The notes under the pieces were generated by a model. That model was given only the letters and a program-made list of their open reading frames with translations, was not told the DNA's origin and searched no databases. This document shows, in pieces, positions 1-64,000 of a stretch of DNA of 64,000 bases. Numbering within the stretch: the first letter of the stretch is position 1; each line of letters begins with the position of its first letter. The position numbers and the translations under genes are program-made. This DNA comes from Medicago truncatula (taxonomy: Eukaryota > Streptophyta > Magnoliopsida > Fabales > Fabaceae), in NCBI RefSeq assembly GCF_003473485.1, contig NC_053042.1, positions 11,366,501 through 11,430,500 of the forward strand. Reading direction: 5' to 3'.

Positions 1-1244
1 GAATTTCAGTCAATAAGGGTTGGACATTTTACCCCTTGAAATTTGTGAATAAACAAAAAAAAAAGACTCTCGATTTGAATTTCGTCGAACTATGTAGTCT
101 TTCTGTTCACTTGAATTTGAATCTAATTTATTGTCACATTAGTGGAAGTGAAATAAATGCGGAATAATAACACACAAATTGTTAACGAAGTTCGGTCAAT
201 TATGTCTACTATGCAGGCTACTAAAGTCCTCTTTAATAAAAAGGGGAATATATGTGTTTACAAACACTCAAAATCTCTCACTATCCACAATCCAATTACA
301 CCCAAGAACTGTCTCTAAAATTCTCTAACTTAATTTTTCTCTAACTCTGTTGATGTAATTCACTCTCTTGACTTGTGTTGTGTTTTTGATTTGATGGAAA
401 AAGTGAATGTTGAACATTTTATAAGTGAGATGACATATAAACTTAATGTCTTAAGGTTTTGAGTTAAAGTGCGGCATCTCTCTCACTTATATGATTGTTC
501 AAGGTCCGGTCCTCATGAGTCATGACCCAACTCTTCCTTATGCCAAGGCCTCTATTTATATAGGAAATAAGGCATTGTGAATCCAACACATCTTTGTCAA
601 ACTTTTCTTCAAAGTAAATGTGAAACATGCATCACATTGTTTTTCTACATCAGCACCGCAAGCTATGCCTTTGCACCTGAAGCTACACATTAGCTTTACT
701 GTCGGAATCAAAATTCATCCAAACTAAGCTAAGAAAATGCTTCTGCATTTTTCTTTGGTTGGACAATATCACATACAATGGATCCTACAAATTTTTCACT
801 GACAGTTTACTCGTTAACAGAGGATTGAAAATAGAGTGTTTGAATCTTAGTAGCATTCCTGCGTACTCCTCGAGTCACACTCTGAGATGCATAAACAAAC
901 AGTTTCAATTGAAAAATTGTGACCGTCAATATTTATAAATGTCAACCAAAATCGTGCTTCTGAGCCTAGTAGATAGACTCCATAATGGAGCCTGGCACAC
1001 ACAATGCACCACTTTATATAAAAAAGTTAATATAAGGATTAATCTGCAAACAATGATACTTTGGAGAGTAAAAGTAAAAACATGATCAAATTATCTATGC
1101 ACAACATAAAATGTAACAAGTAGAACTCAAACATCAATCCTTAAGATCCACACTCACACAACATACCCCCATACCTTGAAGAAACACAAATAGAAATTCA
1201 AATAGACACATAAATCCTAATTTCACAATGCGAATAGTCGATAT
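1..1244. other. Non-coding flank, possible LTR-like repeat
   Basis: I see no supportable gene here. A stretch near 165-330 with an AGTTCGGTC motif, followed by a TATA-like 'ctatttatata' near 552, has the look of plant LTR sequence. A similar AGTTCGGTC motif recurs near 57235. No paired copy or target duplication was found, so this is only a suspicion. The right part (about 1100-1244) is probably the 3' untranslated region of the caleosin gene on the minus strand. Confidence 0.25.
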
Positions 1245-4200
1245 TTATTTATTTTTCTTCTTTTCTGAGTGCTCCTTTTCCATACGTTCAAAAAGGCTCC
1301 CATCATAAACACCACGAATGGTTTCTTTGTGTAGTAAACCATCCTTATCTTTGCAAAGAACATGCAAGATCTTCCATTCCGAGTAACTAGCAAGCCTGAA
1401 AATCAAATTGCAACAATTTAGTATACATCAAGTGTGATGTAATGACAAATAATAGATACAAAATTTTATAAATATAGTATAAATACGAGTGCTTCTAATA
1501 TGGAAATGTGTTTTTTCCTCGTCAAGATATGTAAATCCAGACGAGAACGGATTTTAAATATAGTAGGAATGAAAAAAGTTGTCAAAAATAAATTGAGACA
1601 CATGTAATATGTTAATCGGATCATGCATATATACTAGAAATCATGGAATTTGCAGCAAAAAATAAAATAAATGATGTATATCTAATTATTTCGTTATTTT
1701 AGATTATTTCATATTTTCTCTTTTTAAATTATCATCACTATGCGGTGGTAGAAACTTCGTATCAATATATCATGGTAACAAAAAAAAAAATTGTCATCGC
1801 TAATTTTTTTTTTATGAAATAACTTACCATCCTTTGTAATCCTTAGGCTCTCTATTGGCCTTCAACAGCCCCATCAATTCATCAGAAGTTAAAGCACTTG
1901 GGTGTTTTCTTGCATGCTTGCTGAAAATTTCTTCAAATATTGAAGGAACAAACCTAAAATTCACAATCTAACTATGTAATTAAGCAACATATTGAGTATG
2001 TATTAACCTTATAATGATGGTATACACTAGTTAAAACTATTTACCTTCCTTCGTTATCATAGACACCAGAGTCACTTCCATGTTTTGCTTTTGTTATGTT
2101 TTTAATTTCTACTGGTAGAAATATAGATGGAAACTTTCCCTACACCATCGTAAACTATAAGTTACAAGTCCAACAGCAGAAGCAAATTTTGTTATGGAAA
2201 AAGTGCATCAACTATTTTCAAGATCATAATAAAAATATACCATCTTATTTTTAAATAACTAGCAAGTGTTAAGTTCACTCATATTTTTAAATTTCAACAA
2301 ATATTTAAAATATAAATAAAGTTCATATGATTAATTTCAACAAAGATTGAGAATTTGCAAATATAAAATCATAATAATTTCAATCAAATAAATTTTAATT
2401 TATGATGAACAAAAAATCTACATAGTTGTAAAAAAATGATATAAGTTTTAGTGAGTCCTTGAATGGGATACAAAGTTTTTTTACAACAAAAAAAATGATA
2501 CAAACTGAAATCATAAATAATAAATAAATAAAAATGAGAATTTTATTTACCTACAATAGAATTTTTTAACTACATCATTCGTATAAATTTATTTTTTTTG
2601 TGGAATTTTCAAGTCTTTGTCATGACCGCAAAATGGTCTCAAATGATTTTTCCAAATCATGACCTCTTTATCTCCTTTTTTGAGGAAATGACCTCTTATC
2701 TCATACTCATATGGTGTGTTCTCTGTTGCACGTTTTGGTTTTATGTGTCGATTGCTTATCAACACTTCAATTATTGCTGTGAAAAGAGGATGACTAATGG
2801 ATACAAATTTTTTGTGAACCAGAAAATTGATAAATTTTGAGTTTAATTCCTACTTAAATTTGGTCCCATTAAAAGCATGATATTTTAAATTTTTTAAGAA
2901 ATAAAAATGAATATGTATTCAGAAGTCCTAGCTCAACTGGGAAAATGCCGAAATTGTTAGGTCGGATGCCATGATCGGGGTTCGAACCCCGGTACATCCA
3001 TTTGTGTGTGTGAGTTTATAATAGCTTTGTCATTTCTTCTATCTACCAAAAAAAAAAGAATATGTATCCGTTTCATATACATTTCTTATGATGGATGACG
3101 ACAACACATGTTTATTTTGGTCAAGGTTATATCACATACGGTGGTCGAGCTCATTTGCTTGTTTGGCATCGACTAATTTTGCCTAAATGTGTTTTGTTTT
3201 TGACTTGACTTTGTTGTAAACCTTTGCGGGCTTCTATGAGGTTCCTCCTTTGGTGTTAATATAATTCATTTTTGTTTGTTAATATATCGTTCCACAAAAG
3301 GATTAAATATTTTTCCCTTCAAAAAAATATTGCAGGCAGATGAATCAAATCCTAATGTTTATTTCTTGTTTTGGTAGAGTCCTAATGGTTAACTTTAAAG
3401 TAAGCTAACTTAAATCATATTTCACCTGCTGCATATCCTTTTCTCAATTTGCACATGCTTCAGCTTTACTTTTGGCATGACCATTTTTCTTCTTCTTTCC
3501 TTATATCAATTATTATTATTGCACCAAAAGCATAAAGATAAAAAGATAAACCCCTGAGGAATCTGATTCCTATTCCACTTCACACTTCCTGTTTTTTTAT
3601 ACGCATTCGTTTGTTCAATGGAATCGAACTTTAATTTCTTGTACTCTTCCTCCTCAACATGAACCTTTGTTTAAAAATTTCTCAATAATAGTTATCTTAA
3701 GGCCTAAGAGTTTATTTCTCCTAACATAAATGCATTAGCATGAAATAAAATCCCAAAACATATGGATATAAACAAGTTCGGACTATTTATTTATCAACCA
3801 TGTGTTGTATATTTGTAAAAAGGAAGAGAGAAATACCGGGCGAGTTTTCTGGCTAAGACCAAAGTTTATGAAAATAGCTGCAAAACTTGACAGTATAATT
3901 CCACAACCTATTGCTCGAAATCCTGCAATCAAGGGTAACCATGAGATTTATTTATTTACTTTGGTAAATCCATATATCTCTCTACAAAACTACAAAGTTT
4001 TTTTTTTAACTACTCATAATAAGATACGAGGGAATATAATTCTATTAAAAAAACAGTTTAAATGAGAAGAAAACGGTTCAGATGGAATTTTTTATTTTTA
4101 TGGATGAGAAGTTAATTTTAGCATACAATGAGAAGAATTTAAAAAAAAAAATTACCTTGAAATGTTTCCCATGGGTAGACGATGCCATCATGATTCCTGT

Positions 4201-4394
4201 CGAAGAATGCAACGTGTTTCTGTAGAACATTTTGATCATGTTCTATTTGTTTCTCTGCATGATTTATATGAAGAAAAAAAAATGTATATCAATAGAAAAT
4301 GAAGAAATAAATAAATGAATAAATTGGAAACATGAAAAGGTTAAGATTTTCAGATACCTCCGTTGTTGTTTGTGGTAGAAGATGAGGTTGCCAT
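1245..4394 (-). CDS. Caleosin-type peroxygenase (lipid-body/membrane EF-hand hemoprotein)
   Basis: Six minus-strand exons (4358-4394, 4156-4254, 3837-3922, 2045-2139, 1828-1953, 1245-1395) join in frame to a 197-residue protein. Residues 31-42 ([12 protein letters not shown]) form a canonical Ca-binding EF-hand loop. Residues 47-68 are a hydrophobic segment, followed by a proline-containing stretch (about 74-83) where the family has its proline knot. His26 and His94 (in KAKHGSD) sit at the positions of the two conserved heme-ligand histidines of plant peroxygenases. The tail has the family signature ending [14 protein letters not shown]. Family members bind lipid droplets or ER membrane and transfer oxygen from fatty-acid hydroperoxides in oxylipin and stress metabolism. 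The short N-terminus suggests the low-molecular-weight class. The start is the first Met, with a 12-residue Ser/Thr/Asn-rich leader. All introns are GT-AG. Family assignment is firm; paralog identity is not assigned. Confidence 0.93.
2919..3057 (+). mobile_element. tRNA-derived SINE in caleosin intron
   Basis: The head reads AAGTCCTAGCTCAACTGG (A-box-like) and a B box GGTTCGAACCCC lies about 55 nt downstream. The element ends in a run of A and is bounded by the 10-bp duplication GAATATGTAT (2909-2918 and 3058-3067). It lies in the long intron between coding exons 3 and 4 of the caleosin gene, antisense to that gene. It belongs to the same family as the minus-strand copy at 22461-22601. Confidence 0.85.
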
Positions 4395-4620
4395 AGATAT
4401 TTGATGCAGAAAAAGAAATAAAAGAAATATTTGAATTCTGGGGAATGGAGAGGAAACAAAATAAGAGGGAGAAAAACTTGATATGAATTGTTATGATTAT
4501 GATTATATATAGAGATGGAAAAGTTAATTATTATAATGATGGTAGTGTGAACCTTGTAATGGGTTTGATAACTGTTATGTATGATTCCCAATACTTGCGT
4601 TTCATTCTTTCCACCAGATT
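4395..4620 (-). promoter_or_regulatory. Probable promoter of the caleosin gene
   Basis: On the minus strand a TATATATA-type box lies at about 4503-4512, roughly 110-120 nt upstream of the start codon, which leaves room for a leader of about 80 nt. No clear ABRE or G-box core was recognised nearby. Position and composition are the only evidence. Confidence 0.4.
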
Positions 4621-6770
4621 CTTTCTTTATTAGAAAGCATTAATTAGTTTCTCTTAAAGGCATGGGAAAATTAGTTTTTTTTTTTAATTTATAAAAATTA
4701 ATACTTTCCATTTTTTGTCATAAAAAAGTATCAATTTTTGTAAAAAAGAAAACGTTAATTTTTCCATCGTTTAAGAAAAATTGATCAGATAAAATTACAA
4801 AAGAATAACATGCAAATAATATTAAGATTTCATCCCATTTTTGGTTTTCAGCTCTATACAAAAAAAAAAAAAAAGATTTCATCCCTCTAATACAAGTAAT
4901 ATTAAGATTATTTGATTTTAGACTCTCAAAACAGCTATCTTTACATGTATGTGATTGACTATTGACAAATATATTAAAAATGTATCGAAATATTAAAATT
5001 AATAACTTCGTCTCTGTAGGGATTATTTTAATCTTAACTTGACAAATTAATTATAATAAAAATTTAACAAATATGGGGTATTTAGTGCATATATTTGAGT
5101 TCTAACAAATAAAAATAAAAATAAATTGTGTGGAAAACATCAGAAATTAAAGTGTTCATGTCTTTCGAATCAATTAATTCACGTTATGGGTCTCAGGTTT
5201 GATACTCTCTAGTGCCAATTTAAGTGGACAATGCATTGTTATATGCAGGGGTCGGGGTTCGAACCCCGGACACCCCACTTATTCACCTTATAAGGTGAAT
5301 TCTAGCCACTAAGCTACCTGACAAGAAAAAATAAAAAATAAGTGGGATAATTAGCTTCTTAAAAAAAAAAAATCTTGCTATGTGGTAAATTGCACCTAGT
5401 CTCTACAATTATTCTCATAGTCTCACGATAAATTATCAAAATAGTTCTGATCAATCCTTAATTCAAAACTCTCTTCTCAAGTTACAACACCCAAATTTCT
5501 TAACAAGTCTATGACCGTTGAAGGTTTTATTAACGTTAATTTCTATATCATAACTTAGCAGTCATCTATCATATCCTTAGACTCATCCGTTAGATTAACA
5601 CAATTATTAGATCTAATTCAATAGCTAAGGCTCGTAGTTAATTGATATTTGAATTCAGTTTATACGTGATCAAGATGCAAAAATCATTAAGAGCAAACAA
5701 TTCTGAACCAAACAATCAAAATTAAAATCATCTAAAAGACCCGATCAAAATGAAATTAGCTAAACATGGTGACATAAATAAACAACATAGTAAAAGAATT
5801 AAACCCGAAAATGTATCTTTCTCGTCTGCCATTATTTTCCATTGAACCAACACCCTGCTTCTTTCTCTGCTAGCGCAGCTTTTGTCTTATGATCTAATGG
5901 TGCGTGATCCTTGTCTCCAAAATGTGAATGCCTGGCACTGTGCGTTTTTCTTTCCTTTAGAACCACGTGATTTCTCTGTCTTCAGCCCATTCCTTTTCTT
6001 TTTGAATTCTGCTCTTTACCCAATCAAAAATGTTCATTCGCAACTAAAAAAAATTAAGATACTCTTACATCAGTTAAGTCACGCAGCGTGAGTTACTTTA
6101 CAGAGACTGCGTAACTTAAATCACGCAAAAATATTTTTAAAAATTTGGTTGGAAGTGAGCAGTTTTTGATAGGAAAAGTGGAGAATGCTTTCTTTTTCTT
6201 CACTCTAGTCAACAACTTTTATTGGGTCAAAGCCCAATTCTTTCATTTAATTATCCATAGACCATATATCCATTCATACCTCCATTACGTATTACTTTAG
6301 GCTAGACAAATGACTCAATCATTGCTTTTCATTCAGCTTAACCTTAAAAATATGTCACACTAATTGACTAATAATAATACTAAGACATTACTTGACTCAA
6401 TATATCAAAAACAATGATTTATTCGAAATGATTTCAAATTAAATACTAAACTAATAAAATTGGACCAAAAACTTAATTAAAATGATCCTAAATATAGTGT
6501 ATGAGTATGATCGACTGTCATCAATATGCTTATGTGGTGCGCTGAATCAACATTTTTTTCTTGTGTGGCATGATGACTGTGTGATTGTAAAAAAAATTAC
6601 ATTTATTTTAATTCCAATTGGTTTCGCATTTATATTAATTTTAAAAATTGGGAAATTAATTTTCGAAAAATAAAAAAAAAATAGATTTTTTTCTAAAAAA
6701 AAAAAAAATTATGGAACTTAATTTCAAAATAAAAAAATAGAAAATATATTTCAAAATACTATATATAAGA
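4621..6770. other. A+T-rich intergenic region with SINE and repeat debris
   Basis: No supportable gene. Apart from the SINE near 5195-5325, a short segment at about 6065-6130 contains GCGTGAGTTA and related TTAAGTCACGC words. The same words are abundant in the TIR element at 34430-35111, so this may be a degraded relative. The rest is low-complexity A/T sequence. Confidence 0.4.
5195..5325 (-). mobile_element. tRNA-derived SINE fragment
   Basis: Read on the minus strand, CAGGTAGCTTAGTGGCTAGA resembles a tRNA A box, and GGTTCGAACCCC is a perfect B box about 45 nt further on. The boundaries are approximate because no clear poly(A) tail or target duplication could be fixed. It is a different SINE family from the copy at 2919-3057. 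Confidence 0.6.
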
Positions 6771-7092
6771 AAGTCTCGAGAAACCTACTATATATATAAA
6801 GAAAACTACCGCTTTGAGCACTTTTGGGCTGGATTTTTTCTTTCCAAAAATACCCTCAATTTTCAATACAAATAACATGTAATAATAAGAATAAATTTAA
6901 ATATTAAAACAAATGTAACAAACACGATATAAATAAATATATATGTCTAGTTTTTTTCCTTTATCATTTAAAAAGTGTAACAAACTAGATGAATATATTT
7001 ATACTTACTTTTTCATTATCCCAATTATACCCTTAAACAATTTATTCTAGAATAAAGATCGTTGTCGATGTCATTAAAAAAAGAATTTAGAT

Positions 7093-7094
<2 letters not shown>

Positions 7095-7142
<48 letters not shown>
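7095..7142. repeat. (TA)n microsatellite
   Basis: An almost perfect run of alternating T and A about 45 nt long inside the Helitron-like unit. The neighbouring unit at 8496-9001 lacks it, so it expanded after the two copies separated. Confidence 0.9.
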
Positions 7143-7146
<4 letters not shown>

Positions 7147-7233
7147 TGAAACAAGATTATATATTTTTTTGTTATATTGTTTGTGTCATTGAAATAAATA
7201 ATCATGATTAGTTTGATTTGTTATAACTTGAAA

Positions 7234-8353
7234 CACTCTCTCTTTGTAACGCCGCGATTCTTCCTTCTTTAGCAACCATAAAACACAAGGCCACCACCAA
7301 TCTCCTCCCGGTCGTAAATTCAATATCGTCGTCGGAAACTCAATTTCTCCGTTCAAGATGTAGATAGTGGTGGTGGTGGTGCGGCGGTGGTTCGACCATC
7401 CACATCACCTCGCGCCGCTGTCCTCTCGGCGGTGTTTTCAACGGAGGCGCATGTTTCTCAGTGCCTTTCAACTTCGTGTGGTGGGGTTCGCCGACTGTTA
7501 TGTGTTCGTGTTTCTGGCTTTCTGTTTGTTTGGTTTGAGGACAAGCTCCTCCGGTGGATCTGTTTGCTAGCTGTGTTTTCTTTATTGTGTGTTTTTGTTG
7601 TTTTGCTGCTTCTATGGCCGTTCAACTCCGATGGCTTGAGGTTTCATCTTTTGTTGTGTCGTAGTTGATATCATATTTGTTTTCTCTCTTGGTGGTGGGT
7701 GGAGGTTATGTTTGCTCGCAACATAAGTGGTGATGGATCGGCCACGAAGGTGGTGATGGATCAGATATGGGTTAGCTTATGATATGTTATGGTTTCGACA
7801 AATCTTTGGTTGTGTTGGTTTGTGGTGCTTCATGGTGGTGCTGATTTTGGTTCTTTTGTGATGATGCTCATGGTGATTTTGGCAACGGTGCTCGTGGTGG
7901 TGATGCGTGTGGTGGTTGGCGTTGTTTTTTAGTGAGGGTTAATGGTAGTTTGGTGGCGGTGGTGGTAGTGGTGCTGGTTTTTGTGGTGGTGTTTGTGGTT
8001 GTTTTTGGTGGTGGTTAGTGGTGGTTATGTTTTTTTCTTGATGTATGATGGTAATATAAGGGTTTTTGGTTGATTTTTTCGGTTCTTTAGGAGGTTTGTC
8101 TTTGATTGTGGTGTTAGCTTTGTTTTTGGTGTTTCCTTTTATTGATTTCGGAGATAGCTCTTTGTTAGGTGGTGTTTTCTATAAATTTTTTGGATTTTGT
8201 CTTTGATGCACGGGTGTATGAGTTTTTCATTGGGGGCTCCCCGTCTATCCTTTGTATGTTACTACTTTAAGACTCATAACCTAGCACTCCTTGTGCTGGT
8301 TATGATTCATTGCAATTTTAATAAATTCCATTTTAGCTTCTTCAAAAAAAAAA
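7234..8353 (+). mobile_element. Retroposon (about 1.1 kb) with poly(A) tail
   Basis: The insert is flanked by the 9-bp duplication AACTTGAAA (7225-7233 and 8354-8362) and ends in about 12 A. The intact site is visible in the neighbouring repeat unit near 8866-8880. The interior begins like an mRNA leader, has a GC-richer part with GGTGGTGG-type repeats, and ends AATAAATTCCATTTTAG. Short open frames at 7367-7570 and 7387-7668 are not recognisable. It is probably a LINE-mobilised or internally deleted LINE-like element. Confidence 0.65.
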
Positions 8354-8495
8354 AACTTGAAAGCAACAAACATTTATATTTTTAGTTTTAATCAAAAACA
8401 AAATTTCATAAAAAAAACACAGTTCATAATTATCAAACGTTAGTGCAATAAAAAGAACGGAAAGATGGGCACGTTAGTGCCTGTCTTTTCGCTAG

Positions 8496-9001
8496 TAGAT
8501 ATATGAAAAGAACTCATTTAAGCTCTTTTGAATTGACTTTTTCTCTTTTCAAAAATACCCTCAATTTTCAATAGAAATAACACATGTAACAAATATATAG
8601 GAATAAATTTAAATATTAAAATAAAAATGTAACAAACATAAATGTCCCCCTTTTTTTCCTTTATCATTTTAAAAGTGTAACAAACTAGATGAGTGTATCT
8701 ATAATTACTTTTTCATTATCCCATTTATACTCTTAATCAACATATTTTTCTATAATAAAGATTGTTGTTGGTGTCATTAAAAAAATAAGAATTTAGATTA
8801 TATTTTTTTGTTATATTATTCGTTTCATTTAAATAGATAATCATGATTAGTTTGATTTGTTTTAATTTGAAAGTAACAAACATTTATATTTTTACTTTAA
8901 TCAAAATTAAAATTTCATTAAAGCACCATTCATAATTTTCAAACTTTATCGCAATAAAAAGAGCGGAAAGACAGACACTCACGGTATCCATCTTTACCTA
9001 G
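8496..9001 (+). mobile_element. Second Helitron-like unit, adjacent to the first
   Basis: It is homologous to 6771-8495 without the retroposon and ends CTAG before T (8998-9002), preceded by an AAAGA/TCTTT stem. The two units lie head to tail, the second beginning where the first ends. No coding capacity. Confidence 0.45.
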
Positions 9002-12000
9002 TTAATATAAATTAGACAATTTATTAATGTTCTATATTCAAGGGTGATCCCTCTTCTTGTTCAAAAAAATGGTGATTCTCCTTATATTATTAAAAAAAAG
9101 GGTAATTCTCTTTATCGTATATAAAAACATATTCTATCGCAATCAAAACAAGACCCAACATTGAATTTTTGTGCCAACTGCTTTAGAAATGTTTATCACT
9201 ATGTCTCTAGATATACATTTTAGCAAACTAAAAATATATTGTTTTATGTGTCGTTTTAAAATATTAATAAAATATTATTTTTATTTTTGCCTTGATTTCT
9301 TGTTTGCTCCTTTACATATATTCTACGTTTTAAGTTGGTCTCTTGCATTTATAAAGTTTTAAGTTAGTCTCTTAAATTGTTGGAGTTGCAATAAATTTAT
9401 GCCTTCCGTCAAATTTATAGTTAACTTCGTCTAAACTTTCGATGGGGCTAAGGAAAAGGCTGACATTGATATTTTTTTTATATAAAATTAACTAATTAAT
9501 AAAAAAAAAACAATGAGGTGTCAAGTTCTATCATTGTTTTTTTAATCTTATGGTGACTTAATAAAAAGGAAGAAGAATAAACTTATGCATCAATGAGGAA
9601 AGAGTGACTTAGAAAGTGCACCAAAAAGGGATTCAGGTGATGTAAAAGAGTGACATGTTTAGAAGAAAATTCCACAACAAAATAATGAAAGATAAAAACA
9701 ACATTGTTTGTTGGTTCACACATGAAATGATGATTGGACTAAAAAAATCACATAGTTAATGATACATATTACATACCATCCTTCGATCATCCAAATTTAC
9801 CTACTTATTAGTTATTACAATCATGTGTCCAATTTGAAATGAATTATCATATCATATTCATATTTACCATTTAAAGGTTTAACAATGTGGGAAATTGCAT
9901 ATCAATCCTTTACTTGTTTTCATGTCATATTGCCAAAAGGATCACTTTCTTGTTGATGTACCAATTTGATTACTTCCGTCTAAAATTGTCACCAAAATTA
10001 TTCATAAGATCCTAATTAATAATCCATTCCATTAATTGAATCCCATGCAAAATTAGTTTTTTTCTGTCTGCATGTAATGTATCCAGGCCACGCAGAACCA
10101 TTAATTGCTAACACTTTAAGAAACTATAACTAAGATTACCATGACCACACACACACGACACGCAAACATGCACAACCATAAATCCACTTTTGGAATTTTG
10201 AGTTTAGGCTCAATGTGGACATATGTGATGTGAGGTAAGTTTAGCCCTATTTGTTTACTTCGTGTGCACTATGTTCATCTCTTTCCACTTCTTTACGTAA
10301 TGGCCACTTACCATTTGAAGCAATAATTAATGTTTTAATATATATACACTTAACGATATCTTAGTAAAGACTTGTGAGCTTAACTCAGTTGGTATGAACA
10401 ATACATAAAATATGTAAGGTCTGGGGTTCGAATCCCGACCACCACAAAAAAAAAACGATATCTTCATAATAAAATTTAAAGGTAAGATTGTACCAAAAAT
10501 AAAATTAAAGGTAGTTAATCTCCATGAGTATAAACTCAATCTGTAAAGACATTAAATTATATATGTAGCATGTAGGGATTGAACGAAATAAAAAATTAAA
10601 GGTAGTTATTAAAAAACACATGGAAAAACAGGAAATTTTCACACACAACTAGTAAATCAATGAATATCCTTTAATTTGTAGACCAATAAACAACCCTGCT
10701 CAAACAAACTTTTAAGGATTTTAGATAGTAAGCTGTATAGAAATTTGTGTATTTAAATGTATTGGAAATTAAAGTATTGAACTTTTTCAATGAATAATTT
10801 CTTAATGAGAAATCCTTAAAGAGTGTCCTTAGGACACTCGTTAACAAAATCTAAATTATAAATAGAAGATGAAAATTTTACCCTATATCCTTATATCTTC
10901 ATCTCTATGAAACATAACAAATTTCAGTTAGCGGTTTAGATAAATTTTCAGAAATCTTTTTTCTAACTATCCCGTTCTACAATTTTGGCTATTGGAACAC
11001 TTAACTTAAATTGATTACTTGATGTCAATTTGAATAGGTTAGTTTAACTTGTTAAAAAAAATGTATGTTTGTTGGAACTTCTTTTAGAAGGAAGGTAAGA
11101 GGTGTATTCAATAAGTTACCATTGAAGAACCACCAAAGAATAGTACACCATTTGGAAAAAAAACGCCATGAAAGTTTATATTTTAGTCGGTTCTTAGGTT
11201 GGATATTAAATTTAAAAATAAAAATTAAGGTTTAACCCTCCCTTCATTTTCGGTAGCAACTAACTCGATTTTCTTCTTCGACCAAAGCAAGAGTTTGCAT
11301 GGTATGAGAAACTTACTTAATATTATAAAAGCTATAAATTCTATTGTAGTATGAAAACTTATTTAGGACTATGTATAGGGAGTGATTTGGGGCTTAAGAC
11401 CGAAATTTTTAACAGACTTTATTCTAACATTTCATGTACTTTCAGTAGATAACATGACTAATTCATTCAACCTATCTTAATATTGTTGATCTTATATAAG
11501 ATTTAAGCCATTTTAATTATGTTAAATCATAACTTCACTTTTAATTAACTTAGGATCTTCACAATATTTTGATAATATAAGATTTAAGCAATTTTGGGGA
11601 AAATGATTTTAATTTGTTCACACGGTAATGATTCATCCACCATACTTTCGTTTAGAAATCAAGGGCATGGTAATACGATCTCATAGAACAAATTTTGTTT
11701 TAAGTAAGATCATTCTATTCTATTTATTTTATCAGAATCTTAATTTCTTTTAATTGTTTAATTTTAATGTTTATAAGTTTTATTTGCTATTTTCAATTTA
11801 TTTCGTCTTAAAGTTTATAGTGAAAATCCCGACTACAAACTTTCAGACGAAAAAATAAATTTTTCTTTTATAAAAAACAAATAAAAGATGAGATATGAGG
11901 GGGGTGGGAGTGTAAAAACAAGAACAGCAGGCGTGAATAGCATCCTCCATTATTACAAAAAAAGAAGCGAATATTTTCGACCAAAAAAAAAAAGAAGCGA

Positions 12001-12090
12001 ATATTGAAGACACTTCCATCTCGTATCTTCTCGCGCTCACAAATAACAATATTTTTCTCTTTACTTCAATTTCGTGGAAAACAAAAGCAC
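9002..12090. other. Intergenic region, largely featureless
   Basis: Apart from the SINE at 10363-10453 I see no gene or complete element. The sequence is A+T-rich with frequent stops in all frames. Confidence 0.5.
10363..10453 (+). mobile_element. tRNA-derived SINE
   Basis: It carries an A box (GTGAGCTTAACTCAGTTGGT) and a B box (GGTTCGAATCCC) and ends in poly(A). The target duplication is AACGATATCTT (10352-10362 and 10454-10464). It is the same family as the copy at 62653-62734: both have a TAAAATATG tract between the boxes. Confidence 0.88.
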
Positions 12091-13820
12091 CTATATCATA
12101 TCCCATCTTGATGATTGCACCAACGAAAGATAACTAAGAACTAGGGCTTTAATTTTCTTTTTTCCACTTCGATTACGGTTGGTATTGCTTTCACATTTTC
12201 TACTCTTTAATATGCATATAAGCTGTTTGTTAAATGTTCTGTGTGAAATCTATTGTCCTCTTAAAAACTGGGCCAGTAGAAATTTGTGTTCTTTTGTTAC
12301 GTTTTGATTGAATTTGAAGTTGGAATCATATATGTAATAATTGATGAATTTTAGGCAAGATCCTTAATATATTGTTATGAATTTCAATGATAACATTTTA
12401 GTTAGTTAGTTAAGAGCTAGGTTTAAGTCATTTGTTGATTATTTGAGTACAAACCATGAAGCACGGACACTCCTAGGATAAGGCATGTCCTAGTGTCGGA
12501 CACATGTTGGTGTCCAACACCGACACCTATGATCACATTGAATTATGTCATTTTCTCATATTATTATCGGTGTCCGTGTCTGCGTCCATGCTTCATGGAG
12601 CACAAAAGCTTGTAAAGTAGGCCTATGTATAAATACTTATTAGAGACTCCGCTGTTAGAGCAGTAGCTTGGTCCGTATCATTACCCAATTGTTTGAGTGA
12701 AAACGCGTTATTTTAGCTTAGTAATAAGAGTTCTAATTAATTAGTGCAGTGGAACGACCCTTGATTATATTATACCACGAGACAAAGCTTGAGCCTGGAA
12801 AAATGACCTACATTGTTGAAGTTGAGTCTAGTCATATGGTGTCAAATGTGTGATCAAGCTTAGCTGGGCTAGTTTCTTTCTGCAATATTATGGGTGCGTT
12901 TGATTTGCAAAAGGATGGACTGTATTATAACCGTAACGTCACACTGAGAATACTAGAGGATCTTATCTCCTAATACCAGGAAACATTAAAAAGTTTAGTA
13001 GTGCTTATAGTGGATCCTCATTTTTTGTAACGTTTTCCCAAATAATATGACATACATCAGCGTAACATTTTTATAGTGGAGTTGCTGCCTTGTGACTAGG
13101 ATATCACAAGTTGAGCTGTGAAATCAGCCTTTTGCAAATGCAATGTAAGGCTGCTTATAAGAGAAAAGAAATCCACAATAGGGCCAGCCCTTTTCTAGAC
13201 CCTGCAATGGCAGGGGATTTATAGCACCACAGGGTTGCCCTTTTTATATTCTTTTTGTGATTGTATGTGGAAATAAAGTGCAATGTGTTTAACTTCTAGT
13301 TGATTTATTTCATGCAGATTATGTCTTGAGAATTTCGTGGCTTGAACATTTTAAGATAATTTGAGCAAGTGCTTCGTGATTTTTTTTTTTTTTTTTTAAT
13401 AGGAAATTCATAAAAATATTGAGAAGCCTTACCCCCAGCAGAAGTTCAACTTCTAGGTGATTGACTTGATTGCTTTGAGAAATCTCATGCCACTCCAACG
13501 CTTCAGGCTCCTGGGAGTAGAAAGTCGCATGAGGTTGTTGATTGCTGATTGTGCTGTGATTTTCCTTGGAGAATGATTGCTGATTGCAGACTGTGATTAG
13601 TGATCACAACTTAGTGCAGGCCTTTGCATAATAGGGTTCCGTGTCAATTTGAAGTGGCTCAAGTATCATCTGAATATACAGAAATATCAAAATACTTGCA
13701 TTTGCTATCTGGACCCAACACCTTGTACTGGAACTGAAATACTGATTTCTCAAGGAGAAAATTGCAGTTGGTAATCAAAGGAAAGTAATTTGTTGGTCCC
13801 GGTGTCCCGGTGTTTGAATA
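12091..13820 (+). promoter_or_regulatory. Upstream/5' leader region of the ZNHIT2-type gene
   Basis: The start codon at 13821 is preceded by an in-frame TGA at 13815-13817, so translation cannot begin further upstream in that exon. A change in composition near 12090-12180 and a possible donor (GTTG|GTATTG, about 12180) suggest a leader exon and a 5' UTR intron, but the acceptor could not be fixed. A MITE lies at 12454-12598. Confidence 0.3.
12454..12598. mobile_element. Short palindromic MITE (145 bp)
   Basis: The ends CCATGAAGCACGGACAC and GTCCATGCTTCATGG are inverted repeats. The flanks AGTACAAA and AGCACAAA form an 8-bp duplication with one mismatch, as expected of hAT-type elements. No coding. 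Confidence 0.65.
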
Positions 13821-16800
13821 ATGGCCGATACTATTGTTACATCTGACCAGTCTTCTACTTCCTCACTGAACCCTGCCCGAATAATCTGTCATGTGTATGT
13901 TACTCTGGAAATTATCATAGTTTTTTTAATATATTAGATATTTTATACTGAGATCATGAATAAATAATGTCTGCCTGCTTTTGTTTTTTATTCATATATT
14001 TATTTTTCTAAATCTCATCTTATGTAAGAAATATAATTCTGTTTCTTTTAGCTATTTTTATAAATGAACTTTATTAGGACTGATGAGCTGATAGTTTCAC
14101 TTTCAGTTGTTAAGCACTTAAGCTTGATAGTTGAGTTATGCAACATGTCATGTCATGTGCAGATGAAATAAATTATGTCATGTCATGTGTAGATGAAATA
14201 AATTTACTTCAACTTATGGTTAAAAGGAATTCTGACTACTGTATTGAGGTAATCTGTGAGACTTGCCAAGAGATAGATAGCTATTTTCTAGAATAACTTT
14301 TGAAACTTACAAGCATTCTTAGCTTTATAACTGAACGTGTATGCAAAATAGTTTGGATTTCACTTCCTTGTAAATCAGATGGTACTAAAGACCATAGACC
14401 CTAGTTTTGGAAAACTGGTTTGATTTGAGTTCTATGTCGTTTTAGCCTTTGCAATGAAAATTAATCATTTTATTTAGATTTTTCAAATATTAATTTTTAG
14501 TAGAAGTACTGATCAAACTACTCTCTTTTATGCTTTTTTCAAAAGCAGATGTCAGAAGCAGTTCTCCCAATACACATGTCCTCGATGCAATTCGCGATAC
14601 TGCTCCCTCCCATGTTATAAAGTAAGTAAAGCTACCTCGAAATAGATATGAGCTGGTTATGTTTAATTTGTGTTGCAAAGTTGTGTCTGTGACCCAACAC
14701 CATTAACTAACTAGTTGATTTTACATAATGTTATGTGGCACTAGCGTGTCAAGACTTAACAGTTAATAATATATATGCTACAAGTGTTTTGGACAGAACA
14801 TTTACTGATTGAGAAAGTATACTTACTTTTTACCATTTCATTTCTCTTTTCACTTCTCGTGTTCAGCAAAATTTAAAGAAATTATCATTTCAATTTTGAT
14901 ACTGAATGTTAATTTTAGAAGATATATTTGGATGAGGCTATCAAGCCAAGGTACTGTTCTTGTAGTGTGGCTGCCTTGTTTATGTGCATGTATCTTTGTA
15001 TCTTCATCTGCATGTATTGTGCCTACTTTACTTTGGTCAATGATCCAATTATGTGATGACAACTCTTTTATTTTGCAATGTTATACTTTAATTTGATGTG
15101 TATTATTTTGTAAAATTGTTAATGTAATCATCAATTTGATCGCTGAAATTGTAAAGGGTTAAATAATTTGGTCCTTGAAATTAATGAAATTCCTAATTAA
15201 AAAACCTTGATCACATTAGCCCCTTCAATCCATGTCTCGGACTAAAAGTACCAACCTAGAAAGACTAATGCGGTCAAGGATCCTTAATTTAAGGGATATT
15301 TTTAACTTTATTTTGATGATATTGTTTTTATAACCTTTTTTAAATCTTGGATTGGTTAATCGGATAATATTATCCTTTTAACACTGGCCTTAATTATTAT
15401 TTTTTTTGTTGTTTTTCAAAGCTCTTTTGAATTTTTTCTTTATTGATCAATCTTCAATGATATCTTGAGCTGTGAATTTGAATTTCTTCACTGAACTTGT
15501 GAGAGATACTCAAGGAGAAGAACAAAAATTGAAAGAAAACCAAATGCTGTGTTCTTTGAACATGGTGTAAAGTTCTGAGACAAGATCTGGATGTTGTAAT
15601 ATCTACCTATGCGGTAAGGGAAATATGTCAACTTCTGATCTGCTTCAATATATCTAGAAACTTAGTCAAGTTTCAATGATCTATATATTGAGTCTTTTCT
15701 CTGCTTTAAAAGATTTCATAAAACTTCCTAAAAAAAAAAAGATTTCATAAAACTTCTGATCATATCCTCAAAATTCTCTAGTGAAAATTGTCAATCATTA
15801 CATTTCTCTTATGAGAAATATAAGGAAGAAATATTAGGAGACCTAAACCAAAGTTCATCTTGTGGACGTGAAACTATATTAGTAATTCACTCCTTTCTAT
15901 GGACACTCTAATTTTAAATCTTGTTCCTTGCTTGTTATGAACTTCTTTTGATCCCTTTTATTGTAATTTTTACAGTCTCATAGTCTTCGTTGTACTGAAT
16001 CCTTCATGAAAGAAAATGTAGTTCAAGAGCTCCAGCAAATGCAACCTAATGAACAAACCAAACAAAAAATGTTGGCCATACTAAAGCGATTTCATTCAGA
16101 AGAGGAAATGGATAGCATGGATGAGGATTGTAAGTTATCTGTATTTTTTGCTTTGCTTTCAGAAATTCAGATATTTCAGAGTTGTTTCATTGCACTCTTT
16201 CTGTTTGATATTTATCTTTGCATGCGAACTTATTTAGTTTTGTATTTTTTTTTTCTGAGGGAAATATTTTACTTATATTAATGACATTCAATTCAACAAC
16301 TTATCTCGTAATGTGGAGTTCATTATTCAATGCATTGGGCTCTATTAAAACCTAAATTTCAGTGAAATATTTGACAACCTCCAAACTGGCCCCTGAACTT
16401 GAAGGATTATGCCCCTGTACTTCCAGAGAGATGTTACTGTCATTCAAATTAGTCCAGGCATGATTGCTTGTTACATAGCGAACATGCATCGGTGGCACTA
16501 TAAGTCCTAATGTGGCAACTGGAGAATAGACCATCGTGGGCCAATATAACTCCGCAAATCTCACCCAAATATGTAAATCCAGGAACACCTCATCCCCTCC
16601 CTTCTCTTCTCCATTTCAGAGTTTGATGTAATAAAAGCTGTCTTGTGGAATGAGCAGCCAATGCCATCATACACACATATAATACAGGTTTCTCTTGCTA
16701 CATGATGAGTCCAGCTTCTGGTTTGATTTTACCATGACTCTGGGACTTGTAGCACCAAATGGCAGATTGTGTAGGGCAGCATAAGTCCACTTCACTATCT

Positions 16801-19092
16801 ATCTCCCTCAGCATTCTATAGCTCCTCCTACTCACATGTCATAGCATACCCTGGACTACTACACTATCCAAGAGAAATCAAAATGCCATGTTTTCAAGAA
16901 AAGGAGCCCAAAGAAGCATGAAATATCAAAATTCATAATGAAAATGTGGCCTCGTGCCCATGCATCATCTGCATCACAACATCCTTATTAAGTTATTAAT
17001 GAAAATTTGGAAAATTAGTGTGAGAGAGAATTTGATTGTAACTGAATTTAATTTTTATTTGCTTGTTGAACTTTACATGCATGAGCAACATTGTTAACTG
17101 TCACTCTGTCAGTTATTTATAGCTGAAATAGTTAACAGACACTAATCTATAAAGCTATAAGAACTGCAGTTAGCAGTGCTCTGCTCACTGTTTAGAGAGA
17201 GAGACTAGGAAAGGAGTATTCACATACTCCTATAACACACAGAACTTGGTCGATAATTATTAGAAGCACTTGGCCGATAATTATTATAATGACATCTACT
17301 TTCCTGTGTGTTATCCCCATAAGAAGGGTAGGGTTTTCCAGAGACGGCTGACTGGCTGAGATACAGAGAAACTGGAGAGAGAAGATCAATTGAGGTTTTT
17401 CATGCGTATTATCCTGCTGCTCGTTTGACCCTTTCATAGAATAAGGGTTTCCTCTTATTATTTTAAATATTAGGTTGATGAAAATATGAAATATCCCCTA
17501 ATGAATAAGATGGGCTACCCTCCTCTCTCAGCTTGGCATTGTCATCCCACTGTCCCAGTATTCCTGTTGCGGTTGCCATGTCACGTGAGAACCCTCGTGC
17601 CATTCTAATAGTCAGACTCATTATGGATATAATGTAGTAAATTTCAAGAGGCGGATTCCGCAAAAAAGTGCACCACCAATATTAAAGGAGTTGCCATCAG
17701 TTTGCTTTTTATTCTGTCAATGAAAAACATCTGTTTGCTTTTGCTATTTGTTACAGGACCACTAAATGTTGGTGACTTTGTAAACAAGTTAATTTTTTAG
17801 AAGATGGTCTTTCATAGTTGCTGAATGATGTACAGTCAATGAAGCATTTAGTTTAGTGGATTTTAGAATAAGAACAGCCTAGCATTGTTGATCATTGAAT
17901 GAATGTAAACAAATTATCACATCATAAGTGAACTCGTATTGTTTTGTGTTTGATTATGTTGGAAGAGTTTGAGGTCATAACTTTTAATTCCTAATTATAC
18001 CAATAAAGAAGGGTACTAAATTTCTATCTAATTGTTTTCTCAGCTTTTGAAGATTCAGCTTTGTCCGAGGAGACGATGGAAAAAATAATGTCAGGTATGT
18101 TCCTATGGAATACATATCCTTTACTGCGTGTGTCTTCTAACTGTTCTACCCCTGCACCACCAGTAAAACAGATTTTTGTCTATCTCACGGTTGGGTGAGG
18201 CTGATTTTATTTTCATTTCCCTACAGGACAAGAAATCAGTTTCGATGATTTATCTCTTGAAGAGAAGAAACAATTTCAGAGAGCTATTGCCTCTGGGGAG
18301 TTGAGCAAGATGATCAAACCATGGGATCCATGGTGGTCAAAGCTTTCTGCCAGAGAAATCCGTCTTAGTAAAGAAGGAACTCAGCTTGTTCAAACTCTTG
18401 CAGAGCAGGAATTGGAAAATGAAACTGAAAGTAATGAATCAAGCGAAATTCCTCTCGGCCCTGAAGTTCCACTACCTCCTCTAAGTAGGCTTAGTTCCAA
18501 GGAGCCATCACCTCTTTTAACTGTTCACCTAGTTGATATATTATACAGCTACTGCTTCACGCTTCGCCTCTACAACGGAGATTGGAGATCGGATCCAATA
18601 GGGTCAGTCATGGTTGTGTTGAGTGTGTCCTCAGTTTTGGGTCAAGGTGGGCAGCCAGAGATTGTACTGGAAGCCCTCACTCATTGCTTGGAGCAAGTAT
18701 GCTCTCCAGCTTACAGACACATGGGGGGACTGCAATTCGGTTTAGGTGTTATTGATGATGTGATCAATCTACTTTCACTGGGAAGCCCTGCTATAGTGTG
18801 TGCCCTTCGCGACATGCGTCGTTTGATTCAAGAAGGAGAAAAGGAGGTGAAATCAGAAAAGCCAAAAAAGTCGAGGAGGGATGAGATTAGTAGTATTAAG
18901 CAGGCAGAAAGGAAGATATATTTCATCATGTGTTGGGTTCATGAGCAGCCAGATGAAGTTTTGTCCTCTTTAGCAGCTATTGTAACGGCACAAAAGACAT
19001 CAGCCATGGAGTTTCAGGGGAGCAATAAGCCTGAAAAACCGAACAATAAAGCAGAATCCAGAGGCAAATGTTTAATTGAGGAGATTGAATGA
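13821..19092 (+). CDS. ZNHIT2: HIT-type zinc-finger protein, ZNHIT2 orthologue
   Basis: Exons 13821-13894, 14549-14621, 15976-16129, 18044-18094 and 18227-19092 join in phase to 405 residues, close to the usual ZNHIT2 length of about 400. Residues 23-55 form the HIT zinc finger: C23-x2-C26, C35-x2-C38, C43-x3-C47, H51-x3-C55. Acidic linkers and helices follow, including FHSEEEMDSMDED. The large last exon carries the conserved motif IKPWDPWWSKLSARE and the helical C-terminal domain with VLGQGGQPEIVLEAL. ZNHIT2 links the R2TP/RUVBL chaperone system to assembly of U5 snRNP; this role is known from other eukaryotes and inferred here. The start is supported by an upstream in-frame stop. The gene stands alone. 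Introns 2 and 3 (1.35 and 1.9 kb) hold repeat-like sequence but keep GT-AG ends. Confidence 0.93.
16130..18043 (+). other. Long intron 3 of the ZNHIT2-type gene
   Basis: A 1.9-kb intron with no supportable coding. A segment at about 16340-16600 and another at about 17000-17460 have the look of old dispersed repeats, but no paired termini or target duplications could be fixed. Confidence 0.35.
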
Positions 19093-19467
19093 TTACACAC
19101 ATTGCTGTCCCCTTACCTTTTAACCATATTTATTTATCTATAGAGGTATGGTTACTTGAAATGGTCGTTCTGAACGCATTTGTGTAAAATACTTTTAGAT
19201 AGAAATTTGCATGTTCAATAGGGTTACTTTTCGTATTGCCATGAAAATCAAAGGGGTTACTTTTAGTATTGCCTTGAAAATCAAAAGTTTCATTCATTTT
19301 GGGTCAATTTTTTTTACAAATGGACCATTCATTGTGACATAGGAAGTAGTCATTTGTCAGACTCGGGGGTTGCTATTGTAGGCAATCCAGCTCTACATAC
19401 CAAGAGGGCGTGTTTGCGGTGCGGTTTGAATCGGTTATAAGATAAAAAATACTCGATCAAAAAATTA

Positions 19468-19754
19468 GGGTTAATTAAGTTTTTAGTCCCTATAAATAAT
19501 ATTCACAGTTTTGTTTTTAGTCCCTACAAAATAAAATCACACTTTTTAGTCCCTGTGACATTTTTCTTAAGCATTTTAAGGACCAAAAATGTTGATGGAA
19601 ATTTTTGACAGGGACTAAAAATGCTGATGGAAAAATTTTATAGAGACTAAAAATGCCGATGAAAAATTTTGTAAAGACTAAAAGTTGTGATTTTATTTTG
19701 TAGGGACTAAAAACAAATTTTTTAATATTTATGAACCATTTATTTAATTAACCC
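19468..19754. mobile_element. MITE (287 bp) with 'TTTTTAGTCCC' inverted ends
   Basis: The left end GGGTTAATTAAG and right end ATTTAATTAACCC are inverted, and both carry TTTTTAGTCCCTA-type sequence just inside. The flanking 9-mers agree at 7 of 9 positions, which is compatible with a MULE-type target duplication. The middle has three related repeats around ATGCTGATGGAAA. Confidence 0.6.
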
Positions 19755-19992
19755 AAATATTTAAATACTCGTGTTTTGTTTGGTTTGGATGCAAGAAAGT
19801 CCGATCCAACCCAATCCAATTTTATGTGGTTGAGTTTGGAGTGATTTTTGGATATTTTTTTTATTAAGACAATAAAATCATAAATTTGATGCAAAATGTA
19901 ACAGTCAGAAAAACAATCGATTATTTACAGTTAGGTTTGAATCTGTTCCCATCCAAATAATTGTTATAAAATTACATCCAATAAATTTTAAT

Positions 19993-20214
19993 ATATTTTT
20001 TTTTTTTTAGGGAAAATAAACTTATATCATTTCATTAAAAATTAAATCAGAAATATATGTTGGACTTTCATCAAAGATGTGGAAGCTAGGACCTAATGTG
20101 GCTGCCTTAACTAATTCATGAACAACCTCATTTACTTGCCTCCTAATAAACTCGACATGAGAGTTTGTTAAAAAGATATTACAAAATTGGATAGTATTCT
20201 TCATAATGGACTCA
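19993..20214 (-). mobile_element. 5'-truncated LINE, RNase H-like tail
   Basis: A minus-strand frame (20022-20204, 60 residues) contains EFIRRQVNEVVHELVKAA and ends SDLIFNEMI. This is the typical C-terminus of the RNase H-like domain of plant LINE polyproteins. It is followed by a short 3' UTR and a poly(A) tract, seen as T on the plus strand. The 13-bp duplication AATAAATTTTAAT flanks it (19980-19992 and 20215-20227). Only about 220 bp survive, a classic 5'-truncated insertion. Confidence 0.85.
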
Positions 20215-21347
20215 AATAAATTTTAATTTTGTGCGGTTCTTTGTTTATCTAGATTGGTTTAAAGTTTTATGGATCGAATTAGATGTAAAACATCTACTAA
20301 GATGCACCGTAACATGGAAATCTTATTCTTTACTTACAGAGGATGTAGCAGTCACATGGGTCCAAGAGATTACGTGTCCTAATAGGAAGCCTTGCATGAA
20401 TTAACGGTATACTTAGGTTTGACTAACTGCAATTGCTTGTCTCAAGTCTGAATGCAGCAAATCCAAATTCCACGCTCGTTATGTTATTATGTGTCACCTT
20501 TAGAATTCACCACGTCTCTCTCTAACACATTTCTATTTTCTTTACCAATGATTAAAGCAAATACTAATAAATATGCTTAAGGTACATGTTAAAGAACTCA
20601 TTATAAAAATATATATATTAAAAGTTGTGTATTCAACTTCTTAATAGTAAAAATGTTATGTTTTCTAATTCAAAATTACTATTTTTAACTTCTTTAACAT
20701 CTCTTCAGGCACAAGTTAGCATGACCCTTAACTTAAAATTTTAATGACTTCGTAAGCTAAAATATAGTAAATTAGTCCCAGTTCAAATGATCAAAATTAT
20801 TGAGCAGAATACTTCGATCGGAATTCAAACATTCAGTGTGAATTTTAATGATTATCTATAATATTTTTATCTAAAAATTACAGTAAATCAATATTATGTT
20901 AACAAATACCAACATATTACTCACCTATTTTAAAATAAATATCACTTTAACAATAAAAATTAATTTTTAAATAAATGTCCTTTACGTAAAATTATTATTT
21001 TACTTCTAATTTTTTTTGAGATATTTTACTTTTAATTGTATACTTTAACTAATGAAATATACACTACTTTCAAAATATTACATTCATAAATAAAAATTAT
21101 TTCAATAAAATTGTCACGTCATTCAACATCATTATGTTTTTTAATATGTGTAAAATCTTAAACACACTCATTTTAAAATTTATCTAAAAAATTTAATTCC
21201 ACTAAACTCTTGCATATTTACTTATAGGATCATGTTAACCAATGTCTCCAAAACACTAGTTAAGAAAACTGCAAAGAGAAAGTTTTAAATTAAAAAAGAC
21301 AATTTATTGACTTGTAAAAGATTGACAATGCAATTCATACGGCAAAA

Positions 21348-22359
21348 GTTATGGTGCATAAATCATTTCCTTATGCACCGTGCATAAACACTTCACAACC
21401 ATCAGATTTCTTTCATTTCCTTTCGTTCCCATTCCTTTCGTTTCTGTTTGGTTTCCTTCTCTCTCTACTCTTTTGAAAAACAGATTTTCTCTCACTCTCT
21501 CTAAGAAATCGATCTGGGATGAAGCTTCATCTTCTACACACCTCTGGCGCGGTGGCCGGCCACCCTAGGGCAGCGGCGCCGCCGCCGGAGTAGTAGGAAA
21601 TGGCTCCGATTTCAAAAAAAAAATCAATTTTAAAAATCCTTTTCCTTCTATAATCCAAATCCGGACTCGATTTTCAGAGATAAACAACCAAACAGTGTAG
21701 ATCTAGGTTTTAACTTTGTTCCCATTCCTTTCGTTTCCATTCGGTTTCCTTCTTCTTCTGCTCCTTCGCCGCCGCTTTCTTCTCTGCTTTCTTTGCTTCC
21801 CATCTCTGTTGTCTCGCTAGCTTCTTCTTCGTGTTCTTGGGGATTTCTGAAGTGGGTTGTGATGGTTCTGTGTTTGGAGGTGGAACTGTGGATTCGGGTT
21901 CGTGATTTTCACCATAACTGCATGAATTTCCGCACCCATGGGCTGTGATTTATGGCTGGGAAACTGCTGGAAACCATTAAGTACATCTAATGGTTTTCCA
22001 CAGCAAAATGGTTTTGGCATTCCGATACAGTGATGATGATGGTGATGATGATGAACGACGATGTTAATGATGAGATTGAAGATTCTGAAAACCATTTCCA
22101 CAGCAAAATGGGTTTGGAGTACAACTCACACAAACCACTTCCACATCAAAATGATTTTGGCATTTCGGTACGGTGATGATGATGAACGACAATGTTGAAG
22201 ATGAGATTGAAGATTCCAGTGGTGATGATAATGAACGATGGTGATGATTAAGTTTGTTTTCACGTTTGGTTCGTTTTGTTTGGTTTCCTTTGGGGGTGTA
22301 GGAAGCAATTATGTTGGAATTTATGCACGATGCATAAGGATTTCCTTATGCACCATAAC
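21348..22359. mobile_element. TIR element (about 1.0 kb) upstream of dioxygenase A
   Basis: The ends GTTATGGTGCATAA and its inverse, with CCTTATGCACCGTGCATAA inside, form TIRs of about 45 bp. The homologous region upstream of copy C lacks the insert. The interior includes a GC-rich tract near 21548-21590, two copies of a pyrimidine-rich leader-like motif (near 21421 and 21718), and two copies of a segment of about 110 bp rich in GATGATGAT (from about 22000). No clear target duplication was found. It may carry host-derived fragments, but none is recognisable. Confidence 0.6.
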
Positions 22360-22460
22360 CGCTCCCAACAAGTATTTATTGATATTAAAAAAAACTCTTC
22401 TATGTTTGCTCAAAATTAAGATTAAAAACAGTTTAATCTCACCTAATCATGTTAGCTAAT

Positions 22461-22601
22461 TATTTTTTTTGGGTAGATAGACGAGATGACAAAATTATTA
22501 TATATTCACACACAAAGTAGAAGGTACGGGTCGAACCCCAATCATAACATTCGGTCCAATAATTTCGATATTTTTGCCGGTTGAGATAGGACTTATCGAA
22601 T
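22461..22601 (-). mobile_element. tRNA-derived SINE near the start of dioxygenase A
   Basis: It is the same family as 2919-3057, in minus orientation with its poly(A) seen as T at the left. The target duplication is ATGTTAGCTAAT (22449-22460 and 22602-22613). Copy C retains the single, empty ATGTTAGCTAAT site near 33239, so the insertion came after the A/C duplication. It lies about 220 bp before the ATG and may sit in the promoter. Confidence 0.9.
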
Positions 22602-22819
22602 ATGTTAGCTAATCAATCCTAATCTCATTTGACTCTAGAAAACTCCAATTTCTGAAAAATCAAAATCAATCAATTTCCCATTGTGGAGTTTGAGTGCACA
22701 ACTTTTACTACTCAAAATCAAACTCAACTCAACTACTTATTTTCTTCCTTCAAAATCAAAACCCAACCCCACACACAAACACAAACATTCCCTTCCCATC
22801 ATTCATTCAACTCATAACA

Positions 22820-25325
22820 ATGTCATCATCACCAATTGCCACTCCTTCACCACCACCAACCACCGTCTCATCACCACCGTACGATCGAATCAAAGCCGTG
22901 AAAGAATTCGACGAAACAAAATCCGGCGTAAAAGGCTTAATCGACTCCGGAATCAAAACCATTCCATCTTTCTTCATCCATCCACCTGAAATCCTATCTG
23001 ACCTCACTCCACGATCAGATTTCCCCCAACCGGAAATCCCCACAATCGACCTCTCCGCCGTCCACCACTCCCGCGCCGCCGTGGTTGAACAGCTTCGTTC
23101 CGCCGCGAGTACAGTTGGATTCTTTCAAGTGATCAACCATGGAGTCGCGCCGGAATTGATGCGAAGTGTGATCGGTGCTATGAAGAAGTTTCATGAACAG
23201 CCTGCTGACGAGAGGAAGAAGGTGTACTGTAGGGAGATGGGAACTGGTGTTTCCTATATATCTAACGTTGATCTGTTCGCTTCTAAAGCTGCCAGCTGGC
23301 GTGACACGCTTCAGGTTCGAAAATTACCTACGAGAAAACAGTCATTGTGAGACATTGTTGCTTTAGTTTTTAAATAATTGAATTCGTAAGCACATTCTCG
23401 TGTCTATTTTGTTAGTCATTTTATGAACTTAACCAACGAAAAAACACATTGAGGACTAAGACCGAAATGGCTAAGAGTATGTTTGTTTAGAAAATAGCGA
23501 ATAGTTGATAAACTAGTTTACCGCGGATGAACTGAACTTATAACTTATAATAGATAACTGATATTTGATAAGTTAGCTGACTATTCAGTAGTAAAATTAA
23601 CAGTTGAACTAACTTTAAAATATGAAATGAAATGACATAAAAGTGACGGTTATAAGCAATAAGTTCAAAATCATGCCCTTGCCAAACAGACCCTAATAAA
23701 AAACACTTTTAGTGACTAATAAATTGAAATTTAAGATTAGACTCACTGTTGCATCTCACTAAAGTTAAACTAAGTGTGCATAGTGATAAATGAAAGTTGA
23801 AGTAAACATCAAAAGATGTCCATGAGAAAGTGAATTTTTTTTTGAAAATTCTGTTAAAGAAACATTTCTACAAAAAGCATGAATACTTTTAAAATTACAC
23901 GTCAAATGATTTTTATTTGTAAATTAATAAATTCAGTTGGAACAGTATTTTTCAATCATGTATTGCAAGAATGAGTTTATGTTGGTAAATTCTGTTTACT
24001 GATTGTTGCTTACTGCCCAGTTAGTTAATTATTTTCCAGTTGTTAGTAGTCAATGATTTTTATAGTTAATTCTGTTTTCTGATAGTTACTTTAATTGCAT
24101 CTTGAAAGTTTATCACTCTTTCAAGTTTTTAAGTTCTTCATGTTTTTCTTCTTTTCTTCATGCCTTCTTCTGATACGTTGATCATGTGTTACTCACGCAC
24201 TAAATAGGTGATTTTGATTAATTCATTTGTGCATAAATAGAAGTTAGTTTTATATGCAATCATCAATTCAGTCTTTCATAACAGTTTCAGTGATTAACAT
24301 GATCAACCCAATGGGACTAATGTGCTCGACAAATTCAAATTAAGAAATTATTTTAAAATTATAATTTTCAGAACCAAAATGATATTTCATTGTTATTTCA
24401 ATGGAATTTTGCAGATTAAGATGGGACCTGTCCCAGCGGAAGAGAAGGAGATTCCGGAGGTATGCAGGAAGGAGGTGATGGAGTGGGATAAAGAAGTGGT
24501 GCGTGTGGGAGATATTTTGCTTGGTTTGTTGAGTGAAGGGTTAGGGTTAGGTGAAGAAAGGCTCACAGAATTGGGTTTGTCGCAAGGGAGGGTGATGGTT
24601 GGCCACTATTACCCATTTTGCCCTCAGCCTAATCTTACTGTTGGACTCAATTCCCATGCAGATCCAGGGGCATTGACGGTATTGTTGCAGGATCATATTG
24701 GTGGCTTACAGGTTAGGACCCAACATGGTTGGATTAATGTAAAGCCTCTTGATGGAGCTTTGGTCATCAACATTGGAGATTTACTTCAGGTCAATTATAT
24801 TTTCTCTCTTATTTTTACTTTTTTTATTTTGTCTTTCCTTGTCTTCTCTTTTCGAGTAATGCTACGTAGTAGAAAACATTTTGCGCACGAACTTCACGAA
24901 TGTTCACATCAATTTTACATGGAAAGAAGAAAATTTATTGTGTTTTGATGGAAATCACAGGGGTAATGGCCAATGAGTGTTTTGTGATTGTGTCGTGCCT
25001 TTTCTTTTCGTAATGCCAAGCATTTTACTTTCTTTTTTTAATTTGGATTTCTCACATCCATAATTTTGTGTCTCAGATAATTTCGAACGAGGAGTATAAG
25101 AGTGCTGATCATCGTGTATTAGCCAATCCTTCCAACGAGCCACGAGTCTCGATTGCTGTTTTCCTCAACCCGGGTAATAGGGAGAAGCTCTTTGGTCCTT
25201 TACCAGAGCTAACATCAGCAGACAAGCCATCTCTTTATAGAGATTTCACGCTCAACGAATTCATGACAAGGTTCTTTAAGAAAGAGCTTGATGGTAAATC
25301 ATTGACTAATTTCTTCAGAAAGTGA
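22820..25325 (+). CDS. 2-oxoglutarate/Fe(II)-dependent dioxygenase, ACC oxidase homolog-like (copy A)
   Basis: Exons 22820-23314, 24415-24789 and 25077-25325 (495, 375, 249 nt) encode 372 residues. The N-terminal non-haem dioxygenase domain contains PTIDLSAV and GFFQVINHGV. The C-terminal 2OG-Fe(II) domain has the metal triad H246-x-D248 and H302 (SADHRVL) and the 2OG-binding R313-x-S315. Tyr230 lies in HYYPFCPQP. The family resembles plant '1-aminocyclopropane-1-carboxylate oxidase homolog' and desacetoxyvindoline 4-hydroxylase-like enzymes, which hydroxylate diverse specialised metabolites; the substrate cannot be inferred. A cytosolic location is expected, since no signal peptide is seen. 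The leader just before the ATG is C/A-rich and conserved in all three copies. AATAAA lies near 25435. It is the least disturbed copy, with introns of 1100 and 287 bp. Confidence 0.93.
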
Positions 25326-26599
25326 TGTTTCTATAAAGCAGTGGTTTCTGGTGATATTTCAATGTAATAGTAACTTTGTATCTTGGCACTGTACTGTTCA
25401 TGCATATATAAGTTATTAGGGAAGTTCATTGCTGAATAAAGGTGCTGTATATGTATATTAATAGGAGCACATTTGTTCTTCCATAAGTTCACAATATTCT
25501 TATCATGTTAGAAAAAGTTACTATTATACATAATACTCCCTCCGTCCCAATTTAATTGAGCCATTTGCTCATTTCACGTTTATTAAGAAAAATATATTAG
25601 TGAAGGAGAGAGAAAAATAGTTTTGAGTGTCTTTGTTAAGTATTGGTCCATTCTTCTTTATCATAAATGTAAAGTAGAATATATTGTATTGGAAGTAGTG
25701 AAAGTAGTATTAATTAAAGTTATAATTGAAAAAAAGTAATTAATATTGTATTGGAAAGTGAAATGACTCAGTTATTTTAGGACACTTTTTTATTGAAAAT
25801 GGCTCCGGTATTATGGGACGGAAGGAGTATATAAATTTATCATGTGCTCTATGTTGACACAATTCTGACCAAGCCGTTACAGTAATATGTTAATTTTTAA
25901 TGTTGGACCTTTATTGAATCTCATTTTCTGTTTGTTGATTGTGCTGTAATTAGTTGCATTATAAAAGGTTGATATTTGAACGGATTCCACTTATATGACT
26001 CATGACTCATCATGAGTGCTTCCATGTCCCAAATACTTCAGGATGTTTTGGTACCATTGATGAATAAAGTCCTATGATATTGTGAATCAAAATCAATTCC
26101 TATCCTCTTGTAATCGGTTCAGTTTCAAAGAAATCTATATAATTAGTTTAATTATTAGCAAAAAAAAAAACAACTGTTCTACAATTTTATTTTCTTTACA
26201 AAAAATAGAAAACCAACATATGTGATTTTATTAAAAGGGTATAATAAATTACAGCACATACAGATGAACGAGTTTGGGCAGTAATTTGAACGGTCATAAG
26301 TTTCTTAGAGTATCCACAATGGTAGTTTCCTAACTAGGACCCCTTAAATGGACCCCACGTGATACGTCACAAGTTTCTTTTGAGATGAAAATGGTAACTG
26401 ATTGTAAGAAAAAACCTGTCCATAAGACATGCATTACCCATTGATTAATTGGGGGTAATTTACCCTAATGACAACTATGATTAAATTCTCGAACAAAAGA
26501 GATAAAGTTTACATGTCGAATGAAAGTGAAACATACGAAGAAAATTAATATTATTGAGATAAAAATGGTAACTCTTGGGTGTGTTTGGGTTAGAAGAGA
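25326..26599. other. 3' flank of dioxygenase A and spacer
   Basis: It holds the A polyadenylation region, a Stowaway-like MITE (25536-25827), and a segment (about 25840-26310) homologous to 44455-44945 beyond copy C. That segment marks the right edge of the duplicated unit. From about 26311 the sequence differs, beginning GAGTATCCACAATGG, possibly another element end. No gene was seen. Confidence 0.55.
25536..25827. mobile_element. Stowaway-like MITE (292 bp)
   Basis: The ends CTCCCTCCGTCCCA and TGGGACGGAAGGAG are inverted and are flanked by TA dinucleotides, as in Tc1/mariner-derived Stowaway MITEs. No coding. It lies 3' of dioxygenase A and is absent from the corresponding flank of C. Confidence 0.85.
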
Positions 26600-27302
26600 G
26601 GTGGCATTTAGCATGGAAAAGGGAAAGAGTTTCCCACCATGGGAAAGCTAATTTTGACCATTAGATTAACTAAAGAACACAGTTTTATCATAGACCATCA
26701 ACACCAAAAAATTTCTCTATCCTCCATGACTTACCCAACCACCACCAGCCGTCTTTATTGCAAATTCTGAACAACCATGGCTACCATTCCAAGAGCTTGT
26801 ATCACACATTTCTACCACATATCATCCTTTGGTATTTCTTTAGTGGGTTAATGTAAATATGGGTCGGATATGGAGCTGAGGTTTGACCAAAGTCTTAGGA
26901 ATGCATTGGTGTCTTTTACTCACTAAAATTTTGCTATCTACATGATCCTGGTAAAACTATGTCGGGAAAAGCTTGAAATTGATTTCATGTCATGAATTAC
27001 TTAAAAGAGAAAGAGTAAATTAAATTAGCTTTTAAGACATCAGATTTAGAGATGAAAGTGATTCCACCATGGGGAAAGATTTAAAGATGTGAAAATTGAC
27101 TTAAAGATTTAGAGCGAGAGTAAATGTGGAAGAAGGTATAATGGGGTGGTGGGTGCAAGGAGGAAGATGAGATGTAGAGGGTGGATGGTTGGATTTGGTG
27201 TTGATGGTCTATGATAAAGTTGTGTTCTCTAGTTAATCTGATGGTCAAAATTAGTTTTCCCATGGTAGAAAACTCTTTCCCTTTTCCATGCTAAATGCCA
27301 CC
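26600..27302. mobile_element. MULE-type TIR element (703 bp)
   Basis: The ends GGTGGCATTTAGCATGGAAA and its inverse continue as TIRs of about 105 bp. A perfect 9-bp duplication TAGAAGAGA (26591-26599 and 27303-27311) flanks the element, which is the Mutator-superfamily hallmark. The interior has no recognisable gene. It lies about 280 bp upstream of dioxygenase pseudogene B. Confidence 0.9.
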
Positions 27303-29369
27303 TAGAAGAGAAGTTGTGAAGAGAGAAATATGTAAGAGAGAATATGAGAAGAGAAATATGTGAGAAATATCCTTCAAAAAAAATATGTACGTTAGCTGAG
27401 CTACCCTACTCTCCTTTTGTCCATTCTACTCTACACAATCAAAATCAATCCACGTCACGTTGTCGAGTGTAGAATTCTGCTACTCAAACTCAACTCAATT
27501 ACTCAACTGCTTTTTTCTTTCTATAACTCTAAAAACTTCCACACACACAAGCATTCCCTTCATTCATTCATTCAACTCCCAACAATGTCATCATCACCGA
27601 TCGCCACCCACTCACCACCACCAACATACGACCGTGCGAAAGATGTGAAAGAATTCGATGAAACAAAATCCGACGTAAAAGGCTTAATCGACTTCGGAAT
27701 CAAAACCATTCCATCTTTCTTTATTCACCCACCCGAAACTCTATCCGATCTCACTCCACGATCAGATTTCCCCCAACCAGAAATTCCCACAATCGACCTC
27801 TCCGCCATAAACATTCCCGTGTCGCCGTGGTTGATCAGCTTCGTTCCACTGCAAGTACGGTGGGATTCTTTCAGGTGATCAACCATGGTGTAGCGCCAGA
27901 TTTGATGCGAAACGTTATTGGTGCTATGAAGAAGTTTCATGAACAGCCTGCGGAGGAGAGGAAGAAGGTGTACCGTAGGGAGATGAGAACTGGTGTTTCG
28001 TATATGTCAAATGTTGATCTTTTCGCTTCTAAAGCTCCCAGCTGGCGTGACACACTCCAGGTTCGAAAATTATTTATGAGAACAGTCACTTTGATCTCTA
28101 AATATGTGAGATGTTGTTGTTGTAGTTTTTAAATATATTAAAACCGGAAGCACATTCTCGTGTCTATTTTGTTAGTAATTTTATGAACTTAACCAACGAA
28201 AAAATATATTGAGGACTAAGACCGAAATGACTAAGAGTATGTTTGTTTAAAAAATAGCGAATAGTTGATATCTGATAAGTTAGCTGATTGAGGTTTGTAA
28301 TATTCAGTAAAATTAACAGTTGAACTAACTTTAAAATATGAAATGAAATGACATAAAAATGACGGTTAATTACCAAACACATCTAATTTGATCAAATGAA
28401 CTTACAAGACATGTTATAAGTTATAAGTTCAAAATCATGCCTCGCCAAACAGACCCTAATAAAAAGCACTTTTAGTGACTCATAAATTAAAATTTAAGAT
28501 TAGACTGACTAAAGTGAAACTAAGCGTGCACAGTGCATTAAATGAAAGTTGAAGTAAACTTCAAAAGATGTCCATGAGAAAGTGAAAAATGTTTGAAAAT
28601 TCTGTTAAATAAACATTTCTACAAAAAGCCTGAATACTTTTAAAATTACACGTCAAATGATTTTTATTTGTATATTAAAAAAATCAGTTGAAACAGTATT
28701 TTTCAATCATGTATTGCAAGAATGAGCTTATGTTGGTAAATTATGTTTACTGATTGTTGCTTACTGCTCAGTTAGTTAATTATTTTTTGGTCGTTAGTAG
28801 TCAATGATTTTTTTTGTGAATTATGTTTGTTGATAGTTACTTTAATTGCATCTTGAAAGTTTATCACTCTTCGAAAGTTCTTTAAGCTTTTATGTTTTTC
28901 TTCTTTTCTTGATGCCTTTCTTCTGATATGTTTGATATGTGTTATCACAAAGTAAATATGTGATTTTGACTCGGCTTAAATAAGTAAAAGGTCTCTGTAA
29001 ATTGGCGCGTTTTTTGTTTTAGTCCCTGCAAATTTTTTTCTTGCGAAACAACCCTTATAATTACCATACGTTTTGGAACTCATCCCTTCCGTCAGGTTCC
29101 GTGAAAAAAATGCTTTGCTGGCTAACAGACGCCTACGTGGCACATGCTGATATGGCAACTGATGTCAACTGGGTTAAGTAGAGGGACTAAAACCAAAAAC
29201 GTATTTTTACACAGGGATGTAATTAAAAAAATGTAAACATCAATTTTTGAATTTTAAAAACCACTCTTTCCTTCTTCTTCCTCTCTCTGATCTTTCATTC
29301 TTCTTTTTCTTCAATCCATCCATGTCCAAATTTCAATTGCATGCGCCCTAAAACCCATTTTCTTCAACA

Positions 29370-29807
29370 GTGTGTTCTCATTCCATAGGCAACTCATTTG
29401 ATAACTATTCTACACCTTCTCCACCACCTTCACCTTATAATTACTACACCAATTACTCTGATAACTATTTTAGTGGCAATTACTTTCCCGGTTATTATCC
29501 CGGTGGTGCTTACCCACCACCACCGTCGCCACACCATTTCTTTGAATGTATTGAAAGTTATGCTGCTGTTGGGCCTAGTGGACCGTCTGCGCCGCTTGAA
29601 TATTCATTCTCGTTTGATCCAGGGCCAAAAGGAGGTAAAATGGGCTTAGGAGCTGGACTAGCTGTTGGTGTTGCTGCTGGGGCGCTGGGTCGACTTGCTC
29701 TGGAAGAAGGGGTGAGGTATGAAGAGCGTGGTCTTGCGGATATGGTTGAGAGTGATCTTACTTCTGCGAGAGATGATTATGGAGATATGCATTACCAAGA
29801 TTATTGA
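29370..29807 (+). CDS. Chimeric ORF in Pack-MULE: SRC2/C2-domain protein tail
   Basis: The 145-residue frame starts in or just beyond the left TIR (MCSHSIGNSF). It continues into Pro/Tyr-rich sequence and a Gly/Ala-rich hydrophobic segment with MGLGAGLAVGVAAGALGRLA, then RYEERGLADMVESDL and a Tyr/Asp-rich tail. That order matches the C-terminal part of plant SRC2-like C2-domain proteins. The C2 domain itself is missing, so the original role (Ca-dependent membrane association) is not expected. A 3' UTR-like stretch with a (TG)n run follows. It is a captured fragment; whether it is expressed is unknown. It lies on the same strand as, and inside, intron 1 of the dioxygenase pseudogene. Confidence 0.7.
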   Translation: MCSHSIGNSFDNYSTPSPPPSPYNYYTNYSDNYFSGNYFPGYYPGGAYPPPPSPHHFFECIESYAAVGPSGPSAPLEYSFSFDPGPKGGKMGLGAGLAVGVAAGALGRLALEEGVRYEERGLADMVESDLTSARDDYGDMHYQDY

Positions 29808-30184
29808 GTTCTTTGTAGTTGGTGTTTGATAAGGTTTGGAGTTTCAAGGAGTGTTGTTTTGGCACATACAAAAAGATGTGTGTGTGTGTGTGATTGAATG
29901 CATATGTGTTGCTTTATTTGATGCTAGATGATAAAGAATGAAGTAAGAAAGCAAATGATTATCATGTGATGTGATGATTTGGAATTGTTCAACCAGTTAT
30001 ATTATGAAAATTAACGTTGGTTTTCTATTTTAGTGTGGTTAGTGTATTCTGTGTTTTGTTCATGATTTCTCATAGATCTTTGTATAATGGCAAATTAGTT
30101 TGCAGCATAAGTCTGTTCATGATCTTCCTCATTGTTGTGTGATGTTTCCCTTTTAGTGTTATATTTATGCCTAATTTATCTGAT

Positions 30185-30373
30185 GAGGAATGCTAACAAC
30201 ACTCTCTTTTGAGCACTCTTTCTAGCACTCACTCTTTTATTGGGTGAAATCAATGTATGTCCCACCACTTTATGTGGGTTCCATTTCCAAAGTGTAGGTC
30301 CTACATTGAATTCACCAATAAAAGAGTGAGTGCTAGAGAGAGTGCTCAAAAGAGAGTGTTGCTAGCATTCCTC
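30185..30373. mobile_element. MITE (189 bp) nested in the Pack-MULE
   Basis: The ends GAGGAATGCTA and TAGCATTCCTC lead into long inverted arms that share CACTCTCTTTTGAGCACTCT-type sequence. A perfect 10-bp duplication TTTATCTGAT (30175-30184 and 30374-30383) flanks it. It is non-coding and of MULE type by target-duplication length. It inserted after, or travelled with, the captured segment. Confidence 0.88.
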
Positions 30374-30633
30374 TTTATCTGATATGAGTACAAGGCTATG
30401 TTACCTTTTCATAAATTAACCTAGTGAAAGTGAACCCATATGGCATTGTTTTCCTTTCAAAGGTGTGGCATGTTGAAGAATTTAAGGTTCTTTCGATGAT
30501 TGTTTGTTAATCATTTCAACTGTCCACAAGTTTATTGAGAACTTAGTTGTGGTGCTTATATCGTTGCTTTATTTATCAAATATTTGATCAGCTGGGGTGT
30601 GTAGTGACTTTTTAGCATTGATAATTTGAATTT

Positions 30634-30684
30634 GGCTTAAATAAGGAAAAGGGCCCTGTAAGTTGGTGCATTTTAGGGTTTTAG
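30634..30684 (+). repeat. Extra internal terminus of the Pack-MULE family
   Basis: GGCTTAAATAAGGAAAAGG followed by CCCTGTAAGTTGG repeats the outermost 50 bp of the left TIR in the same orientation, but lies inside the element just before the right TIR. Together with the true right end it would delimit a 502-bp mini-element (30634-31135). Confidence 0.7.
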
Positions 30685-32289
30685 GGAATTGATGAGTTGC
30701 CTAATATGATGATTGAGAAATGGAATGAGAAGACATGGTTGAAGGAAAAGGGTTTTAGGGCGCATGCAATTGAAAGTTGGATATGGAAGGATTGAAGAAG
30801 AAGAAGAAGAATGAAAGATCAAAGAGATGAAGAAGAAGGAAAGAGTTTTTTTAAAATTCAAAAATTGATGTTTACGTTTTTTTCATTACATCCCTGTGTA
30901 AAAATTCTTTTTTGGTTTTAGTCCTTCTACTTAACCCAGTTGGCACCAGTTGCCATACCATCATGTGCCACGTAGGCGTCCGTTAGTCAGCAAACCATTT
31001 TTTTCACGGAACCTGACGGCAGGGACGAGTTCCAAAATGTTTGGTAATTACAAGGGCTGTTTCGCAAGAAAAAAACTTACAGGGACTAAAACGAAAAACG
31101 CGCCAACTTACAGGGACCTTTTACTTATTTAAGCCTTTTGATTCATTCATTTTTGCATAAATAGAAGTTAGTTTTATAGACAACCATCAATTTAGTTTCT
31201 AAAATTGCACGAACAAACAAATTGTTTGAAATTAAAAATCCTCAATTTGATCACTCTTTCATAACAATTTCAGTGATTAACATGATCAACCCAATGGGAC
31301 TAATGTGAATTATTGATCTTCTACAATTTTCAGAATCAAATTGGTATTTGATCATTATTTCAATGGAATTTTGCAAATTAAGATGGGACCCGTCCCAGCG
31401 AAAGCGAAGGAGATTCCTGAGGTATGCACGAAGGAGGTGATGGAGTGGGATAAAGAAGTGGTGCGTGTGGGAGATATTTTGCTGGGCTTGTTGAGTGAAG
31501 GGTTAGGATTAGGGGAAGAAAGGCTCACGGAATTGGGTTTGTTGAGAGGGAGGGTGATGGTTGGCCACTATTACCCATTTTGCCCTCAGCCTAATCTTAC
31601 TGTTGGACTCAATTCCCATGCAGATCCAGGGGCACTGACATTATTGTTGCAGGATCATATTGGTGGCTTACAAGTTAGGACCCAACATGGTTGGATTAAT
31701 GTCGAGCCTCTTGGTGGAGCTTTGGTCATCAACATTGGAGATTTACTTCAGATCAATTATATTTTCTTTCTCTTATGTTTACTTTTTTTATTTTGTCTTT
31801 CCTTGTCTTTTCTTTTCGAGTAACGCTACGTAGTACAAAACATTTTGCGCACGAACTTCACGAATGTTCACATCAATTTTACAAGGAAAGAAGAAAATTT
31901 GTTGTGTATTGATGGAAATCATAGGGGTAATGGTCAATGAGTGTCTTGTGGTTGTGTCGTGCCTTTTCTTTTCGTAATGCCAAGCATTTTACTTTCTTTT
32001 TTTAATTTGGATTTCTCACATCCATAATTTTGTGTCTCAGATAATTTCAAACGAGGAGTATAAGAGTGCTGATCATCGTGTATTAGCCAATCCTTCCAAC
32101 GAGCCACAAGTCTCGATTGCTGTTTTCCTCAACCCGGGTACTAGGGAGAAGCTCTTTGGTCCTTTACCATAGCTAACGTCAGCAGAGAAGCCATCTCTTT
32201 ATAGAGATTTCACGCTCAACGAATTCATGACAAGGTTTTTGAAAAAAGAGCTTGATGGTAAATCATTGACTAATATCTTCAGAAAGTGA

Positions 32290-33444
32290 TGTTTCTATAA
32301 AGCAGTGGTTTCTGGTGATATATCAATGTAATATTAACTTTGTATCATGGCAACTGTATTGTTTATGGATATATAAGTTATTAAAGAAAAAACTCAATTC
32401 AGATTCTAAAATCCGAAAAATCACATGAGCATTTTTGTAAAAATTATAGGGCGTGTGAGAAGTTGATAGGGTTGAAAAAGTAAAACCTTCAAAATTATTG
32501 GGCAGGACACTTCAATTAGAGTTCAAACTTTAGCCACTCCATTCATGTGTGAATTTTAATGATTATTTATCATTTTTTTCATCTAAAAAAACACAGCCTT
32601 GTCAAAAAAATCTAAAAAAACACAGTTAGTCAATATTTTTGATTAACATTAACAAATACCAATTATTGGGCATGACACTTCGATCAGAGTTCAAACTTTA
32701 GTCACTCCATTCATGTGTGAATTTTTATGATTATTTATCATTTTTTCATCTAAAAAAACACAGCCTTGTCAAAAAAAAATCTAAAAAAACACAGTTAATC
32801 AATATTTTTGATTAACATTAACAAATACCAAAATGTTACTCATCTGTTTTAAAATAAATATCACTTTAACAATAACAATTTGTTTCTAAATGAATGTTAC
32901 TTACATATTTATTTTAATGTAAGATCATTATTTTACTTTTAGTTTTTTGAAGGATATTTTACTTCTAATTATATGCTCTAACTAATGAAATATATACTGC
33001 TTCCTAAACATTACATTCATAAATAAAACTATTTCAATAAAATTGTCATGTCATTCAACATCATTATATTTTTTAATCTGTGTAAAATGTTAAACACACT
33101 CGTTTTAAAATTTAACTCCAGTAAACTCTTTGCATGTTAACTTATATGTCGTGTCATACCTCAACAAGTATTTACTGATATAAAAAAAACTCTTGAATGT
33201 TTACTCAAAATTAGAATTAAAAACAGTTTAATCTTATCATGTTAGCTAATATATCCTAATCTCATTTGACTATTCTAAAAATCTCTACTTTGTAAAATCA
33301 AAATCAATCAATTTCACATTGTTGAGTACACAACTTTTACTACTCAAAATCAAACTCAACTACTTATTTTCTTCCTTCAAAATCAAAACCCAAACCCACA
33401 CACACACAAACATTCCCTTCCCATCATTCATTCAATTCCTAACA
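32290..33444. other. Spacer and upstream region of dioxygenase C
   Basis: From about 32450 the sequence is homologous to the region upstream of copy A (from about 20785). It contains a 168-bp tandem duplication not present in A. The leader just before the ATG is C/A-rich, as in A. No TATA box was recognised. Confidence 0.55.
32493..32829 (+). repeat. Tandem duplication, period about 168 bp
   Basis: Two adjacent copies, starting near 32493 and 32661, each run from ATTATTGGGCA to AACAAATACCA and differ at only a few sites. The homologous stretch upstream of copy A has one copy (about 20795-20910). The duplication is therefore specific to C and lies about 600-950 bp before its start codon. Confidence 0.85.
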
Positions 33445-36400
33445 ATGTCATCATCACCAATTGCCACCCCTTCTCTACCACCAACCACCGTCTCATCACC
33501 ACCCTACGACCGTGTGAAAGCCTTGAAAGAATTCGACGAAACAAAATCCGGCGTAAAAGGCATAATCGACTCCGGAATCAAAACCATTCCATCTTTCTTC
33601 ATCCATCCACCTGAAACCCTATCTGACCTCACTCCACGATCAGATTTCCCCCAACCGAAAATCCCCACAATCGACCTCTCCGCCGTCCACCACTCCCGCG
33701 CCGCTGTGGTTGAACAACTTCGTTCCGCCGCGAGTACAGTTGGATTCTTTCAAGTGATCAACCATGGAGTCGCGCCGGAATTGATGCGAAGTGTGATCGG
33801 TGCTATGAAGAAGTTTCATGAACAGCCCGCGGAGGAGAGGAAGAAGGTGTACCGTAGGGAGATGGGAATTGGTGTTTCGTATATTTCGAACGTTCATCTG
33901 TTCGCTTCTAAAGCTGCCAGCTGGCGTGACACACTCCAGGTTCGAAAATTATTTATGAGAAGACAAAACCACTTTGATCTCTCGATATCTGAGATGTTGT
34001 CACTAATAGTTTTTTAATAATATAATGAAATCTTTAACGTAGGGCCGTCTTAAACAATTTGGAGGCCCGTTATAATTTTAGAAGTTGGCCCCTTATAAAA
34101 GTCGCAAGAAAAGCAAATTTTTTTATTTTTTATTTTGAAAGAAAGAAAAGCAATTTTTTATATAAATTATAAATAACATCTAAAATATTTTTTTTGAAAA
34201 AAAACGTCAATTGTATGTTGTGTACTACGGTTATAATGTTTTAATATGATGGACTCACCAGAATAAAGAATAAGTTTATAATAAAAAAAAATGATAAAAA
34301 AAAGTGTGCTGTTGTTGAACCAAAGACCTGACAGCAAAAATGCTGGATGTTATACCAGCGCGCATGTATATTGCTTAACTTCGGTGGTATACAAGTAAGT
34401 TTTTTGGGGTTTATATTATAAAAAAAGTAGCGCCCTGCAGCCATGACCAAAATACTCCTGCGCTAGTTAACTAACGCAAGTGTAAAAAAAATTGACTTAG
34501 TTTTTACACATGCCTGACTTAAGTCACACTGCGTGAGTTAACTCACGCTGGAATTAACACATGCCTGAGTTAGCTCACACAAGTATTGTTTTGTCATATT
34601 CACAATGTTTTTGCATATTCACGTGCAAGAGTTGTTACACTGGCTCACCATGCTAACATCTTCCTGTCTCGTAATATTTCCAATTTCATTTTCTAGCTTT
34701 AAGAATTCATGAAACCGACATAATATTTCAACCGACTGAATCAAGCATTCTGCAAACATAATAAGAAGCAAAAATTGAAATATTAGTTAGAAGAACAAAC
34801 TTATGTATATATAATATTTCAACCGACAGAATCAAGCATTCTGATTTTTTTCTTTCTTTTTTTAATTAATTAAATGTGATCCAAATATCCTGCAAGATTA
34901 ACACGGATTTAAGGTACTGATCAAATGCTAAGAACCACACATCCAACTCTTGCACGTGAATATGGCAAAACAATACTTACGTGAGTTAACTGACGCATGT
35001 GTTAACCCCTGTGTGACTTAAGTCATCCATGTGTAAAAACTAAGTCCCTTATTTTTTACACTTGCGTTAGTTAACTAGCGTATGAGTATTTTGGTCATGG
35101 TTGCAGGGCGCGAGTGAAAAGTGCAGGGTGAAGAGCAGAATTCCAAACATAATTGACCTAGAAAAAACACATCAAGGACTAAGACCAAAATGACTAAGGC
35201 TCACTATGCTAGAAATAGTGAATAACTGATAAGTTAGTTTATAAACTACTCCCCTCCGGTTCTATGTATAAGAAAATTTTCAATTTTTTTGTTGTTGTAC
35301 TATTTATAAGAAAATGTCACAACTTATAAGGTATAATTATTGTTTAAAAACTTTTATATCATTTATTTAATGTTTGTTTTTTTAATATTAGTGGATGTAT
35401 TTAATGCATCACAATTTTTTATGAGGATGTAAAAATATGCAAAAAGTTACACTATATAATGATTGCATTGGTTTTGATGTTTTTTGGTTTTTCTTCTTAT
35501 AATAAGTACCGGAGGGAGTAGTTTATATCGGATAAACTTACTGATTGAATTTGTAGTATTTGGTAAAATTAATGGTTGATAGTAGTAGATAAACTAGGTG
35601 ATAGATATCGGACAAACTAGTTGACTAATTTTTTATGAATATTTAATTTTTATTCAAATAAGATTACAAGTGTGACTAATGTTTTATTAATATTTAATTT
35701 TTATTCAATTAAGATTACAAGTGTATAACTGAGATGAATAACGATAAACTATAAGTTTTAAGCTACTTGGATTAGCTTATAAAAAAAAGGCTAAAGTGCA
35801 CTTTTCCCCCTTTAACTTTCAAAAACTTGCAATTTTGGCCTTTTAAGTATAAAAACTACAATTTTGGCCCCCTAAGATTTAACCCATTTGCATCTTTGGT
35901 TCTTTTGGTCAATTTTGACCGAGTCAACGCCTAAGTGGCATGCCACATGTGTAATTAATTAATTTAAAAAAAATTAAAAAACTAAAAAATCAATTTTTGA
36001 ATTAAATAAATTAAAAAAAATTAAAAAATCATAAAAAAAATAAAAATAAAAATCAGAAAAAATAAAGTTGTTTTGATTTATGTTCATTGTGGTTAATTTT
36101 TAAGTCCTGGGTTTCATTAATGGGGTAGTGATGAACTTACTTTTGGGTTTAATTTGTGTTAATGTTGGATGATGATGATGATGATGAAACTAGTTTTGGT
36201 TTAATTTTTAAGTGTTGTGATTTCTGGATGAAAAAGATGAAGGAGAAGGAGAAGCAAAATCATAGAAGAACAAAACACCAAAAAACATGAAGAAAACCGT
36301 TCTCTCCCATCACCTTCCCTCTCCTTCCGTTCTCTCCCACCACCACAATTTCTCCCTCCATATAGTTGAAACTTCCACCGTAACGGAAAATGCTACAAAT

Positions 36401-39400
36401 GAAACTTAAGATTACAGGTTACAAGAGGATGAGAGAGCTTCGATCTGTACAGAAGGATGAAAGAGCATCGAGAAAACAGCTAGAAATCAAGCAAAATCAA
36501 CGAAAACAACGCCACCGGAGCTTCACCGGAGAGTTGGTAAATCACCGGAAAAAAGCGGGCGAGGAGAGAGAAGAGCATGAGAGTTTGTGATGAGAGAAGA
36601 GCATGAGAGTTTGTGATGAAGGAGTTATGAATTTTTAGGTTCAAATTCTATAAAGATGATTTCGAGGATTTTCGGTAACACAATCACTATTGATTTTGGA
36701 TTTAGGAGAAGAATTGAAGAACGGTGATGGTTCTTCTTCTCCCAAAGGTTTCAAAACAAATCACCTGCCATCCTTTTTCAATTCCTTTTTTTCTTTGTTT
36801 TTCTTTTTGTTTTCAATTTTTTTTATTTTTTTAATTCAATATATACACGCATGGCATTTTAGTTTTTAAAAAAATCAATAATTATACACGTGGCATGCCA
36901 CTTAAGCGTTGACTCGGTCAAAATTGACCAAAAGGATCAAAGATGTAAAAGGGTTAAATCTTAGGGGGCCAAAATTGTAGTTTTTGTACTTAAGGGACCA
37001 AAATTGCAAGTTTTTGAAAGTTAAGGGGGAAAAAGTGCACTTTAGCCTAAAAAAAAATGCTATAAGTTAGTAAAAATAAGCTATAAGTTTATGAAAAAAA
37101 TGATGGTTAACAAATGGATAATGATCAGTGGACATCCTTTTTTCCTACCACTTCTTGTACACTCACATGTGGCACTGGGACCCACACTCTACTTTACATT
37201 CTCTTCTCCAGTTCTCCATTCTCTCTCAACACAAACACGCAGATCTCTGTCTTCTCTCACCACCACACGCCGCCTGTCACCGACGTCTACACCGCCGTTC
37301 ACACTCTCCTCTGCAACTTTTTTTTGTTTTATTTCTTCCTCTTTCTTTCTGCACCTTTCCCCTCCGACGATTACTTTCCTTTCACCACCATCGTCCTTCA
37401 TCACTGGTCTCCTCCACCACCGACCACCACCAAAACCCAAAAAAAAATAGAAAACACTACCTCTTAAAATAGCAAGAAGCTCACAGATCATAAGGAAAAA
37501 CATGCAGATCTGAGATAAAAAAACGCAGATTTGAACATAAAAACGCAAATCTGCAAAACAACAAGACCAAAATGCACGGTGGTGGTGGTGGTGGACAACG
37601 CCGGTGAGAGAGTGAGAGAGACAGAAAGATGATGATCAAAATGCACGGTGGTGGTGGTGGACAACGCCGATGAGAGAGTGAGAGAGATAGAAAGATGATG
37701 ATGATGGTGGCAAAGAAACGGTGCACGTGATGGTGGTGATGTTGGACCGGATCTGAAACGGCGGCGTGTGATGGTGTTCTGACCGGTGATGGAAAAACGG
37801 TGGTAGTGAAAAAGGGAATGGGTGATGATGATGGTGGTGGTGGTGGGAGCGGCGGCGGCCGTCAGTCAGAGAAAGGGGGTGAAGGAAGAGAGAAGAGAGA
37901 GTGAGAGACGAAGTTGGGGAATCTGTGGGGGCCACGCTGCCAAATGTCACATTTTTGTGTGGTGGTCAAGAAGATGTATGCCACATGGAGTGGTTCATCT
38001 ATCACTACTCTAACAAATAGATCTTTTTTAGTCAAATTTTAAGACATAAGTTATAAGCTCAAAATGATGTCTTGTGAAACAGACCCTAATATAATAAAAA
38101 TTACTTTAAGTGACTAAGTGTGCACTATGCACTAAATGAAAGTTGAAGTAAACTTTTTTTCTTTTAGAAGAAACTAAACTAATCCACTCAAATTAACATC
38201 GGGAAGAATCGAATAAATTAATATCGGAAAGAATCGAACATGAGACTTTGAGGAGGATCACACTCTTAAATCGCAAGTCAATACCATCAGACCAACTCAA
38301 GTGGGTTAAAAGTTGAAGAAAACTTGAAAAGATTGTCCATGAGAAAGTGATAAAAAAAAATGAAAATTCTGTTAACTAATCATTTCTACATAAAGCCTGA
38401 ATAATTTCAAAATTACATGTCAAATAATTTTTATTTGTAAATTAAAAAGTGCAGTTGGAACAGTATTTTTCAATCATGTATTGCAAGAATGAGTTTATCT
38501 TAGTCAATTCTGTTTACTGATTGTTACTTACTGATTCAGTTAGTTTTATTTTTTATTTTTTTAAGAAAACTGATTCAGTTAGTTAATTGTTTTTTGGTCG
38601 TTAGAAGTCAATGATTTTTATAGTTAATTCTGTTTGTTGATAGTTACTTTAATTGCATCTTGAAATTTATCACTCTTTCAAGTTCTTCAAGCTCTTCATG
38701 TTTTTCTTCTTTTCTTCATGTCTTCTTCTGATACGTTGATCATGTGTTACTCACACACTAAATAGGTGATTTTGATTAATTCATTTGTGCATAAATAGAA
38801 GTTAGTTTTATATGCAATCATCAATTCAGTCTTTCATAACAGTTTCAGTGATTAACATAATCAACCCAACAACACTAATGTGCTCGACCAATTCAAATTA
38901 AGAAATTAATCTAAATTTACAATTTTTAGAACCAAAATGGTATTTCATCATTATTTCAATGGAATTTCGCAGATTAGGATGGGACCTGTCCCAACGGAAG
39001 AGAAGGAGATTCCGGAGGTATGCAGGAAGGAGGTGATGGAGTGGGATAAAGAAGTGGTGTGTGTGGGAGATATTTTGCTTGGTTTGTTGAGTGAAGGGTT
39101 AGGATTAGGTGAAGAAAGGTTCACAGAATTGGGTTTGTCTCAAGGGAGGGTGATGGTTGGCAACTATTACCCATTTTGCCCTCAGCCTAATCTTACTGTT
39201 GGACTCAATTCCCATGCAGATCCAGGGGCATTGACGGTATTGTTGCAGGATCATATTGGTGGCTTACAGGTTAGGACCCAACATGGTTGGATTGATGTAA
39301 AACCCCTTGATGGAGCTTTGGTCATTAACATTGGAGATTTACTTCAGGTCAATTATATTTTCTTTCTCTCTATTTTTTTTTTGTCTTTTTTTAAACAACA

Positions 39401-40198
39401 AATTTTATTAAACAACCAGATCTCTGCTCAAGACGAACAAAGATCGGTGAAAATGAGAATACAAACAAAAGGCGACATATATAGACGGAACATCCGAAAA
39501 TAAACACCCTAAAATCCCCCTGAAGACAACATCCACCAAAATACACGTCACCACCTAAAACAGATCCCTTCACGAAAGCAACCACCGTAAAAATGATATC
39601 CAACACCACTTATCGTCACTACTCCACCCCCAAAGAAAAACACCCCTCAGAATTAAACTCCCAGTCATGATTTTCTTTCTCTTAGTTTAACTTTTTTTAT
39701 TTTGTTTTTCCTTGTCTTTTCTTTTCGAGTAATGCTATGTAGTACAAAATATTTTGCGCACAAACTTCTCGAATGTTCACATCAATTTTACAAGGAAAGA
39801 AGAAAATTTGCTGTGTTTTGATGGAAATCACAAGGGTAATGGCTAACGAGTGTTTTGTGACTGTGTCGTGCCTTTTCTTTTCGTAATGCCAAGCATTTTA
39901 CTTTCTTTTTTTAATTTGGATTTCTCAAATCCATAATTTTGTGTCTCAGATAATTTCGAACGAAGAGTATAAGAGTGCTGATCATCGTGTATTAGCCAAT
40001 CCTTCTAACGAGCCACGAGTCTCAATTGCTGTTTTCCTAAACCCGGGTAATAGGGAGAAGCTCTTTGGTCCTTTACCAGAGCTAACATCAGCAGAGAAGC
40101 CATCTCTTTATAGAGATTTCATGCTCAAAGAATTCATGACAAAGTTCTTTAAGAAAGAGCTTGATGGTAAATTATTGACTAATTTCTTCAGAAAGTGA
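33445..40198 (+). CDS. 2-oxoglutarate/Fe(II)-dependent dioxygenase, ACC oxidase homolog-like (copy C)
   Basis: Exons 33445-33939, 38973-39347 and 39950-40198 have the same lengths as copy A (495, 375, 249 nt) and give 372 residues without stops. The metal ligands (NSHADPG; SADHRVL) and the RVS 2OG-binding motif are intact. All four splice sites are GT-AG. It differs from A at a few places, such as NVHLFASK for NVDLFASK and NYYPFC for HYYPFC (Asn is common there in the superfamily). Intron 1 has grown to 5033 bp and intron 2 to 602 bp by insertions. After removing the 300-bp retroposon and one 13-bp duplication, intron 2 would be 289 bp, against 287 in A. It is probably functional if the long intron is spliced. 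The substrate is unknown. AATAAA lies near 40275. Confidence 0.9.
34035..34425. repeat. Possible hAT-like fragment in intron 1 of C
   Basis: It begins GTAGGGCCGTCTTAA and includes GGAGGCCCG, GACCTGACAGC and GGATGTTATACCAGCGCGC, words typical of degraded plant hAT-like repeats. It is absent from the intron of copy A. The boundaries are uncertain. Confidence 0.35.
34430..35111. mobile_element. TIR element (about 680 bp) rich in TTAACTCACGC-type words
   Basis: The left arm GCGCCCTGCAGCCATGACC and its inverse on the right continue as TIRs of about 170-200 bp containing TAGTTAACTAACGCAAG. The arms also hold several small palindromes of GTGAGTTAACTCACG type. The target duplication could not be fixed. 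No coding. Related words occur near 6065-6130. Confidence 0.65.
35249..35518. mobile_element. Stowaway-like MITE (270 bp)
   Basis: The ends CTCCCCTCCGGTTC and ACCGGAGGGAG are inverted and flanked by TA on both sides. It sits in intron 1 of copy C inside sequence homologous to intron 1 of A, which lacks it. Confidence 0.85.
35789..37047. mobile_element. MULE-type TIR element (1259 bp) in intron 1 of C
   Basis: The ends GGCTAAAGTGCAC and GTGCACTTTAGCC continue as TIRs of about 165 bp. The 9-bp duplication is TAAAAAAAA (35780-35788 and 37048-37056). The interior has a (GATGAT)n run near 36170 and an open frame 36390-36590 (66 residues, Arg/Lys/Glu-rich) that I do not recognise. No transposase was seen. 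The leader-like interior suggests a second possible Pack-MULE, unproven. Confidence 0.8.
37090..38010. repeat. Unclassified insertion with weak inverted ends and short tandem repeat
   Basis: This part of intron 1 of C is absent from A. CACATGTGGCACTGGGACCC near the left and GGGGGCCACGCTGCCAAATG near the right are weakly inverted. Two copies of a 65-bp unit beginning AAAATGCACGGTGGTGGTGG lie at about 37569-37705. Long shadow frames (37091-37472 and the opposite strand) are low-complexity Pro/Ser/His-rich and probably meaningless. Confidence 0.4.
38155..38308 (-). mobile_element. tRNA-derived SINE in intron 1 of C
   Basis: On the minus strand it has GAGTTGGTCTGATGG (A-box-like) and GTTCGATTC (B box), with the tail seen as T-rich sequence on the left. 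The duplication is AAAGTTGAAGTAAACT (38139-38154; 38309-38324 with one change). Copy A shows the single site near 23791. Confidence 0.82.
39370..39669 (-). mobile_element. Retroposon (300 bp) in intron 2 of C
   Basis: A 13-bp duplication ATTTTCTTTCTCT (39357-39369 and 39670-39682) flanks an insert whose minus-strand 3' end reads TTTAATAAAATTTGTTG and then an A-rich tail. A and B lack it. The ending resembles plant LINE 3' tails, so this is probably a 5'-truncated LINE or LINE-mobilised transcript. Confidence 0.8.
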
Positions 40199-41334
40199 TG
40201 TCAGTGGTTTCTGGTGGTGAAATTTCAATGTAATAGTAACTTTGTAAGATGACAATTGTAGTGTGCATTGTTGAATAAATGTGTTGTATATGGGGAACGA
40301 ATTCTCTTCCGTCACTGGAGAGTCCAGTGAAATCCCAACCATTGATTTGACTGACCTGAGTTCATTAAAGAGCATAAAAGACTAATTGAATGGTCATGAT
40401 TGAAACTGGACTTCCTCCTGTGTAGTATTCTCTGGAGAGAATCATGTATATGTATATAAATAGGAGCGCACGTGTTCTTCCATAAGTTCACAATATTCTT
40501 ATACACCTCTATTGTAAACATTTGCCTTCCTATTTTTAAAAAGTACACATGACATCTTCATATCTCATCTAATTTAATGCATTTTTATTAACCAATCAAA
40601 ATGGATCTTAACTCATTTATTTTTTATTAGTCAATCAAAATGGATCATGACTCATTTATTTTTTTCATTAACTAATCAAAATTGATCATGACACGATTTT
40701 ATCCTATATATAAACAGTTTGTTTTTCATTATTTTCATCTATCTTCTTCTCCCACCTCTTTCTTTCAACCCCATTCTTTTTTCATTTATTTGTTTATTTC
40801 TTTTTTCATTTATTTGTTTATTTCTTATTTTTTATTGTTGGTTAACATTTCTTATTGTAATGTTACTTTTTATTGTGAACTTTTTGGAAAAGTCATAATA
40901 ATTTAATATTTACTTTATTTTTATAATTGTACCATTGTGGACGTCGTGTGAATAGTTTAATTATGTTTTTAGGTATGTACACAATTAATTCCATAAAAAG
41001 ATGCTCCCATGTGCTCATATTTGGGTGTGGTTAAATGGATATAGTAATGATATTGATAAAATAATATTAGTTCAACTTTATGACCGAATGATGTATCTGA
41101 AATTGTTCGAGATAGTCATGTGACTCATGTCTATCTTGATACATAGACCTTGATGAGAAATTAATCAGAGATCACTCACTATACATGAAATAATTTCAAT
41201 CGACAACTATAATCGAAGAATATGGTTACCCTCAATATAGAAGATGTGAAAATGGAGTGTCATTTGAGAAAAACAATGTTACTAGTCCATCTTAATAGTC
41301 CGTTGTATGTAAAAATAATTTATTTCAAAGTTTA
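40199..41334. other. 3' flank of dioxygenase C with short tandem repeats
   Basis: Relative to A, an insertion of about 165 bp lies at about 40291-40450, with GAATTCTCTT and GATTCTCTCC near its ends. Three diverged copies of a unit of about 45 bp around TAACCAATCAAAATGGATC lie at about 40585-40700. A duplicated TTTTTTCATTTATTTGTTTA unit follows at about 40785-40835. No gene was seen. Confidence 0.5.
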
Positions 41335-43968
41335 TGTTGTGAAATTGATTTTTAGCATTGCAAGATATTATGAAGTATATAATAATAGAGAGAATGAAAT
41401 AAAGAGAGAACGTAAGAATGTATTGTATTACCTCATAAGTGTGTAATTCACATTACAATATAGGTCATATTTATAGGACACAAATAAGCAAGTGAAAGAT
41501 CAAAGTCATTAAGGACCATTAAACATACATTCACCAAAAGTGGTTACACGAAGGTGGAAGATTAAGGATGGGCATCCATTAAGCTTATTATTCATAACAC
41601 TCTCCCTTGGATGTCCATCAAGATATGCCTCATTAAAACCTTACTATAGAAAAACTCAATGGAAAAAAATTCTAATGAAGGAAAAAGAGTACAACATCCT
41701 TTTGTGTTATAATCTGCCTCATTAAAAACCTTACCAGAAAAACCCAGTGGATAAAATCATGGTTAAGGGAAAAAGAGTGCAGAACACATTGTCTCCCCTT
41801 CATAAAGACAACAAAGAAGTTTAAATAATCTTTCACATTAGTTACTTAAAATATTTACTTGGCGGTGACTCTATAGAAAGATATGATATATCTTCATACT
41901 ATTCTCCAAATTAGCAGTTTTTGATATATTGTCTTCATATGGAGTTGTAGAAAGAGTCTCCTTATAAAATTATAAAATCACAAATTTTTTGTATGTGTGA
42001 AATCATAATCCTTAACAAAGAGCATTCTCCACTTGCTAACATTTTTAAATGATCGGATGATACTGTTGTTTCTAACCAATTCAAATTGTTCATAATTTTC
42101 TTGACGACGTGATCTTTACTCATACCAAGTGACATCATAATCAGTCTATTACATAACTGGATTTGTTCATATCAATCTTTATATAAATTTTTTTTAGAAT
42201 CTCATAAGGAGTTCTAATAATATTTCTACGATTATCATAAAATAGATTATAAGAAATTCATTTCCATATCCTTAAAATGGACAAATGATATCATCTTTTC
42301 AATAACTTTGATAGTATGTCTTACGCAAATGAAGTCCTTCAGGGAGTTTAATATAATCATCACTATCAAGTGAGTCATACAAATATATTTTAGCACATCT
42401 TTTATATAATTTGAGTCTTTCATGTGCTACTGAACTTTGATAGTATGAAAAAGTTCTTGAATTCACTTCACGTGAATATGTGTCTAAAGAATATGTCTCT
42501 TAAAAACAAATGATAGACAACTTTACCAATTCACTTGAGGTGAACATATCAAACTCTATATATATGTATTTTACCATTCTAATTCTCTTTTCGTGCGGAA
42601 AATCATACATTATCACAATTATATTTTATCATTCATGAATGTTTGATGTTAAATCATTAATTCTTCTAGAACTATATCTCAAATCTTCATAAACAATGAT
42701 AAAATTTCTAGTTTAGCTGATCCTTCAGGGTTGCTTTAATATTTATAAAAATAGTTCTTCATGAACTTACATTACACATGATGATCAAGACCAATTCATT
42801 CTTTACGCAATCCTTCAAAGATTATGAATATTAATTCACTTTTATTTATTCTTTGAAGCGACTTTAATTGATCTTTACAAATTCGAGTCACATGAACACT
42901 ATCATATTATGAAAATCCAAGAAAGAAAAGAGGAGATTACCGGAACAGAGCTTACCAATCCCTCAACATATCTATATCTATAATATCTGAAAGTCCATGG
43001 CTTAATTTTCTTTACACCAAATAGATGCCAAAAATCACTTGATTAAATTTGGAACTTAATTTGTCCTAAAACTTTTGAATATTAAAAATCCTTCAATAAG
43101 AAAAGGTGGGGATATCATAAGTTTATGAGGAAAATTTATGAGGCAAGCAACCAATATAACTTATGTACTTTCACCGCGTACAAGAAAACAAAAGTAGCAG
43201 CCTCCATATGTGTAAAATAAAACAATAAAAAATAGAGAAACAAAAATTTTATATGTCATAATAAAGTATCAAACAAAGAAGACCAATGAGTTAAGTAAAG
43301 AGATCCAATTAAGTAGATTGTTTATTCCAAATGTAGCTTTGATGTTTACTTTACTTTACTTTAATTGACGCTCGCAAAAGAAATATTATGAAGAAAAGTG
43401 TTATAATGATGATTGACAGATAAACCATTAACTACTAATGCACTCAAACAAAAACAAATATTGGTTGCAGTTAGATATATGAATCAATATAATGAACTAT
43501 AATTCATAAGATTCATAGAACATGTTAAAGTTAAATACAATTGTAATAATAAAATAACTTAAGACCGTAAAGTTAAGAATATAGGCAGCTCAATAGTACA
43601 TAAGGTATGACAAATGTTGATCAGAACATACATGACACAAAAAGCAATACCAAGAAGAAAGAATCAATATTACCTCAGTTGGTTTGAGCATCGTGCTGAT
43701 ACGTATTATGAAATTGATTCTTAGCATTGTAATATATTATAAAGTATATAATAATAGAGAGAATGAAACAAAGGAAGAACATAAGAGTATATTGTATTAC
43801 TTCACAAGTGTGTAATTCACATTATAATATAAGTCCTATTTATAGGACACAAATGAGCAAGTGAATGATCAAAGTCATTAAGAACCATTAAGCATACATT
43901 CACTAATAATGGTTATAGGAAGGTGGAAGATTAAGGATGGACATCCACTAAACTTATTATTCATAGCA
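41335..43968 (-). mobile_element. Small LTR retrotransposon fossil, non-coding
   Basis: Two direct repeats of 265 bp (41335-41599 and 43704-43968) enclose about 2.1 kb with no open frame of note, flanked by the 5-bp duplication GTTTA (41330-41334 and 43969-43973). A purine-rich CCAAGGGAGAG tract next to the left LTR, read on the minus strand, suggests minus orientation. The repeats are roughly 89% identical by eye, which suggests an age of several million years. The internal TGCCTCATTAAAACCTTAC motif is common in Copia-like plant elements, so Copia is the likelier class. It is an old, non-autonomous copy. Confidence 0.85.
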
Positions 43969-44022
43969 GTTTACTTTTTTTAGGAGTTTATTTAATATTT
44001 TTATATAAATAAAAAAAGGGAG

Positions 44023-44418
44023 TTTCTACGGTACACCCTTAAATTAAGATGTACCGGTACACCTATTTCATAAATCAATAAGTTAATGATTATTTTTATG
44101 TAATAAATAGATATTTGTTGACTTTTATATTTTAGAAAATATTATTTTATAAGAAAAAACATCATTTCATTCTTTTTAAGAATCATACAATTTTTTTAAA
44201 ATTTTATCGAAAAAATAATCAATATTGACTATATTATGAGTAATAAAAATTAAAAAAATTGAATTTTGATTTGTGGACACTTTTTAGAAATAAAATATAA
44301 TTATTATAATTATAACTGATAGAAAATATATTTTTTTTCTAAAAAATAACTCATTAAACTATTAATTTAATATGTAGGTGTACCGATGCATTCAATTTTG
44401 TTGAGTGTACGGTAGAAA
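44023..44418. mobile_element. MITE-like element (about 400 bp)
   Basis: TTTCTACGGTACACCC on the left and GAGTGTACGGTAGAAA on the right are inverted. ATGTACCGGTACACCTA and TAGGTGTACCGATGCA just inside are also inverted. The interior is A+T-rich and non-coding. The target duplication was not fixed. Confidence 0.6.
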
Positions 44419-44946
44419 TTGTAAAAAAAAAATACTAACAAACATTATAGCTCATCCTTGGCACGGGTCCATGTACAAGTAATATACAAATTTATCTTGT
44501 GCTCTGTATTGACACAATGCTTACCAAACCGTTACAATAATCTTATTTTTAATGTTGGACCTTTATTGAATTTTCTGTTTGTTGATTGTGATGTAATTAG
44601 TTGCATTATAAAAGGATAGTATTTGAAAGGATTCCACTTATGACTCATGAATGCTTCCATGTCCCAAATACTTCAGGAAGTTTTGGTACGATTGATGAAT
44701 AAAGTCCTATGATATTGTGAATCAAAATCAATTCCTATCATCTAATAGTATCGGTTCAGTTTCAAAGAAATCTATATAATTAGTTAATTATTAGCAATAT
44801 ATTTTTTTTTATTTTACAAATTCTTTTCTTCACAAAATACAGAAAACCAACATCTGTGATCTTATTAAAAGGGTATAATAAGCATTACAGCACATGAACT
44901 TAGAGTTTGGGCAGTAATTTGAACAGTCACAAGTTTCTTATAAATT

Positions 44947-45110
44947 AGAATAGAAAGAAGAAAAAAAATATTACAAGCTTTAGCATTAAATCATTCTCTG
45001 TCGGCATCAAATGAGTAAATCCCAAAAGAATTTGAACATCAGAAGCAACATTGTAATATGTTCTCCTTTGCTTTCCAGCATTGTCTTCGTAATCAAACTT
45101 CTCTAACTTC
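44947..45110 (-). other. Possible terminal exon or gene scrap, unrecognised
   Basis: On the minus strand, after an acceptor-like TTTCTAG, one frame reads LKLEKFDYEDNAGKQRRTYY then NVASDVQILLGFTHLMPTEN and closes about 15 codons later. The mixed, non-repetitive composition looks like real protein, unlike the surrounding frames. It lies downstream of the OZ-like gene stop on the same strand. It could be a relic of another gene or chance; I do not recognise the family. Confidence 0.25.
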
Positions 45111-45371
45111 AACTAGAAAGATGAAAAACCTCGATGTATCTTTCTATTTGTCCACAAAAAAGTCCTAATTTTCCAATATAGCTTATGACATGGATATGCC
45201 AAACTTTTACAACTCCACTGAGACACTGACCTAGGTGCAACATATTCTTTCAACTCAACACAATAGAAAAAACCTAAAGTATTTTACACATATTGGCTCT
45301 TTTATTGTCCACAAAATTCAATGCCTCGTACAAATATAAAAAACATGGTCATAGCGTTTCTTCCTGGAATT

Positions 45372-48300
45372 CTACCTTGAATTCTTACCCTTTCCAAACC
45401 ATTCGGCCATCTCATCATCATCGGTACTCGGGTTATCAGAAGAGCAAAACTCATCATCGGCTTCACTTTGCCACGCATGCCTTTTGGACTGATTTGGCAA
45501 CTCGTTCTTATATACTTCTCCCCTTTGTGGCTCAGACATGCTAGTCTTACCTCCAGCAATAGGAAAATCTAAATATTCTGAACTATCATTTGAGTTCTCT
45601 AAGTACTTGTGATTTTCAATTCCTTCTTCTACAAATCTCCACTTATGTGAATCTCTGTTCCTGCTCTTTCTTTCTGACGCCATTGGTGATTCTTTGTTAC
45701 CATCAAACCAATATCCTGCAAAAGTCGGTCTGCTTTTTTCATAGTGGTTTCTATCTTCTCCCTGAGATTGAGGAGAAGAGTTTGAAGCATTTGACACCTT
45801 AGGTCTTCTATGATCACATTTCAGGCAAACCATGTTTCTTCTGAAATTGATGTAGTTGCACCTACACAAATAGTTTACATTTCAGTACCGAGTAAAACAA
45901 AATATCAAAAATAACTGAACCAAAATAACAATAACTTACGACTCGCATTCCCACTCCCCTGGATTAATGCGGCGGTTTGAAGGCCCCTCTTTACATTGCA
46001 AACATCTTGTATTCTTTGCAAAATTGAGGAAGTTGCATCTGCATATATCAAATTAATAGTCTTACTTAGAAATTAAATACTAGTGATATAATAAAGCTAC
46101 AAGATATGAACAGAGATTACTTGTCACATATCCAGTCTCCCTTCTTCAAAGGTAAGTGATTATTATCCTCCTTCAATTGCTTGATTTTTTCCTCGCAGAA
46201 GTTGTCACAGTGTAAGCATTTGATATTTCTAGCGAAGTTGTGGAAATTGCATCTAGCAATGAATTCAAAACGAAAACGTAAACAAGTGTTAGAGAAAATA
46301 TAGCAAGTTTCTTACAATGAATGATTACTAGATAGAAAAAAAGCTCTATACTTGGGGCAAAGCCAATCGCCTTGCTTCAATGGAACATCTTTTTTGCCCT
46401 TATCTAGAGGATTCGGATGAACTTCTTCGACAGCATCTTCTGTGATGTCTGGAAAAGTAGAGGGGTTTTCTTCAGTACCGCACTCTACTATCTTTTTCAG
46501 TAGTCTTCTAACAGATTCTTTTACCATTTTATTAAGAGATGGTTTATTATCCACTGAACCGATTATTGGGTCAAGTCCATAAGTCAAAATAATACGCATA
46601 ACATCGACTGTTCTTCCACCTTCATCTTCGCGTGCTTTCACAAATGCCCTTTCACAGTCCCCCCTCAAATTACACGAGCTGCACACCTGGTTGAAACACA
46701 TCAGTGAATTGAAGGCAAGGAAAATTTTGTTGTAAGTAAAAGCAAAATTGTGAACAATGCAATAAAGAAAAGTAAATGACTGTAGAAAATGGTCATCACC
46801 AACATTTCCCTCATCAATGCCTGCATATGCTCTCAGACGCTTTCCTGAGTTGACCACTTTTCTATCTAAGCTTGGACATCCAAATGTTACAATAACTCCT
46901 ATATCTTTTCGCGACAAAAACCTGGCAAGAAAAGTCATTTGGAAAGTTACTTCTGAGCAAATTATATTTATTTCGAGACAAAAATTGTTGCATAAATTAC
47001 CATTTCCAAATCGACATAACTTCTTTTTCAAGCTCATAAGCAAGAAACTGTTATTAATCCTTAAATAAATCTACATTAGACTAGATATGGTATGTTAAAT
47101 ACCAAGCCTTCTTTTTTCTTGTAATTTACAACCTTATGATTGTGAGTAACATCTACAGCTATGTAATCTAAACTATTATCCTACGATCAATGTCAGATAG
47201 AAAGGTTAGAAAAATCACACTGTTATATACTCTTATGATTGGACAGCTTTTTAAGACGCGGCATAACCACCAAATCCTTTGCAGTTTTCTGCATTTGATA
47301 GTACAATTATTTGCAGAAAATGGCTATAGTATTGAACATGGAATATAAAGAAATATCTGAAACACACTATGAACATGTCCAAGTGGATGGTGTAGATAAT
47401 CTTGAAATATTCCTATAACCAATCAATTCACACATGTTTGTCTCTTCATTATTTTCTAAATCAAACTCAAAATCATCAAGTCTGCGATGTGCTTTTACGT
47501 ACGTAAGATCTAATAGTCTAATACCCACATCCTTTCTAATACTCCATATTTACCTTTCTAATACGCACTTAAGGGAGTATTTACTTTTACAAACCCCCTA
47601 TTTCCCTCCATATTTTTGGTTATTTTAGAAACAGAATCCCCACGTTCAGAAATAAGTTACTTCATCACAGCCTTAACAATTAGCAAGTTCAAATGGAATT
47701 CGGGTTCTTTCCCTCTTTGAACCCACAGATCGATATAGGGATAAATTCTGAACTAAAAGTCGAAATTCTAGTATCGCTCAATTTAATCAACTACAAATAA
47801 TTCACTCAACTTACTCATTCTAAACTTAAAGCCCTGTTTGGATAAATAGTTTCGTTAAGTGTTTATAGCACAAACGGTTGCCATATACGTGCTTATGTAA
47901 GCTATTTATACAACACAAGATAAAATAGTCAGAATATTTTTATACAAGCTATAAGCTATTTTCATAAGCTATCTCAAACAATCGCACACGTGATTATGTC
48001 AGTAAATAAGCTCAAATAGTGCTAGTGAATTGAAACAAGACAAACCATTACACTATCAATGTCACACAGTTCAAAACACAAACACCTTACCTACATACCC
48101 AAACACAACATTCAAAACCAACTCTTTCAGAAAAACAAAGCAAACCCAAATCATATAAAAAGAACTCATTTTTATTTACCTTAAAATATGAGCATGGTCT
48201 CTACCAAAATTGAGACAAGCAGTTCTAATAAGATTGGATTCTTTTGCACCCAAAGGAGGATTTTCAAATGGGTTACCCTCTGCATGAAAATGACCCTTTT

Positions 48301-48526
48301 TGATCAAGTATTCCATCAAGTATACCCATTCAGGCCATGGATGAGAAATCTGAAACGCAGGATTTTCTTGTAGTTGTTGATTCTTCCATTTGGGTTCATC
48401 AAACTCGTTTTGGTTTGGATTGGAAAGAGTGTGAATGAGTGAAGTGTGGAACGTTTTGCCATTCAAAATTGTTATTGTTGGGTTGTAGTGAAAATGATGA
48501 CATCGTTTCAAAATGTTTTGGATCAT
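45372..48526 (-). CDS. RanBP2-type zinc-finger organellar protein, VAR3/OZ family
   Basis: Six exons (48180-48526, 46804-46921, 46352-46686, 46121-46252, 45940-46038, 45372-45861) join in phase to 506 residues. The N-terminus (MIQNILKRCHHFHYNPTITI) is basic with few acids, like a mitochondrial or plastid presequence. A conserved region with HPWPEWVYLMEYL and KRLRAYAGIDEGNVCSSC precedes three RanBP2 zinc fingers at about residues 263-283, 307-327 and 340-360. Each has W-x-C-x2-C-x3-N-x6-C-x2-C form (e.g. CNFHNFARNIKCLHC). An acidic tail ends DEMAEWFGKGKNSR. OZ proteins act in organellar RNA editing (OZ1/VAR3) and intron splicing (OZ2), so an RNA role in an organelle is inferred. The second intron must start GTTGGT to keep frame. 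Which OZ paralog this is, and which organelle it enters, is open. Confidence 0.92.
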
Positions 48527-50300
48527 TTCCTCCCACTACTCTTTTTCGATTCATCTAAGTTTCATGCATGATAATTTTTGGTTATATGATTCATCAGGCG
48601 ATAGTTTTAAACATTTAAGACCCGATATCTATTGTATTGAGAATTATTTTGAGGGTTGTATAAAACCTTTAGGTCTCAAACAAGCATCTCATTATTAAGC
48701 GGGGGCATACAAAAATTTTCATTAAATTAACGGTTCTTAAACACACTTTTTTAATAGTAAGTGGGAATTATATTTTTTTTAGAATGTTAATTAGTGCTCG
48801 AGGGATATTGGTTACATTTAAAATAAGTAAGTTTTTATGAAAAAGTTATGTAATTATTACATGATCAAAATTAACATATTATATTTTTAAGACAAATTTT
48901 TTATTTGTAGATTCTTTAACCATTTCCGTGAAGGCACTGATTAACAAGACTCATATTTATATTTATGTAATATTAAAAAATTGAAATGTAATGATATAAA
49001 GTTTTTATAGTTGATTAATGAGTTATATTTAAGAAATTTATGTGTGATGCCAGGTTTGAGAGATTGAATGATTATTAGGTACTATTGTTAAAAAATTATA
49101 AATGAGTGGGTACGCGTAAGACCCGTTTAAGTATCTAAAATGAGTGTTTTCATTGTGGATGCTCTCACTACTTCATAAAATATAAGTTTAATTTAACCTA
49201 ATGTCAAAAAATTTAGACCAAATCCCTTCAAATTTTTTTTTTTTAAGAACAAATTGACTTTCATTGTAAGTATGAGTTTTGAGTTGACTATTATCTTTTT
49301 GTCTATCTAAAAAACACACAAGCATTTATCGAATATTTCAATCTTATTAAAAATATATAAGTATTTTATTGAAGATAAATAAGTGGAATATCTTTGTATA
49401 TATATTATACAACGTCTTGATAAGAAGAAAGAAAATTGTTATTTTACCAAATTATTCTTATTAATTATTGGTTTGTTTTTCCATTAAAGTTTAAAAAAAA
49501 ACATTTTAGGAGTAATTTTACGCTCACCGTCTCACAATATTTGTCTCTTTAGTATTTTTACTTTTTTTTTAAAATAGTTGTCACTTTAGAATACTAATGC
49601 AACATTTTTTTTTCTTTCCATTATTATACCTTATTTATTGAATTTCATCCAATTTTACTACTCTATTAACTACAATTAATAAATGTGTTATAGAAAATTA
49701 TTAATTTTACCATTGAAATCAACATAATTAACCATTTCCTTAATAATCGTGCACAAACCTTAAACAACTATTATTTAGAGACGGAAGGAGTAATAGACTT
49801 CCTCGTTTTTCTGTTTGTCCTTGTGTTCCAATTGATTATCCTTAATCTAATCGACTCTATATCTTTGGTTTGTGATTGTATACGTTTTCTATATCTATCC
49901 CTAATTACTACTCCATTTGGTGATGCATGTGGTCTATAGACTACATATATCATTTATATTGAATAAAACTAAAAACTGAACTTTTGTTTATAACAGGGAA
50001 TATATCCTTGAAACGCCAGATTTTTTGTGATCCTCGTGGACCTTTTGAATCATTGACGGATCTTGCGTTTTATTAGCATTTCATCCATGTATACCGTAAT
50101 TTTCAAAGCAAATAGGAACTTTCTGCCAATTTAGTATGTGAAATTATTGATTTGTTGTTTAAAGTCACCGACTGCATATCTCAATTCAATAAATGTGTAT
50201 CGGTGGTATGGTATCCTAGTTTGTATGGATTTGCATTTGTCATCAATAGAAAGAATCCAACCTCATTATTGGTGAATATCTGGGCTATTACATGACAAAG
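48527..50300. other. Intergenic region, A+T-rich
   Basis: This is the promoter side of the OZ-like gene. A possible Stowaway-like remnant ends ACGGAAGGAGTAATA near 49792. No gene was seen. 49980-50300 may be 5' sequence of the LINE fragment that follows. Confidence 0.4.
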
Positions 50301-50331
50301 TGAATCGAAAGGCAAATATATATGACTGGTA

Positions 50332-50840
50332 ATGGATCAGCTATGTTCATCAAAGGTGCTGGACTTATGCCTTATTGATAGAGTGGTAGTGAATAAACCA
50401 ATTCACATATCCACAATCGAAGAAAAGATCGGTCTGGTTTGGCAACCATGGAGAAAAATGGATTTAATCCAAATGGAGAACAACAAGTTCATGGTCCAGC
50501 TGTTCCATAGGGGTGACCTTGAAGAATCCTTGCGGGTAGTCCATGGCTAATTGACAGCAACATGCTCATTATAAAGAAGGTGACGGTGGATAAAGATCTT
50601 GTATCTATTCTGATGACCAAGACAATTATATGGGTCAAGTCCATCGGCTTGGCCTGATGGACATGAGCGTAGGCGCGGCGGTGGGCAATCACATAGGCAG
50701 GATGGTCAAATATGATGATGAGAACAATTACGGCCCTTGGAGAAAAATATGCGAGTACGGGTCAAGATTGACATGGAAGAACATCTGAAGTAGGATCTGG
50801 TGATTGAAAGGGAGGAGGGAGACATTATGGAAGAACCTCT
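50332..50840 (+). mobile_element. LINE ORF1-like (DUF4283) fragment, plus orientation
   Basis: A 72-residue frame (50332-50550) contains DLCLIDRVVVNKPIHISTIE and KIGLVWQPWRKMDLIQMENN, the pattern of the DUF4283 domain found in ORF1 of plant L1-type LINEs. Frames then break, but DNA homology to the minus-strand copy at 50890-51195 continues. It is decayed and non-functional. Confidence 0.72.
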
Positions 50841-50889
50841 AAAGTGTGACCTAGTAACCAGGCCTGCTGGGAACAATGAGTCTTGTAAT

Positions 50890-51195
50890 TGTATGTTGGA
50901 AATGAGCTTTATAGCGTCTCCCTCCTCCCTTTCAATTACCAGATCCTGCTTAAGAGGTTTTTCCATACCAATCTCGACCCGTACTCACATATATTTTCTC
51001 CAAAGGCCATAATTGTTCTCATCGTCATATTTCACCATCCGTCCTATCTGACTTCCCACCAACACGTCATCGCTCGTGTCCATGAAGCCAAACGGGAGCT
51101 GATGGACTTGGACCCATATATCTGTCTTGATCATCGGAATAGATGCAAGATCTTCACGCACCGTCACCTTCTTTAGAATTATCATGTTGTTGTCA
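50890..51195 (-). mobile_element. LINE ORF1-like (DUF4283) fragment, minus orientation
   Basis: A minus-strand frame (50985-51185) reads KTDIWVQVHQLPFGFMDTSD and then IGRMVKYDDENNYGLWRKYM, the second half of DUF4283. It is an inverted, diverged duplicate of about 50556-50830, with only about 60-90 bp of unrelated sequence between the arms. It is more readable than the plus copy. Confidence 0.72.
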
Positions 51196-53469
51196 ATTAG
51201 TCATCGACTACCCTTTAGAAAGATAATTTCTATAATGCATAATTCACAATATAAAACTGACTTAAATCCTTTTTCTCCACGCATAACAATTATGTAAAAA
51301 CAGAAAAAATTATCAATTTATATTTTCTCATTTTTCTATCTCTTCTCACAAGAATTTAACAATTTATTGTTTTTGTTTCACTTATTAAATCCACTCTTAT
51401 ATTTAGCAAATGACTCAAAGTAAACTAAAAAACTCTAAATAAAAAATACAAGTTGAATCTCTAAAAATTGGATGATCAGAAAATACAGAACAACATAAAA
51501 AAATACTTGTCGCATTTTTACTATGTACGTTATTCACATATATTCGACCATATTTTTAAATTATATACAAAGGAAAATACTAACAAATGTTCTTATAACA
51601 CTTGATAAAAAGTTTAAAGTAGAAATTTTATATTGAGAGTTATGTATTCAACACGTTGAAATATTAAAAAGTAACTTTTTCAACATATCAATTGTTTTCT
51701 TTTTTAAATCTTTAACAAGTGCTCTAGAGACATTTGTTAGCAAGACCCATATATAAATACAAATGTTGTTTGATTTGTCTCGATAAATATTATTAAATTT
51801 TTATAAATTCTTTACTATAGATTATTAAAGATATCAACAATAAAAGTTAAGTTGTGTCTCGAAATGATTGATCGGGACATGAATTTTGAATTAAAGGAGT
51901 ATTAATATTATCATGGGTTAATAGTGCTTTATCCCCTGTAAAATATTTTTTTTGATTTACCTCCTGTAAAATTTTTTAAAAAATTCTACAAAAAAAAAAA
52001 AATAAGTCGTTTTTTTATGACCTATTAGGGGGTATTCGAATTTTTTTTTTTTATAGAGAGTAAATCAAAAAATATATTTTACAGAAGGAAAAATAAAAAA
52101 TGACCTATATTACGGGGTAAAGCACCATTAATCCTATTATCATTGAAGGTATGAGGCCAACTCATTAACTGTGCATATTAATCATGAAAAGTGAAAAGTA
52201 TACAAGAATTTATCAGATGTTCTAGATAGCATTATGAATGGAACGGTACCCATGCATAGAACATACTATAGTCCCTTTAAAAGTAAGAAAACATAAGAGA
52301 GACCTTCATCTTCATCAATAAAGTCAACTGGACGGTCAATATGAGTCACGACTCTTTCATTCTAATATAATACTATTGAACGAGTACTATTCAAAAATAA
52401 TACTAATATTCATTTTTGTCAGCTGAAAGAGTCAGCACTTATATTGTAGCAGCAAGATGTAGACTTCGCAGTGTAAACATAATAATTTGGGTGGAAATAA
52501 ATTATAAAATGATAAAATCAGGGGTAGCAGAATGAGTCAATCTGCCCCATTGTGCTATACCTTTTTTATTAATCGGTGTAAAGATAGATAAGACAGATCA
52601 ATTTGAATGGTCGAATTAAAACTTTCAATTTATCTTTCACTAAATCTTACTATGAGCGGATATTAAATGAGTTTGTGAACAAAATACAGGTTGATTTGAT
52701 TATTTTTTTTGGTAAATCCATATTTGTTAACATTAGTGACCCATTTGATATTTTAAGTTTCTAAATCCATCACAATATCACACTTTTGTGGTGACTCGAC
52801 CTTTAATGATATATAAGTCTATTGATCTTTTGTACGTAAAAAAAGAGAGAGAACCTAGTTACTAGAAGACATGTTGGCTTAATATAGGTATATTACTTGG
52901 AGAACTACTTGGTTGATCACAATTATAAATAAGAAAGTACTTGAACACAAATAGAATCACATCCTTTAATTATTGTAAAAAAAAATTATTTAATTAATTT
53001 TTTTCTACCAGGTATAGGACTATTGAGTACAACCTCATGCACAACATATATCTTGTACAATATTATTGTTTATGAGAAATAATAACAAGTGTCCTTAGGA
53101 TATTGTTTTAAGCAACTAAAAAGGTAATTTTTACATGAAAAATTATGTAGTTATGACTTTTACATGCGTTTGATTTGTATTTTCAATATGAATGTTTTTT
53201 TTTTGTGTGTTTCTTAAACAATATCATTAGGACACATGTTAACCAGACCTTTATTTTATTGCAGGTATATATGAATTTGACTCTCAAACTACATGTGTTT
53301 ATTAACGGAGAGATATCAATTCGCTAAGGGATGAGCTTGTAGATTTTAATACTAGAGGGTAAAGAAATATAAATTAAGTATCTGTTTTATCAAATCTGTT
53401 GTAATTTTTATCTCAGCTAGAAAAAATAAAAAGAGCACAAAGGTTAGATATAAATAATTTTGTAATTAA
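51196..53469. other. Intergenic region with one MITE
   Basis: Besides the MITE at 51915-52134 I see no gene or complete element. Confidence 0.45.
51915..52134. mobile_element. MITE (220 bp) with 9-bp target duplication
   Basis: The ends GGGTTAATAGTGCTTTA and TAAAGCACCATTAATCC are inverted with few changes. A perfect TATTATCAT duplication (51906-51914 and 52135-52143) flanks it, suggesting a MULE-type MITE. Non-coding. Confidence 0.85.
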
Positions 53470-54000
53470 CTAACATGGTTCTCTCCTTCTCCATCAAGTC
53501 AGCCGTAGTTCTCTCTCTCTCTCTCTCTAGGTTTTCTCTTTCAGTTTCTTCATTGAGGGATGGTTTCTGGTCAATTTTTGACTTGAAATCACTCTCTTCA
53601 TCTTTTTCTCTCTCTATTTCAATCTAAATAAGTGGTTTTCACATAGATCTAGGTTTTTTCTTTGTGATTTCATCATCTAAGTGTGGTGGTTTGTTGTTCG
53701 TCGTCTTGTGCAGCGCTGTTTGATTTCCCGTCTTTTTGCGGTATTCATTTGATTCATCTTGAAAGAGCGATTATTCAATCAAAGATTTGAGCGTCAACAT
53801 TGCAGATCCGGAGGTCATAGATATTCTGGTCACTTTAATTTTATCATATATTTATGTAGGCATTATGCCATTATATATGCTATTAACTTGGATGTTGTGA
53901 GTTTGTTCGCAGATTCATCCTTTACGTTTTTAGCGGTGTTGAATGATGTAATCTCTCGATTTGAATGAATAAATATCATTTTATTTTTGTCAAAAAAAAA
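53470..54000 (+). mobile_element. Retroposon family R530, plus copy
   Basis: It begins with pyrimidine-rich leader-like sequence including a (CT)n run, ends GAATAAATATCATTTTA and then poly(A), and is flanked by TTGTAATTAA/TTATAATTAA (53460-53469 and 54001-54010). It is homologous over its whole length to the minus-strand copy at 62005-62533. The short frame 53759-53968 ends VSLFADSSFTFLAVLNDVIS, partly preserved in the other copy, but no protein family is recognised. No A/B box is visible. Confidence 0.78.
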
Positions 54001-54965
54001 TTATAATTAATATTTAAAAAATATTCAAGTAGGCTAACAAGAAATTTTCTAATTTATTGAGCTTTTATAATAATTGTAGAAAGCATAAATAAAATATTAA
54101 AGAGTTTATTGAGCAATTTTATAATTGTTCAAAAAATTGTTTAACCTATGGTAGGTATCTTTGAAGTTCTCCATGATGGAGCAATACATCAAGTATATTT
54201 TAATACATGAGATGTGTTTTATTTAAGCTTCTAGGAAGAGAGAAGAATGTAAATTTCTCTTAATAATTAAACTAGAAAATCCAATATCAATTATATTAAC
54301 TCAAACTATCAATTGTGCATGCATATAACATAATGTAGATAACTACTTTTCATCAATAAAGTCAACCGATTAATCACGACTCAATCATGATCTAATATTC
54401 TATTGAAGAAGTACCTATCTAAAAACAATAATACTAATATTCTATTTTTGTCAGCTGATTGACTAAGCAAACACACTAAATAGCAGCAGCAAGAAGTAGA
54501 CTTAGCAATGTAAACATTAATAATAAATAAAAAATATATATAGTTAGAGAAACCACATAGAAGCCTCTATCTTAAATTTAATCTCATTGTCTCATAGATA
54601 CTTCCAACTACACGACAATTACGCGTATCATATTTTAATTTTCATATATTTCATGTAATAAAAAACAAGGTTCCTTTATTATTTATTTATTTTTGACTAA
54701 GATATAAGGTTGCTTAGTATTGACTATATATTATACGAGGACAACACACGCCTTTCCAACGGTTTCAACTCTTTATATCTATATATAGCTTCCTTTGTCT
54801 ACACTTTATCAATCTACAACTTATTCTTTTGCTTCTCATTAATCTTATATATAGATCAAAGATCCTTTCTATCTGTGGGTAGTTTGTGATTTATTAATTG
54901 ATTATAAGCTTTTTGAAGTTGATAGTTAAGTAAAAAAAGTTAATTAAGTGTTTTTGATAGAGAAG
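54001..54965 (+). promoter_or_regulatory. Promoter region of the Nudix gene
   Basis: A TATA box (CTATATATAG, about 54779-54788) lies about 180 nt before the start codon, giving a leader of about 150 nt. AACGGTTT just upstream (about 54758-54766) is a MYB-type word. Both are inferred from motif alone. Confidence 0.45.
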
Positions 54966-56203
54966 ATGGTTTGTTTGGTATCTCGTTCTGGAAGGCAGAT
55001 GCAAAGATACAATGAAACTGGTGGTCGTCAAGTTGTAGGGTAAGTTCATTTTTGCAGCCTGCAGATCTGTTCAAATTTTTACTTTATATATAGTTTTATC
55101 AGTTTGGTGACCGTTAGATCGAGATCAGACTAACCATAGTGAATCCGCTTTCTTTCTTTTTGGACATCAAATGAGTTATATCATTCTTTTGATATATCTT
55201 GATTAGAGATGCACTATCATGCAAGAAATAAACTGCATTCATAATTTGCTTAATTTTTTTTTAATCTTGGCCTAGTAGCTTCATTTCCCTTCATTATTAT
55301 TCATTCATTCATTGCTTCTTACTTTCATTGACTAACATTTATTAATATGTCCAATTGTGTAGGTGCATCCCATACAGATATAAACAAGACATTGATGGCA
55401 ATATGGGTAATGAATTGGAAGTACTTGTTGTTAGTTCACAAAAGGGTCAATCATTTATGTTTCCAAAGGTAGGGATTTCTTTCTTTCACATAAAGAGATT
55501 GACTTAATTAATTAGGTTCACTAATAAGCATATACTAAAATTAACATCCTTTTATTTATTTGTTTTGATTCAGGGTGGATGGGAACTTGATGAATCTTTA
55601 GAAGAAGCAGCTTGCAGAGAATCCCTTGAAGAAGCAGGAGTTATAGGAACTGTTGAGGTATTTAATTAATTGGATATATATTTTTTTTTTCAAAATTGTT
55701 TTTACATAATTTTAGAAACTAGTAAAAATTTAAAACAAGACTGAAATTGTTTGTGTTTGTTTCAAATTATTGCAGCATGAATTGGGTGAATGGAGTTTCA
55801 TTAGCAAGAGATATGGTACATACTATGAAGGTCACATGTTTCCCTTACTTGTTAAGGAACAACTTGAACACTGGCCTGAGAAAAATCTACGTACAAGAAT
55901 ATGGGTATGTTTTTAATCCCTGTAAATATTTGTATCTTGTAATAAAAAATTAACAAATTGAAAATATTATTTACAAGTGTAAACCACAATTTATAAAAAT
56001 AATGCTTATGAGTGAAGACATGTTTTTTATATGGTTCAAATTAATTAATTATGTAGTTGCAAATACTAATTATTCTGTTTTGCAATCACTTTTTGCAGAT
56101 GAATGTTGTTGAAGCAAGAGATGTTTGTCAGCATTGGTGGATGAAGGAAGCTTTAGATATACTTGTTGATAGGTTAACTCTACAGAAAAATAAGAACATT
56201 TAG
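54966..56203 (+). CDS. Nudix hydrolase (plant NUDT12/13/17/18 type)
   Basis: Exons 54966-55039, 55363-55468, 55574-55657, 55776-55904 and 56099-56203 join in phase to 165 residues. The Nudix box spans residues 61-83: G61, E67, R75-E76, E79-E80 and G82 all fit G-x5-E-x7-RE-U-x-EE-x-G-U, with Ser at the first U position. The start context (MVCLVSRSGRQMQRY) and the ending are typical of this plant subgroup. Family members hydrolyse diadenosine or diphosphoinositol polyphosphates, and some are organellar; the exact substrate is not inferable. The length is slightly shorter than the usual 175-200 residues. No targeting peptide is obvious. Confidence 0.94.
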
Positions 56204-58300
56204 CTAGAAGTAATTATTGGAAAATGTTTTGCATTTCTATAGTAATATTGCAAAAAAAAAATATAGAGTGTTATGCAAAGTGGGAAATTTTTTTCTCTCT
56301 CATATTTTCTCATGTGTCACGTGAGAGAGTTCATATTTCCTGCAAAGGCAGAAGTTAAAAATGAGATGTACCAGTTCCTTTGTATTTATCAGATAAAAAA
56401 TTAAATCATTTGTATTTAACTATTGCAACCTAAAAAAAAAATAAAATTATTGTTATGTTCATATTTTTTTTATGTTGAGGTTAGTTCATTATAGAAAACT
56501 CTAAGAAACTCTTCTAAACCAAATTTAAGAAAACCAATTGTGAATAACTTTAGACTTTCTCAACCTGGTAAGCACATACACTAAAGCTAATTCACTAGAC
56601 ACAAATCGATATTAAATTCAATTGAAACATAGACTTGCTACTATAAGAAGTACGAAGAAGAAAAGAAGGTATATACTAATGTGATTGGAGTTGTGCACTG
56701 ACTCAAGTGTCAAGATGAATGATATATTGATAAGATTGGGAAATGGAAATTATTTTCAACCAGGTTGAAAATATAGAAAATTTAGTTAACAATTTGGTTG
56801 CAATCTGATGAATGAAGAGAGAAAAATGTTGATCTGAGGTATAAAATGTTGCAACTACTTAGTTACAGTGTCGTTACTGAAAAAAGAAAATTTTAGACAC
56901 ATACCCTTGTTTCTGCCAGCTCAGTTGAGGAAGTTAGAAAATATTTTTACACATCATGTGCTTTTCTTATGTTATAACATTGTACAATCATCAAATGATA
57001 TGTACTTAATGGTCATTGGCTTATTTTTTGGTAAATAATGGTCATTGGTTTGTTAAAGATAAACTTGCTGCTCCGAATTCGATGAAAAATCACACCAATA
57101 ACAAACTTGATGTGTGAAGCAAGTGATAATCAGGCAACCAAAACAAAGTATATGGAACAATTTTAAACACAAGCCAAAAGTAGAAAACAGCGAGAGAGAA
57201 AAGAAGAGAGAACACAAAAGAATTTGTTGACCTAGTTCGGTCCAAATTGACCTAGTCTGGGGGAGAGAGCAGTCATCCGTTTCACTATATGATGAGTAAC
57301 TTTACAAAAGAGATATCAATGGGTTACAAGAATAAGTCTCCCGCCTAATTCTACCCAAACCCCCAATCTCTTCGCGTAACCAAGAGACTCAATCATAATA
57401 GTGTTTCCCAAGGTGAATCAACCCTCAAACCCTAGTAATTGTTGCCAAGAATCAAACTCTATACAAACCCTAGTTTTGTTGTTGTCTTTCTAAACCATTG
57501 TTTCAGCCCCCTCTATCTCAAGGTTTACACTGATACAATGTCTATATTTATAGTAAAAGCATCCCTCATAAATTGGAACCAAATCAGACCCATAAAAATA
57601 CGTTTTATTTTTATTCTTCTGCGCGAAATCGTGCTCCGATTTTGCTAGATCGTGCTCCAATTTTTTACAAATGAAAGTGTCAATTCTGCTCCAAAAATCA
57701 TACTTCGATTTCTCCAAATCGAACTCCAATTTTGACAACTTCAGCAAACTCAAATTCTCCAAATTTGAGTCAATTTCACAACACTTACTTTAATTTACTT
57801 ATTTCTTTCTCGAGCAGTAAGTACCAAATTAACTCCTGGTGAATACATTATGTCCTTTAACCGAAGGTAAACACCATACAAATATATATCACTAACCACA
57901 AACATTCATGGTATTAATTTCATAGAAAGTATAACAACTAGACAAACTACCATTCTGACTTTGCTTCTTATATATTTTCTTTGAATCACTTATACAAAAG
58001 ATCAATGGGACAAATTGTTACTATTGATTATTATAAAAACATAACATCAAAGAAATAATCTCTTTTCAAAACTCTCTCCACCACTCATTTTTTTTTATTA
58101 ACTTAAATCATGACGGATCTCACATTTTTAGAAATAGATTCCGTTCAAAATAGTGGGTCATACAATAATTTCATCCAATGAATGTTGAAGAAATTATTGA
58201 AAAGAGAGTGTCTCTAACATTCCTCAAACATCAAATGATTTTGTACATAACCAACTTGGTTATGTCAACCATTCATTATGATCAAACACTGGTATCATAG
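56204..58300. other. Intergenic region with LTR-like and MITE-like remnants
   Basis: About 57180-57830 looks like a solo-LTR-type repeat: an AGTTCGGTCC motif, a CTATATTTATAG tract, and fairly even base composition compared with its surroundings. The termini were not fixed. About 58060-58225 resembles the MITE family seen at 30185-30373 (CTCTTTTCAAAACTCTCTCC and AAAAGAGAGTGTCTCTAACA). No gene was seen. Confidence 0.35.
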
Positions 58301-58374
58301 TCAATTGTCACTCGTCGTAATCCATAGCGATTCTTCAAATGCACCTTTCAACTTATCCCAATCACAAGCATCAC

Positions 58375-58407
<33 letters not shown>

Positions 58408-60274
58408 TAGACAACAACAAATCCCCATAATGCCACGCCGGTGTTCCATTTTCATACGCATTACATGTCAGCCTCCTCAATCCACTCCCATCCAATTTCA
58501 CCACAAACAAATCTCCATATGGTTGATACTGATTTGGTATCGACGCCGGCTCTGCCGTCAGACCAACCAAATTACCGGTAAACAACAACCACTCCCCATC
58601 ACCACTAAAACGAACATGATTCAACATCTCCCTTTCACCATCCACACCCTTCCCTACCTCAACTCTCCTCAAACCACTCCCATCAACCCTTACCACATAA
58701 ATCCCAAAAGCCTGACTATTGCCACCATCATGCCTATTCGATGAGAATGCTATCAAATCACCCTTTGGTGACCAACACGGCATTGTATCAATCCATTCCC
58801 CTTCTGTTAATCTCCTTAAGCCACCATCAAACTCTCCATTAACTGCATCAACTATGTATAAGTTTTTAAACCCCGACCTACCAGATCGAAACACGACAAA
58901 TTTTCCATCTGGTGAACATGATGGAAACGCGTTGTTTCCACTATCATCTTTTGTGAGAATCTTCAACGTATACGGAATCTCTTCCTGATCGTTAGTGAGA
59001 TGAACCGAGTCAAACTCGATACGTGCAATTTGAACCGTTTTAGAAACCAATTGGAAAATTGGACCTATAGTTGTGTATATAATGTTCTTCTCAGTTGCGC
59101 TCCACGCGTGACCAAAACACATTCTTCCCTTTATTAAGTTCCAGCGTTTAGAACCGTTGGATTTGATTATCTTGACACCACTATTGTTTCTAACATCAAA
59201 ACCGTGGTTAAACGCGATGAAATCACCATTCGGTGAGAAGCTAGGAAATGAACCGTTTAGTCTAAGTAACTGTATGTTAGGATCCAGAGACTTCACAGGG
59301 TCGAGATGTGGGTATGTTGACTCACCTTGACTTGACTCGCCTCTGAATCGGTGGTAACCGAGGTAACAAGAATCACGGGAGATAAATGGATTATAGTGGT
59401 GAAAATTAGGGTTTATTGTTTCTGTTATTTTTTGGAATGTTTGTGTCTCGAGATTGAAAATCTCGATGTGACGGAAATCACTTTCTCTCCGGCGAGTTGC
59501 GAGAGCGATGTGATTACCATCGTGCATTGCGACGGGAGTGAAACAATGTAAACCAGGCGGCGTAACGCGAACCGATGGAACTGGAAATCCATTTAGATTG
59601 GTGTCCGGTAAGTCAATCCGAAAGATGCTCCACCAACCGTCTTCGGCGATTTTGTGGAAGAACAATGTTGAATCACCCAACCACGTCGGCCAACCACCGC
59701 GTTCGCTCACCACAACACGGTTCTCCGGGACAGATTCCTCAAACACTACTATCTCCGTTTCAAGCTCTCTAATTTCGCCGTTCCATCGACGAGTTCCGTA
59801 GGAAGCAACCGCGATTAAACTTCCGGTGAGAGAAACGGCTGGACTATAATCAACAACACCGTAAGGTGTAAGCCTAGTGAAAGTGCTTGTGCCGGCGCTG
59901 TTGATCGCAGTCGAATAAACTGCTGTCCAGCTTTTGAAAAGCTCATTTGGCTGTTCATGCGTTGAAACGAAATAGAGTTTACCGTTTCTTATGGTTGGAC
60001 GATCTAGGAAGACAGCGTTGAGAGGAGAAGGTAGAAGTTCAGGTTCATTTCCTAGTTTGCTTAGATAAAAACGTGGTGACCCAGTTCTTTCAGAGACAAA
60101 CACAATGGTTTTTTGATCATCATCAGTGAATTGGGCGTTGAAGTTTATTGATATACCATCGGTGAGGCAGTGATCATGGTTGGAGTGGTTCTTGAGGTTT
60201 GTGTAGAAAACATCAAAACCATATTGGGCTCTTCCAATGGTGCTGAAAACGATGGTTCCTATTGGTGAAGACAT
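58301..60274 (-). CDS. TolB-like/PD40 beta-propeller protein
   Basis: A single intronless frame of 657 residues from MSSPIGTIVFSTIGRAQYGF. The frame is open to an upstream Met at 60364 (30 more residues), but those look unconserved, and the ACA before the chosen ATG is a better plant start context. Repeated PD40/WD40-like blades are visible in the second half: FPSFSPNGDFIAF, FPSCSPDGKFVVF, MPCWSPKGDLIAFSSNR and VRFSGDGEWLLF. Similar folds occur in TolB and in the DPP-IV N-terminal propeller. No peptidase domain follows, so a binding or scaffold role is likely; the function is unknown. A run of ten Asp near the C-terminus is encoded by a (CAT/ATG)n microsatellite at about 58376-58407. No signal peptide is evident with the chosen start. 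Confidence 0.9.
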
Positions 60275-60364
60275 TGTAGTTAACTTGATTGGTGGTAATG
60301 TGTTGTGGCAATGAGTGTTTAAAAAGGTGATGCTCTTGTTCTGCCTAGGGCACAATGTCGACAT

Positions 60365-62004
60365 ATCATAGATTTTTTATTCATTAAGCACGCAGTGCTC
60401 TTAAAGTCAAGGAAAATGGCAAGTATTCTGCGCATGGCACGGCGTTGAGCTAAGTTCACGTTATTTTTTCTTGTCATTTACTGTGCATGCAGTTGTTTTG
60501 ACTAACAACCCTTCGAGAATATCCATTATTCTCATAAGAGAAATGATATTTGTACAATCATTATTTTGTGATAACTTTTACACAATTTTCTCTCTTATAT
60601 TCACATTATATTCTTACACGCTCTCTTCCTTTTTCTCTCTCCATTATTTTTGACCAATAAAAAGAAAGAGAAAGAAGGTTGTCAAAAAAGTTGTATCAAA
60701 TTGTTGTTCAAATATCATTCCTCTTCTCATAAATCCATCATTTTAATACGCGCTTTGGTTGAAATTCAAATTGATTTTAGGTTAATTGTAGTTTTAGTTC
60801 TCCATTTTGTCTCATACAAAATTCTGGTCGTTCCATTTTTTAAATCATAATTTTATTTCTCTAATTTTTAAATTTCTAAAATTGAACCCAATTCCAAAAA
60901 GTTTGATGATCAGACATGACATTAAGTACATAGTAGGACACAAACTTTGAACATAAGATTTAGAAACACACTCAAAAATATAAATCATTTAAAATAATAT
61001 ACATTAATTATTTTATTCTTTTTTTCCTACCTTTTTTCATTATTATGAGTGTGACCAAATCTTATATATAAAACTTGTGACCGCATATAAGAGGTTCACG
61101 ATGGCTATGATTTTCATTCTTTTTTTTCTACCTTTTTGCTATACATCACGAATTTTTCATTCGTGAAATTTCACGATGGCTATTTTCAGTTAAAACAAAA
61201 ATATCAAAACAAATTTTATGTTGGATTTGGTGGAAATCACTTTGGTTGGTTAGTGGGGTTATGTAACTGAATCGTGATGCATTCGCTATAAATATTGTCG
61301 CGATATATAATATTTTTCAAATCTTATATATAAAACTTGTGACCGCATAAGAGGTTCTCACAGTACATATGTAATTTTCTCTATCTCTTTCCTCATCACA
61401 TCGTTTACATATATCTAGCATCTAGATGGACATTTTGTGTCTATCTTTTTATTCTTTTACTGCACTAACAAGTGTAAATTTAAGCAATATATTTTGTAAA
61501 AATTAACGAAAAATGAGGACTCACGTGCTCGTCTTTTCCTTTTTTTTTTATGGCGTTAATGAGTGTAAATTATAAATTGTATTTATTTTATATGAAATTT
61601 TGATTTTAATTCAAATTATAAATACAAATGTTTGTGACTTTCAAATTGTAATAAATCCAAAAAATCATGTTTATCTTTTTCAATAACAACAGTAATTTAA
61701 CAAATATAATACAAATCCTTATCTTTTTTTAATACCATCGAAAATATAACATTAATGTAGGAAAATTTATTTAAGGGTATAATTGAAATTATAAAAAATT
61801 CAGCTCAAAATCTCTATCCCCTTCATATATAATATTGATAATAATGTTCCTACTGTAGTGGGATATTTCCTATTTTAATGAGATTATTTTTTAATTAAAA
61901 TTTAAAATAATATTATTAAAGGATAAAATAGTAAATAAAATATTTCAAATGAAGGGTAAAATAGGTAATGAAAAAGTCAGCCCAAACCCAGGTATTTCAA
62001 GCCT
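60365..62004. other. Upstream of TolB-like gene and Helitron-like debris
   Basis: TATA-like sequence on the minus strand near 60595 could serve the TolB-like gene. From about 61480 to 61830 the sequence is homologous, in reverse, to the Helitron-like unit of 8496-9001. No gene was seen. Confidence 0.4.
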
Positions 62005-62533
62005 TTTTATTTTTTTGTTTACAAAAACAAAACGATATTCATTCATTCAAATCGATAGAGTACATCAGATACAAACATCGCTAAAAACGTAAATGGTGAA
62101 TCTACGAACAAACTCACAGCACCCAAGTTAATAGCATACAACGACAAAATTCCTACAAATAATATGATAAAACTTAAGTCACCGAAATACCCATGTTTCC
62201 GGATGTAGATTGACTGATGTAGATCTTCCAATAGGAACTAAACAAACACCGCGACAAGACGTGAAATCAAACGCCGCACAAGACGACGAACAACAAAATG
62301 CCGGACTTAGATGACGAAATCACAAAAACACAAAAGAAAAAACTTGATAGATGTGAAACCCACTTATTTAGATTGAAAGAAAAAGGGGAAAAAAGATGCA
62401 GAGGGGTGATTCTAGGTCAAAAAATAACCTAAAATCACCCCTCGTCAATGAACGAAGGAGAAAGAAAGTTTAGAGAGAAATTGAAGTTTCTCTCTATAAA
62501 GACATAAGAGTGGTTTTATTAATTTTAATTAAA
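62005..62533 (-). mobile_element. Retroposon family R530, minus copy
   Basis: A perfect 11-bp duplication ATTTCAAGCCT (61994-62004 and 62534-62544) flanks it. Its A-rich tail appears as T at the left. It matches 53470-54000 end to end at roughly three quarters identity by eye. It lies inside a Helitron-like unit. Confidence 0.88.
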
Positions 62534-62652
62534 ATTTCAAGCCTATTTTCTTTGTATATAGTATATAATATTAGTATAGATTAAATTTTAATTAAAATTA
62601 CATGTATAGACGTTTGTGATTTTTAAATAGTAACAAATTATGTTTATCTTTT

Positions 62653-62734
62653 TTTTTTTTGGTGGATGGGGTTCGAACCCCGGACCTTGCATATTTTATG
62701 CATTGTCTCTAGCAACCGAACTAAGTTCACGAGG
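62653..62734 (-). mobile_element. tRNA-derived SINE inside a Helitron-like unit
   Basis: On the minus strand it carries GTGAACTTAGTTCGGTTG (A box) and GGTTCGAACCCC (B box), with the tail seen as T. A 20-bp duplication (62633-62652 and 62735-62754, ACAAATTATG then TTTATCTTTT) is perfect, so the insertion is fairly recent. Same family as 10363-10453. Confidence 0.92.
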
Positions 62735-62960
62735 ACAAATTATGTTTATCTTTTACCAACAATATAACAAATATAATAAAAAATAAAAAAAAATAAAAAC
62801 CTATCTTTTTCAACAACACCAATATAGCATTCTTCTATAAAAAAAAAAAAAAAATCAATATATCATTCTTAAAAACAAATTTGTTTAAAGGTATAACTGG
62901 AATAATGATAAAATTAGTCCCAAAAAATCCCTTTATATATTGTTATAGATTTATATATTG

Positions 62961-64000
62961 TTATAGGTATCATTGAAATTAAAAATATTCTACCAGTTAA
63001 TCTTCTTTTTTCTTCTGCAATTCATCTTTTTTATAATTATGTTATTATTAATCATATCATTGAAATTAAAAATATTTGTCAATTTACTTATTTATTTATT
63101 TTCTTCTACAATTGATTTTTTGACCATCTCTATAATAATGAGAACACTCAGCATGAACCTTCGCACTTTCTCCATGCCTAGTTTACCACAAGATTAAAAT
63201 TTACATAAAATGTACAAACCCAATACTTTAATAGTTTGTGCAGAATCAAACTGTGTAGAACCCAAAAAAAATAAAAATATAATAGTCATGCTTCACACAA
63301 TGCTTCGGGAAGATGGCATTAACAAAGATAACAGAGTTGGAGTTCGCGAAGAGTAATATTATTTGGAAAGAAAAAGTACAGTAGTACTGGTAGTAACATC
63401 CTATGACTTGTTAGTTTAATTATTTTATCTAAAACAAATATTAGGGTAATAATTTTATTTTATATTTTGAGGAGAGTTTAATAATTTTATTAGCCAATTT
63501 AGGATTGACATAATCAATTATTAAACAAATTTGCTTGCTTTTAAAAATGCTATATTATTGGTGGTACTGTAAAAGATAAGAATTTTTATTATATTTGTTA
63601 TATTATTGGTAAAAGTTAAACATAGTTTTTACTATTTAAAAGTCACAAACATTTATATAGATAATTTTAATCAAAATTAAAATTTCATCATTTTTTTTTT
63701 ATAATTTACATGCGTTAGCAAAGTAAAAAATTGGACAAACAGGCACATAATGCCCGTTTGAATGCTGGTTATTAATAATATAAATTATGGTTAATTTTTA
63801 TTAAACCCTAATTATTAACAAATTGTTTTGTTGGGTTTTTTTATGAGGGATCCACTTTTAATATTAGAGGTCTCTGATTTTCTTGGGACGACCCTGCCTC
63901 TCATATACAATATATGCTATGATTATATCTTGCTGCTAGGTTTTTTTATTAATTTTTGATGAAATAAGATGGTGGGTGTAGATGATGATGAAGGAGAGAG
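62961..64000. other. Right edge, Helitron-like 3' end and non-coding sequence
   Basis: At 63580-63764 a plus-oriented Helitron-like tail ends with the hairpin AAACAGGC/GCCCGTTT and CTGG before T (about 63763-63766). At the very edge, ATG at 63969 opens MVGVDDDEGER, which might be the start of a gene leaving the window, but there is too little to support it. Confidence 0.4.

Follow-up and report, generated by a model that had tools for sequence, protein, structure and literature searches.

Results

A Pack-MULE with long TIRs in a dioxygenase intron

The window, a 64,000-nucleotide stretch of the Medicago truncatula genome (C1:11366501-11430500), contains a 2,163-bp Pack-MULE, here called E1, with long terminal inverted repeats (TIRs), a target duplication and corresponding empty sites. 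The genome searched for related sequences comprised 430 Mb in 42 contigs. The features of the element, in window coordinates, are as follows:

28964..28972, no strand: target duplication, left copy, TTTTGACTC, 8/9 identical to 31136-31144
28973..31135: Pack-MULE, copy E1
28973..29397, + strand: left TIR; its inner part (~29250-29397) probably represents the CT-rich leader and start box that belong to the second gene of the family; inner end from alignment reading
29370..29807, + strand: 145-codon open frame, TIR-derived first codons joined to an SRC2-like tail; GTG start in E1, ATG in E2
29408..30184, + strand: captured fragment, part 1; donor 3' coding end and start of the 3' flank, C3:34923292-34924116, 84% identical
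30185..30373, no strand: MITE-like inverted-repeat insertion in the cargo, flanked by the 10-bp direct repeat TTTATCTGAT
30376..30632, + strand: captured fragment, part 2; donor 3' flank, C3:34924109-34924334, 80% identical
30634..30684, + strand: internal MULE terminus, ~51 bp, left-end orientation, abutting the donor junction
30692..31135, - strand: right TIR; its inward-facing start box reads MSSHSISQSSY and then a stop; inner end from alignment reading
31136..31144, no strand: target duplication, right copy, TTTTGATTC

The inverted repeats (28973-29386 and 30720-31135; 414 vs 416 bases) are 91% identical, and they reach ~29397 and 30692 when, by our reading, the gapped alignment is followed further. 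The sequences on either side of E1 run together without a break in two paralogous introns of the window, where the empty sites lie near 24212-24217 and 38770-38775, and the exon downstream of E1 matches the Pfam model 2OG-FeII_Oxy (PF03171). These observations agree with a preliminary description of this DNA, which had proposed a Pack-MULE inserted in a dioxygenase intron. The 9-bp target duplication that it reported is present but imperfect, with 8 of 9 bases identical in E1, as against 9/9 in the sister copy E2. In a selected set of 15 complete elements (E1, E2 and 13 others drawn from the best TIR matches), the duplication is exact in 11 as cut, and by our reading in two more if one end is shifted by 1-2 bases.

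Apart from the 145-codon frame, the interior of E1 has no open reading frame of at least 100 aa and no transposase, and it is accounted for by donor sequence, the MITE and the TIRs. Chance is excluded as a source of these matches, because the donor match has E = 2e-260 and the terminus pattern matches 266 places genome-wide, compared with 0 for the reversed control. E1 is a genuine Pack-MULE with a history of a known kind; its unusual feature is where its start codon comes from. Its cargo occurs at five loci, each with its own flanks, which indicates past movement only.

The cargo and its donor junction

The cargo derives from the 3' part of an SRC2-like C2-domain gene, a full copy of which lies on C3. 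The frame of the C3 gene runs from a C2 domain (PF00168, E 6.6e-14) into the same tail as the cargo, and the SRC2/C2-type identity first read from the interior is supported. The refuting check proposed in the preliminary description did not go against it, since a parental gene is present with the matching 3' flank and free of MULE termini. No sequence in the 8 kb around this gene matches a MULE terminus with fewer than 6 mismatches in 19; the C3 gene has no MULE termini and is therefore the donor, not a member of the family. The inverted-repeat insertion at 30185-30373 is missing from both the donor and copy E5, and is younger than the rest of the cargo.

At the far junction, the donor sequence ends with TTGATAATTTGAATT and is followed by a MULE terminus, GGCTTAAATAAGG, for ~51 bp up to the right TIR. 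The first 36 bases of this internal terminus are identical to the left end at 31 positions, while the best stretch elsewhere in the cargo reaches 19/36. The terminus is also present in E5, and the terminus search finds it in E1, E2 and E3. Its place directly at the donor junction suggests a capture between two neighbouring MULEs.

The fusion frame arose after the capture

The other four cargo loci are:

E2, C1:36.77 Mb (C1:36771587-36773761): 97% like E1 over its full length; intact 145-codon ATG frame
E3, C7:44.41 Mb: 15,392 bp between termini; ~11.9 kb insertion close to the start of the fusion, plus two smaller ones
E4, C3:28.72 Mb: match stops at element position 726
E5, C5:42.47 Mb: rearranged

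The preliminary description had let the open frame begin with MCSHSIGNSF in or beside the TIR. The first codon (window 29370) does lie inside the TIR, but the residue read as methionine is GTG in E1. GTG is not a normal start codon in plants, and an ATG-started fusion is ruled out for the window copy. At the same position E2, E3 and E4 have ATG, and E5 has ATC. The proposed new chimeric frame does exist, intact and started by ATG over 145 codons, in one of the five cargo loci, E2; in the copy for which it was proposed, the frame is open but has no ATG start. In E3, the frame is split by the ~11.9 kb insertion.

E1, E2 and E3 share the loss of 16 bases behind the start box. In E4 and E5 these 16 bases are kept and the two copies are out of frame, the ATG frame of E4 stopping after 15 codons; therefore the capture came first and the in-frame fusion later. 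This overturns the view that the element made the fusion by the act of capture, which is ruled out by E4 and E5; the frame arose later by deletion in the line of E1, E2 and E3.

Codon changes among E1-E3, taken as half of the summed pairwise differences, number 17, of which 7 are synonymous against an expectation of 93/393 (~24%; binomial p = 0.08), so there is no clear selection on the fusion frame. In comparisons with the donor (NG86), dS is 0.27-0.33 and dN 0.09-0.11. The E2 frame represents a possible chimeric gene, which may be transcribed and translated. Two further ATGs lie upstream of the E2 start, at positions -48 and -29, and TATA[AT]A is absent from all seven TIR ends tested; both facts count against our preferred reading.

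The start box belongs to the TIR family

Allowing up to 3 mismatches, the start box ATGTCTTCTCATTCCATNTCTC is found at 132 places in the genome, of which the first ~100 were listed, versus 30 for the reversed control. Eight of the 15 complete elements bear it at both ends, and ATG is kept in 15 of these 16 ends, the exception being the GTG of the left end of E1. At the same threshold the box is missing in the other 7/15, which also weighs against the preferred reading. Six of the eight elements with two boxes carry a receptor kinase fragment (kinase domain E 3e-29) whose best match outside the elements is a 1,220-aa frame at C8:37327898 (89%), so that the same TIR does occur with different cargo, as the preliminary description had led one to look for. 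In all six, the longest frame that starts in the TIR is antisense to the kinase fragment; it has 81 codons in five of the elements and 35 in the sixth. The cargo of element L035 resembles an S-locus type receptor by eye, with a Pfam score of 16.6 bits vs the cut-off of 24, and only one end of L041 was detected. The start codon belongs to the TIR family, not to the cargo; an origin of the first codons of the fusion from the donor is ruled out, as the TIR sequence is found in elements with other cargo.

A candidate autonomous relative and the probable origin of the start box

A large MULE of 5,841 bp has the same termini as E1:

C1:35727732-35733572: 5,841 bp; target duplication TTAATAAAA, 9/9; own TIRs of 206 bp

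Two long frames of this element match DBD_Tnp_Mut, MULE and SWIM above the Pfam cut-offs, and the domains, termini and target duplication together make it a candidate autonomous relative of E1. On the opposite strand, ORF2 runs inward from the right end; its box reads MSSNSITQPSSNGLPMCGCNKIMRMFISNSHENPKRRYWKC, followed by a likely intron and then by CKLYIWDDE. ORF2 is also present at C2:23396536-23402400. Both E1 TIRs align with the right end of the 5,841-bp element over 415-430 bp (69-71%), but with its left end over 171 bp only, so the two TIRs of the Pack-MULE derive from the ORF2 end. Against the GRF profile (PF06839), ORF2 scores 18.9 bits with the inferred splice and 22.8 bits with a plain exon join. 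We call ORF2 GRF-like only, because both scores fall below the cut-off of 25.9, and this too counts against the preferred reading. The start box is likely to have originated as the start of this convergent second gene, which resembles a GRF zinc ribbon.

GRF-like genes face MULE transposases

Exon 2 of ORF2 has at least 20 matches in the genome and the transposase core at least 143; only the best candidates were scored, and the neighbour counts that follow are lower bounds. Of the 20 ORF2 matches, ten have a transposase match no more than 8 kb away, and each of these ten pairs is convergent; random placement gave a mean of 0.10 and a maximum of 2 in 2,000 trials. The Pfam GRF model itself has at least 94 matches, 28 of them within 8 kb of a transposase match and again all convergent (28/28); here random placement gave a mean of 0.47 and a maximum of 4. 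None of these 28 lies within 8 kb of any ORF2 match, and their putative kinship to ORF2 is drawn from the Pfam model. Taken together, 38 of 137 merged transposase loci have a convergent neighbour (10 ORF2 and 28 GRF, best candidates scored), and the transposases in many pairs are only 35-42% alike. Among the same best candidates, 66/94 GRF and 10/20 ORF2 matches are more than 8 kb away from any transposase match, a further point against the preferred reading.

Discussion

History of the element

Our preferred reading, to which we assign a rough probability of 0.8, is that a Pack-MULE with TIRs from the ORF2 end captured an SRC2-like fragment between two MULEs and later acquired its frame by deletion. 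E1 would be a non-autonomous member of a family whose autonomous members have two convergent genes, a MURA-type transposase and the small GRF-like ORF2. Alignment shows both of its TIRs to be copies of the ORF2 end, so that each holds an inward-facing CT-rich leader with the first ORF2 codons. In the capture, the end of the coding sequence and the 3' flank of the SRC2-like C2 gene were joined to one such TIR, as the copies show directly. Two MULEs may have flanked the donor piece, since a MULE terminus is preserved right at the far junction with the donor; the new element would have taken its ends from the outer end of each, and the inner ends would have been lost. On the simplest reading of the junction, one MULE would have lain in the donor 3' flank and another end inside the gene. 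A later 16-base deletion, traced by comparison of the copies, brought the TIR start codon into frame with the tail. The result is a possible chimeric gene that would run from the TIR leader and ATG through the SRC2-like tail to the stop and the donor 3' flank. This frame is intact in E2, has changed from ATG to GTG at its start in the window copy and is split by the insertion in E3.

Other readings of the same evidence

The two-MULE step draws on one junction, common to the copies, and the left junction is readable in more than one way, which counts against it. Template switching during gap repair inside a single MULE is a possible substitute, though to us a rather doubtful one: a 13-bp repeat at the left junction (29400 and 29460, 12/13 alike) resembles slipped copying, and breakpoint microhomology is reported for animal Pack-TIRs in part of PMC8277862, yet the internal piece starts against the donor at the first base of the MULE terminus, as an insertion would leave it. 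That the capture ran in reverse, with the C3 gene derived from the element, is next to incredible. The C2 domain and the remaining frame are present in the C3 gene and lacking in the elements, no terminus within 8 kb of it is better than the 6 mismatches in 19 given above, and our searches returned no evidence in favour of this direction.

It is quite probable, on the other hand, that E1 is an ordinary Pack-MULE in which the fusion frame came about by chance through drift and has no role, and in which the start box is mere family sequence. The start is lost in E1 and E5 and the frame broken in E3 and E4, the synonymous share among E1-E3 gives no clear sign of selection, and the longest TIR-start frames of the six kinase-carrying elements are antisense to their cargo. 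Such an account must still accommodate the preservation of all 145 codons in E2, and it leaves the origin of the start box unexplained, whereas the comparison with ORF2 explains it. As to ORF2 itself, we think it unlikely that the GRF-like gene is a captured host gene instead of a working part of the autonomous element. The weak profile score would fit a host capture, and part of PMC6446971 notes that extra MULE ORFs are often assumed to be host-derived, but the convergent placement is constant in 38/38 pairs, including those with the distantly similar transposases.

Relation to known systems

Pack-MULEs were reportedly described by Jiang et al. in 2004, and are said to be known in rice, Arabidopsis, Lotus and melon. 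Like them, E1 has long TIRs and a target duplication of 9 bp, exists in several copies, and carries a fragment of a captured gene but no transposase. It differs from known ones in that the TIRs of its family would hold, at both ends, the leader of the autonomous element's second gene together with its first codons. In MuDR, the genes are convergent and have TIR promoters; the candidate autonomous element here likewise has two genes, the second convergent with the transposase. Parts of PMC4486113 and PMC6446971 describe the two MuDR genes of maize as mudrA and mudrB. The second gene here differs in resembling a GRF zinc ribbon, and its likeness to mudrB is one of arrangement, not of sequence comparison. 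The additional MULE ORFs named in part of PMC6446971 are mudrB, mutB, vanB and vanC, without mention of GRF in that part.

MuTAnT / AutoMuTAnT of Medicago truncatula, as presented in part of PMC4486113, is a MULE family in which one autonomous element is accompanied by short, foldback-like members. The family here shares such short members and a candidate autonomous element, but the terminal sequence GGGGTTTGCTAGAACA, the single ORF and the TA-repeat targets given in that part of PMC4486113 set MuTAnT / AutoMuTAnT apart from the E1 family. For Pack-CACTA, part of PMC8616336 outlines outer ends of two nearby elements that enclose host DNA while the inner ends are lost; we propose the same scheme, here for a MULE and from one preserved terminus. 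Animal Pack-TIRs, attributed in part of PMC8277862 to gap repair with template switching (FoSTeST), are similar as multicopy, gene-carrying TIR elements with fold-back TIRs and short breakpoint repeats, and differ from E1 in that no internally preserved terminus is described in that part of the paper.

In one open-access library, we found no report of a Pack-MULE with SRC2 cargo, and none of a GRF-type zinc finger with Mutator-like elements or with transposons in legumes; reports there on zf-GRF and transposons were unrelated by title. A search of this library for Pack-MULE, TIR start codon and chimeric gene led to PMC2528002, which mentions Pack-MULEs and is, in the part seen, unrelated. Pack-MULEs are already known; a TIR that donates a start codon, paired with a GRF partner gene, looks like a new form of them.

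Implications

The making of new genes by Pack-MULEs is debated. We lean somewhat towards a reading in which a large MULE group of this genome has a conserved convergent GRF-like gene, one family has copied the 5' end of this gene (leader and start codon) into both TIRs, and its Pack-MULEs thereby donate start codons: fragments would be placed between two inward starts, and fusions like that of E2 would arise via small deletions. If the TIRs supply leader and start codon, a capture would need just the 3' end of a gene and the frame to be readable, an idea that is testable copy by copy within one genome. The terminus preserved at the donor junction would be a rare direct trace of gene-fragment uptake, and, if the pairing holds true, the conserved GRF-like partner would offer a candidate answer to the still unsolved question of what the second gene does in two-gene MULEs.

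Host gene and cargo of the Pack-MULE

The dioxygenase copy that carries the Pack-MULE may be a pseudogene. Its exon 1 (window 27396-28132) is apparently spread across two frames, and comparison with the paralog places a one-base gap near 27808. The cargo of the Pack-MULE itself contains a further insertion:

window 30185-30373, a MITE-like element that has inverted repeats and is flanked by a direct repeat of 10 bp

A stretch resembling this insertion (69%) was also observed at window 58051-58226. At the SRC2-like donor gene from which the cargo was captured, the 3' flank is present as a second copy, 76% similar and ~1 kb downstream of the donor (L026:5556-6010, positions in the donor stretch).

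Unusual settings of ORF2 and GRF matches

On contig C4 of the same genome, two matches to exon 2 of the GRF-like partner gene ORF2 form an inverted pair, facing each other within ~500 bp (C4:14260271-14260788), as if a TIR had expanded to include most of ORF2. At C3:5707289-5716794, the family termini are paired 9.5 kb apart together with an ORF2 match, and none of the genome matches to the transposase lies nearby. The Pfam GRF model also gave, genome-wide, three matches in regular 720 bp steps (C5:17487121-17488650) and three in regular steps of ~9.76 kb (C3:14418326-14437926), both of which look like tandem repeats.
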